64,000 nt of DNA from Thermoproteota archaeon (GTDB lineage Archaea > Thermoproteota > Nitrososphaeria > Nitrososphaerales > Nitrosopumilaceae): NCBI GenBank assembly GCA_003352285.1, contig QQVN01000005.1, forward strand, positions 1-64,000, in the 5' to 3' direction. The position numbers and the translations under genes were made by a program. Below, piece after piece: positions 1 through 64,000 of this stretch (its first letter is position 1; each line of letters starts with the position of its first letter). The notes under the pieces are model-generated. The model made no database searches, was not told the DNA's origin, and was given only the letters and a program-made list of their open reading frames with translations.

Positions 1-1650
1 CAGCATCAGTGAATAGACGTGCAAATGAGGTGACCTTTGTGATGGAATCATCTGTGGATAGTGAATCAGTTATTGCACGGTTGAATTGAACAGATGCAAG
101 AAGTGTATCAGCTGCAGCTAGTGAGTCTGTCATGAAGCGGTTGAATGAAGTTGATGTTGTTACGGCGTCATCTGTGGATAGTGAGTCTGAGAATAATCTA
201 GCAAAGGATGTTGCAGTTGTGATGGTGTCATCTGTGGATAGTGAGTCTGAGAATAATCTAGCAAAGGATGTTGCAGTAGTGATGGTGTCATCTGTAGATA
301 GTGAGTCTGTCATGGTACGTGTGAATTGGACAGATGCAAGAAGTGTATCAGCTGCTGCTAGTGAGTCAGTCATGAAGCGGTTGAATGCAGTTGATGTTGT
401 TACGGTGTCAGCTGTGGATAGTGAGTCTGAGAATAATCTAGCAAAGGATGTTGCAGTGGTGATGGTGTCATCTGTGGATAGTGAGTCTGTTATTGTTCTG
501 CCAAATGTAATGACTCTTGAAATAGAATCGCTAGCTGACAATGAATCTGTCATGGTACGTGTGAATGAAGCAGATACTGCAATAGAATCATCTGTGGATA
601 GTGAGTCTGTAATGGTACGTGTGAATGAAGCAGATACTGCAATAGAATCATCTGTGGATAGTGAGTCTGAGAATAATCTAGCAAAGGATGTTGCAGTGGT
701 GATGGTGTCATCTGTAGATAGTGAGTCTGTCATGGTACGTGTGAATGAATTTGATACAGCTATGACGTCGTCTGCTGTCAGTGAGTCAGTCATGTATCTG
801 GTAAATGATACTGCAGTGGTGATGGTGTCATCTGTAGATAGTGAGTCTGAGAATAATCTAGCAAATGAGGTGACCTTTGTGATGGAATCATCTGTGGATA
901 GTGAATCAGTTATTGTTCTGCCAAATGTAATGACTCTTGCAATGGAATCAGCAGCTGATAATGAATCTGTCATGGTACGTGTGAATGATGTTGCAGTAGT
1001 GATGGTGTCATCAAAGGAAGCTGAATCTGTGATTGATCTTGTAAATGATGCAGATACTGCAATAGAATCATCTGTGGATAGTGAGTCGGAGAATAATCTG
1101 CCAAATGATGTTGCAGTAGTGATGGTGTCAGCTGCTGCTAGTGAGTCTGTCATGGTACGTGTGAATTGAACAATACCAATAACAGAATCAGATGTAGATA
1201 ATGAGTCAGTGATTGTTCTTGTAAATGAAGTAGATATGGCAATTGAATCGTCTGCGGATAGTGAGTCAGTGATTGTTCTGCCAAATGAGGTGACCTTTGT
1301 TATGGAATCATCTGTGGATAGTGAGTCAGTTATGGTACGTGTGAATTGAACAACACCAATAACAGAATCGGATGTAGATAATGAGTCAGTGATTGTTCTT
1401 GTAAATGAAGTAGCAGAAATTGGAGTAAGATCAGTGAGTGTAACTACATCATCAGTTATAGTTCTTGCAAAGCTAGTTACTTTAGAAATTGAATCAGATG
1501 TAGATAATGAGTCAGTGATTGTTCTTGTAAATGAAGTAACAGAGTCAGGAGTAAGATCAGTGAGTGTAACTACATCATCAGTTATAGTTCTTGCAAAGCT
1601 AGTTACTTTAGAAATTGAATCAGATGTAGATAATGAGTCAGTTATGGTAC
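1..1650 (-). repeat. 60-bp (20-residue) tandem repeats, about 27 units
   Basis: The DNA has a strict 60-bp period: from base 1 to about 1440 each unit sits in the same register, then two pairs of 66+60 bp follow. In the minus-strand frame one unit reads LSTDDTITTATSFARLFSDS, with variants SVQFTRTMTDS and SLAAADTLLA. It forms the Asp/Ser/Thr-rich stalk at the C-terminal side of the giant surface protein. Several units are nearly identical to each other, suggesting ongoing duplication or conversion. The array continues beyond base 1. Confidence 0.95.
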
Positions 1651-4600
1651 GCTCCTTTGGTCTTTTAGGCCATTCAACTACATCAAATCTGTAAGATTGA
1701 GACTGTCCGGTATCAGAACGATACAATGTCACTGTATTATCAGCAGTTAACTGCAAAGCAATAGCACCTCTTGGATAGGCAGTTCCAGTACCAGTAGAAG
1801 TGGAAGTTTCACCCATGATAGAGGTTTGGGAAAGTGAATTCACAGCAGTAATGGTTTCTGTCCAAGTCTCCTCTTCTCCACCGCCAGTACCGCGAGTATT
1901 ACCAACATGCTGAACATTTAGACCATTACCCACTTGGGTATTTTCAATAACCCAAGCAACAGAAACAATTTCACTTTCTGTTTCACCACCATCATCAGCA
2001 GCATTAACGTCTAACATGAAAGAGATACCAGGGTCCCCACCAACGCCATCAGCAGTAGAATTTAGATAAACTTCTGCACCTAGTTCTTGTAAATCATCCA
2101 TTGCTCCACCAGCGCGATGCTGCACATGCAAAAATGCACGAGAAAGAGAATTTACTGCTTCAATGTCATCGGTTTCAAGATTTCCAGCATTGCCATCAAT
2201 GTAAGAGTGCTCAACTCTTTGAATCTTCCAATGTTTACCAGTAAATTCAACTACTGCGTATGATAATTGATTAGCATCCTCAGTACCGCTAGCATCACCA
2301 CGAGTAAAGTCAGGTTCATTGTTTGCAGCATCCCACTCTGCAGTGGATAGTGCTTCATTCCAATCATTGATACCGGCATTAAATCCAGCTTGACCTGTAA
2401 TGAAAACAACAACATCGTTATCATCTGCTGGAGTAACGGATGCGCCAGAGGCAGTTGTAGATGATGAGGCATAAGTCACTGTATCGATATCCAAAACATC
2501 AATAGCATTAGGACCATCAGATGGTCCAATGTACTCTACAATCTCCCAGCAAATTCGATCATCAGATGCAGGATTTGAATTTCTTGTAAATACAATTTGG
2601 TTTGTCATATCGGATGCATCACTAATGTATGCACTAAAGTCATTGAGATTTTGATTTCCACCGCCAGAAGTTACACCGTTTGCAGTAAGCCTGGTGTTAA
2701 CAATTCTTACAAACGCTTCACCAAATGGAGCATCATATTCAGAGCCTGCAGTAAGAGTAGATGTAGTTGAGCCACTTGACATAATTGTACAGTCTCGTTG
2801 AATCCTAAAGTCTTCAGAGCCAAATTGAGTAACACGATCTTTGATTCCTACTTGTTCACTTAGAATTATCTTGGAATAGTCAGTTCTTAACTCAGGTGAA
2901 TTAAATCCAATATTTTCTGTAAAAGACGCAAATTTGCCAGATAATGTGAATAGTTCGTCTTGCAATCCAAGATTTTCATTAAGATGAAGGTGTGAGGGTT
3001 TGTTTGGTAATTCAGGCTCTGAGATTCCCAAGTTTTCTGATAGTGAGAGATAGGTTGGATCCATACTGTGAATTACCCACCAGATACGATTTGCAGTAGT
3101 AGACACAGAGTCTGAAGATGCTGTAGATGTCTCAATATTTCTAATTGATAGATTTACGTTAGCTGGCAGCTCAATGAAACAGCTTGATTCAGCTCCACCC
3201 TCCATACTATCATATGTTCCTTGATCACCACGATTGTATCCACCACCATAACAGACATTCTGTTGAGTGCCATTTACATACAAACTAGTAGTCCATTCGA
3301 ATCTTGTACTACCAGTGTGACCACTAGTATAGATACCATATGCAATGTTATACAAGCCAGCTTTGTGAATTGTTACATCAGTACCATCTGCAGTAAATGA
3401 GTAATCACTTCCTAGTGTATCAATAGTGTCCCACTTTTGAGTAAATGTGCCAGCACCTAGATCATCACCGCCATTTACATCACGGATTTGAAGAATCTTT
3501 CCAGGAGCTGTAGTGCCAAGGTATTCTAAATCCAAATGCATTCTATCAGCTACACTGTTTCTATTTACAGCACCTGTATTTCCAACACCAATGTTTACTC
3601 GAAGTGCATCTTGAGAATCAAGATACAAGATGGTAGATGCCCCAACTGCTGCATCACGGGTATCAGTGTTTCCTCTTTGATTGATGTGACTCCAACCATA
3701 AGGAATAGAAGCCCAAACTCCGGAGGAGTTTGTTTGAATTTGGCCAAATGTTGATGCACGGTTGTTAGTTGTTTGAGTAACACCTACACCATAGGTGACT
3801 TTGTAATAACCAGCATTTTGTACGGTGACAACAGATGGAGTACCTAGACTGTGTGTGAAACTACTATCAGTTCTATTTTGAACTGTCCAACTGACAGTTT
3901 GGTTGCCAGAACTAAATGCAGCGCCGTTAGAATCTTCTCGTAAAATTATCACATTAGGATTATCAATTTTTTGTAAATGTATCCAGCTTTGGGCACCTGT
4001 TAGCGCAGCACCAGTTGTTGCACTGTTGGATACCCTTCTAGCAACGAGAGACACATATGAATCGGCATCCAATTCTATCAGACATGAGCCTTTTGCAACA
4101 GAATCCAATGCAGATGAACCACCTCCACGATTATACCCAGAGCCATAACATGCCTTAGAATCTGCACCATTAACTAACAAATGGGATAAAATCTGGTATC
4201 TAGCATCATTACCTGTACCATCATTTGTAGTAGTAACATACAATCCATAATTAATTCGATAAACACCATCTTCAAGAACGGTAATTCGCTCAGTATTAGT
4301 TACTGTAGAGTGATCAAATGCTGCGTCCTCTCTGTCCTCAATTGACCAAGTAATATCTTGATCAGCAGTGTTATCAATATCACCGGCTGCACCGCGTAAT
4401 AAAATTACAGATGGACCATTCTTATTCACTGCACTGTTAAATGCATATTGTACATCATTACCAAATCTAAATTCCAAAATATGAATGCCAGTTGTCATTA
4501 CAGTTGATGTTTCAGAACCTGTAGAATTGCTTGTGTAATTTGGATAGAAAACAGAATTACCGTTGATTGTGTAATTTAATGAATGAGTGCCATTAGTTAA

Positions 4601-7600
4601 TTCTAAAAATTTCAAATCAGCAGGATATGCATCACCAAATGTTGTACCATTAATTGCGGTGATTGTAAGATTTGCAATGCCAATAGTGTCAAATCTAACT
4701 GTCCAATCACTTCCTACTTTGGGATAAGATTGAACATTGATTATGTTAATGTCAGCTTCAACTTCAAATTCTTGTTCAGATAGCTGTGGAACAGTCCATT
4801 TCATTCTGTCTGATATTCCATTTCCATCAGTATCAACAAATGTAACATTAAATCGTGGATCCAAAGTTACATCCACCTTTGAGCCGTTTATCATCCAGTG
4901 TAATTTGAAATCAACATTGTGTTCAACTAGATACTCTGGCAGATCAGTGTATGTTTTGACATTTGTATAATGTAATGTAGAGTTGTGAGCAACAGTTACA
5001 TTTCTTTGGAATTTGACATCAGTTGAAAAGTCATTTTCTTTTGTATATGGTGCTGGTGTTGCGAATTTAATTAAATATTCTTTATCAGATTTTGTAGAAT
5101 TTTTAATTTTTTCTGATTTCTTTTCATTTACATCTAATTTAGTTTCATTGATTATAATGAATTTGGATGGTTTTTCATGCTGTTTTACTTGCTTTAGTTC
5201 CTTCATTGTTGCAAGATCTAATGAAGCAATGGAAGTAACATTAATTTTCTTTGCAAGTTTGTCGAGTTTCTTTTGTTGTTTTTCTAGGAATTTTTCTAAT
5301 TTTTCGGGTAACTCAACATCAGTAGAATTATCATTAACGTCATCATCATTCAAAATTGTTATCATATCTTGAGATATCTCAGATACAGTATCATTTTCAT
5401 GGAGAATTTCTACTGCGATATCTTGTGCATCTGCAGGAATTTCCACTAAAATTGAATCCAGAGAACGGGTTTCATTGACGATGACTGTCTGGGTCCAATT
5501 TACGATTTTTCCAATTTCAATCTCATTATGTTCTAGTAGTGAGGGGTTATTCTTTGGCTCAAGAATTGGGATTCCATTTAGGAATAAGGAGATTTTGTCA
5601 TCAAGACCCAAATGCGTACTATAATACGGGTTTCTTGGATCTACTGCAAATATCTCATTATTGATGAGCATATTTTCATTCAGATTTACAAATTGTAGAT
5701 GGGATTCATCGCGGGCAATAGATGAGTGAATGCCTAATTGTTCAAAGATTTGGATATGGATTTGACCATTGTGATTTAGTAAAATGGAATCATCGAATTT
5801 GAGATCCTCGTTTAGTTTAATTTTATTTGAGTCGTTTTGGATTTCGGGTAGACCTTTTTCAAAAGGTAGACTAATTTTTTCAATTTTTATCAAAATATTT
5901 TCTGACAAAGAAATGGTAGACCCAGAAATTTTTGATGATTTTAGAGTGGAAATGTAAGCATTAAACTCGGTTTGAATTTGTTCTTGTGTGAGAGCTTTCT
6001 TGTAAACTGATGCATCACCAATTATGCCTGAAAAGTAGTTTGAAAAGCGTGGTTCATCTCTTTGAGTATTGATTAATGCACCAATTACAACATTGGATTC
6101 AGATGTTGCAACATTTGCGTGTGTCACATTGAGTTTTCCTTGAGAAAATGAAATTGGTTCGGGTAAAAATGCAGTTCCTTCGAGAGTTCCATTTACGTAT
6201 AATGAAATTTTGGTTTTGTTAATTATACCTGCAACATGAGACCAGTTTTGAATGGCTTTTGTTCCCGTAATAGTTGTCCATGAGATTCCATCAAATACTG
6301 AAAATTTTGCAACCTTTTCCGGTGGAATTAATTTGTTTATGGATAACACGAATGAATTTTCTTTCCCCACGATAGTGAATTCAGAAGAACCGTTTGTGTA
6401 ATTTGGTTTAACCCATGATGAAACGGTCAAAGATGATAAATCATTATTCAGATTTTCCTCATTAACCGCAATTATTTCAGATTGTGTTCCATTTGTAGAA
6501 AGAATAACTCCTTCCTCTTGCATATCAGTAGAATTGGTAATCGATGTAGGAAGAACTGATTCAGGAATTTCAGTAGAATTTTCTGGTTCAAATGTGAAAA
6601 TTCGTGCTACAGGAGTGTTTGCAATGAAAATTGATTCAATATCGTGTCCAGATAATTGTGTATCATAAAATTCAACATCAGTAATTAAACCAGAATACAG
6701 ATTTTCAGCGGAATGTTTCATATCAGGTGTTACTGCAGCACCAATGACAACATCATTTGCAGATGTGATCTCATCAACTGTTTTAATTGAGATTTGACCA
6801 TCTGATGTTATGTATGGTATTCCTGTAATTGGAATTGTCCCTTCGAGAGTTCCATTTACATAAATCATTATTGCGGTTTTGTTAAAACTCGCTGCAAGAT
6901 GCGTCCAACCATTAACTATTTGTGATTTTGATTCTACTGATGTCCATTTGATACCATCAAATACTGAAAATTTTGCAATTTTTTGTGGTGTTAAAACATT
7001 GTTAATGGATAAAACAAATGATCTAGCTTTTGAAACAATTGTAAATTCATCAGAACCTTTTGTGTAATCAGGTTTTATCCAAGCAGATATTGTCATATTG
7101 GTAATGTATGTTGTTGCATTGGTGGGAATTGTTTCAGCAAAATCATCTGTTCCATCTAATGAAATTGAGGTTAAATCTAATTCAGTATCGTTTAGGATTT
7201 TTGCATCTCCAATTAATTCTAAATTATTTGTTTGATTACCATTAATCCATGATTCAGTTACATTTGGTAAGATTATTTTTGGCGGATCAATTGGTAAATA
7301 CAATGTGATACCCAACTGTTCATCTAATGTTTGATTATGGTGCTGAATTTTTTGCTCTATCAGTTGATCATTAAGATATAGATTCAATGAATCATTAATA
7401 GAGAGATATTCTGAAAAATTATCCCAGGTTTGATTATTAATTTTTAATAATAAACGATCATTGATACCCAATTGATTAAAAATGAAATGTTGTTGGATTG
7501 ATTCATGATTTACAACATCTTCGTAAATGAATAGATTTTCTGACAATAATATAGAATTTTGGTTGTGAATAAGATCATAATCGAATATGTATTCATCATA

Positions 7601-8863
7601 AATAGAAACATGTTCAATTAATTGAATTATAATTAATGAATTAGTAACGTTTGATGGTTGAGGTTGTGCAGTAACGTTTGATGGTTGAGGTTGTGCAGTA
7701 ACGTTTGATGGTTGAGGTTGTGCAGTAACGTTTGATGGTTGAGGTTGTGCAGTAACGTTTGATGGTTGAGGTTGTGCAGTAACGTTTGATGGTTGAGGTT
7801 GTGCAGTAACGTTTGATGGTTGAGGTTGTGCAGTAACGTTTGATGGTTGAGGTTGTGCAGTAACGTTTGATGGTTGAGGTTGTGCAATATCTACAATTGA
7901 TTCAGAATTAATTTGATCGTCAGGTGGATCTATTTCAGATAATTGTGGAACATCGTAATCACCATCATCCACAATAACATCCGATGTTGAATTATCTATC
8001 ATTGAATCAGTTCCTTCATCGGCAAATGCATATCCCCAGTAGGAATTTGCAATTGAATAGGGCGTAATCAAAATAGAAGATAATAAAATAATTACAAATG
8101 TAAATGATACAAATTGTTTGTATTGATAGAATTTACTTTTTTCATTTTCAATTCGAATGATTATGAGACCAGCTAACGGTACCGTGATAATTAACAGGGA
8201 AAATGGATTTTCTGATGAAAATTTTTCAGCATCAATGCGGAAAATATTTTCAATTTTTATTATTTCATCAGAAATATTTTGACCTGATGTTGTCAGAATG
8301 ACAGGAATTTTGAAAATTTCAGATGAGGAAAATGATTTTTCGAAATATTTCAGTAATTTTTTTGATTCATCATCTAAAAATTCTAATTTTTTATCATCTG
8401 AATCATTTTCATCAGTTTGAATTACATGCAGACCATAATCATTTTGAATTGTTTTGTAAATTGATTTTGGATTTTTGAATCGCTCTAATGGGAAAATTCT
8501 CTCCCAGATTGCGAGACGTTCATTTCCATTATGGATTTTTGTTATAATTCCTTCTGTCTTTTTTTCGGAGGAGGTTTTGATTCCATCAAATAGATTTACA
8601 GAATAAATTTTTCCTTCGTTACGTACATCATCGGGGACAGGTAATTTTTTTCCATTAAATTGTTTAACAGAAATTCCATCAAATAGATTTACAGAATAAT
8701 GTTTTGAGATTTTTTCATTCGTATTTGTTGTTTTTATTTGAGAAAATGTAATTTCATCATTAGGAATGTTTGAATAAATTGAGACAGATGTTGCAAACGC
8801 AAATGAAAATGACGATATTAAGATAATACTAACTAATGCAACCGCAATGGCCTTTGTTTCCAC
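1..8863 (-). CDS. Giant exported repeat protein with LamG-like and C1q-like domains (3' end outside window)
   Basis: I translated this frame across the region and checked its register at ten points; it stays open from the GTG at 8861-8863 to base 1, at least 2,954 codons. Order from the N-terminus: a hydrophobic segment (about residues 4-26); a soluble stretch; two further hydrophobic segments near residues 215-255, the second resembling a signal peptide; nine copies of AQPQPSNVT (326-406); two LamG/concanavalin-like domains with YVNGTLEGT motifs (about 568-741 and 758-971); three consecutive jelly-roll domains with a GxYxIxYG motif like C1q/TNF (about 1480-1930); short repeats containing an ENLGI motif; further beta domains; then about 27 units of a 20-residue repeat running off the window. 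An in-frame TAA lies upstream, so GTG is the only reasonable start. Probably a cell-surface or adhesion protein; the domain names are inferred from motifs. Confidence 0.85.
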   Translation of the reverse strand, partial: METKAIAVALVSIILISSFSFAFATSVSIYSNIPNDEITFSQIKTTNTNEKISKHYSVNLFDGISVKQFNGKKLPVPDDVRNEGKIYSVNLFDGIKTSSEKKTEGIITKIHNGNERLAIWERIFPLERFKNPKSIYKTIQNDYGLHVIQTDENDSDDKKLEFLDDESKKLLKYFEKSFSSSEIFKIPVILTTSGQNISDEIIKIENIFRIDAEKFSSENPFSLLIITVPLAGLIIIRIENEKSKFYQYKQFVSFTFVIILLSSILITPYSIANSYWGYAFADEGTDSMIDNSTSDVIVDDGDYDVPQLSEIDPPDDQINSESIVDIAQPQPSNVTAQPQPSNVTAQPQPSNVTAQPQPSNVTAQPQPSNVTAQPQPSNVTAQPQPSNVTAQPQPSNVTAQPQPSNVTNSLIIIQLIEHVSIYDEYIFDYDLIHNQNSILLSENLFIYEDVVNHESIQQHFIFNQLGINDRLLLKINNQTWDNFSEYLSINDSLNLYLNDQLIEQKIQHHNQTLDEQLGITLYLPIDPPKIILPNVTESWINGNQTNNLELIGDAKILNDTELDLTSISLDGTDDFAETIPTNATTYITNMTISAWIKPDYTKGSDEFTIVSKARSFVLSINNVLTPQKIAKFSVFDGIKWTSVESKSQIVNGWTHLAASFNKTAIMIYVNGTLEGTIPITGIPYITSDGQISIKTVDEITSANDVVIGAAVTPDMKHSAENLYSGLITDVEFYDTQLSGHDIESIFIANTPVARIFTFEPENSTEIPESVLPTSITNSTDMQEEGVILSTNGTQSEIIAVNEENLNNDLSSLTVSSWVKPNYTNGSSEFTIVGKENSFVLSINKLIPPEKVAKFSVFDGISWTTITGTKAIQNWSHVAGIINKTKISLYVNGTLEGTAFLPEPISFSQGKLNVTHANVATSESNVVIGALINTQRDEPRFSNYFSGIIGDASVYKKALTQEQIQTEFNAYISTLKSSKISGSTISLSENILIKIEKISLPFEKGLPEIQNDSNKIKLNEDLKFDDSILLNHNGQIHIQIFEQLGIHSSIARDESHLQFVNLNENMLINNEIFAVDPRNPYYSTHLGLDDKISLFLNGIPILEPKNNPSLLEHNEIEIGKIVNWTQTVIVNETRSLDSILVEIPADAQDIAVEILHENDTVSEISQDMITILNDDDVNDNSTDVELPEKLEKFLEKQQKKLDKLAKKINVTSIASLDLATMKELKQVKQHEKPSKFIIINETKLDVNEKKSEKIKNSTKSDKEYLIKFATPAPYTKENDFSTDVKFQRNVTVAHNSTLHYTNVKTYTDLPEYLVEHNVDFKLHWMINGSKVDVTLDPRFNVTFVDTDGNGISDRMKWTVPQLSEQEFEVEADINIINVQSYPKVGSDWTVRFDTIGIANLTITAINGTTFGDAYPADLKFLELTNGTHSLNYTINGNSVFYPNYTSNSTGSETSTVMTTGIHILEFRFGNDVQYAFNSAVNKNGPSVILLRGAAGDIDNTADQDITWSIEDREDAAFDHSTVTNTERITVLEDGVYRINYGLYVTTTNDGTGNDARYQILSHLLVNGADSKACYGSGYNRGGGSSALDSVAKGSCLIELDADSYVSLVARRVSNSATTGAALTGAQSWIHLQKIDNPNVIILREDSNGAAFSSGNQTVSWTVQNRTDSSFTHSLGTPSVVTVQNAGYYKVTYGVGVTQTTNNRASTFGQIQTNSSGVWASIPYGWSHINQRGNTDTRDAAVGASTILYLDSQDALRVNIGVGNTGAVNRNSVADRMHLDLEYLGTTAPGKILQIRDVNGGDDLGAGTFTQKWDTIDTLGSDYSFTADGTDVTIHKAGLYNIAYGIYTSGHTGSTRFEWTTSLYVNGTQQNVCYGGGYNRGDQGTYDSMEGGAESSCFIELPANVNLSIRNIETSTASSDSVSTTANRIWWVIHSMDPTYLSLSENLGISEPELPNKPSHLHLNENLGLQDELFTLSGKFASFTENIGFNSPELRTDYSKIILSEQVGIKDRVTQFGSEDFRIQRDCTIMSSGSTTSTLTAGSEYDAPFGEAFVRIVNTRLTANGVTSGGGNQNLNDFSAYISDASDMTNQIVFTRNSNPASDDRICWEIVEYIGPSDGPNAIDVLDIDTVTYASSSTTASGASVTPADDNDVVVFITGQAGFNAGINDWNEALSTAEWDAANNEPDFTRGDASGTEDANQLSYAVVEFTGKHWKIQRVEHSYIDGNAGNLETDDIEAVNSLSRAFLHVQHRAGGAMDDLQELGAEVYLNSTADGVGGDPGISFMLDVNAADDGGETESEIVSVAWVIENTQVGNGLNVQHVGNTRGTGGGEEETWTETITAVNSLSQTSIMGETSTSTGTGTAYPRGAIALQLTADNTVTLYRSDTGQSQSYRFDVVEWPKRPKERTITDSLSTSDSISKVTSFARTITDDVVTLTDLTPDSVTSFTRTITDSLSTSDSISKVTSFARTITDDVVTLTDLTPISATSFTRTITDSLSTSDSVIGVVQFTRTITDSLSTDDSITKVTSFGRTITDSLSADDSIAISTSFTRTITDSLSTSDSVIGIVQFTRTMTDSLAAADTITTATSFGRLFSDSLSTDDSIAVSASFTRSITDSASFDDTITTATSFTRTMTDSLSAADSIARVITFGRTITDSLSTDDSITKVTSFARLFSDSLSTDDTITTAVSFTRYMTDSLTADDVIAVSNSFTRTMTDSLSTDDTITTATSFARLFSDSLSTDDSIAVSASFTRTITDSLSTDDSIAVSASFTRTMTDSLSASDSISRVITFGRTITDSLSTDDTITTATSFARLFSDSLSTADTVTTSTAFNRFMTDSLAAADTLLASVQFTRTMTDSLSTDDTITTATSFARLFSDSLSTDDTITTATSFARLFSDSLSTDDAVTTSTSFNRFMTDSLAAADTLLASVQFNRAITDSLSTDDSITKVTSFARLFTDA
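7644..7886 (-). repeat. Nine identical 27-bp repeats (AQPQPSNVT)
   Basis: Nine head-to-tail copies of a 27-bp unit start at 7644 and every 27 bp to 7860, with no base differences that I can see. In the frame of the giant protein each encodes AQPQPSNVT, a Pro/Gln linker with a possible N-glycosylation sequon (NVT) in every unit. It separates the N-terminal membrane-associated part from the extracellular domains. Nucleotide identity implies recent expansion or homogenization, so copy number may vary among strains. Confidence 0.97.
8580..8699 (-). repeat. Duplicated 27-bp segment (YSVNLFDGI) near the N-terminus of the giant protein
   Basis: Bases 8580-8606 and 8673-8699 are identical over 27 bp and lie 93 bp (31 codons) apart in the same frame, encoding YSVNLFDGI twice. 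The intervening sequence is not duplicated. This is either a short repeated structural motif or a partial tandem duplication. Confidence 0.85.
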
Positions 8864-9071
8864 ATGATTTGTGACTAATTATTCATACATTATTCCGATT
8901 GCGTTTAGTTTGGACAAAATATTTTTCAAAAATTATTCGTAAATCAAAATTTTCTAAAAAATTATTTTTAAAAAATTATCATTTTTCATATTTTTGCTCA
9001 AAAAATTGTCTGCTGATTTTTCAAGGTAATTTTTCAGGAATTGAATTGTTTTTTGAATTTGAAAAAACCCC

Positions 9072-9082
9072 TCTTTATATGG
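9072..9082 (+). promoter_or_regulatory. TATA box for the RHH gene at 9103
   Basis: CTTTATAT at 9073-9080 lies about 26 bp before the ATG at 9103, the spacing expected for a leaderless archaeal transcript. It argues against upstream in-frame starts (8899, 9079), which lie before or inside the promoter. The rest of 8864-9072 is very AT-rich with T runs and holds no gene I can support; it also contains the divergent promoter of the giant surface gene, whose TATA is less clear (around 8887-8895). Confidence 0.7.
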
Positions 9083-9102
9083 TCAGTATACCAAAGGTAG
9101 AC

Positions 9103-9375
9103 ATGGTCAACCGCGTTGTTTCCACAAAACTAACAGAGGAAGAGCATTCAAGATTCATGGAAATTTGTAATGATAATGGGATGACAATTTCATCAATGTT
9201 GAAACGCTCAATTATTGATCAAATAAAAAAAGAGAATAGCAAGAGGAAAAAAGAATCTTCAGACAAAACAAATTCTGATGAAGAAAAGTTGAATATCAAC
9301 AACATAGAAGAGACTGAGAAAAAGATCTCAGGCACAACTGAACAGAATCAAGAAGAGCGATTTCTTTACTTTTAG
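9103..9375 (+). CDS. Ribbon-helix-helix (CopG-like) small regulator
   Basis: A 90-residue protein starting MVNRVVSTKLTEEEHSRF. The N-terminal 45 residues fit a ribbon-helix-helix fold: a short beta strand (VVSTKL), helix one starting TEEEHSRFMEICND, a G-M-T-I-S turn and helix two ending IIDQIKKE. The remaining 45 residues are highly charged and probably disordered. RHH proteins bind DNA as dimers through the strand. The start is chosen by the TATA box 26 bp upstream. No antitoxin partner toxin is visible next to it, so it is more likely a transcription regulator. Confidence 0.7.
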   Translation: MVNRVVSTKLTEEEHSRFMEICNDNGMTISSMLKRSIIDQIKKENSKRKKESSDKTNSDEEKLNINNIEETEKKISGTTEQNQEERFLYF

Positions 9376-9453
9376 GAAAGAGAATTTAATTAATTATTTC
9401 ATCAAAGAGAACTATCCTGAATTATTTTAATAATACAGATCACATATCATGTT

Positions 9454-9699
9454 ATGCGTAAAGGTCCAGCAATAGGCATCGGAATTGCAATAGTAATAGT
9501 TGCAATTGGAATTGGTGTTGGGTCTACCTTTACAGATTCAATTAATTTTGATGGTATACCTGGCAATGATCAGGATAATTCCATGCAAATGTCAGATAAT
9601 ATCGAAATTACAGTTACTCCCCCTGCTGCAGAAGAAAACAGTCCAGGTAAACAGATTGATGTTGAGTTGGTAGACGGAGTAGGAACTGGAGACCGATAA
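9454..9699 (+). CDS. Small single-span membrane-anchored protein
   Basis: An 81-residue protein with an N-terminal hydrophobic helix (about residues 5-27, rich in Ile/Gly/Val) followed by an acidic tail with a PPAAEE segment. No recognized domain. The arrangement suggests an N-terminal anchor with the tail exposed outside the cell. A TTTAATAATA element at 9426-9435 is placed about 24 bp before the ATG. Its stop codon directly abuts the end of the convergent gene at 9700. Function unknown. Confidence 0.65.
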   Translation: MRKGPAIGIGIAIVIVAIGIGVGSTFTDSINFDGIPGNDQDNSMQMSDNIEITVTPPAAEENSPGKQIDVELVDGVGTGDR

Positions 9700-10083
9700 C
9701 TAGTCTACGCCTGTAAAGATATCTACGACTCTATTAGCTAATTTTTCGATATCAACGGTTGGTTCTGCAGAGATTAAGAGAAGTACTTTGCTTATTGGAA
9801 AAGGAAAACTCACAAGTACAACTTTGTCACGCCTAGCAGCAAGATAGTTTATTGGACCTAAGGTTTGGTCAAACTCTTTTCGAATGGAAACTTTGGATAC
9901 AAATTCCATAAATGACTTTAATTTTGTTTCATCGCCTTCAAGAGGAGTCAATCCTTCCTTTTGACCGCCAGATATGAGTTCGCCGTCCTGATTAATTATT
10001 CCAGCAAAACGGATTTCATCCTCTTGGAGTAGGACTTTGCATTTTTCATTGTATAATTTGAGAGGAATGGTTTGTTTTTCCAA
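9700..10083 (-). CDS. Conserved small archaeal protein, repeated family member 1 (DUF6659-like)
   Basis: A 127-residue protein with RFAGIINQDGELISGG followed by RKEFDQTLGPINYLAARR and a C-terminal strand-helix ending VDIFTGVD. The same pattern (RF-hydrophobic-x-x-x-G-x-L, then RKxFDxxLGxxxY) recurs in four other genes in this window (12574, 47686, 49039, 63803). The first motif resembles roadblock/LC7-type proteins, but this is inference. I believe the family is listed as DUF6659; the number is from memory. A TATA-like TTTTTATC lies 27-36 bp upstream. Function unknown. Confidence 0.75.
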   Translation of the reverse strand: MEKQTIPLKLYNEKCKVLLQEDEIRFAGIINQDGELISGGQKEGLTPLEGDETKLKSFMEFVSKVSIRKEFDQTLGPINYLAARRDKVVLVSFPFPISKVLLLISAEPTVDIEKLANRVVDIFTGVD

Positions 10084-10223
10084 TTTCTATTGATTCACAA
10101 TATCAAGAGAGATAAAAACGTCGCCATGAGTGCTTTCTTTGAGTGTCAAAAGCAGTAAAAAAATCAATTAAAGATTTGTAAAAAATGTGTGTCCAGAATA
10201 AACATCCTGAACCCTAATACTCA

Positions 10224-10934
10224 ATGACTTTGTCAAAATACATGGGAAGGAAGTTCATCAATCGATACAAAAATGAAAATTATGATCAAGAGTATGAAGA
10301 AGAAGAGGAAAACAACAAGAAGAGGATGGAAAGAGTTGGACCTAATATCGATGATGTCGATGCCATGGATGTCGAAATCCGACAGATTTCTCTTGAAAAA
10401 AATATGGACAAACCAAGATCAAGAGAAGAAATCATTAAAGAAGAATTACAAGTTGCAGGGCATCAGACAAGAACTACAAATCAATTTCAAAAATATATTA
10501 ATGCGCATATTGAGGATCGACTTTCAAGGATAGATAAAATTAAACAAGCAAAACAAGCTTTTGATAAAGATATTGAAGCATTGAAAGGAGATGAATTCCA
10601 ATATCTTACAAGATTAAAAGAGACCAAAGTAGAAACATTATCTTCAAAAGCAATGCAAGAGATGCTTCATTCACTAACACTAAACAAAGACATTACAAAA
10701 TCAAAGTTAGAACATTTTAAAAATCGTGTAAAAGAAACCGAGCAAGAGCTTACGCGTCAAGAAAAAGACATTGAAAGAATTGAAAAACGGATTAATGAAA
10801 AGATGCTTCAGGAAAAAGAAGAAAAGGTAAAAGAAGAAAGTATCAAAAAAGATCTTGCAGAGTTAAGTAAAAAATACAACGTTAATGAATTACGCAAAAT
10901 ATTACAGTCATTATCAACAAGTGAGGATGAATAA
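10224..10934 (+). CDS. Coiled-coil protein, paralogue A
   Basis: A 236-residue, very charged protein. An acidic run (EYEEEEE) near residue 25 is followed by a conserved NIDDVDAMD motif (about 41-49) and long helices (about 85-225) with coiled-coil periodicity. It is a tandem paralogue of the next gene: both share RKFINR near the N-terminus, NIDDVD-x-MD, the segment QKYINAH/IKYVNAH, and a C-terminal LSKKY motif. An alternative ATG at 10242 (MGRKFINR) would align better with that paralogue's start. The two genes abut (TAA, then ATG at 10935), so they form one operon with the receiver gene. Function unknown. Confidence 0.75.
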   Translation: MTLSKYMGRKFINRYKNENYDQEYEEEEENNKKRMERVGPNIDDVDAMDVEIRQISLEKNMDKPRSREEIIKEELQVAGHQTRTTNQFQKYINAHIEDRLSRIDKIKQAKQAFDKDIEALKGDEFQYLTRLKETKVETLSSKAMQEMLHSLTLNKDITKSKLEHFKNRVKETEQELTRQEKDIERIEKRINEKMLQEKEEKVKEESIKKDLAELSKKYNVNELRKILQSLSTSEDE

Positions 10935-11618
10935 ATGGCAAGAAAGTTTATCAACAGAAAAATTTCTGCAGAAGACGAATGGAGTCACATTGCAGATTCA
11001 CAAAATCCAAACATCGATGATGTTGATGTTATGGATATACAAGATCGTACATTGTTTTTTAATGACGAAGCGCAAACTCCACAGACTAATTGGGAAAAAA
11101 CAAAGGAGGCAACTCGGAATGCAATGGATAAAGCAGGCAACACAGGACAATACATAAAATATGTTAATGCACATTTTGAAAAGAAAAATTCTGAAATTAA
11201 CAAGATTAAAGCACTAAAACACAAATTTGATCAAGAAGTAGATTTACTTCGTCAAACAAGCGATACTCTAAGAGCAGATAGCAATCCAAATCAATTCATA
11301 AATGACAAGAAAAGATTGTCTGAAATAAAAGAGTCAATTCAAAAAGAACATCAAGTAACAAAAGCATATTTGAATGAACTGAAAAGCTCAATATCAAAAA
11401 CAGAATCAGAATTAGAAAGACAGGTTAATGAAATGCGAGAAATTGACGAGTCATTGAAATATAATTCCTTAAGCAACAATGATGAAAAAACAATACGAAC
11501 GATTGATGAAGAATTAAGTTCTTTGAGTAAAAAATATGATGCAAAAACAATGCTTGATATTTTAAAAAGTTTAGAAGCATCTCTTGAAAAAGAGGAAATA
11601 AAAAATGCTAGCAAGTAA
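10935..11618 (+). CDS. Coiled-coil protein, paralogue B
   Basis: A 227-residue protein starting MARKFINRK, paralogous to the preceding gene: NIDDVDVMDIQD at about residues 25-36, IKYVNAHFEK near 73, then long alpha-helical heptad sequence and a closing LSSLSKKYDAKTMLDILKSL. Its last 14 bases overlap the start of a CheY-like receiver gene, a strong sign of translational coupling and probable functional linkage. Plausibly a structural or adaptor protein controlled by the receiver; this is inference only. Confidence 0.75.
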   Translation: MARKFINRKISAEDEWSHIADSQNPNIDDVDVMDIQDRTLFFNDEAQTPQTNWEKTKEATRNAMDKAGNTGQYIKYVNAHFEKKNSEINKIKALKHKFDQEVDLLRQTSDTLRADSNPNQFINDKKRLSEIKESIQKEHQVTKAYLNELKSSISKTESELERQVNEMREIDESLKYNSLSNNDEKTIRTIDEELSSLSKKYDAKTMLDILKSLEASLEKEEIKNASK

Positions 11619-11991
11619 GTCAGTTAAATTCCTAATTGTTGATGATTCAGAGGCAATAAGAATTGCAATAAAAGAAATTTTGGACGCTACAGCATATTCT
11701 TGTAAATACTTAGAAGCAGACAATGGATATGACGCAGTAAAATTATTTCGTGATGAGTCACCAGACATTGTGTTTTTAGACATTTACATGCCAAGAGTAG
11801 ACGGGATTCAATCACTAAAAGCAATGCTAACGTTAAACAAAAAAGCTAAAATAATTATGATCACAGCAGCTGCAAATGCAAAAATCGTTCATGAAGGAAT
11901 TAGGTTAGGAGCTAGAGACTATATTCTAAAACCATTTGACAGGATTGCACTAAACAATGTAATGACTAAAGTCATGAATCAACCTTGGTAA
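11605..11991 (+). CDS. CheY-like stand-alone receiver domain
   Basis: A 128-residue response-regulator receiver with the acidic pair D13/D14, phospho-acceptor D59 (in VFLDIYMP), T87 and K109 (ILKPF), i.e. all canonical residues. There is no output domain, so it acts by protein interaction. It overlaps the coiled-coil gene upstream by 14 bp, suggesting that the coiled-coil pair are its partners. No kinase is adjacent; kinases at 36.5 and 42.3 kb are candidates for phosphorylation. Confidence 0.92.
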   Translation: MLASKSVKFLIVDDSEAIRIAIKEILDATAYSCKYLEADNGYDAVKLFRDESPDIVFLDIYMPRVDGIQSLKAMLTLNKKAKIIMITAAANAKIVHEGIRLGARDYILKPFDRIALNNVMTKVMNQPW

Positions 11992-11995
11992 AAAA

Positions 11996-12127
11996 TTAAG
12001 GTAGTCCTTCAGAATCATCAGCACAGTGTTTGTGAACCCATTTACCTGAAGAATCTTTTGAGATCTCTTTGCCAGGTTGAATTTGTGCACCGCATGATAC
12101 ACATGACGAGTTAAATTTTGCTTTCAT
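11996..12127 (-). CDS. Tiny zinc-binding protein (43 aa)
   Basis: A 43-residue reading frame from ATG 12125-12127 to TAA 11996-11998. It carries CVSCGAQIQPGKEI and then WVHKHC, giving a CxxC...HxxC arrangement typical of a small zinc ribbon. Trp and Gly residues between the half-sites fit a treble-clef-like knuckle. It ends 4 bp from the convergent receiver gene. Too short for most gene callers, but the regular metal-ligand spacing supports it. Confidence 0.7.
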   Translation of the reverse strand: MKAKFNSSCVSCGAQIQPGKEISKDSSGKWVHKHCADDSEGLP

Positions 12128-12204
12128 GTTCTAACTCTAGTAATAAAAAATATAATCTTAGTTTTGCAAAAAGTGTTTACGTATAGTGAGCTTTAAGTAG
12201 AGAA

Positions 12205-12357
12205 TTAACGTTTTTTCTTTAAACAGTCTTCCAGTGCATCATTAATTACACGTGAAAAACTAACTCCTTTACTCTCTTGTTTTATCATTTTTGCCTGACG
12301 TTCGCGTAATTTTTTTTGCAATTCAGAATCCAACATGATTGTAATTCTCTTTAACAT
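12205..12357 (-). CDS. Ribbon-helix-helix mini-protein (50 aa)
   Basis: Fifty residues starting MLKRITIMLDSELQKKLRER and ending LEDCLKKKR. The beginning is a textbook RHH: strand KRITIML, helix DSELQKKLRERQAKMIKQ, a turn with GVSFSRVIND and a second helix. It lacks any tail. Probably a DNA-binding dimer. No neighbouring toxin gene is seen. The 12358-12573 interval downstream of the next minus-strand gene is AT-rich and holds nothing I can assign. Confidence 0.78.
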   Translation of the reverse strand: MLKRITIMLDSELQKKLRERQAKMIKQESKGVSFSRVINDALEDCLKKKR

Positions 12358-12573
12358 ATTTTGTAATTAAATTGGTAGAATATAACTTCATGTGCAAATT
12401 ATTAATTTATGAAATTTTTTAATTTTTTAAAAAAATGACTCTTATTTCCATTTATGAAAAATAGTATGAATGAACTCATGTTAATATTATAAGATAAAAA
12501 TTTTAGATTCCCAAAAATGAAAACGTAACTTGCAGTAAAAAATCTCTTAAAAAATTAGAAAAGAAGTTTGTTT

Positions 12574-12921
12574 TTATCGGAATGTTCTTACTTTTCGAAC
12601 TATTTTGTTGTGATCAAAGCCAGGAGAACATGTCACATATAACAAATGATTATTTCCTGCTGGCATTACAAGTCGTTTGACTTTTTCATATTCAGCCAGA
12701 GTGTATTTGCATTTGCCTAATTTGCGAGCAAGTTTCTTTCTGCCTTTCATGTTTCGTGCCGATGCCTTTAGTGATTCTTTACTTTCACTTGGGCTTAGAA
12801 TGTTCTTTACAGCTTTTCTTCTTCCGTGGAAAACTAGTTTGCCATTCATGTCACAAATGGTTACAACACGAATAGAAGGACTGATCTTCAGAACTTTTGC
12901 CACTACGTCTTGGGCGTCCAT
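12574..12921 (-). CDS. Conserved small archaeal protein, repeated family member 2 (DUF6659-like)
   Basis: A 115-residue protein starting MDAQDVVAKVLKISPSIRVV. It has the family pattern: RVVTICDMNGKLVFHGRR then KKLARKLGKCKYTLAEYEKV and a C-terminal YVTCSPGFDHNKIVRKV. It is the most divergent and most basic of the five copies. ATG 12921 is preferred over an upstream TTG at 12939 because a TATA element (CCTTTATCAC) is centred about 27 bp upstream of the ATG. Function unknown. Confidence 0.75.
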   Translation of the reverse strand: MDAQDVVAKVLKISPSIRVVTICDMNGKLVFHGRRKAVKNILSPSESKESLKASARNMKGRKKLARKLGKCKYTLAEYEKVKRLVMPAGNNHLLYVTCSPGFDHNKIVRKVRTFR

Positions 12922-13014
12922 GGTGTAATCATAAATCAATATGTGATAAAGGTTTCCGCATCCTCATTCGTGTAAATATAATCAAATACCATCGTTTGAA
13001 AAAAATCTCAAAGT

Positions 13015-13097
13015 ATCATGCAATGTCGTGTATAGCATTCGCTAAAAGCGATAAAAGAAAAAAATCATCATGCAATGTCGTGTATAGCATTCGCTAA
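13015..13097 (-). repeat. Duplicated 31-bp element after the 23S 3' end
   Basis: Bases 13015-13045 and 13067-13097 are identical over 31 bp and lie 52 bp apart, immediately downstream (in transcript direction) of the 23S rRNA. Each contains CATTGCAT in the RNA sense, complementary to ATGCAATG in the leader just upstream of the 23S (about 16230-16240). It therefore looks like a duplicated 3' side of the pre-23S processing stem. A 6-bp hairpin with AAAA loop (13100-13115) lies between the duplication and the mature end. Confidence 0.7.
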
Positions 13098-13139
13098 GTG
13101 ATTCAAAAATGAATCATCGCACATAGTCTCTATGTAAAT

Positions 13140-16145
<3,006 letters not shown>

Positions 16146-16293
16146 AGCCACATATTACACGACTATGCACGACGATCATTGCGTGTACTCCAAGGGGAGG
16201 TACCCGCTACATCCTTCATACATCACTTTCATGATGCATTGCATCTGATGGTTTTTGTGAAGATTATGTGCACTCGTCACAATTTCTTTTATC
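16146..16293 (-). other. 16S-23S spacer without tRNA
   Basis: About 150 nt between the rRNA genes. It contains the 3' arm of the 16S processing stem (16257-16272) and the 5' arm of the presumed 23S stem (about 16225-16245). No tRNA cloverleaf is present, unlike euryarchaeal operons, which commonly have tRNA-Ala here. No 5S gene is seen near the operon, consistent with an unlinked 5S. Confidence 0.8.
16257..16272 (-). repeat. 3' arm of 16S pre-rRNA processing stem
   Basis: This 16-mer is the perfect reverse complement of 17814-17829 on the other side of the 16S gene. Such flanking helices bring the ends of the pre-16S together and are cut at bulge-helix-bulge motifs by the archaeal tRNA-splicing endonuclease, whose gene lies at 32234. 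Confidence 0.85.
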
Positions 16294-17766
<1,473 letters not shown>

Positions 17767-17813
17767 CAGTGGATTATAGAAGTACTATTGTACTTAATTG
17801 GAATTGAACGGAA

Positions 17814-17829
17814 TGCACATAATCTTCAC
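17814..17829 (-). repeat. 5' arm of 16S pre-rRNA processing stem
   Basis: Perfect 16-bp reverse complement of 16257-16272; together they would form a long helix closing the pre-16S RNA. It sits about 48 nt upstream of the mature 5' end. Confidence 0.85.
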
Positions 17830-17955
17830 ATTTCAGATTTGATCATTTGATCAGATCCTCATTTTGTATGCGTAACTGGAGGCTTGGGAATCATAAAATG
17901 GTCCAATACCATACTTCATCACAAGCGCCGCTCTTGCGTTACGTATGCAGAGGGT

Positions 17956-17995
17956 GAAACTTCTCAAATACATATAAACCATGCCAAGAAGTTTC
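17956..17995 (-). promoter_or_regulatory. rRNA operon promoter with a symmetric inverted repeat around the TATA box
   Basis: The minus strand contains GGTTTATATG (17971-17980), a strong TATA box; transcription would start near 17950, about 180 nt before the 16S. The box is embraced by a perfect inverted repeat: GAAACTTCT at 17956-17964 and AGAAGTTTC at 17987-17995, with its centre on the TATA box. This could be an operator for a dimeric regulator or a coincidence. The remaining 17830-17955 is transcribed leader. Confidence 0.65.
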
Positions 17996-18045
17996 GATCT
18001 TTGATTAAATTAACGATCAAATAATAGAAAATAGGACTGAAAAAA

Positions 18046-19350
18046 GTGGATTATATTTCAAAATACAAAAAAAAGACAAAGAGATCCTCAAAGATTTTTG
18101 CAAGATCACAAAAATTTCATGTTGGCGGAGTAAGTCATAACATTAGATTTTTTGAGCCATATCCATTTGTTGTAAAATCTGCCAGAGGCAAAAATCTGAT
18201 TGATGTTGATAATAACAAATTTGTAGATTATTGGATGGGTCATTGGAGTTTAATTCTTGGACATGCTCCAAGTTCAGTAAAAAATAGAGTTCAAAAACAA
18301 GTAAACAATGGATGGATGTTTGGTACAGTCAACAATCCAACAGTTGAGCTATCAAGCATAATACAAAAGACAGTACCTGCTGCAGAAAAAATTCGTTATG
18401 TAACATCAGGTACTGAAGCCACAATGTATGCAGTAAGATTAGCTCGCTCAGTCACTGGAAAAAAAATTGTTGCAAAGATTGATGGCGGATGGCATGGATA
18501 TACATCTGAACTTCTAAAAACAGTCAACTGGCCGTTTAGTAAATCAGAAAGCAGTGGACTAGTAAATGAGGAAAATATAATATCAATTCCATACAATGAT
18601 ATTGAAAAATCAATTGAAATTTTAAATTCTGTCAAAGAGGACTTGGCATGCACTATTATTGAACCAGTATTAGGTGGCGGAGGATGCATTCCAGCAACTC
18701 AGGAATATCTCAAGGCAATAGAAGAATTTGTTCACAAAAATAATTCGTTATTTTTACTAGATGAGATCGTTACAGGTTTTAGATTCAGATACGGTTGTCT
18801 TTATCCGACTATGAAACTTGATCCTGACATTGTAACTTTGGGAAAAATTGTAGGAGGTGGGTTCCCAATAGGAGTCCTGTGTGGTAAAGAAGAGATAATG
18901 GAGTATGCAAATACTGGAAAATATACTAAAGAAGAAAGATCATATATTGGAGGAGGAACATTTTCTGCAAATCCTATTTCAATGACATCAGGCCATGCAA
19001 CCCTAACAGCGTTAAAGAAAAAATCAATCTACTCAAAAATTAGCAAGCTTGGAAATTATGCAAGAAGAGAGTTAAAGAAAACATTTGGCGATAAAGTAAT
19101 CATCACAGGAAAGGATTCATTATTTATGACCCACTTTGTCAAGGAAGGAATTACACAAATCAATAACGCATCAGATGCAGCAAAATGTGATGTAGAATTA
19201 TTACATAGATATCACACTGAATTAATTGCAAAAGATGGCATCTTCTTTTTGCCTGGAAAGCTTGGAGCAATATCGGATGCACATTCAATTTCGGATATCA
19301 AAAATTTGGTTAATGCCACACAAAGATTCACAGAAGATTTCTATCATTGA
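18046..19350 (+). CDS. Class III PLP aminotransferase, HemL (glutamate-1-semialdehyde aminomutase)-like
   Basis: A 434-residue aminotransferase with [15 protein letters not shown] (about 120-134, phosphate binding), [10 protein letters not shown] with D239 binding the PLP pyridine nitrogen, and K267 (TLGKIVGGG) as Schiff-base lysine. The GGGFPIG motif and overall length match glutamate-1-semialdehyde 2,1-aminomutase, which makes 5-aminolevulinate for heme and cobalamin. The N-terminus is lysine-rich and the gene is alone rather than in a hem cluster, so it may be a paralogue acting on another amino-keto substrate. Start is GTG; an AT-rich TATA-like stretch (ATCAAATAATAG) lies about 25 bp upstream. 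Confidence 0.8.
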
Positions 19351-19390
19351 GAATTTGAAAATTATTAAGTACTAAGGATATTGGAATAGC

Positions 19391-20209
19391 ATGATATTTT
19401 TTGGAAAAAAAGAGGACCCAGAAGACCTAATCTATCAAGGAGTATCTTTTCTTGAAAAGAATCAGCCTAAAGCTGCACTAGTATTGTTTTCCAAAGCCCT
19501 CAAAAATGACCCTAAAAATTTGTCTGCCTTACACAAAAAAGGCCTAACTCTAAATCAATTAAAAAAATATCAGGATGCGATAACATGTTTTGATAAGATT
19601 ATTGAGATAAAGAAAGATGATCCTGATGCGTATAACAACAAGGCAATAGCTCAGGCAGAACTTGGAAACACAGATGGAGCATTGGAATCATACGACATGG
19701 CAATTGCTGCTGATTCAAAATATGCTGCTGCATATTTTAACAAAGGAGTGCTCTTTGACAGACTTGAAAAGCGTGAAGAGGCATTAGCGATTTTAGATGA
19801 AGCTATAAAATTAGATCCCAGAAAGCCAAATGCGTTATTTTACAAAGGAATCGTGTTAGGAAAGCTTGCAAGACATGAAGAGGCGCTCAATTGCTTTGAG
19901 AAAGTAACAAAAAACAATCCTAGTCATCTGGATAGTTTGTTTCACAAGGGAATAGAATTAGCAGAATTAGAAAAGCATGAAGAAGCGATAAGAGTTTTTG
20001 ACAAGATTCTTGAAAAGCATAGAGACAATGTCAATGTCATTTATGCCAAAGCAAGAAGCAAAGCTGCACTAGATGACATCAGTCAATCATTAGAATTACT
20101 AAAAAGAGCTATAATGAAAGATCCTAAAACGATAAAAAAATGGGCAAGAGCTGAGAAAATATTTGAAAGATTTGAAGATGACGAACGATTTAGAAAAATG
20201 GTAAAATAA
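19391..20209 (+). CDS. TPR repeat protein
   Basis: 272 residues composed almost entirely of 34-residue tetratricopeptide repeats, recognizable by ALxxKGLTLNQLKKYQDAI, A-Y-N-N-K-A and related W/G-Y-A-F/P patterns; about six or seven repeats from residue 10 to 235. TPR solenoids mediate protein-protein binding. No signal peptide or membrane span. It follows the aminotransferase by 40 bp and ends 1 bp from the convergent gene. Partner unknown. Confidence 0.88.
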   Translation: MIFFGKKEDPEDLIYQGVSFLEKNQPKAALVLFSKALKNDPKNLSALHKKGLTLNQLKKYQDAITCFDKIIEIKKDDPDAYNNKAIAQAELGNTDGALESYDMAIAADSKYAAAYFNKGVLFDRLEKREEALAILDEAIKLDPRKPNALFYKGIVLGKLARHEEALNCFEKVTKNNPSHLDSLFHKGIELAELEKHEEAIRVFDKILEKHRDNVNVIYAKARSKAALDDISQSLELLKRAIMKDPKTIKKWARAEKIFERFEDDERFRKMVK

Positions 20210-20210
20210 A

Positions 20211-20918
20211 TTACAAAATTTTGTTTCTTACAGCATCTATTCGGAGTAATTCTACTTTCTTTTTCGGACCTACAATTCGTGATTCGTAAATTGGAACATA
20301 GATTTCATAAACTTCGTCAATGGTAAAATCTTCTCTTAAATCTCGAACATTTTCGACATCAAGTTGTTTTAACTTAGTTTTTAATTTCTCAATAGCCTCT
20401 TCTACAGATAAATCTGGTTTTTTTACATCAGGTTGATTTTTTTGTAAAACTCTTGTAGGATAGTTTTCTAAATTTTTAGAATCTAATTTGAATGGAAATT
20501 TTATTTCGGTTCCATGTTGATCGAAATACATAGAATCAGAATTAACAACGTAAGCGTGCTCTTCCATTTGAATATCTACTTTGTTTTTCCCTTTTTTACC
20601 TGAAAGCATTTTAGCAAATTTTGATTTTTCACGAATAGGGAATGTGCCCTCACCTAAAACTACCTCACTAACATTATGGTCTACGGATATCTCATGAGTT
20701 GCTTTTCTATAGTAATCGGCAGTGTAAGTACCAGAGACATAAAGAACTCCCTCATAGATTAAATCAGTTGATGCAACATTGACTTCGTCTGCTTTAGGTT
20801 TTGAAAAGAGACTCTTAAAGACACTAACCTTTTTTTGTTCTGTTATCTTTTGTGCGTCAAATTCATCCAAGTTTACTTTTAAAACAAAGGTCTTACTCTC
20901 ATAGTCAGCATTTGACAA
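20211..20918 (-). CDS. Conserved hypothetical protein
   Basis: 235 residues with no motif I recognize. Soluble, mixed charge. The N-terminal two thirds look beta-rich (DLIYEGVLYVSGTYTADYY, HAYVVNSDSMYF); the C-terminal part has a helical VEEAIEKLKTKLKQLDVENV followed by EIYVPIYESRIVGPKKKVEL. Translation begins at TTG: the frame has no ATG upstream before a stop, and a TTTAAAAG element lies about 27 bp before it, fitting a leaderless TTG start. Possibly family-specific to this phylum. Confidence 0.7.
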   Translation of the reverse strand: MSNADYESKTFVLKVNLDEFDAQKITEQKKVSVFKSLFSKPKADEVNVASTDLIYEGVLYVSGTYTADYYRKATHEISVDHNVSEVVLGEGTFPIREKSKFAKMLSGKKGKNKVDIQMEEHAYVVNSDSMYFDQHGTEIKFPFKLDSKNLENYPTRVLQKNQPDVKKPDLSVEEAIEKLKTKLKQLDVENVRDLREDFTIDEVYEIYVPIYESRIVGPKKKVELLRIDAVRNKIL

Positions 20919-21006
20919 TAATACATCAAAGTTGAATCAACTTTTAAAGATTGCATACAAGTCAATATGATTAAAACAGATAAAACACAGTCAGATAAGG
21001 AAAGTT

Positions 21007-21465
21007 ATGGAAATCCAAAAGACTAATCTTTCTCAAGTTAAAACAAAAAATGCAGACAGCGTATATTTTACAGGAAAGACAGTGATGAAAGAGATCACTG
21101 GTAAAATAAAATCAAATGATGAAAAATTATATCATGTAACCTTCAAAAATGGAAGTAGGACGAAACTACATTGCCATACAGGAGGTCAGACTTTAATTGT
21201 TACAGAAGGAATAGGCAGTCTAGAAATTTTTAGAAAAAATGCAAAAACAAAGAATTCATTATTTGGAATAAAATTAATCAAAACAACTTCTTTAAAGAAA
21301 GGAGACATTGCATATATTCCTGCAAAAACACTTCACACTCACGGTTCAGTAAGCAAGAAGACTTTTTCGCATTTTGCCATTAATGCATATATGCCCTCAA
21401 AGAAAGAACCAAAAACCATTTGGTTTGAATCAGACTTTAATTCAAAAGCAATAAAGAAATTATAA
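21007..21465 (+). CDS. Cupin-domain protein
   Basis: 152 residues forming one cupin barrel. Motif 1 is HCHTGGQ (H55, H57, Q61) and motif 2 includes GDIAYIPAKTLHTHG with H110/H112, giving a plausible metal site. The GG-Q-T pattern is like small conserved cupins of unknown substrate. It precedes a second, unrelated cupin by 21 bp, so the two are probably cotranscribed. Substrate unknown. Confidence 0.82.
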   Translation: MEIQKTNLSQVKTKNADSVYFTGKTVMKEITGKIKSNDEKLYHVTFKNGSRTKLHCHTGGQTLIVTEGIGSLEIFRKNAKTKNSLFGIKLIKTTSLKKGDIAYIPAKTLHTHGSVSKKTFSHFAINAYMPSKKEPKTIWFESDFNSKAIKKL

Positions 21466-21486
21466 TTATTCATCCTATAGTCAGGT

Positions 21487-21849
21487 ATGTCGTTTAAAGA
21501 ACTAAACGAAGTAGAAACAATTCAAGGAAATGAAGGAACTATCATTCGTCAATTATTTCATCCACACAACACTTTGGATGGGATAAGGTATAGTATAGCA
21601 CACTTTACTTTGAATGAAGGAAAAAAATCAACAAAGCACAAACTAAAGTCATCTGAGGTATATTATTTTCTAAAAGGTAATGGAATTATTCATGTGGATA
21701 ATACATCATTCAAAGTCAAAAGTGGCAGTGTGATTTACGTACCACCCATGTCACCTCAGCATGTAGAAAACACTGGAAGTGAAAATTTGGAGTTTTTATG
21801 TATAGTAGATCCTGCTTGGAAACAGGATGATGAGTTCATCATAAAGTGA
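21487..21849 (+). CDS. Cupin-domain protein, mannose-6-phosphate isomerase type II-like
   Basis: 120 residues. Cupin motif 1 reads STKHKLKSSEVYYFLKG (H51, E57; the usual second His is K53) and motif 2 GSVIYVPPMSPQHVENTG (H92). The general pattern resembles the cupin part of mannose-6-phosphate isomerase/GDP-mannose pyrophosphorylase proteins, but the replaced histidine makes metal use uncertain. It lies directly after another cupin gene. Specific substrate unknown. Confidence 0.8.
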   Translation: MSFKELNEVETIQGNEGTIIRQLFHPHNTLDGIRYSIAHFTLNEGKKSTKHKLKSSEVYYFLKGNGIIHVDNTSFKVKSGSVIYVPPMSPQHVENTGSENLEFLCIVDPAWKQDDEFIIK

Positions 21850-21891
21850 GACACAAATTGTTTTTAAAATAGCCATGGCTTTAGGAGATTA

Positions 21892-22569
21892 GTGAATACA
21901 TCCCAAGCTTACCAGACTTTGGAAATAAAGAATGATGCATCTTTTGATGAAGTAAAGATAGCATACAGAAAGTTGGCCCTAGAATTACACCCAGATAGAT
22001 CAAAAGGAGATGATAAAAAATTCAAACTGGTAACAGAGGCATATCATATTTTAAAAAATAATCAAGACACTCAATCAAAGAACAAGAGTTGGGATTTTAC
22101 TGATGATGAAACAAAACAGAAAAAAGATGTCAGAAAAAATAATTCACAGTGGGGAGCTCCACCAAAAAATGATCCACCCCAACAAGACTGGAGTAAGTAT
22201 ACTCAAGAGTTTGAAGATGAGAACCCAGGATTTTGGAAAGAATATGAAAGAAAGTTTTGGGAAGCATATGATGCAAAGGTTAACAACAATGGAAAAAATG
22301 AAGAGTTTGAAAAAACAAAAGAACCCAAAAAGCAACCCAATCTTTTTGTCAATGTAGACCCAAGTTTATGCATCGGATGTTGTAGTTGTGAGATGATTGC
22401 ACCAAATGTTTTTGAAGTTGACAGATTATCAAGGATGAATCCAAAATCAAAAGTTCACAACATGAAAGGAGCAGGCATAAATAAAATTATGAATGCGGCA
22501 GAGACATGCCCCACAAAAGCAATCATAGTTGAAAACCTAGACACTAAAGAGAAACTATATCCCCATTAA
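21892..22569 (+). CDS. DnaJ-ferredoxin fusion protein (DnaJ-Fer)
   Basis: 225 residues. N-terminal J domain (about 1-60) with HPD at 33-35, the tripeptide that stimulates DnaK ATPase. A charged linker rich in Trp/Lys follows, then a ferredoxin domain (about 150-225) with CxxCCxC (C160, C163, C164, C166) and C206-P, so a single Fe-S cluster is likely. This fusion is known from Thaumarchaeota and green plants, and an origin from chloroplasts has been proposed in the literature. GTG start, with TTTTTAAAAT about 26 bp upstream. It may couple chaperone activity to redox or Fe-S status; dnaK is not in this window. Confidence 0.92.
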   Translation: MNTSQAYQTLEIKNDASFDEVKIAYRKLALELHPDRSKGDDKKFKLVTEAYHILKNNQDTQSKNKSWDFTDDETKQKKDVRKNNSQWGAPPKNDPPQQDWSKYTQEFEDENPGFWKEYERKFWEAYDAKVNNNGKNEEFEKTKEPKKQPNLFVNVDPSLCIGCCSCEMIAPNVFEVDRLSRMNPKSKVHNMKGAGINKIMNAAETCPTKAIIVENLDTKEKLYPH

Positions 22570-22570
22570 A

Positions 22571-22978
22571 TTACATAATTAACTTTTTAAAAATTTCTTC
22601 AGTTGTTTTGTTATCTGGTTTTGGCGTGTTTTGAAACATACTATGAACAGGTCCTGCAGAATCATTTTTGCTCCGTGGTATCAGGTGAACATGTACATGG
22701 GGTACTTCCTGCCCGCTTTGTTTACCATTATGAATGGCAATCAAAGTTGCGCCCGTTAATTGATCAATTTTTGATGTGACCATCCTCACTGTCTCAAAGA
22801 GATCTTTATTTTCCTCAGAAGGAATATCTTGGACTTTTTCATAATGATTTCTTGGAATAACCAAACAATGACCTGCAGTTACCGGGAAGGCATCTAAAAA
22901 TGCCAGAGATTTTCCTGTTTCTAGAATCTTTTTTGATGGAATCTCACCATGAACAATTTTACAAAAAATACAATCCAT
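22571..22978 (-). CDS. HIT family nucleotide hydrolase/transferase
   Basis: 135 residues with the histidine triad HVHVH (94-98; H96 nucleophile) followed by LIPR. Also typical are the N-terminal DCIFCKIVxGEIPS segment with a CxxC and the motif IHNGKQSGQEVPH. HIT proteins of this group hydrolyse AMP-lysine, AMP-NH2 or dinucleoside polyphosphates. The gene ends 1 bp from the DnaJ-Fer stop on the opposite strand. Confidence 0.93.
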   Translation of the reverse strand: MDCIFCKIVHGEIPSKKILETGKSLAFLDAFPVTAGHCLVIPRNHYEKVQDIPSEENKDLFETVRMVTSKIDQLTGATLIAIHNGKQSGQEVPHVHVHLIPRSKNDSAGPVHSMFQNTPKPDNKTTEEIFKKLIM

Positions 22979-23013
22979 TATTCATGATGAATTAATCAAG
23001 ATATTAAATTCAA

Positions 23014-23301
23014 CTATGGTGTTACAATTTCAGCCCAAGCTAAATCTCGGCCAAATTTTATAGTAACACTATCGCCAACTTGAGCATTACAGTTTTCTAT
23101 AGTTTTAGGAACATTATCTTGGGTTGCAACATAACAAACCCCATCTTTATTTGAGAGAATTTCAACTTCCTCAAAAACATCTTCGCGAATCAAATTCCAA
23201 AAAGGAAAAACTACAGTAGCCAAGACCAAGCCTGCAATGATTATAGCTCCTCCAAAGATTAATCCGTGTTTTTGTGATTCAGAAAGATCCAAAATTACCA
23301 A
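23014..23301 (-). CDS. Single-span membrane protein, unknown
   Basis: 95 residues: cytoplasmic N-terminus, one transmembrane helix (about 11-36, GLIFGGAIIIAGLVLATVVF) and a soluble C-terminal domain with two cysteines (CYVATQ, ENCNAQVGDSV) that could form a disulfide outside the cell. The C-terminal part resembles a small OB- or SH3-like beta fold (GDSVTIKFG). The proposed start is TTG at 23301, overlapping the stop of the upstream zinc-finger gene, so the pair is translationally coupled; a TTG at 23292 is the alternative. Confidence 0.62.
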   Translation of the reverse strand: MVILDLSESQKHGLIFGGAIIIAGLVLATVVFPFWNLIREDVFEEVEILSNKDGVCYVATQDNVPKTIENCNAQVGDSVTIKFGRDLAWAEIVTP

Positions 23302-23459
23302 AGACCCCCATCACTGCCTTTAGGGTCTAATTTTTTTGCAGGTACATTACCATGTGCCTTCTTAAGATGTCTCTTTAGGCGTTCGGGGTCATGTAATTCC
23401 ATTCCACATTCTTTACATTTTGTTTGATTTGGATCTTCTTTTTTTCGTAGTAATCCCAT
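23295..23459 (-). CDS. Single C2H2 zinc-finger mini-protein (54 aa)
   Basis: 54 residues with CKECGMELHDPERLKRHLKKAH, a classic C2H2 finger (CxxC, 12 residues, HxxxxH) on a basic scaffold; GLW at the C-terminus. Likely binds nucleic acid or protein. ATG 23457-23459 lies 27 bp from the TATA element shared with the divergent dehydrogenase gene. The stop codon overlaps the start of the downstream membrane protein gene. Confidence 0.82.
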   Translation of the reverse strand: MGLLRKKEDPNQTKCKECGMELHDPERLKRHLKKAHGNVPAKKLDPKGSDGGLW

Positions 23460-23479
23460 TACAAATTAAAATTTTGAAA

Positions 23480-23492
23480 TATATTATAAAGG
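23480..23492. promoter_or_regulatory. Shared TATA element between divergent genes 23459(-) and 23514(+)
   Basis: The 54-bp gap between the two start codons contains a single A/T block, ATATATTATAAAGG. Read on the plus strand TTATAAAG (23484-23491) is about 26 bp from the ATG of the dehydrogenase; read on the minus strand TTTATAATATAT is about 26 bp from the zinc-finger ATG. One element seems to serve both leaderless promoters. Confidence 0.65.
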
Positions 23493-23513
23493 ATACTAGT
23501 TTTCATCAAACAT

Positions 23514-24653
23514 ATGGCAATCAAGAACATTACAGTTTTAGGTTCAGGAATAATGGGTCATGGGATTGCTCAAGTTTCTGCAATGTCAGGGTACAATGTT
23601 GTCTTGCGAGATATTGAGCAGAAATTTCTTGATAAAGCAATGGAGAAGATAAAGTGGAGTTTAGATAAACTAGTATCAAAAGAAAAAATTACAAAAGAAC
23701 AGTCTGAGGACATTTACTCACGAATAGTTCCTATCGTTGACTTGAAAGAAGCAGTAAAGAATGCAGACATGGTCATTGAGGCAGTTCCAGAGATCATGGA
23801 TTTGAAGAAAAAAGTATATGCAGAGCTAGATGAAGCTGCTGCTGAAAATGTTATCTTTGCATCAAACACAAGTACACTTCCAATTACAGAGATTGCAAAC
23901 ACAACAACCAGACCTGAAAAATTTATTGGAATTCATTTCTTTAACCCACCTCAACTAATGAAACTAGTAGAGGTAATCCCAGGAGAAAAAACTGGAAAGG
24001 ATATTTTAGATATAACAAATAACTATGTAAAATCAGTAAACAAACAACCAGTAGTTTGCAGAAAAGATGTTCCAGGATTTATTGTGAACAGATTATTCAT
24101 TCCACTCGTTCACGAAGCATGTTACGTAATGGATAGATTTGGATACGACAAGACAGAAATTGATTCTGCCGTAAAATTCAAGCTTGGCTTCCCAATGGGA
24201 ATATTTGAGCTAGCAGATTTTACTGGAATGGATGTCATACACAAAGCTACAATTGAGATGCATCTGAGAGATAAAAAAGTAATCAACCCCCATCCGACAA
24301 TTGAAAAATTATTTAATGAAAAGAAATTAGGTCAAAAGACCGGAGAAGGATTTTACAAATACTCAGATGACAAATACGAAAGAATTCCTTTATCAGAAGA
24401 GCTTGCTAGTAAATGCAACCCCATTCAAATTGTTGCAAATATTTTAAACAATGCAGCATGGTTAGTATCAAATGGAGCAAGCGACATCGAAGAGATTGAA
24501 AAAGCAGCACAATTAGGATTAGGACTCAAAAAGCCATTGTTTGAAACAGCAAAAGAAATTGGAATGTCAAATATTGTAAATGAATTAAATCAGTTGGCAC
24601 AAAAACATGGAAAGTTTTACGAGCCTGATCCACTACTAGTTTCTATAAAGTAA
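23514..24653 (+). CDS. 3-hydroxyacyl-CoA (3-hydroxybutyryl-CoA) dehydrogenase
   Basis: 379 residues. N-terminal NAD-binding Rossmann domain with GSGIMG (10-15), VIEAVPE and SNTST, then the catalytic region GIHFFNPPQLMKLVEVI, and C-terminal 3HCDH dimerization domains (KDVPGFIVNRL, GFPMGIFELADFTGMDV, GEGFYKY). It oxidizes (S)-3-hydroxybutyryl-CoA to acetoacetyl-CoA, a step of the 3-hydroxypropionate/4-hydroxybutyrate carbon-fixation cycle in these archaea. Unlike some crenarchaeal homologues it has no fused enoyl-CoA hydratase. Leaderless, with TATA 26 bp upstream. The last 11 bp overlap the convergent gene. Confidence 0.93.
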   Translation: MAIKNITVLGSGIMGHGIAQVSAMSGYNVVLRDIEQKFLDKAMEKIKWSLDKLVSKEKITKEQSEDIYSRIVPIVDLKEAVKNADMVIEAVPEIMDLKKKVYAELDEAAAENVIFASNTSTLPITEIANTTTRPEKFIGIHFFNPPQLMKLVEVIPGEKTGKDILDITNNYVKSVNKQPVVCRKDVPGFIVNRLFIPLVHEACYVMDRFGYDKTEIDSAVKFKLGFPMGIFELADFTGMDVIHKATIEMHLRDKKVINPHPTIEKLFNEKKLGQKTGEGFYKYSDDKYERIPLSEELASKCNPIQIVANILNNAAWLVSNGASDIEEIEKAAQLGLGLKKPLFETAKEIGMSNIVNELNQLAQKHGKFYEPDPLLVSIK

Positions 24654-25173
24654 TTTTTGATAGAATTAACTCTACAGCATCTTTAGGATTATCTGCACCA
24701 AGAATCTTAACATTATTTCTGTGGTCTAGATATTTGTCAACATACTGCTGAGATACACCACCGGTATTTTTTATGACCACCATTGGTTTTTTGTGCATGT
24801 ATGCAGCTGCCATCTCAGAGAGAGTTCCAGAACCGCCACCAATTACAATGATTCCATCAGCAGAAAGTGCATTTAGAAAATCACGAGTCAGGCCCATTCC
24901 ACTGGGTATAACAATATCACAAAATTCATTTGCAAATGTTGGATCATCTTGAGGGATTATCCCCACAGTCAAACCCCCAGCATCTCTGGCTCCATGACAA
25001 GATGCCCTCATTACACCGCCTAGACCACCAGATATCAATACGGCGCCTGATTTTGCAATCTCAGATCCAGTTTCATAAGCAATTTTTTCATGCTCTGGAG
25101 TACATCCATTATCGTTATGACCGATTACCAAAATTTGGATTCGTTTTGTCATGTTTGCCATGATAAGCATCAT
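24643..25173 (-). CDS. SLOG/LOG-like Rossmann protein (TIGR00725-type)
   Basis: 176 residues with the nucleotide-binding pattern of the lysine-decarboxylase-like/LOG superfamily: SGGLGGVMRASCHGARDAGG near 48-68 and IGGGSGTLSEMAAAYMHKKP at about 111-130. This subgroup is usually annotated as conserved protein TIGR00725; some relatives bind nucleotides or process cytokinin-like riboside phosphates. Substrate here is unknown. Start chosen as the first ATG of the MMLIMANM run, consistent with a TATA 27 bp upstream; later Mets are possible. Confidence 0.82.
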   Translation of the reverse strand: MMLIMANMTKRIQILVIGHNDNGCTPEHEKIAYETGSEIAKSGAVLISGGLGGVMRASCHGARDAGGLTVGIIPQDDPTFANEFCDIVIPSGMGLTRDFLNALSADGIIVIGGGSGTLSEMAAAYMHKKPMVVIKNTGGVSQQYVDKYLDHRNNVKILGADNPKDAVELILSKITL

Positions 25174-25195
25174 ATCAAAAATCTTTCCAATCGTA

Positions 25196-25209
25196 AAGGA
25201 TATTAAATA
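25196..25209. promoter_or_regulatory. Shared TATA element between divergent genes 25173(-) and 25228(+)
   Basis: Start codons lie 55 bp apart. The only A/T box between them, GGATATTAAATAAA, sits about 26 bp from the plus-strand ATG and about 27-29 bp from the minus-strand ATG. Same geometry as at 23480 and 49421. Confidence 0.55.
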
Positions 25210-25227
25210 AAAAAAAGATAGTATACT

Positions 25228-25353
25228 ATGGAAAAACGCTCAATGCCAATTTGCTTTTCAAATGATCAATACAAGATGATCGAGGAATTTGCAAAAAAAC
25301 ACGGCATGGTTAATGCAAGCCAAGCAATAGAAAAGATTATCGAACAAGCCTAA
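25228..25353 (+). CDS. Ribbon-helix-helix-like mini-protein (41 aa)
   Basis: Forty-one residues, MEKRSMPICFSNDQYKMIEE then FAKKHGMVNASQAIEKIIEQA. The arrangement strand (SMPICF), helix (SNDQYKMIEEFAKKHG), turn (MVNAS), helix (QAIEKIIEQ) fits the RHH fold and matches its typical size. Leaderless, with the TATA element 26 bp upstream. Likely a DNA-binding dimer. Reading beyond the stop gives no extension. Confidence 0.72.
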   Translation: MEKRSMPICFSNDQYKMIEEFAKKHGMVNASQAIEKIIEQA

Positions 25354-25433
25354 ACGGCCTATATTCATTTTTGATATTTGTTTTAGATTTAGACAGGGTA
25401 AACTATTTTTTAGACCTGAATATACAGTCAAAG

Positions 25434-25844
25434 ATGCGATTATTCAGTAGGGGTCCAACATATTGCGCAGTTTGTAATAAAGAGATCACTCACAAGCACA
25501 AGCCAAAAAGAGAGTGGAATATCAAAGGTTCACTTTGTGGAAACTGTCATGTGGATAAGACCAAGGAATATTTTGAAGCAAAATCTCGTCAGCCCTGTGC
25601 ACAATGTGGAATAACTAAAAAAATTTCAGATTTATGGGAGCCAAGATGGCAATGGGACATGGATGGATTGCTTTGCAAGGAATGCTTTGATAAAAAAGAA
25701 TCAAGTCATAAAAATGAAAAAAATTTCTGTAGTGTCTGTGGAAGCAAGATGGGCTTTATCAGATACAATCCAAAATCAAAGTGGAAGATGACAGGGCAGC
25801 TTTGTAGAAATTGTTGGGACGAACAAAAAGCAAAATCAGGATGA
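25434..25844 (+). CDS. Protein of three tandem zinc-ribbon-like repeats
   Basis: 136 residues made of three similar units, each with CxxC at the start and CxxC about 25 residues later: CAVC...CGNC, CAQC...CKEC, CSVC...CRNC. Between them each unit has a W in a W(N/D)I/M-x-G-x-L-C context. Twelve cysteines would hold three zinc ions. The ATG at 25434 is preferred over an upstream start at 25371 because a TATA-like CTATTTTTTA lies 26 bp before it. Forms an operon with the next zinc-finger gene (4 bp apart). Nucleic-acid or protein binding presumed. Confidence 0.75.
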   Translation: MRLFSRGPTYCAVCNKEITHKHKPKREWNIKGSLCGNCHVDKTKEYFEAKSRQPCAQCGITKKISDLWEPRWQWDMDGLLCKECFDKKESSHKNEKNFCSVCGSKMGFIRYNPKSKWKMTGQLCRNCWDEQKAKSG

Positions 25845-25848
25845 GTTA

Positions 25849-26043
25849 ATGTTTTTTAAAAAAAATGTATGCGAAATATGTAAAGCAAAATTCTCAAAGA
25901 TAGAAGAGCTCATGCAGCATCAACAAGTAACACACTATAAGGATCTTCCATACGATTGTAAAGAATGCAATGAATCATTTTCAAATATGGAAGATATGAG
26001 AACTCATCTACAAAGAGAACATAGTTACAAAAAAGACAGGTAG
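25849..26043 (+). CDS. Two-finger C2H2 zinc protein (64 aa)
   Basis: 64 residues with two consecutive C2H2 fingers: CEICKAKFSKIEELMQHQQVTH (CxxC-x12-HxxxxH) and CKECNESFSNMEDMRTHLQREH. The spacing and the F/L core positions match eukaryote-like C2H2 fingers, which are found in small archaeal proteins. Four bp after the three-ribbon gene, so cotranscribed. Ends directly against the convergent rpo12 gene. Probably a nucleic-acid-binding factor. Confidence 0.82.
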   Translation: MFFKKNVCEICKAKFSKIEELMQHQQVTHYKDLPYDCKECNESFSNMEDMRTHLQREHSYKKDR

Positions 26044-26244
26044 CTATACTGCGTTAACAGATTTTACTACTGGTGGACGTACTTTATTGAATACTCGGAA
26101 TCCACAAATGCATTTTATTTCTGGCAAGCGAGTCAATTCTGTATTTGATACAGTCGTTCCACATCTAAGACAAGAATAGATTACTTCAAACTGCTCAGTG
26201 GGTGCTGATTCCTCCATTGATACATCAGGGGTTTCTTCAGACAT
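26044..26244 (-). CDS. rpo12: DNA-directed RNA polymerase subunit P (Rpo12)
   Basis: 66 residues. After an acidic N-terminal extension of about 20 residues come YSCLRCGTTV, the Cys pair KCICGFRVFNKVRPPVVK and a short tail, i.e. the zinc-ribbon and KVRPP signature of archaeal Rpo12/eukaryotic Rpb12. The second half-site is CxC (C45, C47) rather than the usual CxxC. It is the third gene in the order EF-1alpha, S10, rpo12. Confidence 0.88.
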   Translation of the reverse strand: MSEETPDVSMEESAPTEQFEVIYSCLRCGTTVSNTELTRLPEIKCICGFRVFNKVRPPVVKSVNAV

Positions 26245-26283
26245 GATTTTTGCTCGCTTTGCTGTAATTTAAGGCTAACAAAC

Positions 26284-26592
26284 CTAAGTTAGGGATAGTT
26301 CAATGTAGACATCATCTGGAATCTTTAGTCTCATTAATTGTCTAATTGCCTTATCATCTGCATTAATATCAATAATTCTTCTATGCATTCTCATCTCCCA
26401 TTTTTCATAAGTTTCTGTTCCGTTTCCACAAGGAGATTTTCTTGTAGCAACATGCAATCTTTTTACAGGAAGTGGAGTTGGTCCTTTTACTCTAACACCG
26501 GTTTTCTTTCCAATCCCCATTATCTCGCCACAAACACCATCTAGTTTAGGGAGACTGGTGCTTGTTAGTTTGATGCGAGCAGATTGAGTCAT
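26284..26592 (-). CDS. rpsJ: 30S ribosomal protein S10 (uS10)
   Basis: 102 residues with the S10 core: ARIKLTSTSLPKLD, GVRVKGPTPLPVKRLHVATRKSPCGNGTETYEKWEMRMHRR and a closing IPDDVYIELSL. It binds 16S rRNA in the head of the small subunit. It starts 10 bp after the EF-1alpha stop, a gene order conserved in archaea. AGGTAGGAG just before the ATG is a plausible ribosome-binding site, as expected for an internal operon gene. Confidence 0.97.
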   Translation of the reverse strand: MTQSARIKLTSTSLPKLDGVCGEIMGIGKKTGVRVKGPTPLPVKRLHVATRKSPCGNGTETYEKWEMRMHRRIIDINADDKAIRQLMRLKIPDDVYIELSLT

Positions 26593-26602
26593 CTACTCCT
26601 AC

Positions 26603-27901
26603 CTATGGTTTGTGTTCTTCAGTAATTTCTTTAACAATACCAGCAGCGATTGTTGCACCCATGTCCCTTAGAGCAAATCTGCCCATCTCAGGGAAATCTT
26701 GGAATGTTTCAATTGGGGTTGGTCTTACTGGTCTGATTTTTACGATTGCAGAATCACCAACTTTCAAGAATTTTGGATTCTCTTCTTCTACTGCACCACT
26801 TGCTGGGTTTATCTTTGAGACAAACTCTGTAATTGTTGCAGCGACTTGAGCTGTGTGACAGTGCATTACTGGTGTATATCCAGGAGCTAATGCTGTTGGA
26901 TGGTGTATAACAATAATTTGTGCTTTGAATTCTTTTGCAACTTTAGGTGGAGCGTCTGGTGTTCCCATTACATCTCCTCTCTTGATGTCTTTCTTTTCAA
27001 TGCCTCTTAGGTTAAATCCAATGTTATCTCCAGCTTCTGCAGATTCCATTTGTTGGTGGTGTGTTTCAATTGATTTGATTTCACCGACTGCGCCAGAAGG
27101 CATTACAATGATCTTATCGTTAGCTTTCATCTTACCGGTTTCAACTCTACCTACTGGTACAGTTCCTACACCAGTGATTGAGTATACGTCTTGAATTGGA
27201 ACTCTGAGTGGTTTGCCAATTGGTTTTTCTGGCATCTTAAAGTCATCAAAGGCTTCTAAGAGTGTCTTTCCTTTGTACCAAGCCATGTTTTCTGACTTCT
27301 TTACCAAGTTGTCTCCTTTCCAACCAGATACTGGAATGAAAGGTACTTGATCTATTTTGTAACCTACAGATTTGATTAATTTCTCACCCTTCTCTTTTGC
27401 TACTTTGAATGCTTCTTCTGAAAAGTTGCTGTCATCCATCTTGTTGATAGCGACAATTAATTGATTTACGCCTAAGGTTTTGAGCAGGAAAGCGTGTTCT
27501 CTTGCTTGTCCACCTGGAGCAATAGCAGTGTCAGTTTCACCCTCTTTTGCAGAAAGTACTAGAACTGCACAGTCAGCCTCAGAAGCGCCAGTAATCATGT
27601 TTTTGATAAAGTCTCTGTGTCCTGGGGCGTCAATTAAGGTAAAGAAGAATTTAGGAGTTTCAAACTTTTGAAATGCGAGATCGATTGTGATACCTCTCTC
27701 TCTTTCGTCTTTAATATTATCCATAACCCAAGCATACTTGAAGGTATCACCTTTTCCGGTTTCTTCAGATGCTTTTGCATGAGCTTCAATAGTTCTTTCA
27801 TCCACAACACCTAGATCCATTAAGAAGTGACCCATTGTGGTGGATTTTCCGTTATCGATGTGACCTGTAACAATCAGGTTCAAGTGGTCTTTATTAGCCA
27901 T
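26603..27901 (-). CDS. tuf: Translation elongation factor EF-1alpha
   Basis: 432 residues. GTPase motifs: GHIDNGKST (G1, about 12-20), RERGITID (G2), DAPGHRDF (G3) and NKMD (G4). Domains 2 and 3 follow with VGRVETGKM and a C-terminal IRPVRPTPIETFQDFPEMGRFALRDMG. It brings aminoacyl-tRNA to the ribosome. First gene of the EF-1alpha-S10-Rpo12 group. Confidence 0.98.
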   Translation of the reverse strand: MANKDHLNLIVTGHIDNGKSTTMGHFLMDLGVVDERTIEAHAKASEETGKGDTFKYAWVMDNIKDERERGITIDLAFQKFETPKFFFTLIDAPGHRDFIKNMITGASEADCAVLVLSAKEGETDTAIAPGGQAREHAFLLKTLGVNQLIVAINKMDDSNFSEEAFKVAKEKGEKLIKSVGYKIDQVPFIPVSGWKGDNLVKKSENMAWYKGKTLLEAFDDFKMPEKPIGKPLRVPIQDVYSITGVGTVPVGRVETGKMKANDKIIVMPSGAVGEIKSIETHHQQMESAEAGDNIGFNLRGIEKKDIKRGDVMGTPDAPPKVAKEFKAQIIVIHHPTALAPGYTPVMHCHTAQVAATITEFVSKINPASGAVEEENPKFLKVGDSAIVKIRPVRPTPIETFQDFPEMGRFALRDMGATIAAGIVKEITEEHKP

Positions 27902-28032
27902 ATCGAAATCGTAGATGGAGGGGATTTATTACCTTTCCGATTTTTTGAAGAAAGACAAGATTTTTTTCAATTTTTTTGGGATCATCAATTTTGATAAATT
28001 ACACATAAATCAAAGAGATATTGAGACAAATT

Positions 28033-29169
28033 ATGAAAATTACTGTATCAGTGATCAAAGCAGATGTTGGTGGAATTGGAGGACATACTAGACCAAGTGA
28101 CGGATTAATCAATGCAGTTAGAAAGACTGTAGAATCTGCAGGAAATTTGTTACTTGATCACTACATCGGATATTGTGGTGATGATGTTCACATTGTAATG
28201 ACACATACCAAGGGTGTTGAAAGTAAAGAGATTCATCAATTAGCATGGAATGCATTTGAAGCTGGTACTAAAGTTGCTAAAGAAGAAGGATTGTATGGTG
28301 CAGGCCAAGATCTTCTCAAGGATTCATTTTCAGGCAACATCAAAGGAATGGGTCCTGGAGTTGCAGAAATGGAATTTGAAGAAAGACCTAATGAAGCATT
28401 TACAGTTTTTGCAGCGGATAAAACAGAGCCAGGCGCATTTAACTATCCATTGTACAGATTATTTGTAGACGGACTCAGCAATACAGGATTAATTGTTAAC
28501 AAATCTCTTGCACGAGGAGTAAACATCAGTGTAATGGATGTTGAAGAAGGAAAGATTGCAAAATTATCATTATGGGAAGATAAACCAACTGTTGAAGCTG
28601 CACTGATGTATCCTGGAAGATATGTCATATCTACAATTGAAACTAAAGAAGGAGAGCCAATACTTGCTGCCTCCACTGATAGACTACACAATATTGCAGG
28701 GACATACGTAGGAAAAGACGATCCAGTTTGTCTCATCAGAACACAAAAGAATTTTCCTGCTACAGAAGAAGCAGGTAGTGTTTTTAATAATCCACATTAC
28801 GTGGCAGGAAACACACGAGGAAGTCACAACATGCCTCTAATGCCAGTGAAGCTAAACACAGCTGCAACAATTGACTTTTGCATTCCAATAGTATCTGCTC
28901 TAGTATTTAGTATGCACAATGGAAAACTCACAGGTCCCTTTGATGGATTTTCAACGCCAGATTGGGATTATGTCAGAGAGATTGCAACAAAGAAAGCTCT
29001 TGCAATGAGAAGTCAAGGATTCATCCACCCAGCAACACTAGTTCCATCAGAATTAGAATATGCAGAAGGGTATCGAGCTAGAATGGACATACTAGAAGCA
29101 AAGATGAAACCAATTGAAGAGGGATCTTCTTCTGGTCAGAAAAAAGAAAACTACGAAGATCCAGATTAG
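28033..29169 (+). CDS. fbp: Bifunctional fructose-1,6-bisphosphate aldolase/phosphatase
   Basis: 378 residues starting MKITVSVIKADVGGIGGHT. This is the archaeal type V enzyme: D11/D-rich metal sites near the N-terminus, GGHTRPS, YCGDDVHIVMTH, and YVGKDDPVCLIRTQ. It condenses triose phosphates to FBP and dephosphorylates it to fructose-6-phosphate, the unidirectional gluconeogenic step. The ATG at 28033 is preferred over TTG 28021 because ACATAAAT is about 27 bp upstream. Divergent from EF-1alpha. Confidence 0.95.
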   Translation: MKITVSVIKADVGGIGGHTRPSDGLINAVRKTVESAGNLLLDHYIGYCGDDVHIVMTHTKGVESKEIHQLAWNAFEAGTKVAKEEGLYGAGQDLLKDSFSGNIKGMGPGVAEMEFEERPNEAFTVFAADKTEPGAFNYPLYRLFVDGLSNTGLIVNKSLARGVNISVMDVEEGKIAKLSLWEDKPTVEAALMYPGRYVISTIETKEGEPILAASTDRLHNIAGTYVGKDDPVCLIRTQKNFPATEEAGSVFNNPHYVAGNTRGSHNMPLMPVKLNTAATIDFCIPIVSALVFSMHNGKLTGPFDGFSTPDWDYVREIATKKALAMRSQGFIHPATLVPSELEYAEGYRARMDILEAKMKPIEEGSSSGQKKENYEDPD

Positions 29170-29225
29170 TGTCATTTCGTGAAAATCTGGTAAAGGGTTA
29201 AAAGCAAATACAGAGAAGTATATTC

Positions 29226-29636
29226 ATGAATAAGGCATTTTTGCTTTTTGAAATTAAGACTTACATTTTAACTGCAATTGCAATTATTTCGTTTTCTCAG
29301 TTTGTGGGCCAGTTATTTGGAGTCACAATACCCAATTTCATATGGACATTCTTCAAGAGTTTTGGCGAAGTCGTAATTTTGGCAGCAGTCTTTGCTTTTG
29401 CATTTGCATGGCTTCTAAAAGCAAGACCACACAACAAGCCAAAGAGCTATACTGTTGTAATCTTTGATATATACGGTAAAGAGACACAAATTGATGGCAT
29501 TAGAAAAGAATTCAAAACACATGATGTGGCATGGAGTTTTATGAAAGACTACAAGAAGTCATACCCATTGCATAATTTTGCCCTAGTATCAGATGTCAAA
29601 AAGTCTGAAAAGAAGACAATTTTTAGATACATCTAG
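29226..29636 (+). CDS. Two-span membrane protein, unknown
   Basis: 136 residues: two transmembrane helices (about 10-32 and 44-66), then a basic loop (KARPHNKPKS) and a cytoplasmic domain with YTVVIFDIYGKETQIDGIRKEF. The soluble part looks like a small alpha/beta domain but I do not recognize it. It lies between FBPase and DNA ligase, probably as its own transcript. Confidence 0.65.
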   Translation: MNKAFLLFEIKTYILTAIAIISFSQFVGQLFGVTIPNFIWTFFKSFGEVVILAAVFAFAFAWLLKARPHNKPKSYTVVIFDIYGKETQIDGIRKEFKTHDVAWSFMKDYKKSYPLHNFALVSDVKKSEKKTIFRYI

Positions 29637-29673
29637 TTCAAACTTTTATTTCAGTCACAGTAGAAATCCCTAA

Positions 29674-31443
29674 GTGCAATTCTCAATTTTATCTGAATCT
29701 TTTGAACGAATGGAAAAAACCACAAAGAGGCTAGAGCTAACAGACATTCTCGTAGAGTTATTCAAAAACACTCCACAAGACGTAATCTCAAGAATTGTCT
29801 ATCTTATTCAAGGAAAATTAAGGCCAGACTTTGAGGGAGTGGAGTTAGGTGTTGCAGAAAAGCTTGCAATCAGGGCGATTTCAAAGTCATCAGGAATTCC
29901 TAGCAATAAGATAGAATTAGCATATAGAAAAGATGGAGACCTAGGACACGCTGCATCAAAGATACTAGAACAAAAGACACAGACTACATTTCTTGTAGAA
30001 GACATTACTGTCGAAAGAGTTTACGAGACACTATACAAAATTGCAAAGCTTGAAGGGGCCAGATCACAAGACATGAAGATGAAATACATCTCTAGTCTAC
30101 TTAATGACGCAAATCCGCAAGAGTCTAGTTTTATTTTAAAAATCTTGCTAGGAACCTTACGGTTAGGAATTGCAGAAAACACAGTAATGGATGCATTGGC
30201 AATTGCTTTTACAGGTTCAAAAGATAATCGAAAGTTTTTAGAGAATGCATACAATGTCTCAAGCGATTTAGGAAAAGTTGCAGAAACAGTTGTAGCAAAA
30301 GGCATTGAGGGAATAAATGATTTTCATATTACACTGTTCAATCCGATTAGACCAATGCTTGCTGAGAGAGTAAAAAGTGAAGCTGAAGCGATTGAAAAAC
30401 TAGGAGATAAATTTTCAGCAGAATACAAATTGGATGGGGAGCGGGTTCAGATACACATTAAAGATGATGCAGTAGTTTTATTCTCAAGAAGTTTAGAGAA
30501 CATTACAAATTATTATCCAGATATTGTAGAAAATATTCCAAAAAAAATCAATTCAAAGCAAGTCATCTTAGAAGCTGAAGCAGTAGCTATTAATGAAAAC
30601 ACAGGGGAGTTTCTTCCGTTTCAAGAATTAATGCATAGGAGAAGAAAATACAAGATAGAAAAAGCAGTAACGCAGTATCCGATTTCAGTAAATTTGTTTG
30701 ATATATTGTATTATGATAATTCTAGTTGCTTAGAGAGTTCTTATGAGAAGAGAAGAGGCATATTGGAAAAGATCACTCAGGAAGATGAATTTGTAAAGCT
30801 TATTCCAATGACAACAGTACAAAACGAAATTGAGATAGAAGATTTCTTGGAAAATAGCATCAATGCAGGTTGTGAAGGACTAATGCTAAAAACTCTAGAT
30901 GGCCCTTACAGAGCAGGTTCGAGAGGAAATCTTTGGTTGAAGCTAAAACGAGAATACCGTAACGAACTTGGAGATAGTTTAGACCTCGTAGTAATTGGTG
31001 CATTTTTTGGAAAAGGAAGAAGAACTGGAAGATACGGCACATTACTTCTTGCATCATACAATGAAGATAAGGATGAGTTTCCAAGCATATGCAAAGTTGG
31101 AACAGGATTTACTGATGAGGATTTAGATCAACTCTATCAGATACTATCAAACAAAGTGACAATCAAAAAGAATCCAAGAATAGTTAGCGAGATGGAAGCA
31201 GATGTTTGGTTTGAGCCAGAGCTAGTAATAGAGATAGTAGCCTCTGAAATTACATTAAGTCCAATTCACAAAACAGCATTTAATGAATTACGAAAAAATG
31301 CAGGGCTGGCATTACGATTTCCCAAATTTACAGGAAAGATAAGGTCAGAGAAATCTGCTGAAAATGCATCAACAGATCAAGAGGTCATCACACTTTTTCG
31401 TGGCCAAAAGAAGGTAACACAAAACGAGGCAGAGCAGTACTAG
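29674..31443 (+). CDS. lig: ATP-dependent DNA ligase
   Basis: 589 residues. N-terminal DNA-binding helical domain (about 1-220), then the adenylation domain with K252 in EYKLDGERVQIH, SRSLENIT, ILEAEAVA, CEGLMLKTL and WLKLKREY (motif V), and an OB-fold with GxGRRTGRYGT. Joins nicks in replication and repair. GTG start with TTTTATTT about 26 bp upstream. Length normal for archaeal Lig1-like enzymes. Confidence 0.97.
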   Translation: MQFSILSESFERMEKTTKRLELTDILVELFKNTPQDVISRIVYLIQGKLRPDFEGVELGVAEKLAIRAISKSSGIPSNKIELAYRKDGDLGHAASKILEQKTQTTFLVEDITVERVYETLYKIAKLEGARSQDMKMKYISSLLNDANPQESSFILKILLGTLRLGIAENTVMDALAIAFTGSKDNRKFLENAYNVSSDLGKVAETVVAKGIEGINDFHITLFNPIRPMLAERVKSEAEAIEKLGDKFSAEYKLDGERVQIHIKDDAVVLFSRSLENITNYYPDIVENIPKKINSKQVILEAEAVAINENTGEFLPFQELMHRRRKYKIEKAVTQYPISVNLFDILYYDNSSCLESSYEKRRGILEKITQEDEFVKLIPMTTVQNEIEIEDFLENSINAGCEGLMLKTLDGPYRAGSRGNLWLKLKREYRNELGDSLDLVVIGAFFGKGRRTGRYGTLLLASYNEDKDEFPSICKVGTGFTDEDLDQLYQILSNKVTIKKNPRIVSEMEADVWFEPELVIEIVASEITLSPIHKTAFNELRKNAGLALRFPKFTGKIRSEKSAENASTDQEVITLFRGQKKVTQNEAEQY

Positions 31444-31511
31444 GTTTTTTCCTCTTAATTTGACAAAGATCTAATGATTTAATTAGGCTCACAAAATTAC
31501 AAATTTCTGAA

Positions 31512-32165
31512 ATGTATAGCGGGGAACTTGAAGTTCAAGCTAAGAGAAAGGCTATTGCCGTCTTACAAGATGAAATAAACAGAATCCTAAATGCATCAAG
31601 AGAATTGGCCACACTGCCAGATCTTATGATGAAAAAAGACAAGACCGGAATAAAGAATACCTTAGAACAAATTTCTACTATCGAAGAGGAAGTAGAAACA
31701 CTACGACGAAAGATTACTCGTGAGGTGGCAGATGTTGGAGGACTCATTATGAATAGAGAAAACCTTCTCAATACTGCATACACAATGGATGAGATTGCAG
31801 GTTACATCACTGGAATTTCATTTAAACTTGCAAATATCAAACCTGCCACACTAAAGAATTCAAAGTTAGACAAGGATCTTACAAAACTCATTGAACTTGT
31901 AGTGGACGAAGTTTACAAACTAAATGAGGTGATTAGAAGTCTAAACACCAATGCATCAAATGCAATCGAATTAGCCCAAGAAACTCAAGCAATTGAAAGA
32001 GAGATCGATATCAAATATCGTGAAGCCACAATCACAATCCTCAATGAAATCACAAACACCAAGGAACTCCTACTAGTTAAGGACGTCATTGAAGGAATTG
32101 AAGAGATGGCCGACAAATGTCAAAGAGTATCAGATTCATTCATACTATTAGCACTAAGCCTATAG
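31512..32165 (+). CDS. PhoU-like protein, DUF47 family
   Basis: 217 residues, all-helical with long amphipathic repeats: EINRILNASRELATLPDLMM, EEEVETLRRKITREVADVGG and EREIDIKYREATITILNEI, with a closing EGIEEMADKCQRVSDSFILLAL that is the typical E-x-x-x-D metal-binding end of PhoU/DUF47 three-helix bundles. Such proteins modulate phosphate transporters (Pit). No transporter is adjacent, so it is an orphan copy. Confidence 0.85.
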   Translation: MYSGELEVQAKRKAIAVLQDEINRILNASRELATLPDLMMKKDKTGIKNTLEQISTIEEEVETLRRKITREVADVGGLIMNRENLLNTAYTMDEIAGYITGISFKLANIKPATLKNSKLDKDLTKLIELVVDEVYKLNEVIRSLNTNASNAIELAQETQAIEREIDIKYREATITILNEITNTKELLLVKDVIEGIEEMADKCQRVSDSFILLALSL

Positions 32166-32233
32166 TCAAGTGAATCTAGTTATTTTTCTATTCCAACCTA
32201 ACAAATAATACCAAATGTTAGAGGAGACAATTC

Positions 32234-32770
32234 ATGAAGAGTGAGCTGATAGAGAACAGAGTAATTATTTGGGATATTGAAAATTCTAAAAAACTTTTTT
32301 CAAGTGGATATTATGGAAAGCCAATTGGAATGCCAAAACCAAAACTTGAGGAAATCAATGTTCCATTGATTTTGGATCTCATAGAAAGTTACTATTTGAT
32401 GCAAAATGGAAAAATCACAGTTTATCAATTAAAAAAGAAAATTTCAGAAGAGCAAATGTTGGAGATTTGTAGAAAAGAGTATCATGATTTTGATAAAAAA
32501 TTTACAGTGTACAAAAATTTTAGAGATAATGGTTACATTGTCAATCCTGGGATAAAATTTGGATGTGATTTTGCAGTATATGAGAAAGGTCCAGGAATTG
32601 ATCATGCACCGTATTTAGTTCAAGTGTATAACAAAAAAGACATCATCACTAGTACAGGAGTAGTACTTGCTGGAAGACTGGCAACCACAGTAAGAAAGCA
32701 ATTCATCCTTGCAATTCCACAAGGAAAAGATAACGTTAGTTTTCTTGCGCTAGATTGGTGGCGAGCCTAA
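32234..32770 (+). CDS. endA: tRNA-splicing endonuclease
   Basis: 178 residues. The catalytic domain has FAVYEKGPGIDHAPYLVQV with Y116 and H124, and K155 in ATTVRKQFIL, the triad that cleaves bulge-helix-bulge introns in tRNA and pre-rRNA. The size fits the small subunit of an alpha4 or alpha2beta2 enzyme. It would also process the rRNA stems seen at 16.2/17.8 kb. Overlaps the convergent gene by 4 bp. Confidence 0.94.
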   Translation: MKSELIENRVIIWDIENSKKLFSSGYYGKPIGMPKPKLEEINVPLILDLIESYYLMQNGKITVYQLKKKISEEQMLEICRKEYHDFDKKFTVYKNFRDNGYIVNPGIKFGCDFAVYEKGPGIDHAPYLVQVYNKKDIITSTGVVLAGRLATTVRKQFILAIPQGKDNVSFLALDWWRA

Positions 32771-33141
32771 AGAGATTTGATGTGGCCAGCTATTTTATCA
32801 TAGATTTCAAACATTTCTTTTGAAATATCAAAATCTAAGTGGTTCTTCCATTTGTTGTGAATTCTAATTCCAGTCTCAGTTGGTTCTACAAATAATGATG
32901 CATCTCTGATAGATTGCTTTGCAATTAATTCATTTAATGCGGAATCAGAATTTAATACTTCAGCAAGTTTACCGCCATCCCAAGATACAGATACAACTTT
33001 TTTGTTTCCAAAGCGACCTGTAGTTTTGAGAACAGTTTTTGCAACAAAAGCAGAAGGATCATTTCCAGTATTTTTTCGTACGATAAAGTGTGCTTGGAAT
33101 CTATCAAGTGCGCCCCAAGGTAGTGGATTTGGATCTTGCAT
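32767..33141 (-). CDS. Conserved hypothetical protein
   Basis: 124 residues starting MQDPNPLPWGALDRFQAHFI. Mixed alpha/beta, no transmembrane span or metal motif. VVSVSWDGGKLAEVLNSDSALNELI and TGIRIHNKWKNHLDFDIS are notable. It follows the next upstream gene with 2 bp spacing, so the two form an operon. I do not recognize a family. Confidence 0.65.
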   Translation of the reverse strand: MQDPNPLPWGALDRFQAHFIVRKNTGNDPSAFVAKTVLKTTGRFGNKKVVSVSWDGGKLAEVLNSDSALNELIAKQSIRDASLFVEPTETGIRIHNKWKNHLDFDISKEMFEIYDKIAGHIKSL

Positions 33142-33143
33142 TT

Positions 33144-33380
33144 CTATCCCTTTTGAATAATTTGTATCACGTCAATGTTGGAGTTTTTTACTTCCAAGCT
33201 TCCCTTGTTTGTAACCATTCTGGGGGTTTGAGAAAAAAATCTACTATAGTAATCATCATTTTCAACATCACCGGTTGCTATTTCATTGGATTTTGAATCA
33301 ACACCGATTTCTTTTAACATATCTGAGAATTTTTCTGGCCATGTTTTTGAAACAAATGTATCTGGTTCAGAATCATGCAT
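33144..33380 (-). CDS. Small acidic hypothetical protein
   Basis: 78 residues from ATG 33380 (MHDSEPDTFVSKTWPEKF). Acidic, with no recognized domain. The ATG is preferred over a longer start at 33404 because CTTTATTT (minus strand, 33403-33410) is 26 bp upstream. It lies immediately before the other hypothetical gene at 33141, spacing 2 bp. Confidence 0.6.
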   Translation of the reverse strand: MHDSEPDTFVSKTWPEKFSDMLKEIGVDSKSNEIATGDVENDDYYSRFFSQTPRMVTNKGSLEVKNSNIDVIQIIQKG

Positions 33381-33471
33381 GTCATTAATCAAACAAGCCC
33401 ACAAATAAAGATATCAAGGAATCAAACCGATCAATCCAATTAAATATCACAAAAGATTGGAACTGTTGTTC

Positions 33472-35247
33472 ATGCTAAAATTTCAAGGAAAGATTGCTCT
33501 AATCACCGGAAGTGGAACTGGCATTGGTAAAGCCATAGCAAAAAAGTTTGTAGAAAATGGAGCCAGTGTCATAATTTTAGGTAGAAGACGAGAACCCTTA
33601 GAAGAGGCTGCAAAAGAGCTAAACGACATCATCTCCAAAGTGCAAAGCAATGGAAAAGTGACAATTTTTGATGGAGTCGATGTCAGTGATGAAGACGGAA
33701 TTAATGGAATGTTTGATGAATTACAAAAATCAAATGTAAATGTAGACGTAGTTGTAAATAATGCAGGAGTTTCAGGTCCGGTCACATGTTTTGCTAATTC
33801 TTCATTAAAGGACTTTAGAAGCACAGTAGACATTCACCTGACAGGAACATTTTGGACATCTGTGCAATCATTACGAGTAATGAAAAAGGGAGCAAAAATA
33901 ATCACAATTTCAACATTTTTCACAGAAGAAAGACCCCTAGAACAAAGACCATACCGATTCAGAGATCCATACACAGCATCACAAGGTGCAAAGAATAGAT
34001 TAGCAGAAGCAATGTCATGGGAATTAACAGAGAAAGGAATCATATCTATTGCAACAAATCCAGGCCCAGTACATTCAGATAGAATTTACAAGACAGTGTA
34101 TCCAAAAGCAGCTGCAGAATTTTTGCGTGTCAGTGGATTTGAGGATTTGACACCAGTAGAAGTAGAATCAGTAAATAACGAATTGTTTGATCTACTTGGA
34201 GAAGATGATGCAACTGTAAAAGCAGGAATAGTAAAAGCAGCAGAAAATCTTGTTAAACGGAGAGGAGGAGATGTAGAAAAATCATCAAAAACTATTGCAG
34301 CGCTGTTATCAAAAATCCAAACAATAGCAGAAAAGGTTCAAACAAACACATCAAAGATGATTGCAGATGAGCAATTCCTATCACAAGAACAAGTAGCAGA
34401 AACTGTTTTGAAATTATCCGAAGACAAATTGGCCGCCATTCTAAACGGCAAAGTCATTCCAGGGGACAGAGTATTCTATCCAGTTAGAGCTCACATTGCA
34501 AACAAGACGCCCGGAGTGCATCAGCCAGATTGGAAAGGAAAAACATTTGTCTTTACAATAAACGCCACTGAAAAAAGCGATGCAGACAGAGCAGAAGCAC
34601 TTGCAGCACATGTTGAAAAGAATGGTGGAAAAGCAGTATGCATCATTTCAAATGAGACACAAAAAGAATTACAAGAATCTATTTCTGGAAAATTCCATTC
34701 ACATGTTTCTGATTTAAAAAACCCAGAAGAAATCAAGCGATGGTTAGAAGCAGCAAAGAACATGGGCGAGATAGCAGCAGTAGTACATTTGACTGGAAAC
34801 GTTCCAAATGGTTCAAAGTACGTAGAGTTATCAAGAAAAGATTGGGACAATTTGGTTGATAAATTCATCAACACTCCTGCGACTGTTATTCAGCAGGCTC
34901 TAGAGCATTTTGTTCCAGGAGGTGGAAAAGATCCAAGATTGTTCCAAGGTAAAAAAGGAACTATTGTCACTATTGGACCAGACCTTCCCGTAGGAAGAAA
35001 GATTTCAGGTGAGGATAGAGCAAGAGTTGAAGTATTCAGGGGAGCCTTACGACCATTTACAACAACCATTAATCAAGAATTAAGTGATGTCTTAAAATCA
35101 AATGTCAGGTCATTTTTGGTGTTACCAGGCACAGTTGATGGTGGAGAACCAAATGTTGAGAATATCTCACAAGCGTTGAACTTTTTTGTTTCAGACTCGG
35201 CTGCTGCATCATCTGAAGTAACCTTCTGTGTAGACGAATCAAGATAA
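33472..35247 (+). CDS. Tandem SDR protein, possible malonyl-CoA/malonate semialdehyde reductase-like
   Basis: 591 residues. First SDR domain: TGSGTGIG (12-19), NNAG (96-99), S147 and Y167. The canonical lysine of the YxxxK motif is replaced by Q171; K174 is three residues further on. After a helical insert (about 215-340) comes a second Rossmann-like half (about 355-591) without a glycine-rich loop or catalytic Tyr/Lys, so probably structural. A catalytic SDR plus a degenerate SDR resembles one half of the Chloroflexus bifunctional malonyl-CoA reductase, including the NPGPVHSDRI segment. A PhaB-like or MFE-type role is the alternative. ATG 33472 has a TATA 27 bp upstream. The next gene (MaoC-like) follows by 2 bp. 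Confidence 0.75.
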   Translation: MLKFQGKIALITGSGTGIGKAIAKKFVENGASVIILGRRREPLEEAAKELNDIISKVQSNGKVTIFDGVDVSDEDGINGMFDELQKSNVNVDVVVNNAGVSGPVTCFANSSLKDFRSTVDIHLTGTFWTSVQSLRVMKKGAKIITISTFFTEERPLEQRPYRFRDPYTASQGAKNRLAEAMSWELTEKGIISIATNPGPVHSDRIYKTVYPKAAAEFLRVSGFEDLTPVEVESVNNELFDLLGEDDATVKAGIVKAAENLVKRRGGDVEKSSKTIAALLSKIQTIAEKVQTNTSKMIADEQFLSQEQVAETVLKLSEDKLAAILNGKVIPGDRVFYPVRAHIANKTPGVHQPDWKGKTFVFTINATEKSDADRAEALAAHVEKNGGKAVCIISNETQKELQESISGKFHSHVSDLKNPEEIKRWLEAAKNMGEIAAVVHLTGNVPNGSKYVELSRKDWDNLVDKFINTPATVIQQALEHFVPGGGKDPRLFQGKKGTIVTIGPDLPVGRKISGEDRARVEVFRGALRPFTTTINQELSDVLKSNVRSFLVLPGTVDGGEPNVENISQALNFFVSDSAAASSEVTFCVDESR

Positions 35248-35249
35248 GA

Positions 35250-35699
35250 ATGAAAAAGTTCTCAGAGATGAGAATAGGTGATGAGTTTTTTTCCACATGT
35301 AGTATATCAGAAAAGGAGTTAGAAGACTATCTCAATTTCTCCAGAGTGAAAAACGCATTACTGGATTCTGGTAAAGAAAACCACATGGTGTCTGGAAGAG
35401 CAATACTATCAAGAATGGAAGGAGAGTTCACTAGGTTAAGCCAGATTTATGGAAACCATATGTTATTCATTGGGACTGATGGAGATACTGATTGGGAAAA
35501 CAGAAACACACGGTTCTTAAAACCACTTAGAGTAGACGAAGTTCTAAAAATAAAATTTACAATTTCAGATAAGAAAGACATTGATGAAGAAAATGGAAAA
35601 ATTGCAGTAGATTTTGAAGGAACTAAGCAAAACGGGGAAGTTGTAGTGATTTCCAGAAAAAATTTCTATAGGTTAAAAAAATATCCAGAATCAAATTAA
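35250..35699 (+). CDS. MaoC-like hotdog-fold protein
   Basis: 149 residues with hotdog-fold characteristics: IGDEFFSTCSISEKELEDYLNFSRVKN, a middle VSGRAILSRMEGEFTRLSQIYG where substrate and dimer contacts usually lie, and an LKPLRVDEVLKIKFTISDKK beta-sheet motif. The catalytic D-x-N-x-x-H of (R)-specific enoyl-CoA hydratases is not clearly present, so dehydratase activity is uncertain; a thioesterase-like or regulatory role is possible. Two bp from the tandem SDR stop, indicating they act in the same acyl-CoA pathway. The 3' end overlaps the permease gene by 9 bp. Confidence 0.7.
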   Translation: MKKFSEMRIGDEFFSTCSISEKELEDYLNFSRVKNALLDSGKENHMVSGRAILSRMEGEFTRLSQIYGNHMLFIGTDGDTDWENRNTRFLKPLRVDEVLKIKFTISDKKDIDEENGKIAVDFEGTKQNGEVVVISRKNFYRLKKYPESN

Positions 35700-36449
35700 A
35701 TTTTCTGCAGAATCAATAAAGAGTTTGATTGCAGCAATGATAATTACAACAGAAACTAGGATTTGCAAGTATTTTTCTTTAATATCTATTGAGAGTCTAG
35801 CTCCAACCATACCTCCGGCAAATGCACCTATTGCAAGATAAAGTGCTTGAAGAAAATCAGGATGTCCAAGTATTGAATGAGTGATTAATCCGGAAAATGA
35901 TGCAAACAACAAAATAAATTGGGATGTAGGCGCAGCTTTTTTCATACTCATTCCCATAGCTACTACCATCAAAGGTACAAAGATCGTTCCTCCACCAATT
36001 CCAAAAAAGCTAGAAATTATTCCAGCAAAAAAACTTGCTCCAATTGCAAGAATCATTATTTGCTTTGATGTGTTAATTGACTTTGATTCGATTTTTCTTT
36101 TAAGAAAAATGTAGATGCTGGAAGAAACTAAAACTAGTCCAAACAATATTTTAAAAATTTCTGGTGTGACATCTGCTGAAATAAATGCCCCAAGGATTGT
36201 TCCAGGAATACTAAGAAGACCTAATCGTAATCCGATGGTGTACTCAATACGTTTTTGTTTAGAATAGGAAATTGTAGATGCAATTGCATTGCTAAATGCC
36301 GCAAAAAGACTATTACTTGCTGCAGCAGTAGGCGGGAATCCAAAAAATGTTAAAACAGGGACTACAATTATTCCTCCACCTAAACCAATTATAGAACCCA
36401 ATGTGCCAGCGGCAAATCCAAGTGGGATTAGCCAAATATGATCTAACAT
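35691..36449 (-). CDS. TSUP family permease (TauE/SafE-like)
   Basis: 252 residues, about eight transmembrane helices arranged in two halves each opening with a G-rich motif: GTLGSIIGLGGGIIVVP (about 17-33) and SFFGIGGGTIFVP (about 145-157). These are signatures of the sulfite/taurine exporter superfamily, which moves sulfur-containing or organic anions. Start set to ATG 36449; an upstream TTG at 36461 is possible. Substrate unknown. Confidence 0.88.
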   Translation of the reverse strand: MLDHIWLIPLGFAAGTLGSIIGLGGGIIVVPVLTFFGFPPTAAASNSLFAAFSNAIASTISYSKQKRIEYTIGLRLGLLSIPGTILGAFISADVTPEIFKILFGLVLVSSSIYIFLKRKIESKSINTSKQIMILAIGASFFAGIISSFFGIGGGTIFVPLMVVAMGMSMKKAAPTSQFILLFASFSGLITHSILGHPDFLQALYLAIGAFAGGMVGARLSIDIKEKYLQILVSVVIIIAAIKLFIDSAENLI

Positions 36450-36502
36450 TGTAAACGTCAAATGATTAGATTGATGCTATATTGTGTTTTTGGTAAAGAA
36501 CT

Positions 36503-37435
36503 CTAAGGGATGCTCACAGTTTGTTTATGTTGAATTCTAGGCAGAGTAATTGAAAACACAGTTGGGTTTTGTCTAAAATGAACATGACCAGAATGCTGCT
36601 CTACCATATTTTTTACAGTTGCCAATCCCAATCCAGTACCACGGGATTTTGTTGTAAACAATGGATCAAAGATTTTTTTAGTTAATTTTTCTGGAATTCC
36701 AGGTCCCTCATCTTCCACTTCAATTGTAACATGCTGTTCATCATCAAATATTCTAATTGTGAGTGTACCTTGGTTATTCATTGCTTGAATACCATTCATA
36801 ACCAAATTAGAAAAGATTGCCTCAAGTTTGCGAGGATCACAATCAATTTCTGCATCAATTGTCGGTTTTATTATTTTGATGTCATCAGGAATTACAATGC
36901 GATACAAAGAAGATGTAATAATATCGCGTAAGGATTTTTTTTCAAATTCCAACGGGGCACTTCGAACAAAGTTAAGCACCTCATCTAATTGAAATGCCAT
37001 TCTTGAAGTTGCACGGTCTACCATCAAAAACAAATTTTTTACATCTGGATTGAGAGAGTCTTGATGCTTCATTTTTATCAAATCAATTGTATTTAGAATT
37101 ATTGATAGTGGGTTTCTCATATCATGTGCCAATCTTGATGATAGCTCACCTATTGCAGAAAGTCTTTCACGCTTTAGCAAATCTGTTCGTATTTCGCCAA
37201 TCATTGTGATTTTTTTAGTTAATTCATCTAGTAACCAATCTCTTTGTTCAGCAGCATCACCAATCTTGTGTAGTTTTCTTTCCAGATTTGCAATATGATT
37301 ATCCTTACTTTGATGTTCTTGGATTAGACGCTTGTTGGTAGTCTCAAGATACGCAATTTTTTTCAATAACGCCTCCTTTGAAGAATTTGGTAGTTCGTGT
37401 ATCAGTTTGTTTGGTAAACTTTGTCCCAAGCCCAA
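36503..37435 (-). CDS. Soluble sensor histidine kinase
   Basis: 310 residues, no transmembrane segment. N-terminal coiled coil (about 18-90) then the dimerization/phospho-acceptor box RLAHDMRNPLS (H104), the N box NLVMNGIQAMN, and ATP lid motifs DEGPGIP and GTGLGLATVK. It lacks a PAS/GAF sensor, so input may come through the coiled coil or partner proteins. TTG start with a CTATTATTAG box 27 bp upstream; the frame is open further upstream without a better start. Likely feeds one of the stand-alone receivers. Confidence 0.9.
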   Translation of the reverse strand: MGLGQSLPNKLIHELPNSSKEALLKKIAYLETTNKRLIQEHQSKDNHIANLERKLHKIGDAAEQRDWLLDELTKKITMIGEIRTDLLKRERLSAIGELSSRLAHDMRNPLSIILNTIDLIKMKHQDSLNPDVKNLFLMVDRATSRMAFQLDEVLNFVRSAPLEFEKKSLRDIITSSLYRIVIPDDIKIIKPTIDAEIDCDPRKLEAIFSNLVMNGIQAMNNQGTLTIRIFDDEQHVTIEVEDEGPGIPEKLTKKIFDPLFTTKSRGTGLGLATVKNMVEQHSGHVHFRQNPTVFSITLPRIQHKQTVSIP

Positions 37436-37493
37436 TCGAGATTTTCTTAATTTATCTAATAATAGGCTGTGTGTTTGAAATAAACAAACTCGA

Positions 37494-38123
37494 CTATGTG
37501 GCGATCTGAGAGATAATTAATGTCCATAGATAACCATCTTCATTTTCAGATAGCTCCAAGTAGAGATCCTTGTTTTCTAAGGAATTAATATTTGACTTTA
37601 TAACTTTGGATTCACTTTTCATGTTTGCCGTTGCAGATACCCAATCTGAAACACTTGCAAAATCACCAGGAGATATTTCTTCCCAGCAATCACAGACAGT
37701 AACTTTGATTGAATTATCAAAGAGAGTGATAATAGAATCCAAATTATTCATTGAAGGATCAGCCTGGGCAATAATTATGATTGAGGATACTTGTTGATTG
37801 GTGCCTATCATGTGAATATTTCCTAAAAAGCTGCCATCGGAATCTTTTATCTCAGTAGATGTACAGTGCTCAATTGCATCAATGTTGGAATCTGCAAAGA
37901 AATTGCAGTACTTTACGATAGATTCAGGAGTAGAGATCTTTATTGGTTTTGACATGTGCAGTTGATTCTCAGTTAATGATTTCTGTAATTCAAAATTGAT
38001 TGCACTGTATTGTATAGTGAGTGGATCTACCATAATGGTTTCATCCTCACTTGGAAATGAATATGCAATAATTATTACAAGGCCAATGACAACTGCAACT
38101 ATTCCAGCAATCAAAAGTTTCAT
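37494..38123 (-). CDS. N-terminally anchored extracytoplasmic protein, unknown
   Basis: 209 residues: one N-terminal transmembrane helix (about 3-22) and a large extracytoplasmic domain with three or four cysteines (YCNFFADS, EHCTSTE, CDCWEEI), likely in disulfides. No recognized domain. It lies 58 bp upstream of the soluble kinase in the same orientation and could provide its signal, but this is inference. Confidence 0.65.
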   Translation of the reverse strand: MKLLIAGIVAVVIGLVIIIAYSFPSEDETIMVDPLTIQYSAINFELQKSLTENQLHMSKPIKISTPESIVKYCNFFADSNIDAIEHCTSTEIKDSDGSFLGNIHMIGTNQQVSSIIIIAQADPSMNNLDSIITLFDNSIKVTVCDCWEEISPGDFASVSDWVSATANMKSESKVIKSNINSLENKDLYLELSENEDGYLWTLIISQIAT

Positions 38124-38163
38124 TTAATCAAAAAAAGATACATTATAAGATAAGCCTTTGGGA

Positions 38164-38655
38164 TTAAATTGAAATTATTTCCATAACAGAATCCTCTGTA
38201 ATGTTGAATTTCTCAACAAACCCTCCAGTCACTTCGAGGATATAAGTGGCAAATCCGCCTGGGGATTTACCAGTACATGTTCTAGTCTCAAGTGCAGTCT
38301 TACAAGGAGGTACGTTTTCTTCAATGTGAACGACTCTTCCTTGTTCGTCAAACCAAATCATATCAAGTGGAAACTGCATGTTTAACATCCAAAGAGAATA
38401 TTGTCCAGGAGTATCAAAAACAAATAGCATCCCCTCATCATAGGGTAATTGATCTTGGAACATCAGACCTCTAACTCGACGTGGCTCAGTATCTGCAATT
38501 TGTACCTCAAGTACCATTCCATCAAGTTTTATTGTCCCCTTTGGAAATTGGACCGCTTCTAGTTTTGCATCAGTTGGAATGTTAAGCATTGCAACAACTC
38601 CAATGATTACAGCAGCCACACCAATGGGCAAAAGGGTCTGAGTTCTTGTTACCAC
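38164..38655 (-). CDS. DUF192 family exported protein
   Basis: 163 residues with an N-terminal membrane anchor (about 9-24) and the DUF192 core: VRGLMFQDQLPYDEGMLFVFD, then WMLNMQFPLDMIWFD and a C-terminal ILEVTGGFVEKF. Members are small extracytoplasmic beta-barrel proteins of unknown activity, common in archaea and bacteria. Two cysteines (PPCKTALETRTCTGK) probably form a disulfide. Confidence 0.92.
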   Translation of the reverse strand: MVTRTQTLLPIGVAAVIIGVVAMLNIPTDAKLEAVQFPKGTIKLDGMVLEVQIADTEPRRVRGLMFQDQLPYDEGMLFVFDTPGQYSLWMLNMQFPLDMIWFDEQGRVVHIEENVPPCKTALETRTCTGKSPGGFATYILEVTGGFVEKFNITEDSVMEIISI

Positions 38656-38703
38656 AAGTAATATGCCAAATTAGCTTCTAAAATACCATTATTTTTTTGA
38701 AAA

Positions 38704-39111
38704 CTAGAATATGCTCTTAAAATCATTAATTGAGGACATTGTCTCTTTTGTTTGGCTTCCTACATCTGCAATAGTAGCGCTGTTGTATTTTTTCTCCATG
38801 TATCTACCGGCTAGAATCATTGGACCGCCAACTGCAGCTGTGATAAATGTTGGCTCTGGTATCCAAAGCATGATAAACCCAATTTTTTGTAGTTTCTTTC
38901 CAGGCGCAGGTGCTTTTTGTAGTGCACGTAGAGGCTGAGAGGGATGATGAGAGTGGATTTTTGCAATATCAGAGTATAGCCCTGCTCTACGTTTTGCTGA
39001 ATCTGAATATGCACGTAGTTTTCCTAGTCTGTGCTTTAGTGCATCCTCCATGGCCAACCAGTATCTAGCAGAAATTAGATAAGAGCAAATGATCAAGTTC
39101 GATAACTCCAT
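38704..39111 (-). CDS. Membrane-associated hypothetical protein
   Basis: 135 residues. Mostly helical and basic, with a hydrophobic segment around 95-120 (FIMLWIPEPTFITAAVGGPMILAG) that may span or associate with the membrane. No recognizable domain. ATG 39111 chosen; a longer start at TTG 39117 adds only two residues. It is divergently arranged with the DtxR-type regulator. Confidence 0.6.
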   Translation of the reverse strand: MELSNLIICSYLISARYWLAMEDALKHRLGKLRAYSDSAKRRAGLYSDIAKIHSHHPSQPLRALQKAPAPGKKLQKIGFIMLWIPEPTFITAAVGGPMILAGRYMEKKYNSATIADVGSQTKETMSSINDFKSIF

Positions 39112-39177
39112 TGTCAATTAAGGATAACCTTACAAGAACACTAAATTATATCAGGAACGAATCAATATCAGGAGACT

Positions 39178-39639
39178 TTGAAGAAAGGAAAAGAGCGCCT
39201 AGAATCAATAAAGGCGGCTCACCAATCAGTAAGAAACCAACACAGTACAAGAATGGAAGATTACCTAGAAGTAATTGCAGAGCTTGTAGAGTTAAAGGGA
39301 TATGCAACTACCCTTGATGTATCAAGATACATGAATGTTAGTGCCCCAAGTGTCACAAAGATGCTAAAGAGATTAGACGAGAGTGGATTTTTAGAGTATG
39401 AGAAATATCATGGAATAAACCTGACACAAAAAGGCTCTCAAGTTGCAGAAACCATAAGACAAAAACACGGCATACTGGTAGAATTTTTTGAAATTTTAGG
39501 GATAGGACATGATACTGCCAATCAAGATGCAGAAGGAGTAGAGCACCATCTAAACCCAAAAACTATCAAGCAGTTAAGAAAATTCATTACTTTTCTTAAA
39601 GCAAACCCCAAGGTTCTAGACAATTTTAAAAATCTTTAA
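39178..39639 (+). CDS. DtxR/MntR family metal-dependent regulator
   Basis: About 153 residues: winged helix MEDYLEVIAELVELKGYATT (from Met 26), recognition helix SAPSVTKMLKRLDESGFLEYEKYHGINLTQKG, and dimerization/metal-binding helices with GVEHHL. The pattern is closer to manganese-sensing MntR than to DtxR; no C-terminal SH3 domain. Expected to repress metal uptake genes. The TTG start is uncertain; ATG 39253 would give a protein beginning at the winged helix. Overlaps the convergent gene by 14 bp. Confidence 0.88.
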   Translation: MKKGKERLESIKAAHQSVRNQHSTRMEDYLEVIAELVELKGYATTLDVSRYMNVSAPSVTKMLKRLDESGFLEYEKYHGINLTQKGSQVAETIRQKHGILVEFFEILGIGHDTANQDAEGVEHHLNPKTIKQLRKFITFLKANPKVLDNFKNL

Positions 39640-41443
39640 TGTAAATTTGAATGTCATTTTTAGAGGATGCAAGATCCATTAATTTTTGTGCAGAGTCAGA
39701 ACGTTTTGGAATTTTGATTTGCCCCTTTCTTCCAATTCTAGATGAAGTGACGTATCTATCTGCAACGTAAATGTCTGCATGCATTCCAGTGTATTCTCTG
39801 CTAACAGTTAGAATTATCCCAGTCTTTGATTCAGAAAATGTGTAAGGAATTTCAGCATCGGGAAAATAGTCATCTTCGTCATTTTCCTCTACATCAATGT
39901 GCACATTTAGTAACTTTTGAAGGTCATTGATTGTAGAGCCCCCCTTACCAATTATTGATGGGATGTATTGCTTCTGAACTTTGACTCGAATGTTATTATC
40001 AGATAAAATTTCAATGTGTGCATTGGGGTCAAAGCGTTTTATCACGTCTCGAATTCTGTCTTCAGCAAGTTTTTCAATTCCGTGTTTTTTGCCGCCCTTC
40101 TGTACAGGAACAATAACGTTTTCCTCACCAAAAGTGTAAATTTCATGTTCTAGAACATGGTTCTCAAAATTTCTAATTTCTATTACAGGTCTTGCCAAGT
40201 CTTGCTCAAACATTCCTGATGGGACTTTGACCTTTAGTTCAAGTTCATAAACTTTTGATATCTTTCCATCTTTAACAAATATTACAGTATCAATAACATT
40301 TGGAATAATTCCAAGCTCAATTTTACCAATAAATCTTTGAATGGCATCTAGTGGAGAATTTGCATGTACTACCCCAACCATTCCCACTCCAGTTAATCGA
40401 AGATCAGAGAAGATTCGAAAGTCCTCCCTTCTCCTAACTTCATCAAAGACAGTGTAATCAGGTCGAACCAAAAGTAAAATGTCTGCTGAATTCTCAAAAC
40501 TTCCATCAAGTCTAGTGTATTGTGTAATTGCAGGATCAACCCTCAGATCACGTGGTGACTCGAATGTTTTGACTATCTTTCCAAGACCATTGTAATAGTT
40601 GGCCAATCCAGATGCAAGAGTACTTTTGCCAGAACCAGGTGCACCAGAAATTAGAATTCCTTCTGCACCACTAGAGAATCTTTTCATCAGTTCATCAGAG
40701 ACATGATAATCATCAAGAGAAAGATGTACAATTGGATGTACAATTGTTATTTCATATTTTTCTGAAAAGGGAGGCCTAGTAATTGCAATCCTATAATCAC
40801 CGTACTGGATTACCAAAGCACCAGGTTTTGATATCTCAACGTTTCCAGAATCAGAAATCTTTGTTGCCTCTAAGATTTGAGTGGACATCTCATGTAGATA
40901 GTCACGGGTGATGACATCACCTCCAATTTGGGTGAGTGTTATTTCTCCAGGTTTTCCTTTTTTTGCCATAGGGGTAATTCCTTCTTTTAGATGAATGCTC
41001 ATTGTTTCATCATCAAAGAATTTTAGAAATTCAAGTTTCTCAGAGACTATTTTTGGTGCATGATAAACCACAGATACACCTTCAGCCTCAGCTACTAGTG
41101 CTTGAACTTTGTCTGAAGTGTAAAGTATTGCTTCACTCTGCTTTGCAATGTCTTTGATAATTGCATCAATTCGTCCACGACCAGACAGTTTGATATCATC
41201 TACACTTGGTCGCATTCCTTCATAGGACAAAGTGATGTTGTGAGGCACAATAATTTCTTGTAATTTTTTTAATTCCTCAAGACCAATCAAACCTTGTTCT
41301 TTATTTTGGGTTGCCTGAGATTGAAGCTCATCCAAAGTAGCAGTTGGAATTATGATATCACAGTCAGAAATTTCACCAGAAGAAACAAGATGCACTAACT
41401 GACCATTAATTACTATGCTAGTATCTGCAACAATTTTTTTCAA
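39626..41443 (-). CDS. PIN-ATPase-KH protein (PINA-like)
   Basis: 605 residues. N-terminal PIN domain (about 1-130; D7 in VADTSIVI, acidic residues at 92-95), a linker, a VirB11/type II secretion-type ATPase with Walker A GAPGSGKST (267-275) and DEVRRREDF/HANSP motifs, and a C-terminal KH domain with IIGKGGSTIND (about 498-508). Matches the archaeal PINA family, implicated in nucleic-acid processing and Holliday-junction branch migration. TTG start with CTTTTAATC box 27 bp upstream. Confidence 0.94.
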   Translation of the reverse strand: MKKIVADTSIVINGQLVHLVSSGEISDCDIIIPTATLDELQSQATQNKEQGLIGLEELKKLQEIIVPHNITLSYEGMRPSVDDIKLSGRGRIDAIIKDIAKQSEAILYTSDKVQALVAEAEGVSVVYHAPKIVSEKLEFLKFFDDETMSIHLKEGITPMAKKGKPGEITLTQIGGDVITRDYLHEMSTQILEATKISDSGNVEISKPGALVIQYGDYRIAITRPPFSEKYEITIVHPIVHLSLDDYHVSDELMKRFSSGAEGILISGAPGSGKSTLASGLANYYNGLGKIVKTFESPRDLRVDPAITQYTRLDGSFENSADILLLVRPDYTVFDEVRRREDFRIFSDLRLTGVGMVGVVHANSPLDAIQRFIGKIELGIIPNVIDTVIFVKDGKISKVYELELKVKVPSGMFEQDLARPVIEIRNFENHVLEHEIYTFGEENVIVPVQKGGKKHGIEKLAEDRIRDVIKRFDPNAHIEILSDNNIRVKVQKQYIPSIIGKGGSTINDLQKLLNVHIDVEENDEDDYFPDAEIPYTFSESKTGIILTVSREYTGMHADIYVADRYVTSSRIGRKGQIKIPKRSDSAQKLMDLASSKNDIQIYIKDF

Positions 41444-41501
41444 TCAAGTAAACAGATAGTTGGCTGCTTTTAATCATATCTAATTTTATTATGGAAGAGA
41501 A

Positions 41502-41864
41502 TTATTTTGATAAAGTATTTTTGATTACCTTAAGCACATTGTCAAAATCAAATGGCTTGGAGACATATGCAGTGGCACCTGCAGCTAAACAATCTTGGAT
41601 AACTTTTTGATTATCACTTGCAGTAATTAGAATAATAATTGCATCTGGAAATTTGTTTACAATTTCTCTAACCACGGTAAGTCCATCTTTTTTTGGCATT
41701 GCAAGATCAAGCAACATTGCATCTGGTTTTAATTCGGAGAATTTTTCAACAGCATCCTCACCGTCTATAGCTTCTCCAACAATCTCATGTTCTCCAATTG
41801 CCAATATATCTCGCATTACAAGACGAATAGATTCAGAATCATCTGCAATGAGAATTTTGCTCAT
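41502..41864 (-). CDS. CheY-like stand-alone receiver
   Basis: 120 residues with acidic pair D8/D9, phospho-acceptor D53 (LLDLAMP), T81 and K103 (SKPF). No output domain. It is immediately downstream of the HPt gene (36 bp), both transcribed away from the membrane kinase at 42329, so the three probably form one phosphorelay. Confidence 0.93.
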   Translation of the reverse strand: MSKILIADDSESIRLVMRDILAIGEHEIVGEAIDGEDAVEKFSELKPDAMLLDLAMPKKDGLTVVREIVNKFPDAIIILITASDNQKVIQDCLAAGATAYVSKPFDFDNVLKVIKNTLSK

Positions 41865-41900
41865 GTCACATAATTAATGAATTATTATTTAAGATCGTCT

Positions 41901-42263
41901 TTATTTCAAAGCTTCAGGGAACTGCTTACCCATAGAGTCAATGAATGTCTTTGTATCGCACTTAATGTTACCCATTGATTTTTGCATAAGAATTGTTGCA
42001 TCAACGACAATTGTACGAATGTTAGAAATTTTGTTTCCCTCGATGATTTTTTTCATCAAGTGGTCCACAATGGTTGAAATTTTTCCTACGTCCTCTTTTC
42101 CCATCATTGGTGCAAGTCCCTTTATTTTATGAAGGTGTTTCTCAATTCCTACAGACTTATTCTCAATATCGGCATCATTATTTGAGGATTTGATTAAATC
42201 AGATATCGAAGACAATTCTTCCATTATTTCCTTTGTTGCAACACGAATGAATTCATCGGACAT
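41901..42263 (-). CDS. Histidine phosphotransfer (HPt) domain protein
   Basis: 120 residues, helical, with EKHLHKIKGLAPMMG where H45-x-x-K-G matches the HPt phospho-histidine signature. The rest fits a four-helix bundle (VDHLMKKIIEGNKI, ATILMQKSMGNIK). Shuttles phosphate between a kinase and receivers. It precedes a receiver gene and faces a membrane histidine kinase across 65 bp, an unusual but coherent relay arrangement. Confidence 0.8.
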   Translation of the reverse strand: MSDEFIRVATKEIMEELSSISDLIKSSNNDADIENKSVGIEKHLHKIKGLAPMMGKEDVGKISTIVDHLMKKIIEGNKISNIRTIVVDATILMQKSMGNIKCDTKTFIDSMGKQFPEALK

Positions 42264-42328
42264 TGTTATTCATCAAAAAGGATTCACCCGTCATTTTTAT
42301 ACTCTATGTCACGTTTAACCATAAAAGC

Positions 42329-44203
42329 ATGAAACTAATCTACAAGACTTACTTACTAGTTGGAATTGTAATTGTAGCAGCAATTGTAAATTTATTTCTG
42401 CTTTACCAAGTTCAGCAACTAGGAACGTCTGAATCATATTCTATTATCAGGGCAGGAGATCTTAAAGTAAAGACTGAGACAGTATCAAGTCTTGCAAGCT
42501 CGATTGCAAGTGGTAATGATGCGGACAGAGACAATCTAAAAAAAGAAACAGATGACTTTGACAACGTACTAAAGATTTTCAAAAATGGCGGAACAATCAG
42601 AGGAGAATCAATAGTTACAATTCCAAATCAGATTGATCCAGAATATAATCAAGTTCTAAAGGCTTGGGAGAATTACAAAATGAGTGCAAATCAAGTTCAA
42701 AAAACATCGGTCTTTGATCAAAATGCAGTAAACTCATTGAATTATGTATTGGAGAAAAACGGAGAGTTAATTCTCACAACAAATTCTCTAGTAAAAGATT
42801 TAGAGGTACTAGATAGAGACTATAATCGCCACAAAGCAATTGCAAATGAGCTTCAAGAGCTTGCAAAAAGAATTGGTCAGCAGGCACTTCTCATATCTAT
42901 TGGAGAAGGAGAAGGAGCACAAGTACAACTAAAACAAGATAGATTATCTTTTGAGATAGGATTAAGAAAATTATTACAAGTACCAATTGATGGATTAGAT
43001 TATCAGTCAGTAGGAAAAGAGCCAGAAGATTTGATTCCTACTCCACGGGAGAATTCAGAAGCGCTAAGGGAATTAGATCCACTTTGGGAAGCAGTTCAGC
43101 TAAGAATTCAAACCCTAGAGGAGAGATCATTGCTATCTCCAGAGTTTGACGTAGCAAGAAAGAATCTTGAGAGACAAAAGAGCATTCTGCTTGATGCGCT
43201 GGATAACTTTTTGGATGCATGGAATAGGCAATTGAATTTAGGTGAAGCGCAACAACAAACCATCATTCAGGTATTATTGGCAGTTGACGTCATAGTATTC
43301 TTTTTGGTAATTTTTGTTATCAGACAATCACTAAACCCATTGGAGATGATTACCTCTGCACTCTCAAGAGTCAAAGAGGGAATCTATGGAGAAAGAATAG
43401 AGTATAACGCATCAGATGAGGTAGGTCAACTTGTCAATACATTCAACATAATGTCAGACACCATCAAACAAAAAGAAGAAGAGGCAAAAAAGACAGACCT
43501 TGCAAAAGACGAATTCTTAGCCATGATTACACATGAATTAAAGACACCTCTGGTACCAATTCAAGGTTATGCAGACATTCTACTTGGAGAACATTTAGGA
43601 AAATTAACCGACAAACAAAAAGAGAGATTGCGAATAATAAAATCAAGCTCATCGTCATTACTAGATATTATTTCTGACTTGCTTGATGCTCAAAAATTAG
43701 ACTTGGGCCAATTAAGAATGAAGAAAGAAAGTATCAGTATTAAAAAGACTATAGAAAAGGCAGTAACATCATTCAAGCCAGAAGCTGAAAGAAGAGGAAT
43801 CAAGCTGAATCATTCAAGTCCAGAGATAATTGTAGTTCATGATTCAGAGAGAATAGGTCAGGTACTTAACAACCTAATTAAAAACAGCATGATTGCAATA
43901 CATGCTGACAAAGGATCAATTGACATTAATGTTACTGAAAATAATGATGACATAGAAATTTCAGTAAAAGATAATGGAATTGGCATTCCTTTAGAAAAAC
44001 AAAAAGATTTGTTTAAAAAGTTCTACCAAGTTGATGCTTCACTGACAAGAGAGAGAGGCGGCAGTGGACTAGGACTTGCAATCAGTAAAGGAATAGTCGA
44101 AGGACATGGAGGCAAAATTCGTGTTGAGAGCACGCCAAATGTCGGTACAAAGTTCATTTTCACTCTACCAAAAAACCCACCTTTGGGCAATCAAGCTAAA
44201 TAA
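42329..44203 (+). CDS. Membrane sensor histidine kinase with HAMP domain
   Basis: 624 residues. Transmembrane helix 1 (about 7-27), a large mostly helical extracytoplasmic sensor (about 30-310), helix 2 (about 315-335), HAMP (NPLEMITSALSRVKEGIYGERIEY), HisKA FLAMITHELKTPLVP with phospho-His near residue 401, and HATPase with NLIKNSM, DNGIGIP and GSGLGLAISKG. ATG 42329 is preferred; TTTTTATACT lies 25-34 bp upstream. An earlier TTG at 42263 would overlap the HPt gene's start codon. Confidence 0.93.
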   Translation: MKLIYKTYLLVGIVIVAAIVNLFLLYQVQQLGTSESYSIIRAGDLKVKTETVSSLASSIASGNDADRDNLKKETDDFDNVLKIFKNGGTIRGESIVTIPNQIDPEYNQVLKAWENYKMSANQVQKTSVFDQNAVNSLNYVLEKNGELILTTNSLVKDLEVLDRDYNRHKAIANELQELAKRIGQQALLISIGEGEGAQVQLKQDRLSFEIGLRKLLQVPIDGLDYQSVGKEPEDLIPTPRENSEALRELDPLWEAVQLRIQTLEERSLLSPEFDVARKNLERQKSILLDALDNFLDAWNRQLNLGEAQQQTIIQVLLAVDVIVFFLVIFVIRQSLNPLEMITSALSRVKEGIYGERIEYNASDEVGQLVNTFNIMSDTIKQKEEEAKKTDLAKDEFLAMITHELKTPLVPIQGYADILLGEHLGKLTDKQKERLRIIKSSSSSLLDIISDLLDAQKLDLGQLRMKKESISIKKTIEKAVTSFKPEAERRGIKLNHSSPEIIVVHDSERIGQVLNNLIKNSMIAIHADKGSIDINVTENNDDIEISVKDNGIGIPLEKQKDLFKKFYQVDASLTRERGGSGLGLAISKGIVEGHGGKIRVESTPNVGTKFIFTLPKNPPLGNQAK

Positions 44204-44268
44204 TTCAAACCTCATTACGCAAATTATCTTACTCTAAAAGAGAAATTAACGAAAGAAAAGGCAATGCA

Positions 44269-44409
44269 ATGAATAACATCTCAAGTCAAAAGAATAATGA
44301 ATTTTATGCAAATTGCACAGAGTACTTTATGGGATTACGCAAAAAAGGAAAAACAGACTATGGGTTTGAGGATGAGTTCTACTATACAATCCCAACAAAG
44401 AAAAAATAA
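44269..44409 (+). CDS. Small ORF of 46 residues, unknown
   Basis: A 46-residue reading frame (MNNISSQKNNEFYANC then YFMGLRKKGKTDYGF and a C-terminal FYYTIPTKKK). Aromatic-rich, basic at the end. It fills the gap between the histidine kinase and TldD, and base use is like its neighbours, but there is no clear TATA or SD. Could be a real small protein or chance. Confidence 0.42.
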   Translation: MNNISSQKNNEFYANCTEYFMGLRKKGKTDYGFEDEFYYTIPTKKK

Positions 44410-44445
44410 AGATACAGTGATTTAGGAAACATTAGATACTAAATC

Positions 44446-45864
44446 ATGAATTTTGAGGATTTTGCAGACAAGTCTATCCAAATTTCACTGGACTTGGGGG
44501 CAGAGTATTGTGATGTCAGGTCAGAGTCATATTCATCAAAGAAGGCAGTAATAGAAAATGGACAAACTGAGCAGTGTGACTCGATTATAGATACAGGAAT
44601 TGGGATACGGATTCTAAAAAATGGCGTATGGGGGTTTTGTTCAATATCAAATCCAGGCTCATTCGAGACAATAAGGGAAAAAATAGCAGATGCCATACAT
44701 TCGACCCAGAAATTTTCTAATAAAATAAAATTCTCAAAGGAAAAGACGCATCAATCAAAAAAGGACTATCCAGTAAAAAAAACTCCAACCTTAGAAGAAT
44801 TGATCAAAATTGGAACTGAATGTGATTCTATCATCAGAGAAAAAAGAAACATCATAAAATCAACAGTTAATCTCTATTTTAAGACCACATCAAAATATTA
44901 TGCAGACAGTTATGGCTCAAGAATTAGTCAAAACTATACTGATACCATAGTAGACCTGATAGCTACTGCAAGGGAATCTGGAATTACACAATCAATCAAT
45001 ATTACAGAAGGAGGTAGAGGAGGAATTGAAAAAATTTCTAACGAAGCCAACGTGTTAAAAGTTGCAGATGAGATTTCAGATAAAGCATCCAAACTGGTAT
45101 ACGCAAAACCAATCAAAGAAGAGAAGACAACGTTGGTGTTTAATCCAGATTTTGTAAGCTTGCTGACTCATGAGATTTTAGGTCATCCATCTGAAGCAGA
45201 CAGAGTTTTGGGAAAAGAGATGGCATGGGCAGGAGGTTCATGGTGGGCAGGAAAACTTGGTGAGGAGATTGGCTCTAGTGAATTAAACGTATTTGATGAT
45301 CCTTCAGTAGAAGGAACACTGGGATGGTATGATTTTGATGATGAGGGGATGAAGTCATCAAGGACCAATATTATTGAGAAAGGAGTATTGAAAGGGCATT
45401 TGCAAAATAATGAAACATCAAAAATTTTTGAGGTAGAATCTAATGCAAACATGAGAGCAACATCATACAAGTTCATGCCACTGATTAGGATGGCATGCAC
45501 TTGTATTGATAAAGGAGATTGGAATCCAGATGAAATTATCAAAGATGTAAAGTCAGGATATTTAATTTCTAACATGAAGATACCGTCAATAGATATGAAA
45601 AGGTACAATTGGAGTATCTCTTGTCAATATGCAAATAAAATTGAAAATGGTGAAATCACTGACCTTCAAAGAGATGTGATAGTAATGGGCACTGCTCCTG
45701 AATTTTTCAGATCAATTGATGCATGTGGAAATGACTTTACCATAAGACCAATTACAAATTGTGGAAAAGGTGATCCTATGCAGTCAATGATGATGGGAAA
45801 CGGTGGACCAACCATCAAAGCAGTAGCCACTGTAAAAAGTACTGGAGAGACAAAAAATGCCTAG
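44446..45864 (+). CDS. tldD: TldD-like metalloprotease
   Basis: 472 residues of the TldD/PmbA family: YCDVRSES and GIGIRILKNGVWGF near the N-terminus, and the zinc site HEILGHPSEADRV (about 241-253). Bacterial TldD works with TldE in a heterodimer; no TldE/PmbA-like gene is adjacent. It overlaps the uracil-DNA glycosylase gene by 8 bp, so it is cotranscribed with DNA-repair genes. Archaeal substrates are unknown. Confidence 0.93.
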   Translation: MNFEDFADKSIQISLDLGAEYCDVRSESYSSKKAVIENGQTEQCDSIIDTGIGIRILKNGVWGFCSISNPGSFETIREKIADAIHSTQKFSNKIKFSKEKTHQSKKDYPVKKTPTLEELIKIGTECDSIIREKRNIIKSTVNLYFKTTSKYYADSYGSRISQNYTDTIVDLIATARESGITQSINITEGGRGGIEKISNEANVLKVADEISDKASKLVYAKPIKEEKTTLVFNPDFVSLLTHEILGHPSEADRVLGKEMAWAGGSWWAGKLGEEIGSSELNVFDDPSVEGTLGWYDFDDEGMKSSRTNIIEKGVLKGHLQNNETSKIFEVESNANMRATSYKFMPLIRMACTCIDKGDWNPDEIIKDVKSGYLISNMKIPSIDMKRYNWSISCQYANKIENGEITDLQRDVIVMGTAPEFFRSIDACGNDFTIRPITNCGKGDPMQSMMMGNGGPTIKAVATVKSTGETKNA

Positions 45865-46402
45865 TATTGAGGAGATAAAAAACAAGGTCATAAAATGTAC
45901 AAATTGCGAATTATGTGAGACACGGACTAATGCAGTTCCAGGCAAGGGGAACGTTAACTCAAAGGTCATCTTTGTTGGTGAAGCTCCAGGAAGAAGTGAA
46001 GATAAAAATGGAGAGCCATTTGTTGGTGCTGCAGGAAAGAAACTCACTGCAGCACTAGAGTCGGCAGGAATTTCTAGAGATGATATCTACATTACAAATG
46101 TTGTAAAATGCAGACCTCCTAACAACAGGGTTCCCAATACAGGTGAAAGAGAGGCTTGCTCTAATTATTTAAAATCTGAAATAGAGGAGATTAACCCAGA
46201 GATTATTTGCATAATGGGAAACACAGCATATGGTTCTATTCTAGGGGGAACTAACATTACAAAGAATCGCGGCAAGGTGGTTGAGCATCAAGGAAACAGA
46301 TACTTTATCACCATTCATCCTGCTGCGACAATTTATAATCAAGAATTATTAGATGTGCTAAAAAAAGACATGAAAAAAATAGCTAGTATTATAAAAAAAT
46401 AA
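45857..46402 (+). CDS. Family 4 uracil-DNA glycosylase (Fe-S)
   Basis: 181 residues with the family 4 motifs GEAPGRSEDKNGEPFVGAAG (41-60), TNVVKCRPPNNR and the C-terminal HPAA. Cysteines C14, C17, C85 and C101 are positioned to bind the 4Fe-4S cluster of these enzymes. Removes uracil from DNA. Overlaps tldD at its 5' end and is followed 1 bp later by mpg. Confidence 0.93.
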   Translation: MPSIEEIKNKVIKCTNCELCETRTNAVPGKGNVNSKVIFVGEAPGRSEDKNGEPFVGAAGKKLTAALESAGISRDDIYITNVVKCRPPNNRVPNTGEREACSNYLKSEIEEINPEIICIMGNTAYGSILGGTNITKNRGKVVEHQGNRYFITIHPAATIYNQELLDVLKKDMKKIASIIKK

Positions 46403-46403
46403 G

Positions 46404-46961
46404 ATGAGGCCATTACCAAGAAAATTTTATTCGGATGATACCGTAGATGTTGCAAAGAATCTTCTAGGTAAGATTCTGGTTAGACAAATTGGAGAAAAGA
46501 TGTTCTCAGGAATCATCACAGAGACTGAAGCTTATAGATTCAATGATGATCCTGCAAGCCATGCGTTTAGAGGAATGACAGAACGCAACAAGGCAATGTT
46601 TGGAGAAGTAGGCAGAGCATATGTGTATTTTACTTATGGTATGTACTATTGTGTCAATGCAGTTGCAAGAAATGATAATTATGATGCAGGGGCAGTGCTA
46701 ATTCGAGCAATAAAACCAGTTAAAGGATTAGATCTTATGATAAAAAATAGAAAAAACAAAAAAATTGAAGAACTAACAAATGGTCCTGCAAAGCTTACTC
46801 AAGCATTAAAGATTACAAAAAAACAATACGGTGTTGATTTGACAAAGAAATCAGAGTTGTTTATTTCAGATGCGCAAAATGATTGTAAAGTATTTTCCAG
46901 TCAGCGAATTGGAATAAGAAACGGATTAGACAAGAAATGGAATTTTAAAATTAATCTTTAG
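46404..46961 (+). CDS. mpg: 3-methyladenine DNA glycosylase (AAG/MPG family)
   Basis: 185 residues with the AAG core: TETEAYRFNDDPASHAFRG and AYVYFTYGMYYCVNAV, and RAIKP. The Glu in TETEAY is the catalytic residue family-wide. Excises alkylated purines and, in some homologues, hypoxanthine. Together with the preceding uracil glycosylase it forms a base-excision repair pair. Overlaps the convergent gene by 11 bp. Confidence 0.93.
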   Translation: MRPLPRKFYSDDTVDVAKNLLGKILVRQIGEKMFSGIITETEAYRFNDDPASHAFRGMTERNKAMFGEVGRAYVYFTYGMYYCVNAVARNDNYDAGAVLIRAIKPVKGLDLMIKNRKNKKIEELTNGPAKLTQALKITKKQYGVDLTKKSELFISDAQNDCKVFSSQRIGIRNGLDKKWNFKINL

Positions 46962-47622
46962 AGTCTTTTTTATCGTCATTGACATCATCTAATGTCCAAG
47001 GAGCAAATTTACCTAAAATTTTTGCCCAGTCTAGTCGTAAAAGTAGAATTACAACACCAGTAAGCATTCCTCCAAAACCAATTATGCCAATGTAAATTGG
47101 TGTTGCATCATCAATGTCTTCTAGGAATGGGTCTACAAGGGACAATCCCAAAAAATGAGATATTAGAACTATCACATAGCTAAGCACGAGTTTTCCAGTA
47201 AACGTTGCAATAAAGAATCGCTTTGGATTATACTTTGCAAGTCCTAGTGGAACATATACTAGATCATCAGGTATAGGAGTAGCTGCAGCAAAAAAGGCAG
47301 CCCCTGCACCATATCGCTTTACTAGTCTTTCAAATGGCCTCATACGTTTTCTTGTTTTTTCAGTAATTATCTTGCGGCCACCATAGCTGACATAGAAGAT
47401 GATTTGCTTTGCAGCGGTAGATGTAATAGCAGATATTATTGCAAGAACATGAATGTTGAATTGGTCCCCAACGGCCATTGTTGCCAGTAAAAGAAACGAC
47501 GGGAGAGGGACAAATGGAACAAGAGAACCAAAAAAACTCACCAGTGTTAAACCAAAGTAACCAACTTCAGGTGCGAATGGAAACAAATCAGAAAAATCCA
47601 CACAACAACGAGTGGTCAGCAT
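46951..47622 (-). CDS. DedA/VTT-family membrane protein
   Basis: 223 residues with about five transmembrane segments. LVSFFGSLVPFVPLPSFLLLATM near the N-terminus and the VTT-type reentrant region RYGAGAAFFAAATPIPDDLVYVPLGLAKYNPKRFF are typical of DedA/VTT scramblase-like proteins. Acidic cytoplasmic tail. The TATA-like TTTTTTATAG lies only about 12 bp before ATG 47622, so the true start may be slightly downstream (GTG 47601). Confidence 0.82.
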   Translation of the reverse strand: MLTTRCCVDFSDLFPFAPEVGYFGLTLVSFFGSLVPFVPLPSFLLLATMAVGDQFNIHVLAIISAITSTAAKQIIFYVSYGGRKIITEKTRKRMRPFERLVKRYGAGAAFFAAATPIPDDLVYVPLGLAKYNPKRFFIATFTGKLVLSYVIVLISHFLGLSLVDPFLEDIDDATPIYIGIIGFGGMLTGVVILLLRLDWAKILGKFAPWTLDDVNDDKKDSKD

Positions 47623-47685
47623 TATTTAACTATAAAAAATGAGATACATGTTTGATTTTCATAATCATTAAAATAACATATTCTG

Positions 47686-48072
47686 GTGAAACTACTATTG
47701 GCTAAAAAAAATTATAGTGAAATCCCAATAGCTATTGCAAAGATTAGTCCATACATTAGATTTGTAGGAGTAATTGGTTCAAGCGGCGAACTATTATCAT
47801 ATTTTAGAAGATCAGATCTAAAGCCACTTCTAAATGCAAAAAATACACATTACCAATTCTCTCATATTGCAATTAAAACTGATTTAGAAGCATTTTTTGA
47901 TAAGAGTTTAGGAGAGGTGGAATTTGTTTGGGAGGAAAGAAAAAAGGTTCAAACCATCTCATTTGCAATAAAAAAGATCAGAATTTGGATATCAATTGAC
48001 AAAAAAGTTGTTCGTAGTGAAGTGTTAAGAATTATAGATTCTTGTCTTCCAATAGTGAAGCTTTACTCATAG
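47686..48072 (+). CDS. Conserved small archaeal protein, repeated family member 3 (DUF6659-like)
   Basis: 128 residues. Family pattern: IRFVGVIGSSGELLSYFRR then LEAFFDKSLGEVEFVWEERKK and TISFAIKKIRIWISID. The glycine pair of other copies (LIxGG) is replaced by LLSYFRR. GTG start as given; TTG 47698 is an alternative. Its 3' end overlaps the convergent ABC gene by 10 bp. Function unknown. Confidence 0.72.
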   Translation: MKLLLAKKNYSEIPIAIAKISPYIRFVGVIGSSGELLSYFRRSDLKPLLNAKNTHYQFSHIAIKTDLEAFFDKSLGEVEFVWEERKKVQTISFAIKKIRIWISIDKKVVRSEVLRIIDSCLPIVKLYS

Positions 48073-48995
48073 AGCCAGCATTTTACATATCCGGTTTCAG
48101 TTGAAAAATTTGGAGGATCTTTTTTACATTTTTCAAATGCCATTGGGCATCTATCAATAAATCGACATTCTGATTTTGGTTCTAAAAGACTTGGAGGATC
48201 ACCTGGAATAAATTTTGGTTTATCACCATGTAGTCTTGGAATGGATTCCAACAATCCTTTTGTGTATGGATGTTTGGGATTTTTGTAGATATAATTAGAG
48301 GAACCAAATTCTATCATTTGACCGCCATACATAATTCCAATCACATCTGCAATCTCAGACAATATTGCAAGATCATGAGTGATTAGCATTATTGACATGC
48401 CTTCTTTTTTTAATTTCTTTAGCAAGTTGATTATTTGTGCCTGAATAAGAACATCTAATGCAGTAGTAGGTTCATCAGCAATTACAAATTTTGGTTTTAG
48501 TAATAATCCCATTGCGATAATTACACGTTGTTTCATACCACCACTTAGCTCATGAGGATATTTCTGCAAAACAGATTCATCAAGGTTAACTGCATTCATT
48601 ACATCAAGAATCACTTTTTTTGAGTCCCCATCAAAATGATGTTGTCTTAGTATCTCTTGGAATTGTTCATTTATTGAAAAAACAGGATCAAGGGAATTCA
48701 TTGCGCCCTGAAATATCATGGATATTTTTTTCCATCGAAAAACTTTCTCAAATTTATTTTCAGGTAAATCCAACAAAGAGTCATTCTCAAAGATTATCTT
48801 TCCAGAAGTGATTTTACCACCTTGTAACATTCGTATTATTGAAAGCCCAAGAGTACTCTTTCCACATGCGCTCTCACCGGCAATTCCTATTGATTGTCCA
48901 TTATCTAAAGCAAATGAGAGATTCTCTACTGCATGGATATTTCCTTTTGAAGTAGGATAAACTACGGATAATCCATCAACTGAGAGAAATGTCAT
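48063..48995 (-). CDS. Dipeptide/oligopeptide ABC transporter ATP-binding protein (DppD/OppD-like)
   Basis: 310 residues with Walker A GESACGKST, Q-loop MIFQGAMNSLDP, signature LSGGMKQR, Walker B FVIADEPTTALD and H-loop MLITHD, plus the C-terminal oligopeptide-transporter extension with cysteines (ECRFIDRCPMAFEKC, CWLYE) that in some homologues binds an Fe-S cluster. The permease and second ATPase expected for a complete system are not in the neighbourhood. Confidence 0.93.
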   Translation of the reverse strand: MTFLSVDGLSVVYPTSKGNIHAVENLSFALDNGQSIGIAGESACGKSTLGLSIIRMLQGGKITSGKIIFENDSLLDLPENKFEKVFRWKKISMIFQGAMNSLDPVFSINEQFQEILRQHHFDGDSKKVILDVMNAVNLDESVLQKYPHELSGGMKQRVIIAMGLLLKPKFVIADEPTTALDVLIQAQIINLLKKLKKEGMSIMLITHDLAILSEIADVIGIMYGGQMIEFGSSNYIYKNPKHPYTKGLLESIPRLHGDKPKFIPGDPPSLLEPKSECRFIDRCPMAFEKCKKDPPNFSTETGYVKCWLYE

Positions 48996-49038
48996 GTATA
49001 CTCAAAGGTATGCAAGTATTTTGGTTTTAATTGAAACT

Positions 49039-49398
49039 TTATTTTATTATTTTTAGAATTTTTTTTGGTAAGGTACCATAATCAGCATCAGGTTCTGCTA
49101 CCACATACAAAACATCATTACCGTGTAGAAAACTCAACGCGAGTGCTCTCTCTCGGGCCGCCAGGGCAAACTGAACCGAGCCTAGTTGTCTATCAAACTC
49201 TTTTCTCATCTTTACTCTCAAAGCCAGTTCCATAAACAGCATTTCGTCGTCTTTTTCTGTCTCTAGTGGTTCAACACCTTCTTTCATGCCGCCTGCAATC
49301 AGTCTTCCACGCTCATTAATCACTGCAGCAAAACGGACTTTAGGGTCTAAATCCTTAATTTTCGCACAAATATCCTCTAGTTTACTAATATCGGCCAT
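49039..49398 (-). CDS. Conserved small archaeal protein, repeated family member 4 (DUF6659-like)
   Basis: 119 residues: KVRFAAVINERGRLIAGGMKEG then KMRKEFDRQLGSVQFALAAR and LSFLHGNDVLYVVAEPD. Of the copies in the window it is closest to the one at 9700 (shared RKEFDxxLG, AARR/AARE, ISAEP/VAEPD). Divergently transcribed from phaE across a 55-bp gap with a single TATA block. Function unknown. Confidence 0.78.
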   Translation of the reverse strand: MADISKLEDICAKIKDLDPKVRFAAVINERGRLIAGGMKEGVEPLETEKDDEMLFMELALRVKMRKEFDRQLGSVQFALAARERALALSFLHGNDVLYVVAEPDADYGTLPKKILKIIK

Positions 49399-49420
49399 AT
49401 CTCAACTTTCAGTCAATACA

Positions 49421-49431
49421 GCTATTTATTG
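49421..49431. promoter_or_regulatory. Shared TATA element between divergent genes 49398(-) and 49454(+)
   Basis: AGCTATTTATT is the only TATA-like block between start codons 56 bp apart; its centre is about 27-28 bp from each. Third example of this arrangement in the window. Confidence 0.6.
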
Positions 49432-49453
49432 CGATCGAATTATAACGTTCAAC

Positions 49454-50029
49454 GTGAAGAATCAGTTTTCAGATCCTAAGGATTACTATAAGCACGTATC
49501 ATTGTTTTGGACAGACCTCATCAATTTGATGTACAGTAAGCCGCAAGCCCTGATGTCAGTAGGTCCTATGAGAAACTTTGCTGAAAATGCAAAAAAGATC
49601 TCAATAGAGTTAATGGAGTCAAATGAGGATTTGGCAGAATTTAATGAGCACCTTACCGAATATTACAAGCAGCTAAATGAGACATGGGTAGAGGCTCAAA
49701 AAAAGGTCAACCTAAAGATTCCAGAGATTCCCCACGATGCAGAAAACTATGAGGCATACAAGAGAGTTTGGATTGACATCTTTGATAACGACTTTACAGA
49801 GTTATTTGACTCAAAGCACTTTGGAGAAAATTATGGTCACCTTGTTTCAAAGGAGTTAGAATTAACAAAACATTGGAATAATATAATGAACGTAGTACTA
49901 CAATCGGCTAATCTGCCAAACAAGCAAGAGATGGACGAGGTTTATAGGGAAATTCATTCCTTAAGAAAACGAGTATCAAAGCTAGAGGCAAAAGTTAGAC
50001 AGTACGAATCAAAAGAAAAGGGAAAGTAA
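49454..50029 (+). CDS. phaE: PHA synthase subunit PhaE-like
   Basis: 191 residues from GTG 49454 (KNQFSDPKDYYKHVSLFWTD). Helical, with features of the PhaE subunit of class III PHA synthases: FNEHLTEYYKQLNETWVEAQKK, RVWIDIFDNDFTELFDS and a C-terminal coiled coil SLRKRVSKLEAKVRQ. Start chosen by the TATA 27 bp upstream, which rules out longer in-frame extensions to 49286. Directly precedes phaC (1 bp). PhaE is needed for PhaC activity and granule association. Confidence 0.87.
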   Translation: MKNQFSDPKDYYKHVSLFWTDLINLMYSKPQALMSVGPMRNFAENAKKISIELMESNEDLAEFNEHLTEYYKQLNETWVEAQKKVNLKIPEIPHDAENYEAYKRVWIDIFDNDFTELFDSKHFGENYGHLVSKELELTKHWNNIMNVVLQSANLPNKQEMDEVYREIHSLRKRVSKLEAKVRQYESKEKGK

Positions 50030-50030
50030 A

Positions 50031-51104
50031 ATGAAAAAAATTTCAAATGAATTAAACATAGACCCAAAGATGGTAGAAAATATTCTAAAGTTTAGTAGTA
50101 ATATCACAAGGGCATCAGAATTAGTATCAGCCCCAGATGAGTTTAATTTTGATAGTACAGAATATGATGTTGCATATCAAGAAGACAAAGCCAGACTGTT
50201 ACACTACAAGCCATTAACAAAGACACAACATAAAACACCAATCATAATTGCATATGCACTGATAAACAGATATCATATTTTAGACATTCATCCAAAAAAG
50301 AGTTGGGTGAAGAATCTTTTGGAGCAAGGATTCAACGTATACATGTTAGACTGGGGAAGTCCATCAAACATGGACAAGTATCTTGACTTTGATGATTATG
50401 TTAATGGGTACTTGCACAATTCTGTTGAATTTATTAAAAATGAATCAAGTGTAGAACAGGTTTCATTACAAGGGTATTGTACAGGCGGAACTATAGCAAC
50501 AACGTATGCAGCACTGCATCCAGAGAATGTAAAAAACTTCATTGCAACAGCGCCAGTAATTGATGGTTGGAAGGATACTACTGTAATTAGCAACCTTGCA
50601 AAGCACATGGATGTAGACAAAATGGTTGAAATTGTCGGTAACATGCCTCCAGAATTCATGTATTACTGTTTTTCAGTTCTAAAACCATTTGAGCAAGGAA
50701 TTGAAAAGTATCTGAACTTCTTTAACAATATAGAAAATGAGAATTTTGTAGATAATTTCATGAGAGTCGAAAAATGGCTTTCAGAAACACCGCCTATTCC
50801 AGGGGCACTATTCAAGCAGTGGATTAGAGACATCTATCAAGAAAATCTTTTGATTCAAAACAAGATGTATGTTGGGAATCAACATGTGTCATTGAAAAAC
50901 ATCACCATGCCAATCTTTACTCAGGTGGCAGTTGGTGATCATCTAGTATCACCAGAATGCAGTATGCCATTGCACTACGGAGTAGGAAGCGAAGACAAAA
51001 CCATACGAATCTATCCAACAGGGCATGTCGGAATGATTGCAAGTTCCTTATCACAAAAAGTTGTTCTACCAGAATTGGGCGAATGGCTTAAGGAAAGATC
51101 TTAA
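50031..51104 (+). CDS. phaC: Polyhydroxyalkanoate synthase, class III PhaC
   Basis: 357 residues. Alpha/beta-hydrolase fold with lipase-like box GYCTGG, nucleophile C150; catalytic Asp in VAVGDHLVSPE and His in TGHVGMIA near the C-terminus. YALINRYHILDIHPKKSWVKNLLEQGFNVYMLDWG is typical of PhaC. Polymerizes (R)-3-hydroxyacyl-CoA into storage granules, with PhaE encoded just upstream. Confidence 0.96.
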   Translation: MKKISNELNIDPKMVENILKFSSNITRASELVSAPDEFNFDSTEYDVAYQEDKARLLHYKPLTKTQHKTPIIIAYALINRYHILDIHPKKSWVKNLLEQGFNVYMLDWGSPSNMDKYLDFDDYVNGYLHNSVEFIKNESSVEQVSLQGYCTGGTIATTYAALHPENVKNFIATAPVIDGWKDTTVISNLAKHMDVDKMVEIVGNMPPEFMYYCFSVLKPFEQGIEKYLNFFNNIENENFVDNFMRVEKWLSETPPIPGALFKQWIRDIYQENLLIQNKMYVGNQHVSLKNITMPIFTQVAVGDHLVSPECSMPLHYGVGSEDKTIRIYPTGHVGMIASSLSQKVVLPELGEWLKERS

Positions 51105-51149
51105 AATAAATAAAAATTTTAAAAAACAAAAAGAATGGATTCTAACCTT

Positions 51150-51563
51150 CTATTTTGAAGGTGTGAATGTAGAAATCCATGATTGCATGATATTTTTGTT
51201 CATATCTGCAAATGTTTTTGCATTATCGTTGAATGTCTTGATGTTTTGTTGTGTTGCATTAATTGCTGCTAATGCTACTTGATTGTTAACTGCTGTACCT
51301 TTTAGTAGTTGTTCTGTGGTCTCATCAATTACTTTAAGGGTTGCTTCTGGAATGTTGGAAGTAATTCCTGCTCTTCTAGAAGTCTCTTTCTGTGTGGTAA
51401 ATGAAGAATTTACTAGATTCTCAACTGCTTGCAAGTATTCTTGTTGTACATTAGAAATTGCTTGATGATATTGTGGTACTGCTTTCTTTATAGAATCAAT
51501 ACATTTGTCAACGTTTTGCTGATATACTGCGAAGATATCTTTTGGACTATTTGTGCTACTCAT
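51150..51563 (-). CDS. phaP: Phasin-like granule protein
   Basis: 137 residues, all helical, amphipathic, no signal peptide: AVPQYHQAISNVQQEYLQAV, FTTQKETSRRAG, NQVALAAINATQQNIKTFNDNAKTFADMNKNI. This composition and size match phasins, which coat PHA granules. It lies 45 bp from phaC (convergent) and is the second gene of an operon whose first member carries an AbrB domain. Translation probably uses the SD GGAGGTGA. Sequence identity to bacterial phasins is not evident, so the call rests on context plus amphipathic helices. Confidence 0.72.
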   Translation of the reverse strand: MSSTNSPKDIFAVYQQNVDKCIDSIKKAVPQYHQAISNVQQEYLQAVENLVNSSFTTQKETSRRAGITSNIPEATLKVIDETTEQLLKGTAVNNQVALAAINATQQNIKTFNDNAKTFADMNKNIMQSWISTFTPSK

Positions 51564-51982
51564 TGTTTCACCTCCTTATTGGTTGACTTTTTTAAAATTG
51601 GAAGGATAACGACCTGAATGAGATCTCCTTCCTTGATTCCGAGTGCATCGCGTTCGGCCTCTGGAATTGAAATTCTACCATTACTTCCCACGGTAGTTTT
51701 GTAAGCTCCCCAATTTAGGAAATTTGGGAGATTTTGATTCATTTGGAAAATTTGTTCAAATCCCTTGGATTGCATATTATTCATATTTTGCATCATGTTC
51801 TCTTGTGCTTCACTAGTCTTGCTTGCAACTTCCTGTAAGGTTACCAGTGGATCAAATTTGTTCTGGTTTTGTTGCATAAGGTCGCCAAAATTTTTCATAA
51901 ATTCAGCTTGGGCTTTTCCGCTCTTCTGAATCCATTCTTTGAACATTTCAGCAGGATTGTATTGGTATTGATTACCACTCAT
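51560..51982 (-). CDS. Phasin-like helical domain fused to an AbrB DNA-binding domain (PhaR-like)
   Basis: 140 residues. Residues 1-90 are helical and Gln/Asn/Met-rich (EFMKNFGDLMQQNQNKF, AQENMMQNMNNMQSKGFEQIF), resembling the phasin-like partners of PHA granules. Residues about 92-127 form a SpoVT/AbrB domain (YKTTVGSNGRISIPEAERDALGIKEGD). First gene of a two-gene operon with the phasin. In haloarchaea an AbrB-type PhaR represses phaRP and responds to granule state; this protein is a plausible analogue, able to bind granules by one end and DNA by the other. Confidence 0.78.
   Translation of the reverse strand: MSGNQYQYNPAEMFKEWIQKSGKAQAEFMKNFGDLMQQNQNKFDPLVTLQEVASKTSEAQENMMQNMNNMQSKGFEQIFQMNQNLPNFLNWGAYKTTVGSNGRISIPEAERDALGIKEGDLIQVVILPILKKSTNKEVKQ
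51568..51575 (-). promoter_or_regulatory. Strong Shine-Dalgarno for the phasin gene
   Basis: On the minus strand GGAGGTGA lies 4 nt before ATG 51561-51563 and inside the upstream gene, complementary to the 16S 3' end (TCACCTCC). The upstream stop and this ATG overlap as ATGA. Such strong sites are rare here, where first genes are leaderless. Confidence 0.85.
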
Positions 51983-51995
51983 AGGTAATAGAAGG

Positions 51996-52013
51996 TTATA
52001 TGAGGAATATAAA
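51996..52013 (-). promoter_or_regulatory. phaR/phaP operon promoter with palindrome over the TATA box
   Basis: Minus-strand CTTTATATTCC (TATA, about 27 bp before ATG 51982) overlaps a perfect inverted repeat TTATAT-GAGGA-ATATAA (51996-52012). AbrB-type proteins bind AT-rich symmetric sites, so this could be an autoregulatory operator. Confidence 0.55.
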
Positions 52014-52020
52014 GGTATTG

Positions 52021-52803
52021 TTATTCATCAAGAAAACTAACCACCGTTTCTGCAAATAATTCCGGATTATCGACATATGGAGTATGACCTGATTGCTCCA
52101 TATTGAAAAATCTGCAGTCTTTGATTGCTGAAACAAAGCTGCTCGAGTACTCAAAAGGGATGACAGGATCCTTATCGCCCCAAATTATCAATGTTGGAGA
52201 TTCTATTTTTTTTAGATGCTCAGTAATGTCGTTTGCATTTTTGAGTCCAAGCAAGGTCGACATAAATGCCATCTTTGCATTTGGAAGCTGCATTCTTTCT
52301 ATGAAGCCATGGATAATTTTTGGGTCCACTTGTTCATCTCCAGCCATATGCTCAAATGCATTTTTTGCACCTTCCTCAGTCGGATATAATGCAGCCATAA
52401 CATATGCTTCCAATGCAGGAGTCGATTGAGACATTGCACCAGACGGAGATACAAGAACTAGTTTTTTGACATTATCATACTTTGAAACATATTCAGCACA
52501 AATCTGTCCTCCAAGAGATGATCCGATCAGATAGGGTGAAGAAACTGAGATCTCCTTTAGAAAGTGCGAAAGAAAATCTACAAAAAATTCTTGAGTGTAA
52601 TCAACTAGTGGTTTATCACTTAATCCAAAGCCTATGAGATCAGGAACTATAACACGATAATGTTTTTCAAAAATGGGAATAACATACTCCCATCTTTCAG
52701 CTGATGCACCCAATCCATGAATTAGTACTAAAACTTCCTTACCCTCTCCAGATTCAAGGTAACGAATTTTGTTTCCATCAACGGAAACAAATTTCTCCTC
52801 CAT
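52021..52803 (-). CDS. Alpha/beta hydrolase
   Basis: 260 residues with HGLGAS oxyanion region, nucleophile elbow GSSLGG, IIWGDKDPVIP acid motif and QSGHTPYVDNP catalytic His. Lies directly upstream of the phaR-like gene on the same strand, so it may be a PHA depolymerase or 3-hydroxyacid esterase, but soluble carboxylesterases of this type are very diverse. Leaderless, with AATTTATC 26 bp upstream of ATG 52803. Confidence 0.87.
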   Translation of the reverse strand: MEEKFVSVDGNKIRYLESGEGKEVLVLIHGLGASAERWEYVIPIFEKHYRVIVPDLIGFGLSDKPLVDYTQEFFVDFLSHFLKEISVSSPYLIGSSLGGQICAEYVSKYDNVKKLVLVSPSGAMSQSTPALEAYVMAALYPTEEGAKNAFEHMAGDEQVDPKIIHGFIERMQLPNAKMAFMSTLLGLKNANDITEHLKKIESPTLIIWGDKDPVIPFEYSSSFVSAIKDCRFFNMEQSGHTPYVDNPELFAETVVSFLDE

Positions 52804-52919
52804 TAAATGCGTGATGAAAAGCAGGTAGATAAATTCTCTTGTTTAGTAAAATTAGATTCGAAAAACGTTTTTGGGACCAAGGGATATAAACAACTTTATT
52901 TGAAATTATGTGATTTATC

Positions 52920-53438
52920 ATGCAAGTTCCAATTTGTGGTTTTGATGCAAAAAATGCAGTTTTATGTCCACAATGTGAGTCAAAGGTAGAATCAGGAGAT
53001 CTTACTAAAGCAGATGTGGATGCATCAATTATCTTAGCTAGATTGGCAAAGACGCACCCACAGATTGATCAATTTACCTTACATGGATGCAAAGAGATAG
53101 ATGGAAATTTCATACTGCGACTTAGTAAACAAGATATTCAAAAAATCAGACAAAGTAGAACATTATACGGATTAATTCAGGGAGAGTTTTCAGGAAAAAT
53201 TTGGCTTGTTGAAGAAGGAGAAAATAACAAGCGATTCATAGAGGACCTCTTCTTTCCAACAAAGGTATTATCGATAAATTCAGTTTGGGCTCCGGGAGGA
53301 ATTGAGAAGACAAAGGCCGTAATTTCAGGCAAATGGACTCCTAGATTCCCGATTGATGTTGAAAAGGTCTCTCAAATCGTCAAAAATGCTAGAAATCTTG
53401 ATATCGAAATTGAGTTTGAAGAATCACGGAGAAACTAA
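52920..53438 (+). CDS. Zinc-binding protein with a possible KH-like domain
   Basis: 172 residues. N-terminus MQVPICGFDAKNAVLCPQCE (CxxC plus an earlier Cys) suggests a zinc knuckle; the middle LRLSKQDIQKIRQSRTLYGLI and VWAPGGIEKTKAVISGKW may form an RNA-binding KH-like fold as in NusA-type proteins, but I cannot confirm this. It precedes aspS by 2 bp, so the two are cotranscribed and the protein is probably translation- or transcription-related. Confidence 0.6.
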   Translation: MQVPICGFDAKNAVLCPQCESKVESGDLTKADVDASIILARLAKTHPQIDQFTLHGCKEIDGNFILRLSKQDIQKIRQSRTLYGLIQGEFSGKIWLVEEGENNKRFIEDLFFPTKVLSINSVWAPGGIEKTKAVISGKWTPRFPIDVEKVSQIVKNARNLDIEIEFEESRRN

Positions 53439-53440
53439 TT

Positions 53441-54727
53441 TTGGGATTTGCAAAGACTCACGATATATCAGATGTCAATTCTTCTTTGATTAATTCGGAA
53501 GTCAAGCTTGGTGGATGGATAGAGGATTTACGAAAACTTGGCAAGATGACATTTCTCACATTACGAGATGTCTCTGGAATTATCCAAGTGATTGTAAAAG
53601 GAGACCTAAATGACAAGCTTGAAGGACTAAACAGACAAAGCGTAGTTTTCATTAAAGGTAAAGTTCAGGATACCAAAGCCAAAGATTTTGATTGTGAGAT
53701 ATTAGCACTGGATATAGATGTTTTAGGAAAAGCAATTCATCCTTTACCAATTGATCCTATTGGCAGACTAGAAAGCAACATCGACAATAGGCTAAACTCT
53801 AGAGCATTAGACATGCGAAACCAAAAGACTGCATCAATCTTTAAGCTTCGTCACCATGTTTTAGCAATATTACGAAAGACATTATCAGAAAAACGATTCA
53901 TAGAGATCACTACACCAAAGATCATTGGGAGTGCAAGCGAAGGTGGTGCAAATCTTTTTTCACTTGAATATTTTGGTAGAACTGCATACCTTGCACAGAG
54001 TCCGCAGCTATACAAAGAACAGATGACAATCGGTTTAGAGCGAGTCTTTGAGATTTCAAATTTTTATCGAGCAGAAAAGTCACACACTGGAAGACACCTT
54101 AGTGAATTTACAAGTGTAGACATTGAAGCTGCATTTATGGATTATACAGATGTGATGAATGTTTTAGAGTCACTTGTCATGGAGGTTTACAAATTTACAT
54201 CAGAGAATTGCAAAAAAGAACAAGAAGAGATTGAACATGAGATTAAAGTTCCTAATGAACCATTTGATCGTGTTACATATTCCCAAGTAGTTGATGAGTT
54301 AAAATCACTTGATCAAAAGATAGAGTTTGGAGATGACCTTCTTGATTCTCACTTAAGACTAGTTGGTGAAAAGCATCCAGGATTTTATTTTCTAACAGAC
54401 TGGCCATTGAAGCTAAAACCATTTTACATTAGAGAAAAAGATGAAGATGCAACATTGTCTCGCTCCTTTGATTTACAATATGGATACTTGGAGTTATCAT
54501 CTGGAGGAACGAGACTGCATGATCCTGCAATACTCAAGGCACGACTAGCAGAGCAGGGATTAGACCCTGCCTTGTTTAAAGACCACTTGCAGGCATTTGA
54601 TTGGGGAATGCCTCCTCATTCTGGATGGGGGTTAGGTCTTGATAGATTAATGACTACTCTTATAGGAATTGACAATGTAAGAGAAGTTGTACTGTATCCT
54701 AGAGACCCAGACAGATTAAGACCCTAA
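53441..54727 (+). CDS. aspS: Aspartyl-tRNA synthetase
   Basis: 428 residues. OB-fold anticodon domain (KLGGWIEDLRKLGKMTFLTLRD), then class II motifs: FIEITTPKIIGSASEGGANLF, RVFEISNFYRAEKSHTGRHLSEFTSVD (motif 2) and SGWGLGLDRLMTTLIG (motif 3). The archaeal/eukaryotic form, which may be discriminating or also charge tRNA-Asn. TTG start, 2 bp after the preceding stop. Confidence 0.96.
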   Translation: MGFAKTHDISDVNSSLINSEVKLGGWIEDLRKLGKMTFLTLRDVSGIIQVIVKGDLNDKLEGLNRQSVVFIKGKVQDTKAKDFDCEILALDIDVLGKAIHPLPIDPIGRLESNIDNRLNSRALDMRNQKTASIFKLRHHVLAILRKTLSEKRFIEITTPKIIGSASEGGANLFSLEYFGRTAYLAQSPQLYKEQMTIGLERVFEISNFYRAEKSHTGRHLSEFTSVDIEAAFMDYTDVMNVLESLVMEVYKFTSENCKKEQEEIEHEIKVPNEPFDRVTYSQVVDELKSLDQKIEFGDDLLDSHLRLVGEKHPGFYFLTDWPLKLKPFYIREKDEDATLSRSFDLQYGYLELSSGGTRLHDPAILKARLAEQGLDPALFKDHLQAFDWGMPPHSGWGLGLDRLMTTLIGIDNVREVVLYPRDPDRLRP

Positions 54728-54761
54728 AAAGATAAATTCGAAAAAGCCACATTTTGTATTA

Positions 54762-55118
54762 TTGCAACAATGCAGTTTTTGTGGGTCTGTATTTGGAGAT
54801 AGGAAATGCTACTTTTGTGATGCAAGATGTTGTACATCATGTATGACAGATGACAGAACACGGTGCAAACAGTGCTACATCAAAAAACGTAGACTAGGAG
54901 TAAAGAAGCTGTTAAAGAAAAACAAAATCGTTCTCGGATTCATCGGATTTTTGTGGTTTTATGCTGTGTATCCAGGCCCATTTCTACCAGGATTAGACCC
55001 AAACTTTTACTATCTGACATTGATTGCTGCAGTTTTAATCATGATACCAGTTGGACTAGCTTTGTTTTTTTGGTCGCTGCATCCACCATCATCAGATCTT
55101 AAAAAAGAAAAGGACTAG
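54762..55118 (+). CDS. Zinc-ribbon plus membrane anchor protein
   Basis: 118 residues. The N-terminus has CSFCGSVFGDRKCYFCDARCCTSCMTDDRTRCKQC, nine or more cysteines forming two or so zinc sites, then two transmembrane helices (about 57-71 and 83-106). Leaderless TTG start with a GATAAATT box 27 bp upstream. Cytoplasmic zinc module tethered to the membrane; function unknown. Overlaps the convergent leuB by 4 bp. Confidence 0.75.
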   Translation: MQQCSFCGSVFGDRKCYFCDARCCTSCMTDDRTRCKQCYIKKRRLGVKKLLKKNKIVLGFIGFLWFYAVYPGPFLPGLDPNFYYLTLIAAVLIMIPVGLALFFWSLHPPSSDLKKEKD

Positions 55119-56131
55119 ACCAATCTTGAGACGATCTCTTTTGTAAATTCTGTAGTCGTCTTGTCTCCGCCAATATCCTTTGTTTTTATTCCATCCTTTA
55201 CTACATCATAGACTGTCTTTTCCAGAGTCTCACCAACTTGTCTGCATTTTTCATCATTGTATTTTTGCGACAACCAATCAAGCATCATCTTCATCGATAA
55301 GATAAACGAAGAAGGATTTGCAATGTTCTTTCCAGCAATATCAAATGCTGCGCCATGTACTGGCTCAAAGAGTGCAAAGTCATCACCAATATTTGCAGCA
55401 GGTGCCATCCCTAAACCGCCTACAACTTGGGATGACTCATCAGATAAGATATCACCAAAAAGATTTGTGGTAACTATGACATCAAATAATTCTGGTTGTC
55501 GAATCAAATTCATGGCACATGCATCAACATACATCTGCTCAAATGTCACATCAGGATAATCTCTTGCAACTTCTGTGCATGCTTTTGAAAACAAGCCATC
55601 AGTTACCCGCATTACATTTGATTTGTGCACGCAGGTTACCTTTTTTTGTAAATTCCTACTCTGTGCAGTCTCAAAGGCATATTTTGCAATCCTCTTTGAT
55701 GCAGGTTCAGAAATGATACGCATGGCAACAGCAGCATTGTCAATTAAGAATTCTTGGCCAGCGTACAAGTCCTCCGTGTTTTCCCTGACAATTACCATGT
55801 CAATATCCTCACGTAATGCAGGCATGTGTGGATATGATTTTGCAGGTCGGATATTTGCATAAAGGTCTAGTGCGCGGCGCAACACAACTATGACATCTGC
55901 TGCACTCTCACCAACTGGTGCTTTGAGACACACTTGGGAATTTTTGATTGCAGACATTGTCTCATCAGGCAAGGCCTTGCCAGTATTTTTCAAAGCCTTA
56001 TCACCTGCCTCTAATTGTTTTATTGCAAATTTCAAATCAAGCTTGTCATGAATTGTGTTGATAATAGAAACTACAGATTCTGATAATTCAGGTCCGATTC
56101 CATCTCCAGTAATTAATGAAATGTTGTACAT
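55115..56131 (-). CDS. leuB: 3-isopropylmalate (or related beta-hydroxyacid) dehydrogenase
   Basis: 338 residues of the isocitrate/isopropylmalate dehydrogenase family: MYNISLITGDGIGPEL, RENTEDLYAGQEF, VHKSNVMRVTDGLF, DACAMNLIRQPELFDVIVTTNLFGDILSDE and a C-terminal FEPVHGAAFDIAGKNIANP. Decarboxylating NAD-dependent oxidation of isopropylmalate in leucine synthesis, though family members also act on homoisocitrate or isocitrate. Last gene of the ilvB-ilvN-leuA-leuB order. ATG 56131 preferred, with ATATTCT about 27 bp upstream; its own promoter is therefore possible. Confidence 0.88.
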   Translation of the reverse strand: MYNISLITGDGIGPELSESVVSIINTIHDKLDLKFAIKQLEAGDKALKNTGKALPDETMSAIKNSQVCLKAPVGESAADVIVVLRRALDLYANIRPAKSYPHMPALREDIDMVIVRENTEDLYAGQEFLIDNAAVAMRIISEPASKRIAKYAFETAQSRNLQKKVTCVHKSNVMRVTDGLFSKACTEVARDYPDVTFEQMYVDACAMNLIRQPELFDVIVTTNLFGDILSDESSQVVGGLGMAPAANIGDDFALFEPVHGAAFDIAGKNIANPSSFILSMKMMLDWLSQKYNDEKCRQVGETLEKTVYDVVKDGIKTKDIGGDKTTTEFTKEIVSRLV

Positions 56132-56168
56132 CTTTACCAACTCTTTTAGAATATGTGAGGATTTAAGA

Positions 56169-57686
56169 TTAGTTTCCTATCTGTTTTTCCTTTAGCATTT
56201 TTTTGAGCATTAATCTGTTAATTCCAGCAATTACTGCCTGAACACTAGTAGTGACGATATCCTCACCAATTGATTTTGCAGAAACGTGATTTCCTTGTGC
56301 ATCCTCAACTCGTATAGTTACTTCACATAATGCAGTGGAGCCACCAGAGATTGATGCCAACCCATAATCTTTGATTCTAACTTCTGCAATTTTTCCAGTA
56401 ACCTTTTGAATTGCGTTTAGTGCAGCATCAACTGGGCCTACACCATAATCAGTTGCCGAGAGCTCTTGTCCATCAATGTTTAGCTTGACAAAAGCATATG
56501 GCATCGTTCCGATTCCAGTAGAAACAGAAAATCCAGTCAACTGGACAATTCTCTTTACGCCTTGTTCTTTTAGAATATCACTAGCAATCGATAACAACTC
56601 TACATCAGTTACTTGTTTTCCTTGATCACCTAGGCTCTTTACTTTCTCAAGAATCTCTTTTGCTTGTTCCTGTGTAGGTTTTACTCCATACTCATCTAAC
56701 ATCGCATTCATTCCATGAATTCCAGCATGCTTTCCTACCTGCAACCATCTCTTTCTGCCAACTAGTTCGGGACTGATTGGCTCATACGTTAATGGATTGC
56801 TCAAAACACCGTGTGTGTGGATGCCAGATTCGTGACCAAATGCGTTTTCTCCAACTATAGCCTTGTTTGGCTGTACTTGAATTCCAACTATTTTTGAAAC
56901 AAATCTCGATGTATCATAAAGTAGCTTTGTGTTGATGTTAGTCTCGTATTTTTCCTCGTATGGTAAGCATTGCAATGCCATAACAAACTCTTCTAGTGAA
57001 GCATTTCCTGCACGTTCACCAATTCCATTAATTGTTACATGTGCGCATTCAGCTCCTGCATGAATGCCAGCAAGTGCATTTGCAACTGCTAAACCAAAGT
57101 CATTGTGACAGTGTACACTGATTGGTAGGTGGGTTGCATCAACTGCATCCTTTGTTATTTGTGAAATGTATTCGGGAGTGGAATAACCAACGGTATCTGG
57201 AATATCAATTCTGTCTGCACCTGCCTTTGCAACCTCGCCAAATACTTTTTTGAGAAATTCTCTATCGGTCCTTGTTGCATCTTCTGCAGAAAACTCTACT
57301 TGTAATCCACGGGACTTGCCATACTCTACTGCATCTATGGCTTTTTCCAGTGCTTGTTCCCTTGTCATTTTGAGCTTGTACTCCAAGTGAATGTCAGATG
57401 TTGCAATAAACGTGTGAATGTAGTTTAGACCAGAGTCTACTGCAGCATCAATGTCCTTTTTGTTTGTCCTTGCTAGTCCACAAATTTCAGATTTGAGATT
57501 TGCCTTTGTTATCATCTTGATTGCGTTTTGTTCTCCCTTTGAAATCACTGGAAAGCCTGCCTCAATTGCATCGACTCCTAGCTCATCTAGCTTCTTTGCA
57601 ATGGATAATTTTTGATCAGGCGATAATGAAATTCCAGGCGTCTGTTCTCCGTCACGTAATGTAGTATCAAATACTCTAACTTTCAT
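56169..57686 (-). CDS. leuA: 2-isopropylmalate synthase/citramalate synthase (LeuA/CimA family)
   Basis: 505 residues. TIM-barrel with RVFDTTLRDGEQTPG (5-19), the HCHNDFGLA metal motif and GERAGNASLEE, followed by a C-terminal LeuA_dimer allosteric domain (about 380-505; VSTGIGTMPYAFVKLNIDGQ). With the regulatory domain it could be LeuA or CimA; the adjacent LeuB favours a leucine or citramalate route. Starts inside the ilvN 3' end (11-bp overlap). Confidence 0.9.
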   Translation of the reverse strand: MKVRVFDTTLRDGEQTPGISLSPDQKLSIAKKLDELGVDAIEAGFPVISKGEQNAIKMITKANLKSEICGLARTNKKDIDAAVDSGLNYIHTFIATSDIHLEYKLKMTREQALEKAIDAVEYGKSRGLQVEFSAEDATRTDREFLKKVFGEVAKAGADRIDIPDTVGYSTPEYISQITKDAVDATHLPISVHCHNDFGLAVANALAGIHAGAECAHVTINGIGERAGNASLEEFVMALQCLPYEEKYETNINTKLLYDTSRFVSKIVGIQVQPNKAIVGENAFGHESGIHTHGVLSNPLTYEPISPELVGRKRWLQVGKHAGIHGMNAMLDEYGVKPTQEQAKEILEKVKSLGDQGKQVTDVELLSIASDILKEQGVKRIVQLTGFSVSTGIGTMPYAFVKLNIDGQELSATDYGVGPVDAALNAIQKVTGKIAEVRIKDYGLASISGGSTALCEVTIRVEDAQGNHVSAKSIGEDIVTTSVQAVIAGINRLMLKKMLKEKQIGN

Positions 57687-58176
57687 GAGAACCTGCCCTC
57701 TGTAATGCAGCAATTCCTGTTCTTGCAGTTTCGATAATTCCAAATGGCTTTGCTAATTCCTCAAATGCCCTTATCTGATCAGGAGTAGCAGTAAGCTCAA
57801 CCATCATTGATTCCTTTTTGACATCATGGATTTTACCACCATATGCGTTTGCCATCTTGTTAATCTCCATGCTATCGCTTGGACTGTTTATCTTAATTTT
57901 GAATAGTATCAACTCTCTGTAAACCGTTTTGTGCTCATCTAACTGACGAACCTCTACGGTATCTATCATTTTGTCAAGTTGTTTTACTATTTGTTTAATT
58001 TGTTTTTCATCTCCATACGTAGTAATAGTCATTCTTGATATATCAGGATCAGCTGTTACGCCTACAGAAATACTATCGATGTTAAAGTTTCGTGAACGAA
58101 ACAACTGAGTAACCTTCCACAAGATTCCAGGTTTGTTTTCAACTAGGATTGATAATATTGCCCACATTTTGATCAC
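57676..58176 (-). CDS. ilvN: Acetolactate synthase small (regulatory) subunit
   Basis: 166 residues. N-terminal ACT domain (ILSILVENKPGILWKVTQLFRSRNFNIDSISVG), which binds valine for feedback inhibition, and a C-terminal ALS_ss_C domain. GTG start overlaps the ilvB stop as GTGA; ATG 58167 is the alternative. Confidence 0.95.
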   Translation of the reverse strand: MIKMWAILSILVENKPGILWKVTQLFRSRNFNIDSISVGVTADPDISRMTITTYGDEKQIKQIVKQLDKMIDTVEVRQLDEHKTVYRELILFKIKINSPSDSMEINKMANAYGGKIHDVKKESMMVELTATPDQIRAFEELAKPFGIIETARTGIAALQRAGSHES

Positions 58177-59861
58177 GAAGGTAAAATCATTTCCTTTAAT
58201 GAAGTTCCAGGTGCTACAAATGGCAATACATCCTCTTCAGGGTCAATTGGGATATCGATTACCGTTGCAACATCACTCTTGAGACCAGCTTTGATTGCAT
58301 GCTCTAATTCATCAAGTGACTGAGCACGTATTCCTTGTGCGCCGTATGACTCTGCTAATTTAACATAATCAGGACAGTGTTTTTGATCAACACCAATCAT
58401 TCTTCTATCATAAAATGTTCTCTGCCACTGTGCAACCATTCCAAGTGTATAGTTATTTACCAAGAATACAATGACGGGTAAATTCTCCAAGACAGACGTT
58501 GCAAGTGAGTTCTCAGTCATGTTAAAGCTTCCATCACCTGCGATGTCAACTACAGGAACATCAGGTTTTGCAGCCTTTGCACCGATTGCAGCTGGAAATC
58601 CCCAACCCATTGTACCCAATCCAGTAGAGCTAAAGAATGTTCCAGGCTGTATAACATCATAGAATAGCGATGCCCACATTTGGTGTTGTCCTACTTCTGT
58701 TGTGACAATTGATTCTTTAGGTAATACATCACGGAGTTTTCTTAGAATTCTTGCAGCACTCATCTCGCCTGGATGTAGCTTCAAGTTTTCTCTCCAGTAT
58801 TCTTTAACTTCTTTTACATGCTTTAGCCACTCATTGTTTTCATCTTGTTTTAGTGCCTTTTGCATGAGCATCTTTACCATAATTCTTAATGATGCACGGA
58901 CGTCTCCAACTACTGCAATCTGACTTGTTTGGTTCTTGTCAATCTCTGCAGGATCAACATCCATGTGTATAATCTTCAAATTTTTCTCAAACTCTTCAAA
59001 TGTTCCAACTGACCTATCAGAGAAACGAGTTCCAATTGCTAAAACACAATCAGCCTCAGTCATTAGCTTGTTTGCTTCTGCATGACCGTGCATGCCAATT
59101 GGTCCTAATGATAATGGATGATTCTCAGGAAATGCACCTTTTCCCTTAAACGTTGTAACAACTGGAATCATCAACATCTCTGCAATAGCTTGCAACTCTG
59201 CAAATGCAGATGAAATTATAGTACCACCACCTGCCAAAATTATTGGTCTGTCAACTGATAACAACATGTCAATTGCTTTTTCAATCTTTGAGATATCAGG
59301 ATCAGTCCACGGATGATATCCGCGAATCTTAAACTCTTCAGGAAATGTCATCTTTGCTTCATTTTGTTGAACGTCTTTTGGAATATCTAATAAAACAGGA
59401 CCAGGTCTTCCAGTCTCTGCAATGTAAAATCCTTTTTTCACGACTTCGGGTATTTCTGATGCATCTCTTGGTTGAAATGCATATTTTACAACAGGGTTTG
59501 CCATTCCGATAATATCACTTTCTTGAAATGCATCTCGTCCAATCATCTTGACTGGAACTTGACCAGTGATTGCAACCATTGGTGCAGAGTCTGCTTGTGC
59601 AGTTGCGATACCTGTTAAAATGTTTGTTGCGCCAGGGCCTGATGTTGCAAAACAGACTCCAGGTTTTCTACTTACACGGCCAAAGCCGTCTGCCATGTGA
59701 GCTGCAGATTGCTCATGTCTTACGAGAATATGCCTAATGTTTGACTTGAATAGCTCATCATACATTGGTAGGTTTGCACCTCCCGGTAACCCAAAGACTT
59801 CCTTAACGCCTTCTTTTTCCAATGCTTTCATCAATGCAGCTGCGCCAATCATATTTTCCAT
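58173..59861 (-). CDS. ilvB: Acetolactate synthase large subunit
   Basis: 562 residues. Thiamine-diphosphate enzyme with catalytic E50 (VRHEQSAAHMADG), FAD-binding middle domain and the TPP/Mg motif GDGSFNMT near residue 440, plus AITGQVPVKMIGRDAFQE. Condenses pyruvate to acetolactate (or with 2-ketobutyrate) for valine, leucine and isoleucine. First gene of the branched-chain operon; candidate operators lie just upstream. Confidence 0.97.
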   Translation of the reverse strand: MENMIGAAALMKALEKEGVKEVFGLPGGANLPMYDELFKSNIRHILVRHEQSAAHMADGFGRVSRKPGVCFATSGPGATNILTGIATAQADSAPMVAITGQVPVKMIGRDAFQESDIIGMANPVVKYAFQPRDASEIPEVVKKGFYIAETGRPGPVLLDIPKDVQQNEAKMTFPEEFKIRGYHPWTDPDISKIEKAIDMLLSVDRPIILAGGGTIISSAFAELQAIAEMLMIPVVTTFKGKGAFPENHPLSLGPIGMHGHAEANKLMTEADCVLAIGTRFSDRSVGTFEEFEKNLKIIHMDVDPAEIDKNQTSQIAVVGDVRASLRIMVKMLMQKALKQDENNEWLKHVKEVKEYWRENLKLHPGEMSAARILRKLRDVLPKESIVTTEVGQHQMWASLFYDVIQPGTFFSSTGLGTMGWGFPAAIGAKAAKPDVPVVDIAGDGSFNMTENSLATSVLENLPVIVFLVNNYTLGMVAQWQRTFYDRRMIGVDQKHCPDYVKLAESYGAQGIRAQSLDELEHAIKAGLKSDVATVIDIPIDPEEDVLPFVAPGTSLKEMILPS

Positions 59862-59888
59862 ATTATATCACCAAACAAAATCTCCATA

Positions 59889-59905
59889 ATTTTAATTGTT
59901 AAAAT
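59889..59905. promoter_or_regulatory. Palindrome upstream of ilvB
   Basis: ATTTTAA-TTG-TTAAAAT is a perfect palindrome with 7-bp arms, 27-43 bp before the ilvB start and overlapping the likely TATA region. Lrp/AsnC-type regulators bind such AT-rich symmetric sites, but it may simply be the TATA area. Confidence 0.4.
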
Positions 59906-59908
59906 TTG

Positions 59909-60036
59909 GACTGACTTTACAGTAGTACAACCAGCAGAAAAAGTGCTGTTTTATCAGTCGTTTTATTCATATCAGTCAGAATAAAGCTTCTCTGATAATT
60001 AATAAAGATTGCTAGGAGAATTGCAAAAAGACTGAC
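59909..60036. promoter_or_regulatory. Cluster of four TCAGTC/GACTGA heptamers between ilvB and 60080
   Basis: GACTGAC occurs at 59909-59915 and 60030-60036, and TCAGTC at 59954-59959 and 59972-59977; two copies in each orientation within 128 bp. They may be binding sites for one regulator shared by the divergent genes. No other gene fits in 59862-60079. Confidence 0.35.
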
Positions 60037-60079
60037 ATCCTAAGAAGGTTTAACTTGCTATGGGAAAACGGAAAAACAA

Positions 60080-60484
60080 ATGGCAGACACCTCAGATATC
60101 ATCAAAGTTATTGAGACATTTTTTGAATCAGGAAAGACAAAGGACCTATCATCGTTAAGTCAGATTCAGTTAGATGATCCAAATTTTTCAAGCTTTAGTG
60201 ATGTGCCGCCATATGATCTAAAAGACTACAAGACCACAATTGCACTAGAAGAGCTTCGCTTTATCAGCATATCAGATTATTCCTATGAGATAAAAAATCC
60301 AAAGATCAGCATTTTTGATAATACCGCAGTGGTTGCATTTGAGCTAAATCAGAAAGGAATGCTAGTAGACAACAAGGCATTCACTGGAGAGCACATCTCA
60401 ATTAATGGTAGAGCAACATTTGTGCTAGTCAAAAAGCCAACATGGAAGATTGCGCATATTCACCTATCAAAGATAGGCTCTTAG
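60080..60484 (+). CDS. NTF2-like (SnoaL/ketosteroid isomerase-type) small protein
   Basis: 134 residues with the alpha+beta pattern of NTF2-like proteins: N-terminal helix SDIIKVIETFFESGKTKDL, then IFDNTAVVAFELNQKG, a beta stretch and ATFVLVKKPTWKIAHIHLSK at the end, the characteristic last strand. No catalytic residues can be assigned. Single gene divergent from ilvB, stop 1 bp from the convergent aldolase. Confidence 0.7.
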   Translation: MADTSDIIKVIETFFESGKTKDLSSLSQIQLDDPNFSSFSDVPPYDLKDYKTTIALEELRFISISDYSYEIKNPKISIFDNTAVVAFELNQKGMLVDNKAFTGEHISINGRATFVLVKKPTWKIAHIHLSKIGS

Positions 60485-60485
60485 A

Positions 60486-61403
60486 TTATTTTTTAGATTT
60501 ATTCTTGTTTTGATTTTGTTTTTGAGGTTTGTTTTGTTTTTGCTTGTTTTGATTCTGGTGTGGTTTTGATTTGTTTTGATTTTGCTTGTTCTGGTTTTGC
60601 TGTGGGTTTCTTTTTGGTGATTCCTTTACAAATTTTTTGTACATCTCATAAGCCTGGTTTACGTTTGCATTGCCATGAACAATTGCTCTTACGGCTTTAA
60701 TCATCGGTACAGGATTATCAGATTGCCAGATGTTTCTTCCCATATCGACACCAACTGCGCCTGCTTTGATTGCATTATATGTTAATTTTAGTGCGTCAAG
60801 TTCTGGAATCTTTTTTCCGCCAGCAATAATCACTGGAACAGGACAAGAGTCTACAACTTTTTCAAAGTTATCACAATAGTATGTCTTGACAATGTGAGCA
60901 CCCTGCTCTGCTGCAACTCTGCATGCAAGGGATAGATATCTTGCATCTTTTCCTAATTCTTTTCCAACTGCAGTAACTGCCAATACAGGAATGCCATAGT
61001 CTTCTGCTTCATTAACTAGTTTTCCCAAATTTACAATTGTTTGATTTTCATATTTAGAACCAACAAAGACTGACATTGCTAATGCACTTGCGTTTAGTCT
61101 GATTGCATCTTTGATGCTAACTGTAATCTGTTCTTGTGATAGGTCTTCACCAATAATGCTTGGACCACCGGAAACTCGTAAAACGATAGGAATTGGATAT
61201 CTAGAGTCTACTGATGTTCTCTGTACTCCTCGTGTGAGCATTAGTGAGTCACAGTATTTCAAAAGGGGGGCAATCGTCTTTCTTGGATTCTCTAGTCTTT
61301 CTGTAGGACCTAAAAAGTATCCATGATCAACTGCTAGCATTAATGCGCGATTATCTTGAGGTTTGATGATTTGTGCTAGCCTGTTTTTTAGTCCCCAGTC
61401 CAA
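60486..61403 (-). CDS. DhnA/FbaB-type class I aldolase with a Gln/Asn/Lys-rich tail
   Basis: 305 residues. TIM-barrel of the DhnA/LsrF/ADH-synthase superfamily: MLAVDHGYFLGPTER, VSGGPSI, VKTYYCDNF (probable Schiff-base Lys), PVIIAGGKKI and GVDMGRNIWQ. Members act as FBP aldolase, aminodideoxyheptulosonate synthase or LsrF thiolase; the specific reaction is not decided here. The last about 40 residues are low-complexity Q/N/K/P (PHQNQNKQKQN) and probably disordered. TTG start, TATA-like GGTATTTCG about 28 bp upstream. Confidence 0.86.
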   Translation of the reverse strand: MDWGLKNRLAQIIKPQDNRALMLAVDHGYFLGPTERLENPRKTIAPLLKYCDSLMLTRGVQRTSVDSRYPIPIVLRVSGGPSIIGEDLSQEQITVSIKDAIRLNASALAMSVFVGSKYENQTIVNLGKLVNEAEDYGIPVLAVTAVGKELGKDARYLSLACRVAAEQGAHIVKTYYCDNFEKVVDSCPVPVIIAGGKKIPELDALKLTYNAIKAGAVGVDMGRNIWQSDNPVPMIKAVRAIVHGNANVNQAYEMYKKFVKESPKRNPQQNQNKQNQNKSKPHQNQNKQKQNKPQKQNQNKNKSKK

Positions 61404-61449
61404 TTTGCTTCGATTTTAAAAGAAACGAAATACCTTTCTTAAGCCTTTC

Positions 61450-62478
61450 TCATTTTGTGATAATTATTTTCATTGCGTTTAATCCAGTTTTTGCATGTTC
61501 AAATGCCTTTTGAGAATCTGCAATGTTGTACTTGTGAGTGATTAATTGTTTAACATCAACTCGAGAATTTGCAATGAGCCCCAGAGCCTCTTTTGTATCA
61601 TTATCAGATGCTGCATAACTGGTAAGAAGAGTAATCTCTTTTGAATAGACTGCACTCATATCAAGATTTATCGTATCACCCTTTGATGGAACGCCAAACA
61701 TCATTACTGTGCCTCCTTTTCTTACAAGATCAATTGCATCAAATAAAGCATTTAGATTTCCAGTGGCAACTATTGCAACATCGACTCCACGTCCGGATGT
61801 CTCCCCTAGAATTATTTCTTTTCTGGAATTATCAGTAGAGTGTATAGTTTTTGTTACATTGAATTTTTTTGCAAAGTCTAATCTGTACTCATTGACATCA
61901 AGGCAGAATATTTTCTCAAAGCCATATGCGTGTGAGAGCATAACATGCATCATTCCTGTTGGCCCAACACCAAAAATTGCAACAGAGTCTCCTTTATGAT
62001 AATCAATCTTTGACCATGCCCGGGTACAGCATGCAAGAGGCTCTATCATTGATGCCTCTTCAAAGCTCATAGAATCTGGAAGTTTTAGTACACCGCCATG
62101 CGTTACGTTCCACTCTGGTACAATGTACTGCTCTGATAACCCACATGGGGAGAGATTTGTCTCATAGTATTTTTTGCACATTGTTTCATTTCCATGTGTG
62201 CAATAATGACATGAATAACAAGGAACATGATGATGAGTAAATACACGATCACCTTTTTTAAAATCAGTCACATTGGCGCCAACTTCTAAGACCGTGCCAG
62301 CTGGCTCGTGTCCTAATTTCATTGATGGTTGACCATATTGACCAAACACTTTTTCAACATCAGAGCCACAAATCCCACAACATTGCATTTGCACTAGAAT
62401 ATCACCAGGACCTAATGTCGGCAATGAGGTATCCTTGATTGAAACAACTGATGGTTTTTCAACAAAGGCAGTCTTCAT
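61450..62478 (-). CDS. Zinc-dependent medium-chain alcohol dehydrogenase
   Basis: 342 residues. Catalytic zinc ligands C37 (CGICGSD) and H57-E58 (GHEPAG), structural zinc cysteines C87, C90, C93 and C101, and Rossmann motif FGVGPTGMMHV. Sorbitol/threonine dehydrogenase-like; substrate unknown. Encoded 46 bp upstream of the aldolase on the same strand, so the two may process related sugars or aldehydes. Confidence 0.93.
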   Translation of the reverse strand: MKTAFVEKPSVVSIKDTSLPTLGPGDILVQMQCCGICGSDVEKVFGQYGQPSMKLGHEPAGTVLEVGANVTDFKKGDRVFTHHHVPCYSCHYCTHGNETMCKKYYETNLSPCGLSEQYIVPEWNVTHGGVLKLPDSMSFEEASMIEPLACCTRAWSKIDYHKGDSVAIFGVGPTGMMHVMLSHAYGFEKIFCLDVNEYRLDFAKKFNVTKTIHSTDNSRKEIILGETSGRGVDVAIVATGNLNALFDAIDLVRKGGTVMMFGVPSKGDTINLDMSAVYSKEITLLTSYAASDNDTKEALGLIANSRVDVKQLITHKYNIADSQKAFEHAKTGLNAMKIIITK

Positions 62479-62604
62479 AAAAAAATGACGGCTGATGAGT
62501 ATAAGTACATTAATGAAAATGCAAAAAATGTTTATTTTTTCGTAACAATTTGGCCAATGTGAACATGAATTTATTCATATTCTATTTTTTTGCAGCATAA
62601 TCAG

Positions 62605-62838
62605 ATGGCACGCTGGGATAACTATGAGCCTGACTGGGTAGAGTCTGAAGAAGAATCTAAACTATTAGAAAAATTCAATCAGTATGTGGATTTACAAAGG
62701 GAGCAGACAAAAAAGGAAAAAGAATCAGCAGACAAGACACCAAAGTTTCTAAAAAATCAAAATATGATAATTGGAATTATTGAAGGAGTTATTCTATCAG
62801 GATTAGCAGTTGCTTTTGCAATTATGGTTACTAGTTAG
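62605..62838 (+). CDS. Small tail-anchored membrane protein
   Basis: 77 residues starting MARWDNYEPDWVESEEE. Acidic/lysine-rich helical N-terminus and one C-terminal transmembrane helix (about 51-73, MIIGIIEGVILSGLAVAFAIMV), i.e. a tail-anchor topology. ATG 62605 chosen, with a CATATTC box about 28 bp upstream. Overlaps the convergent atpF by 4 bp. Function unknown. Confidence 0.65.
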   Translation: MARWDNYEPDWVESEEESKLLEKFNQYVDLQREQTKKEKESADKTPKFLKNQNMIIGIIEGVILSGLAVAFAIMVTS

Positions 62839-63128
62839 ACACCCAAAATCTTTTTGAGCATTACACGATAGTCAACTTCGGTCTTTTTGCTTCCAACAGA
62901 TGGCAATGCAAATACCAATGTTGATGATTCTGCACGAAGAGCTGTGAGTTGATCATTTATTGGCTCAGATATATCATCGCTGACAAGAATTAATCCAACA
63001 TCAGAGTCGCCAGATAATTTTTTGATTTCATCCAGTGCTCCCTCTGGAGTTTCTGAAATAACTCCCGGAACTCCAGCTAATTGAAAGCTTGTGACAAATG
63101 ATCTGCTGCCAACAGTTACTATCTTCAC
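62835..63128 (-). CDS. atpF: A-type ATP synthase subunit F
   Basis: 97 residues with the subunit F signature: KIVTVGSRSFVTSFQLAGV at the N-terminus, then DSDVGLILVSDDISEPI and FALPSVGSKK. A stalk subunit of the rotary A1Ao complex. It is alone here; no other atp gene is within the window. Confidence 0.85.
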   Translation of the reverse strand: MKIVTVGSRSFVTSFQLAGVPGVISETPEGALDEIKKLSGDSDVGLILVSDDISEPINDQLTALRAESSTLVFALPSVGSKKTEVDYRVMLKKILGV

Positions 63129-63218
63129 AGATCAAAAGATGAATCATACCAATTTAACCCTTTTTGGAATGGATCGCAGATTAGCAAGATTGATTAGTCA
63201 AGTTTTGAGAAAACTATC

Positions 63219-63512
63219 ATGTCAGTAGATACGCAAAAGCAAGTTTACTTGTTTACTCATGGAAGAATGGACTTGCAAGAAAAATCCGTCAATGCTCTAG
63301 TTGCAAAGGGTTTTTCAAAAGACAAGATAGTCATGGCATCTCCAAACAAAGTTGGAAATGTTGGTGACTATATGGCAATGCTGTGGATGCCTCCAAATCC
63401 TGATCATATCAAAATCCAGGTGATTACCAAAGTTGAAGAGGTAAAACCAGAAGGAATGATTGGTTTGTGGAAAGGAGTATCAAAGGATGACTTGTTTACA
63501 GTTCCACTGTAG
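63219..63512 (+). CDS. Conserved hypothetical protein
   Basis: 97 residues: VYLFTHGRMDLQEKSVNALVAKGFSKDKIVMASP then VGDYMAMLWMPPNPDHIKIQVITKVEEVK. Compact, no membrane segment or metal site. I do not recognize a family; the alternating pattern suggests a small alpha/beta fold. Its stop is 2 bp from the convergent gene. Confidence 0.6.
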   Translation: MSVDTQKQVYLFTHGRMDLQEKSVNALVAKGFSKDKIVMASPNKVGNVGDYMAMLWMPPNPDHIKIQVITKVEEVKPEGMIGLWKGVSKDDLFTVPL

Positions 63513-63514
63513 AG

Positions 63515-63766
63515 TTAGCTGAATCCTGCACCAAAATTGTCACCCTTTTGTAGGGGATCAAAGTCTTCATTACTTTTTAGTTTCAGATACAAGAGTGCTT
63601 CATAGACTAGTTGTAATGCTGTTTCATCATTTAGCTTAAAACTGGCCTTTGCATAGTTGTGATACTTTTCAAGCTTTTTAGGATCCTGCTCATCTGGTGA
63701 TAGATTGTCCTGAGTCATCATAGCTGAAATCTTTTCAATTTGGGAATCATAACCAGAATCAGACAA
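63515..63766 (-). CDS. Small acidic hypothetical protein
   Basis: 83 residues, helical in the middle (KYHNYAKASFKLNDETALQLVYEALLYLKLKS), charged at the N-terminus and ending with NFGAGFS. No recognized domain. It lies 36 bp downstream of the partial family member 5 on the same strand, so they may be cotranscribed. Confidence 0.62.
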   Translation of the reverse strand: MSDSGYDSQIEKISAMMTQDNLSPDEQDPKKLEKYHNYAKASFKLNDETALQLVYEALLYLKLKSNEDFDPLQKGDNFGAGFS

Positions 63767-63802
63767 TAATTATCAAAAGTATCCAATGCTTTTAAGTTGT
63801 AT

Positions 63803-64000
63803 CTAGATTTTTGAGACTATTTTTTTGACAGTGTTAACGATTGAGACTTTTTTTGTAATGCTAAGCTCTGGCTCTACGGTTACAAAGACAGTGTACTTTG
63901 GAGTATACACAACTAGCTGTGTTACCTTTTCTCGTTCAACGTGAACGTATCTAACCTTTCCTAGAGTTTTATCAAATCCTTTTCTCATCTTTCTGCGTTC
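63803..64000 (-). CDS. Conserved small archaeal protein, repeated family member 5 (partial; DUF6659-like)
   Basis: The coding frame is open to the end of the window; 65 codons are visible, starting within ERRKMRKGFDKTLGKVRYVHVE. The internal Met is not the start, since the frame continues upstream. The RKxFDxxLGxVxYVxxER pattern and the downstream VFVTVEPE match the C-terminal half of the family seen at 9700 and 49039. Its N-terminal half with the G-x-L motif lies outside. Confidence 0.78.
   Translation of the reverse strand, partial: ERRKMRKGFDKTLGKVRYVHVEREKVTQLVVYTPKYTVFVTVEPELSITKKVSIVNTVKKIVSKI

Follow-up and report, generated by a model that had tools for sequence, protein, structure and literature searches.

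A PhaR-type AbrB protein and a predicted operator of 10-bp periodicity at the PHA locus of ammonia-oxidising archaea

What controls the formation of PHA granules in ammonia-oxidising archaea? PHA synthase is widespread in these organisms (PMC4084955), and the literature that we searched yielded no PHA regulator for them; in a paper on carbon limitation in Nitrososphaera viennensis we found no mention of PHA, PHB, phasin or AbrB. A haloarchaeal system offers a point of reference. According to two later papers, PhaR of Haloferax mediterranei, which has a C-terminal AbrB domain, is a PHA-responsive, autoregulated repressor of phaRP (Cai et al. 2015, cited in PMC9049629 and PMC7137286); the phaRP promoter contains four tandem repeats, the protein is located on granules, and promoter activity is lower in the absence of PHA synthase and higher in the absence of PhaR (PMC9049629, PMC7137286).

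The locus considered here lies in a 64,000-nucleotide stretch of a Nitrosopumilaceae contig (QQVN01000005.1; hereafter the window). The sequence-only reading had proposed that a reverse-strand gene at 51560..51982 fuses a phasin-like helical part to an AbrB domain and encodes a repressor of its own operon. Family searches bear out the architecture: the 140-aa product consists of about 90 helical residues (codons 1–91, 51710..51982) and a C-terminal, PhaR-type AbrB domain (codons 92–131, 51590..51709) with the motif YKTTVGSNGRISIPEAERDALGIKEGDLIQ, and residues 95–125 match two AbrB-type families, both above their curated cut-offs (TIGR01439, E=4.7e-8; PF04014, E=1.8e-6), while residues 1–90 have no family match in Pfam or NCBIfam. 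An AlphaFold2 model based on 34 sequences places helices at 9–37, 44–70 and 75–83, followed by an E-H-E segment at 91–125 (E91–96, H107–113, E120–125); block mean pLDDT is mostly 80–88, the model as a whole is weak (pTM 0.34), and the best match in a fold search of the PDB, a small double-zeta barrel protein, is weak as well (E=0.08). The predicted fold has AbrB-like elements, and a model of this quality neither proves nor refutes a swapped hairpin. As for the phasin-like character of the fusion itself, the amphipathicity stands and the kinship does not: the helix at residues 10–37 has a hydrophobic moment of 0.48 versus 0.16 in shuffled sequences, and a profile alignment of the N-terminal half with the neighbouring phasin detects no homology (1% probability). 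Since homology ties this half neither to phasins nor to the N-terminal region of haloarchaeal PhaR, we infer its binding to granules with less confidence than the DNA-binding step.

The surroundings of the gene are those of a PHA locus. Downstream on the same strand lies a 137-aa gene (51150..51563) whose ATG overlaps the TGA stop of the fusion as ATGA and which is preceded by the Shine-Dalgarno-like GGAGGTGA (51568..51575), so that the two genes are likely to be translationally coupled. Its product is predicted to be all-helical by a single-sequence structure model and matches no phasin and no toxin-antitoxin family in Pfam or NCBIfam; we call it phasin-like for its helicity, position and co-occurrence. 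Facing the pair on the forward strand are phaE (49454..50029, class III synthase subunit, a match to PHA_synth_III_E) and phaC (50031..51104, class III PHA synthase, TIGR01836, 413 bits, over cut-off), both running towards the fusion gene, as had been proposed. Upstream of the fusion by 38 bp, and on the same strand, is an alpha/beta hydrolase gene (52021..52803) found at this position in most relatives; its product has a GSSLGG box and its best NCBIfam match is an intracellular PHA depolymerase, at 109 of 300 bits and thus below cut-off. It is a candidate intracellular PHA hydrolase, PhaZ. A search of 47500–54000 against Rfam gave no matches.

The start of phaE calls for a correction. The listed ORF begins at 49286, within the opposite-strand DUF6659 gene, homology starts near residue 44, and a GTG at 49454 stands about 27 nt past a TATA-like box (CTATTTATT); for these reasons GTG 49454 is the more likely start. 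Around that TATA box, at 49415–49450 in the window, there is also a GATC-flanked element (GCGATCTATTTATTGAGATC-like), which recurs upstream of phaE in many relatives (among them L034, L037, L041, L046 and L050); it differs from the PhaR boxes described below, and phaEC may be controlled separately through it. The DUF6659 gene itself (49039–49398) is divergent to phaE, and a short ORF at 47686–48072 resembles it by eye.

The fusion is kept in 124 of 151 Nitrosopumilaceae genomes and is therefore more than a chance arrangement; phaC and the phasin-like protein were each found in 126. Fusion and phaC occur together in 123 genomes, the fusion alone in one (85% complete), phaC alone in three and neither in 24, so that 123 of the 127 genomes with either gene have both; these counts come from a comparison of genome lists in which the last few unlisted genomes were filled in from the totals. 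Most sampled loci preserve the arrangement hydrolase > fusion > phasin < phaC < phaE, with exceptions in which the phasin is missing beside the fusion (L044, L053, L065) or the fusion-phasin pair has moved away from phaEC (G023). Among other Thermoproteota, five more genomes of the same order carry the fusion, all five with phaC, and outside the order no genome in a sample of 300 passed E 1e-9. Many Nitrosopumilaceae encode in addition a second, longer PhaC-like synthase that falls below the class III cut-off and lies distant from the phaR locus (L114–L117, plus matches with open frames of about 430–480 aa).

Is the fusion a relative of haloarchaeal PhaR, as its domain order had suggested? A comparison of the thaumarchaeal and haloarchaeal profiles aligns the AbrB domains with 99% probability and 55% identity over 44 columns, and, with few exceptions, both lineages share a signature, KT-x3-S-x-GRISIP-x-AER, or K-[TAS]-x3-S-x-GRISIP-x2-ER when written more generally. 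The relation holds in both directions. In the window's genome the haloarchaeal profile scores the fusion gene at 4e-20, the second-best AbrB protein reaching 5e-4, and the thaumarchaeal profile finds the phaC-linked PhaRs of three haloarchaeal genomes at 4e-18 or better, with every other AbrB protein of those genomes at 0.5 or worse. Among the AbrB proteins compared, then, the AbrB half is reciprocally closest to haloarchaeal PhaR, and this PhaR-type subgroup, although it belongs to the common AbrB/MazE/SpoVT family of regulators, stands well apart from the four remaining AbrB/MazE matches in the window's genome. By contrast, profile comparison detects no similarity between thaumarchaeal and haloarchaeal N-terminal halves (hhalign, 5% probability), nor between thaumarchaeal phasins and haloarchaeal PhaP; the papers cited do not name a shared N-terminal region as a defining trait of PhaR.

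The haloarchaeal gene also keeps the same company. In 77 haloarchaea, out of 145 searched, the thaumarchaeal profile picks out exactly one gene each, and in the genomes checked this PhaR-type gene lies about 1.4–2.3 kb from phaC. PhaR-type gene and PhaC occur together in 74 genomes, the former alone in three, the latter alone in one and neither in 67, that is, both in 74 of the 78 haloarchaea with either. In a pattern scan of named genomes the best 80 loci come from genomes with haloarchaeal names, apart from a single MAG titled Salinivenus, and nearly all have phaC downstream. Homologues in genomes without PhaC, which would have spoken against the proposed reading, are accordingly rare: one of 124 in Nitrosopumilaceae and three of 77 in haloarchaea. 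The three haloarchaeal genomes with a PhaR-type gene and no PhaC match (G410, G416, G507) may be incomplete assemblies or may reflect a PHA-independent role.

If the AbrB half binds DNA at its own promoter, a site should be visible there. Directly upstream of the ATG, on the reverse strand at 51983..52017, promoter alignment and a matrix predict an operator in which CC recurs four times at intervals of exactly 10 bp (TACCTTTATATTCCTCATATAACCTTCTATTACCT, then ATG), the pairs falling at 52014–52015, 52004–52005, 51994–51995 and 51984–51985. Boxes flank the TATA box (TTTATATT, 52006..52013), whose position, -31 to -24 relative to the ATG, implies a near-leaderless phaR transcript. When 44 non-redundant fusion promoters were aligned on the ATG, CC or GG was present at -23, -13 and -3 in 48, 73 and 77% of them versus 5, 12 and 6% of controls (298 ORFs of the same loci); of the periods 7–13 examined, 10 alone is enriched. 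A promoter matrix trained without the window's genus gives the window's phaR promoter 24.6 bits, the highest score on both strands of the 64 kb, the next being 15.3; without the TATA columns this promoter still ranks first, and the runner-up is this site again, displaced by 10 bp. The repeat is indistinct in two Nitrososphaeraceae-like loci (L149 and L150). In one sister family (L152) the boxes, some 35 bp ahead of the fusion's ATG, are present as GG, on the opposite strand and at about the same 10-bp phase, which suggests that they can work in either orientation.

A related repeat marks unlinked phasin genes. In relatives of the window's organism, many such genes carry TTACCA boxes every 10 bp immediately upstream of TATATATA, placing the boxes upstream of the TATA box, unlike those of phaR promoters. 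Counts of box spacing in 29 of these promoters peak at 10 and 20 bp, those in 71 haloarchaeal phaR upstream regions peak at 10 and 19–20 bp, and 359 control pieces give counts close to zero. The phasin set was collected by homology to phasins and not by the motif, and the 29 promoters counted are those with a TATATA box; the TTACCA motif was first noticed by eye in some of these same 29, and the related genomes are not independent events. The haloarchaeal comparison drew on H. larsenii and others rather than on the repeat sequence reported for H. mediterranei. Across ten whole genomes the strict pattern has nine matches, of which seven immediately precede PHA genes. The phasin-type pattern with two mismatches finds, in 16 genomes, six different phasin promoters along with five unrelated sites. 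The window's own genome has no match to the TTACCA pattern with two mismatches; a single strict match to a phasin-type operator elsewhere in that genome lies within a coding region and was judged to be due to chance. In two genomes of one genus a triple TTACCA repeat of 10-bp period (L281 and L282, 1501–1526) stands at the start of a conserved ORF of 98–102 aa unrelated to PHA, which is either chance or a further target. Near unlinked phasin genes of one genus there is a 99-aa protein of FTENWQK-type repeats (L236 405–704, L237 2329–2628, L238 435–734), possibly another granule protein.

Taken with the haloarchaeal precedent, we read the fusion as the ammonia-oxidiser orthologue of haloarchaeal PhaR, an operator-binding repressor of its own gene and of phasin genes that would be titrated by granules, and give this reading as a whole a probability of about 0.77. 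The AbrB domain would bind short boxes (WTACC/GGTAW core) that are lined up 10 bp apart on one face of the helix and straddle the TATA box and the start of PhaR's own gene, and in the bound state would block TBP/TFB or the polymerase at the start. PhaR would thereby repress both its own gene and the phasin gene coupled to it; in relatives, unlinked phasin genes would be repressed too. Its amphipathic N-terminal region may bind the surface of nascent PHA granules; that surface would then pull PhaR off the DNA, and phasin would be made in proportion to granule surface. Of the autoregulated repressor originally proposed, the predicted DNA binding by the AbrB half at its own promoter is the part well supported by sequence, given the reciprocal similarity to PhaR and the phased repeat; this binding, and with it repression, granule binding and titration, is proposed by analogy with H. 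mediterranei.

The sensor is where another explanation has most room. The helical half might simply oligomerise a repressor of phasin genes that answers to a signal other than the granule surface (for instance acyl-CoA, another protein, or none). This possibility, which we consider unlikely but worth keeping in view, would fit an N-terminal half that is homologous neither to phasins nor to haloarchaeal PhaR N-termini and that is much shorter in one genus, where the whole protein has about 100 aa (L047, L049, L051); the strong amphipathicity of the helix argues against it, as does the haloarchaeal PhaR, reported in the papers cited (PMC9049629, PMC7137286) to be on granules and responsive to PHA. 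A doubt of a different kind concerns the boxes. Their fixed distance from TATA and ATG in phaR promoters could mean that they serve as an element of the core promoter or the start site, recognised by the general transcription machinery or a different regulator rather than by PhaR. We think this improbable: boxes are rare in the 298 controls, none of the 24 TATA-bearing controls has two or more, unlinked phasin promoters place them upstream of the TATA box, and haloarchaea combine the same spacing with a shared PhaR protein.

Known proteins of comparable design were weighed as well. Granule-nucleoid linkers of the PhaM and PhaF kind likewise combine an amphipathic part with a DNA-binding part. 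The fusion could accordingly be mainly a tether that partitions granules, its DNA binding being non-regulatory, and the union of an amphipathic part and a DNA-binding-type domain in a single protein is what one would expect of it; there is no family match to PhaM or PhaF in Pfam or NCBIfam, and a tether would not need phased boxes in the core promoter of its operon or in those of phasin genes. The presence of a specific promoter repeat leads us to favour regulation over linking, and the tether seems slightly less probable even than the core element. Least credible of all is a MazE-type antitoxin: the PF04014 match is compatible with one, yet the partner is a conserved all-helical protein that matches no toxin-antitoxin family, and the gene pair tracks PHA synthase. 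A toxin-antitoxin reading of the locus was rejected, there being no adjacent toxin gene but phasin-like and hydrolase genes as neighbours. Bacterial PhaR of the Ralstonia/Paracoccus type is a phasin repressor proposed to be titrated by granules. It is thus alike in working, but the DNA-binding domain of the window protein is AbrB, unlike that of bacterial PhaR, and the protein matches no bacterial PhaR family in Pfam or NCBIfam. Control of phasin promoters by bacterial PhaR is mentioned in PMC9049629.

The design proposed here, a granule-to-promoter reporter, is not new; it matches haloarchaeal PhaR and has been published for the Haloferax protein (PMC9049629, PMC7137286). The window gene resembles the haloarchaeal one in its C-terminal AbrB domain and signature, in the phasin gene that follows, in linkage to phaEC and near-strict co-occurrence with PhaC, and in the 10-bp tandem repeats of its promoter. 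It differs in its N-terminal sequence and its phasin, which are unrelated to the haloarchaeal ones, in gene order (phaR-phasin is convergent with phaEC here and lies upstream of phaEC on the same strand in haloarchaea), in boxes that run from the TATA box to the ATG, and in that unlinked phasin genes of relatives also carry the repeat. What is added is the membership in the PhaR group, the predicted operator, the prediction that phasin genes of relatives form a regulon, and a box spacing that two phyla apparently have in common. We lean towards the view that Halobacteria and ammonia-oxidising archaea have in common one PHA-control module, protein and operator, in which the AbrB domain and the 10-bp spacing were kept while a different sensor half and different phasins took over, and which runs a dispersed phasin regulon in the ammonia oxidisers. 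The same-spaced repeat in two archaeal phyla is an unusual case of apparent operator conservation, and with a named candidate and a predicted operator the control of carbon storage in ammonia-oxidising archaea becomes testable.
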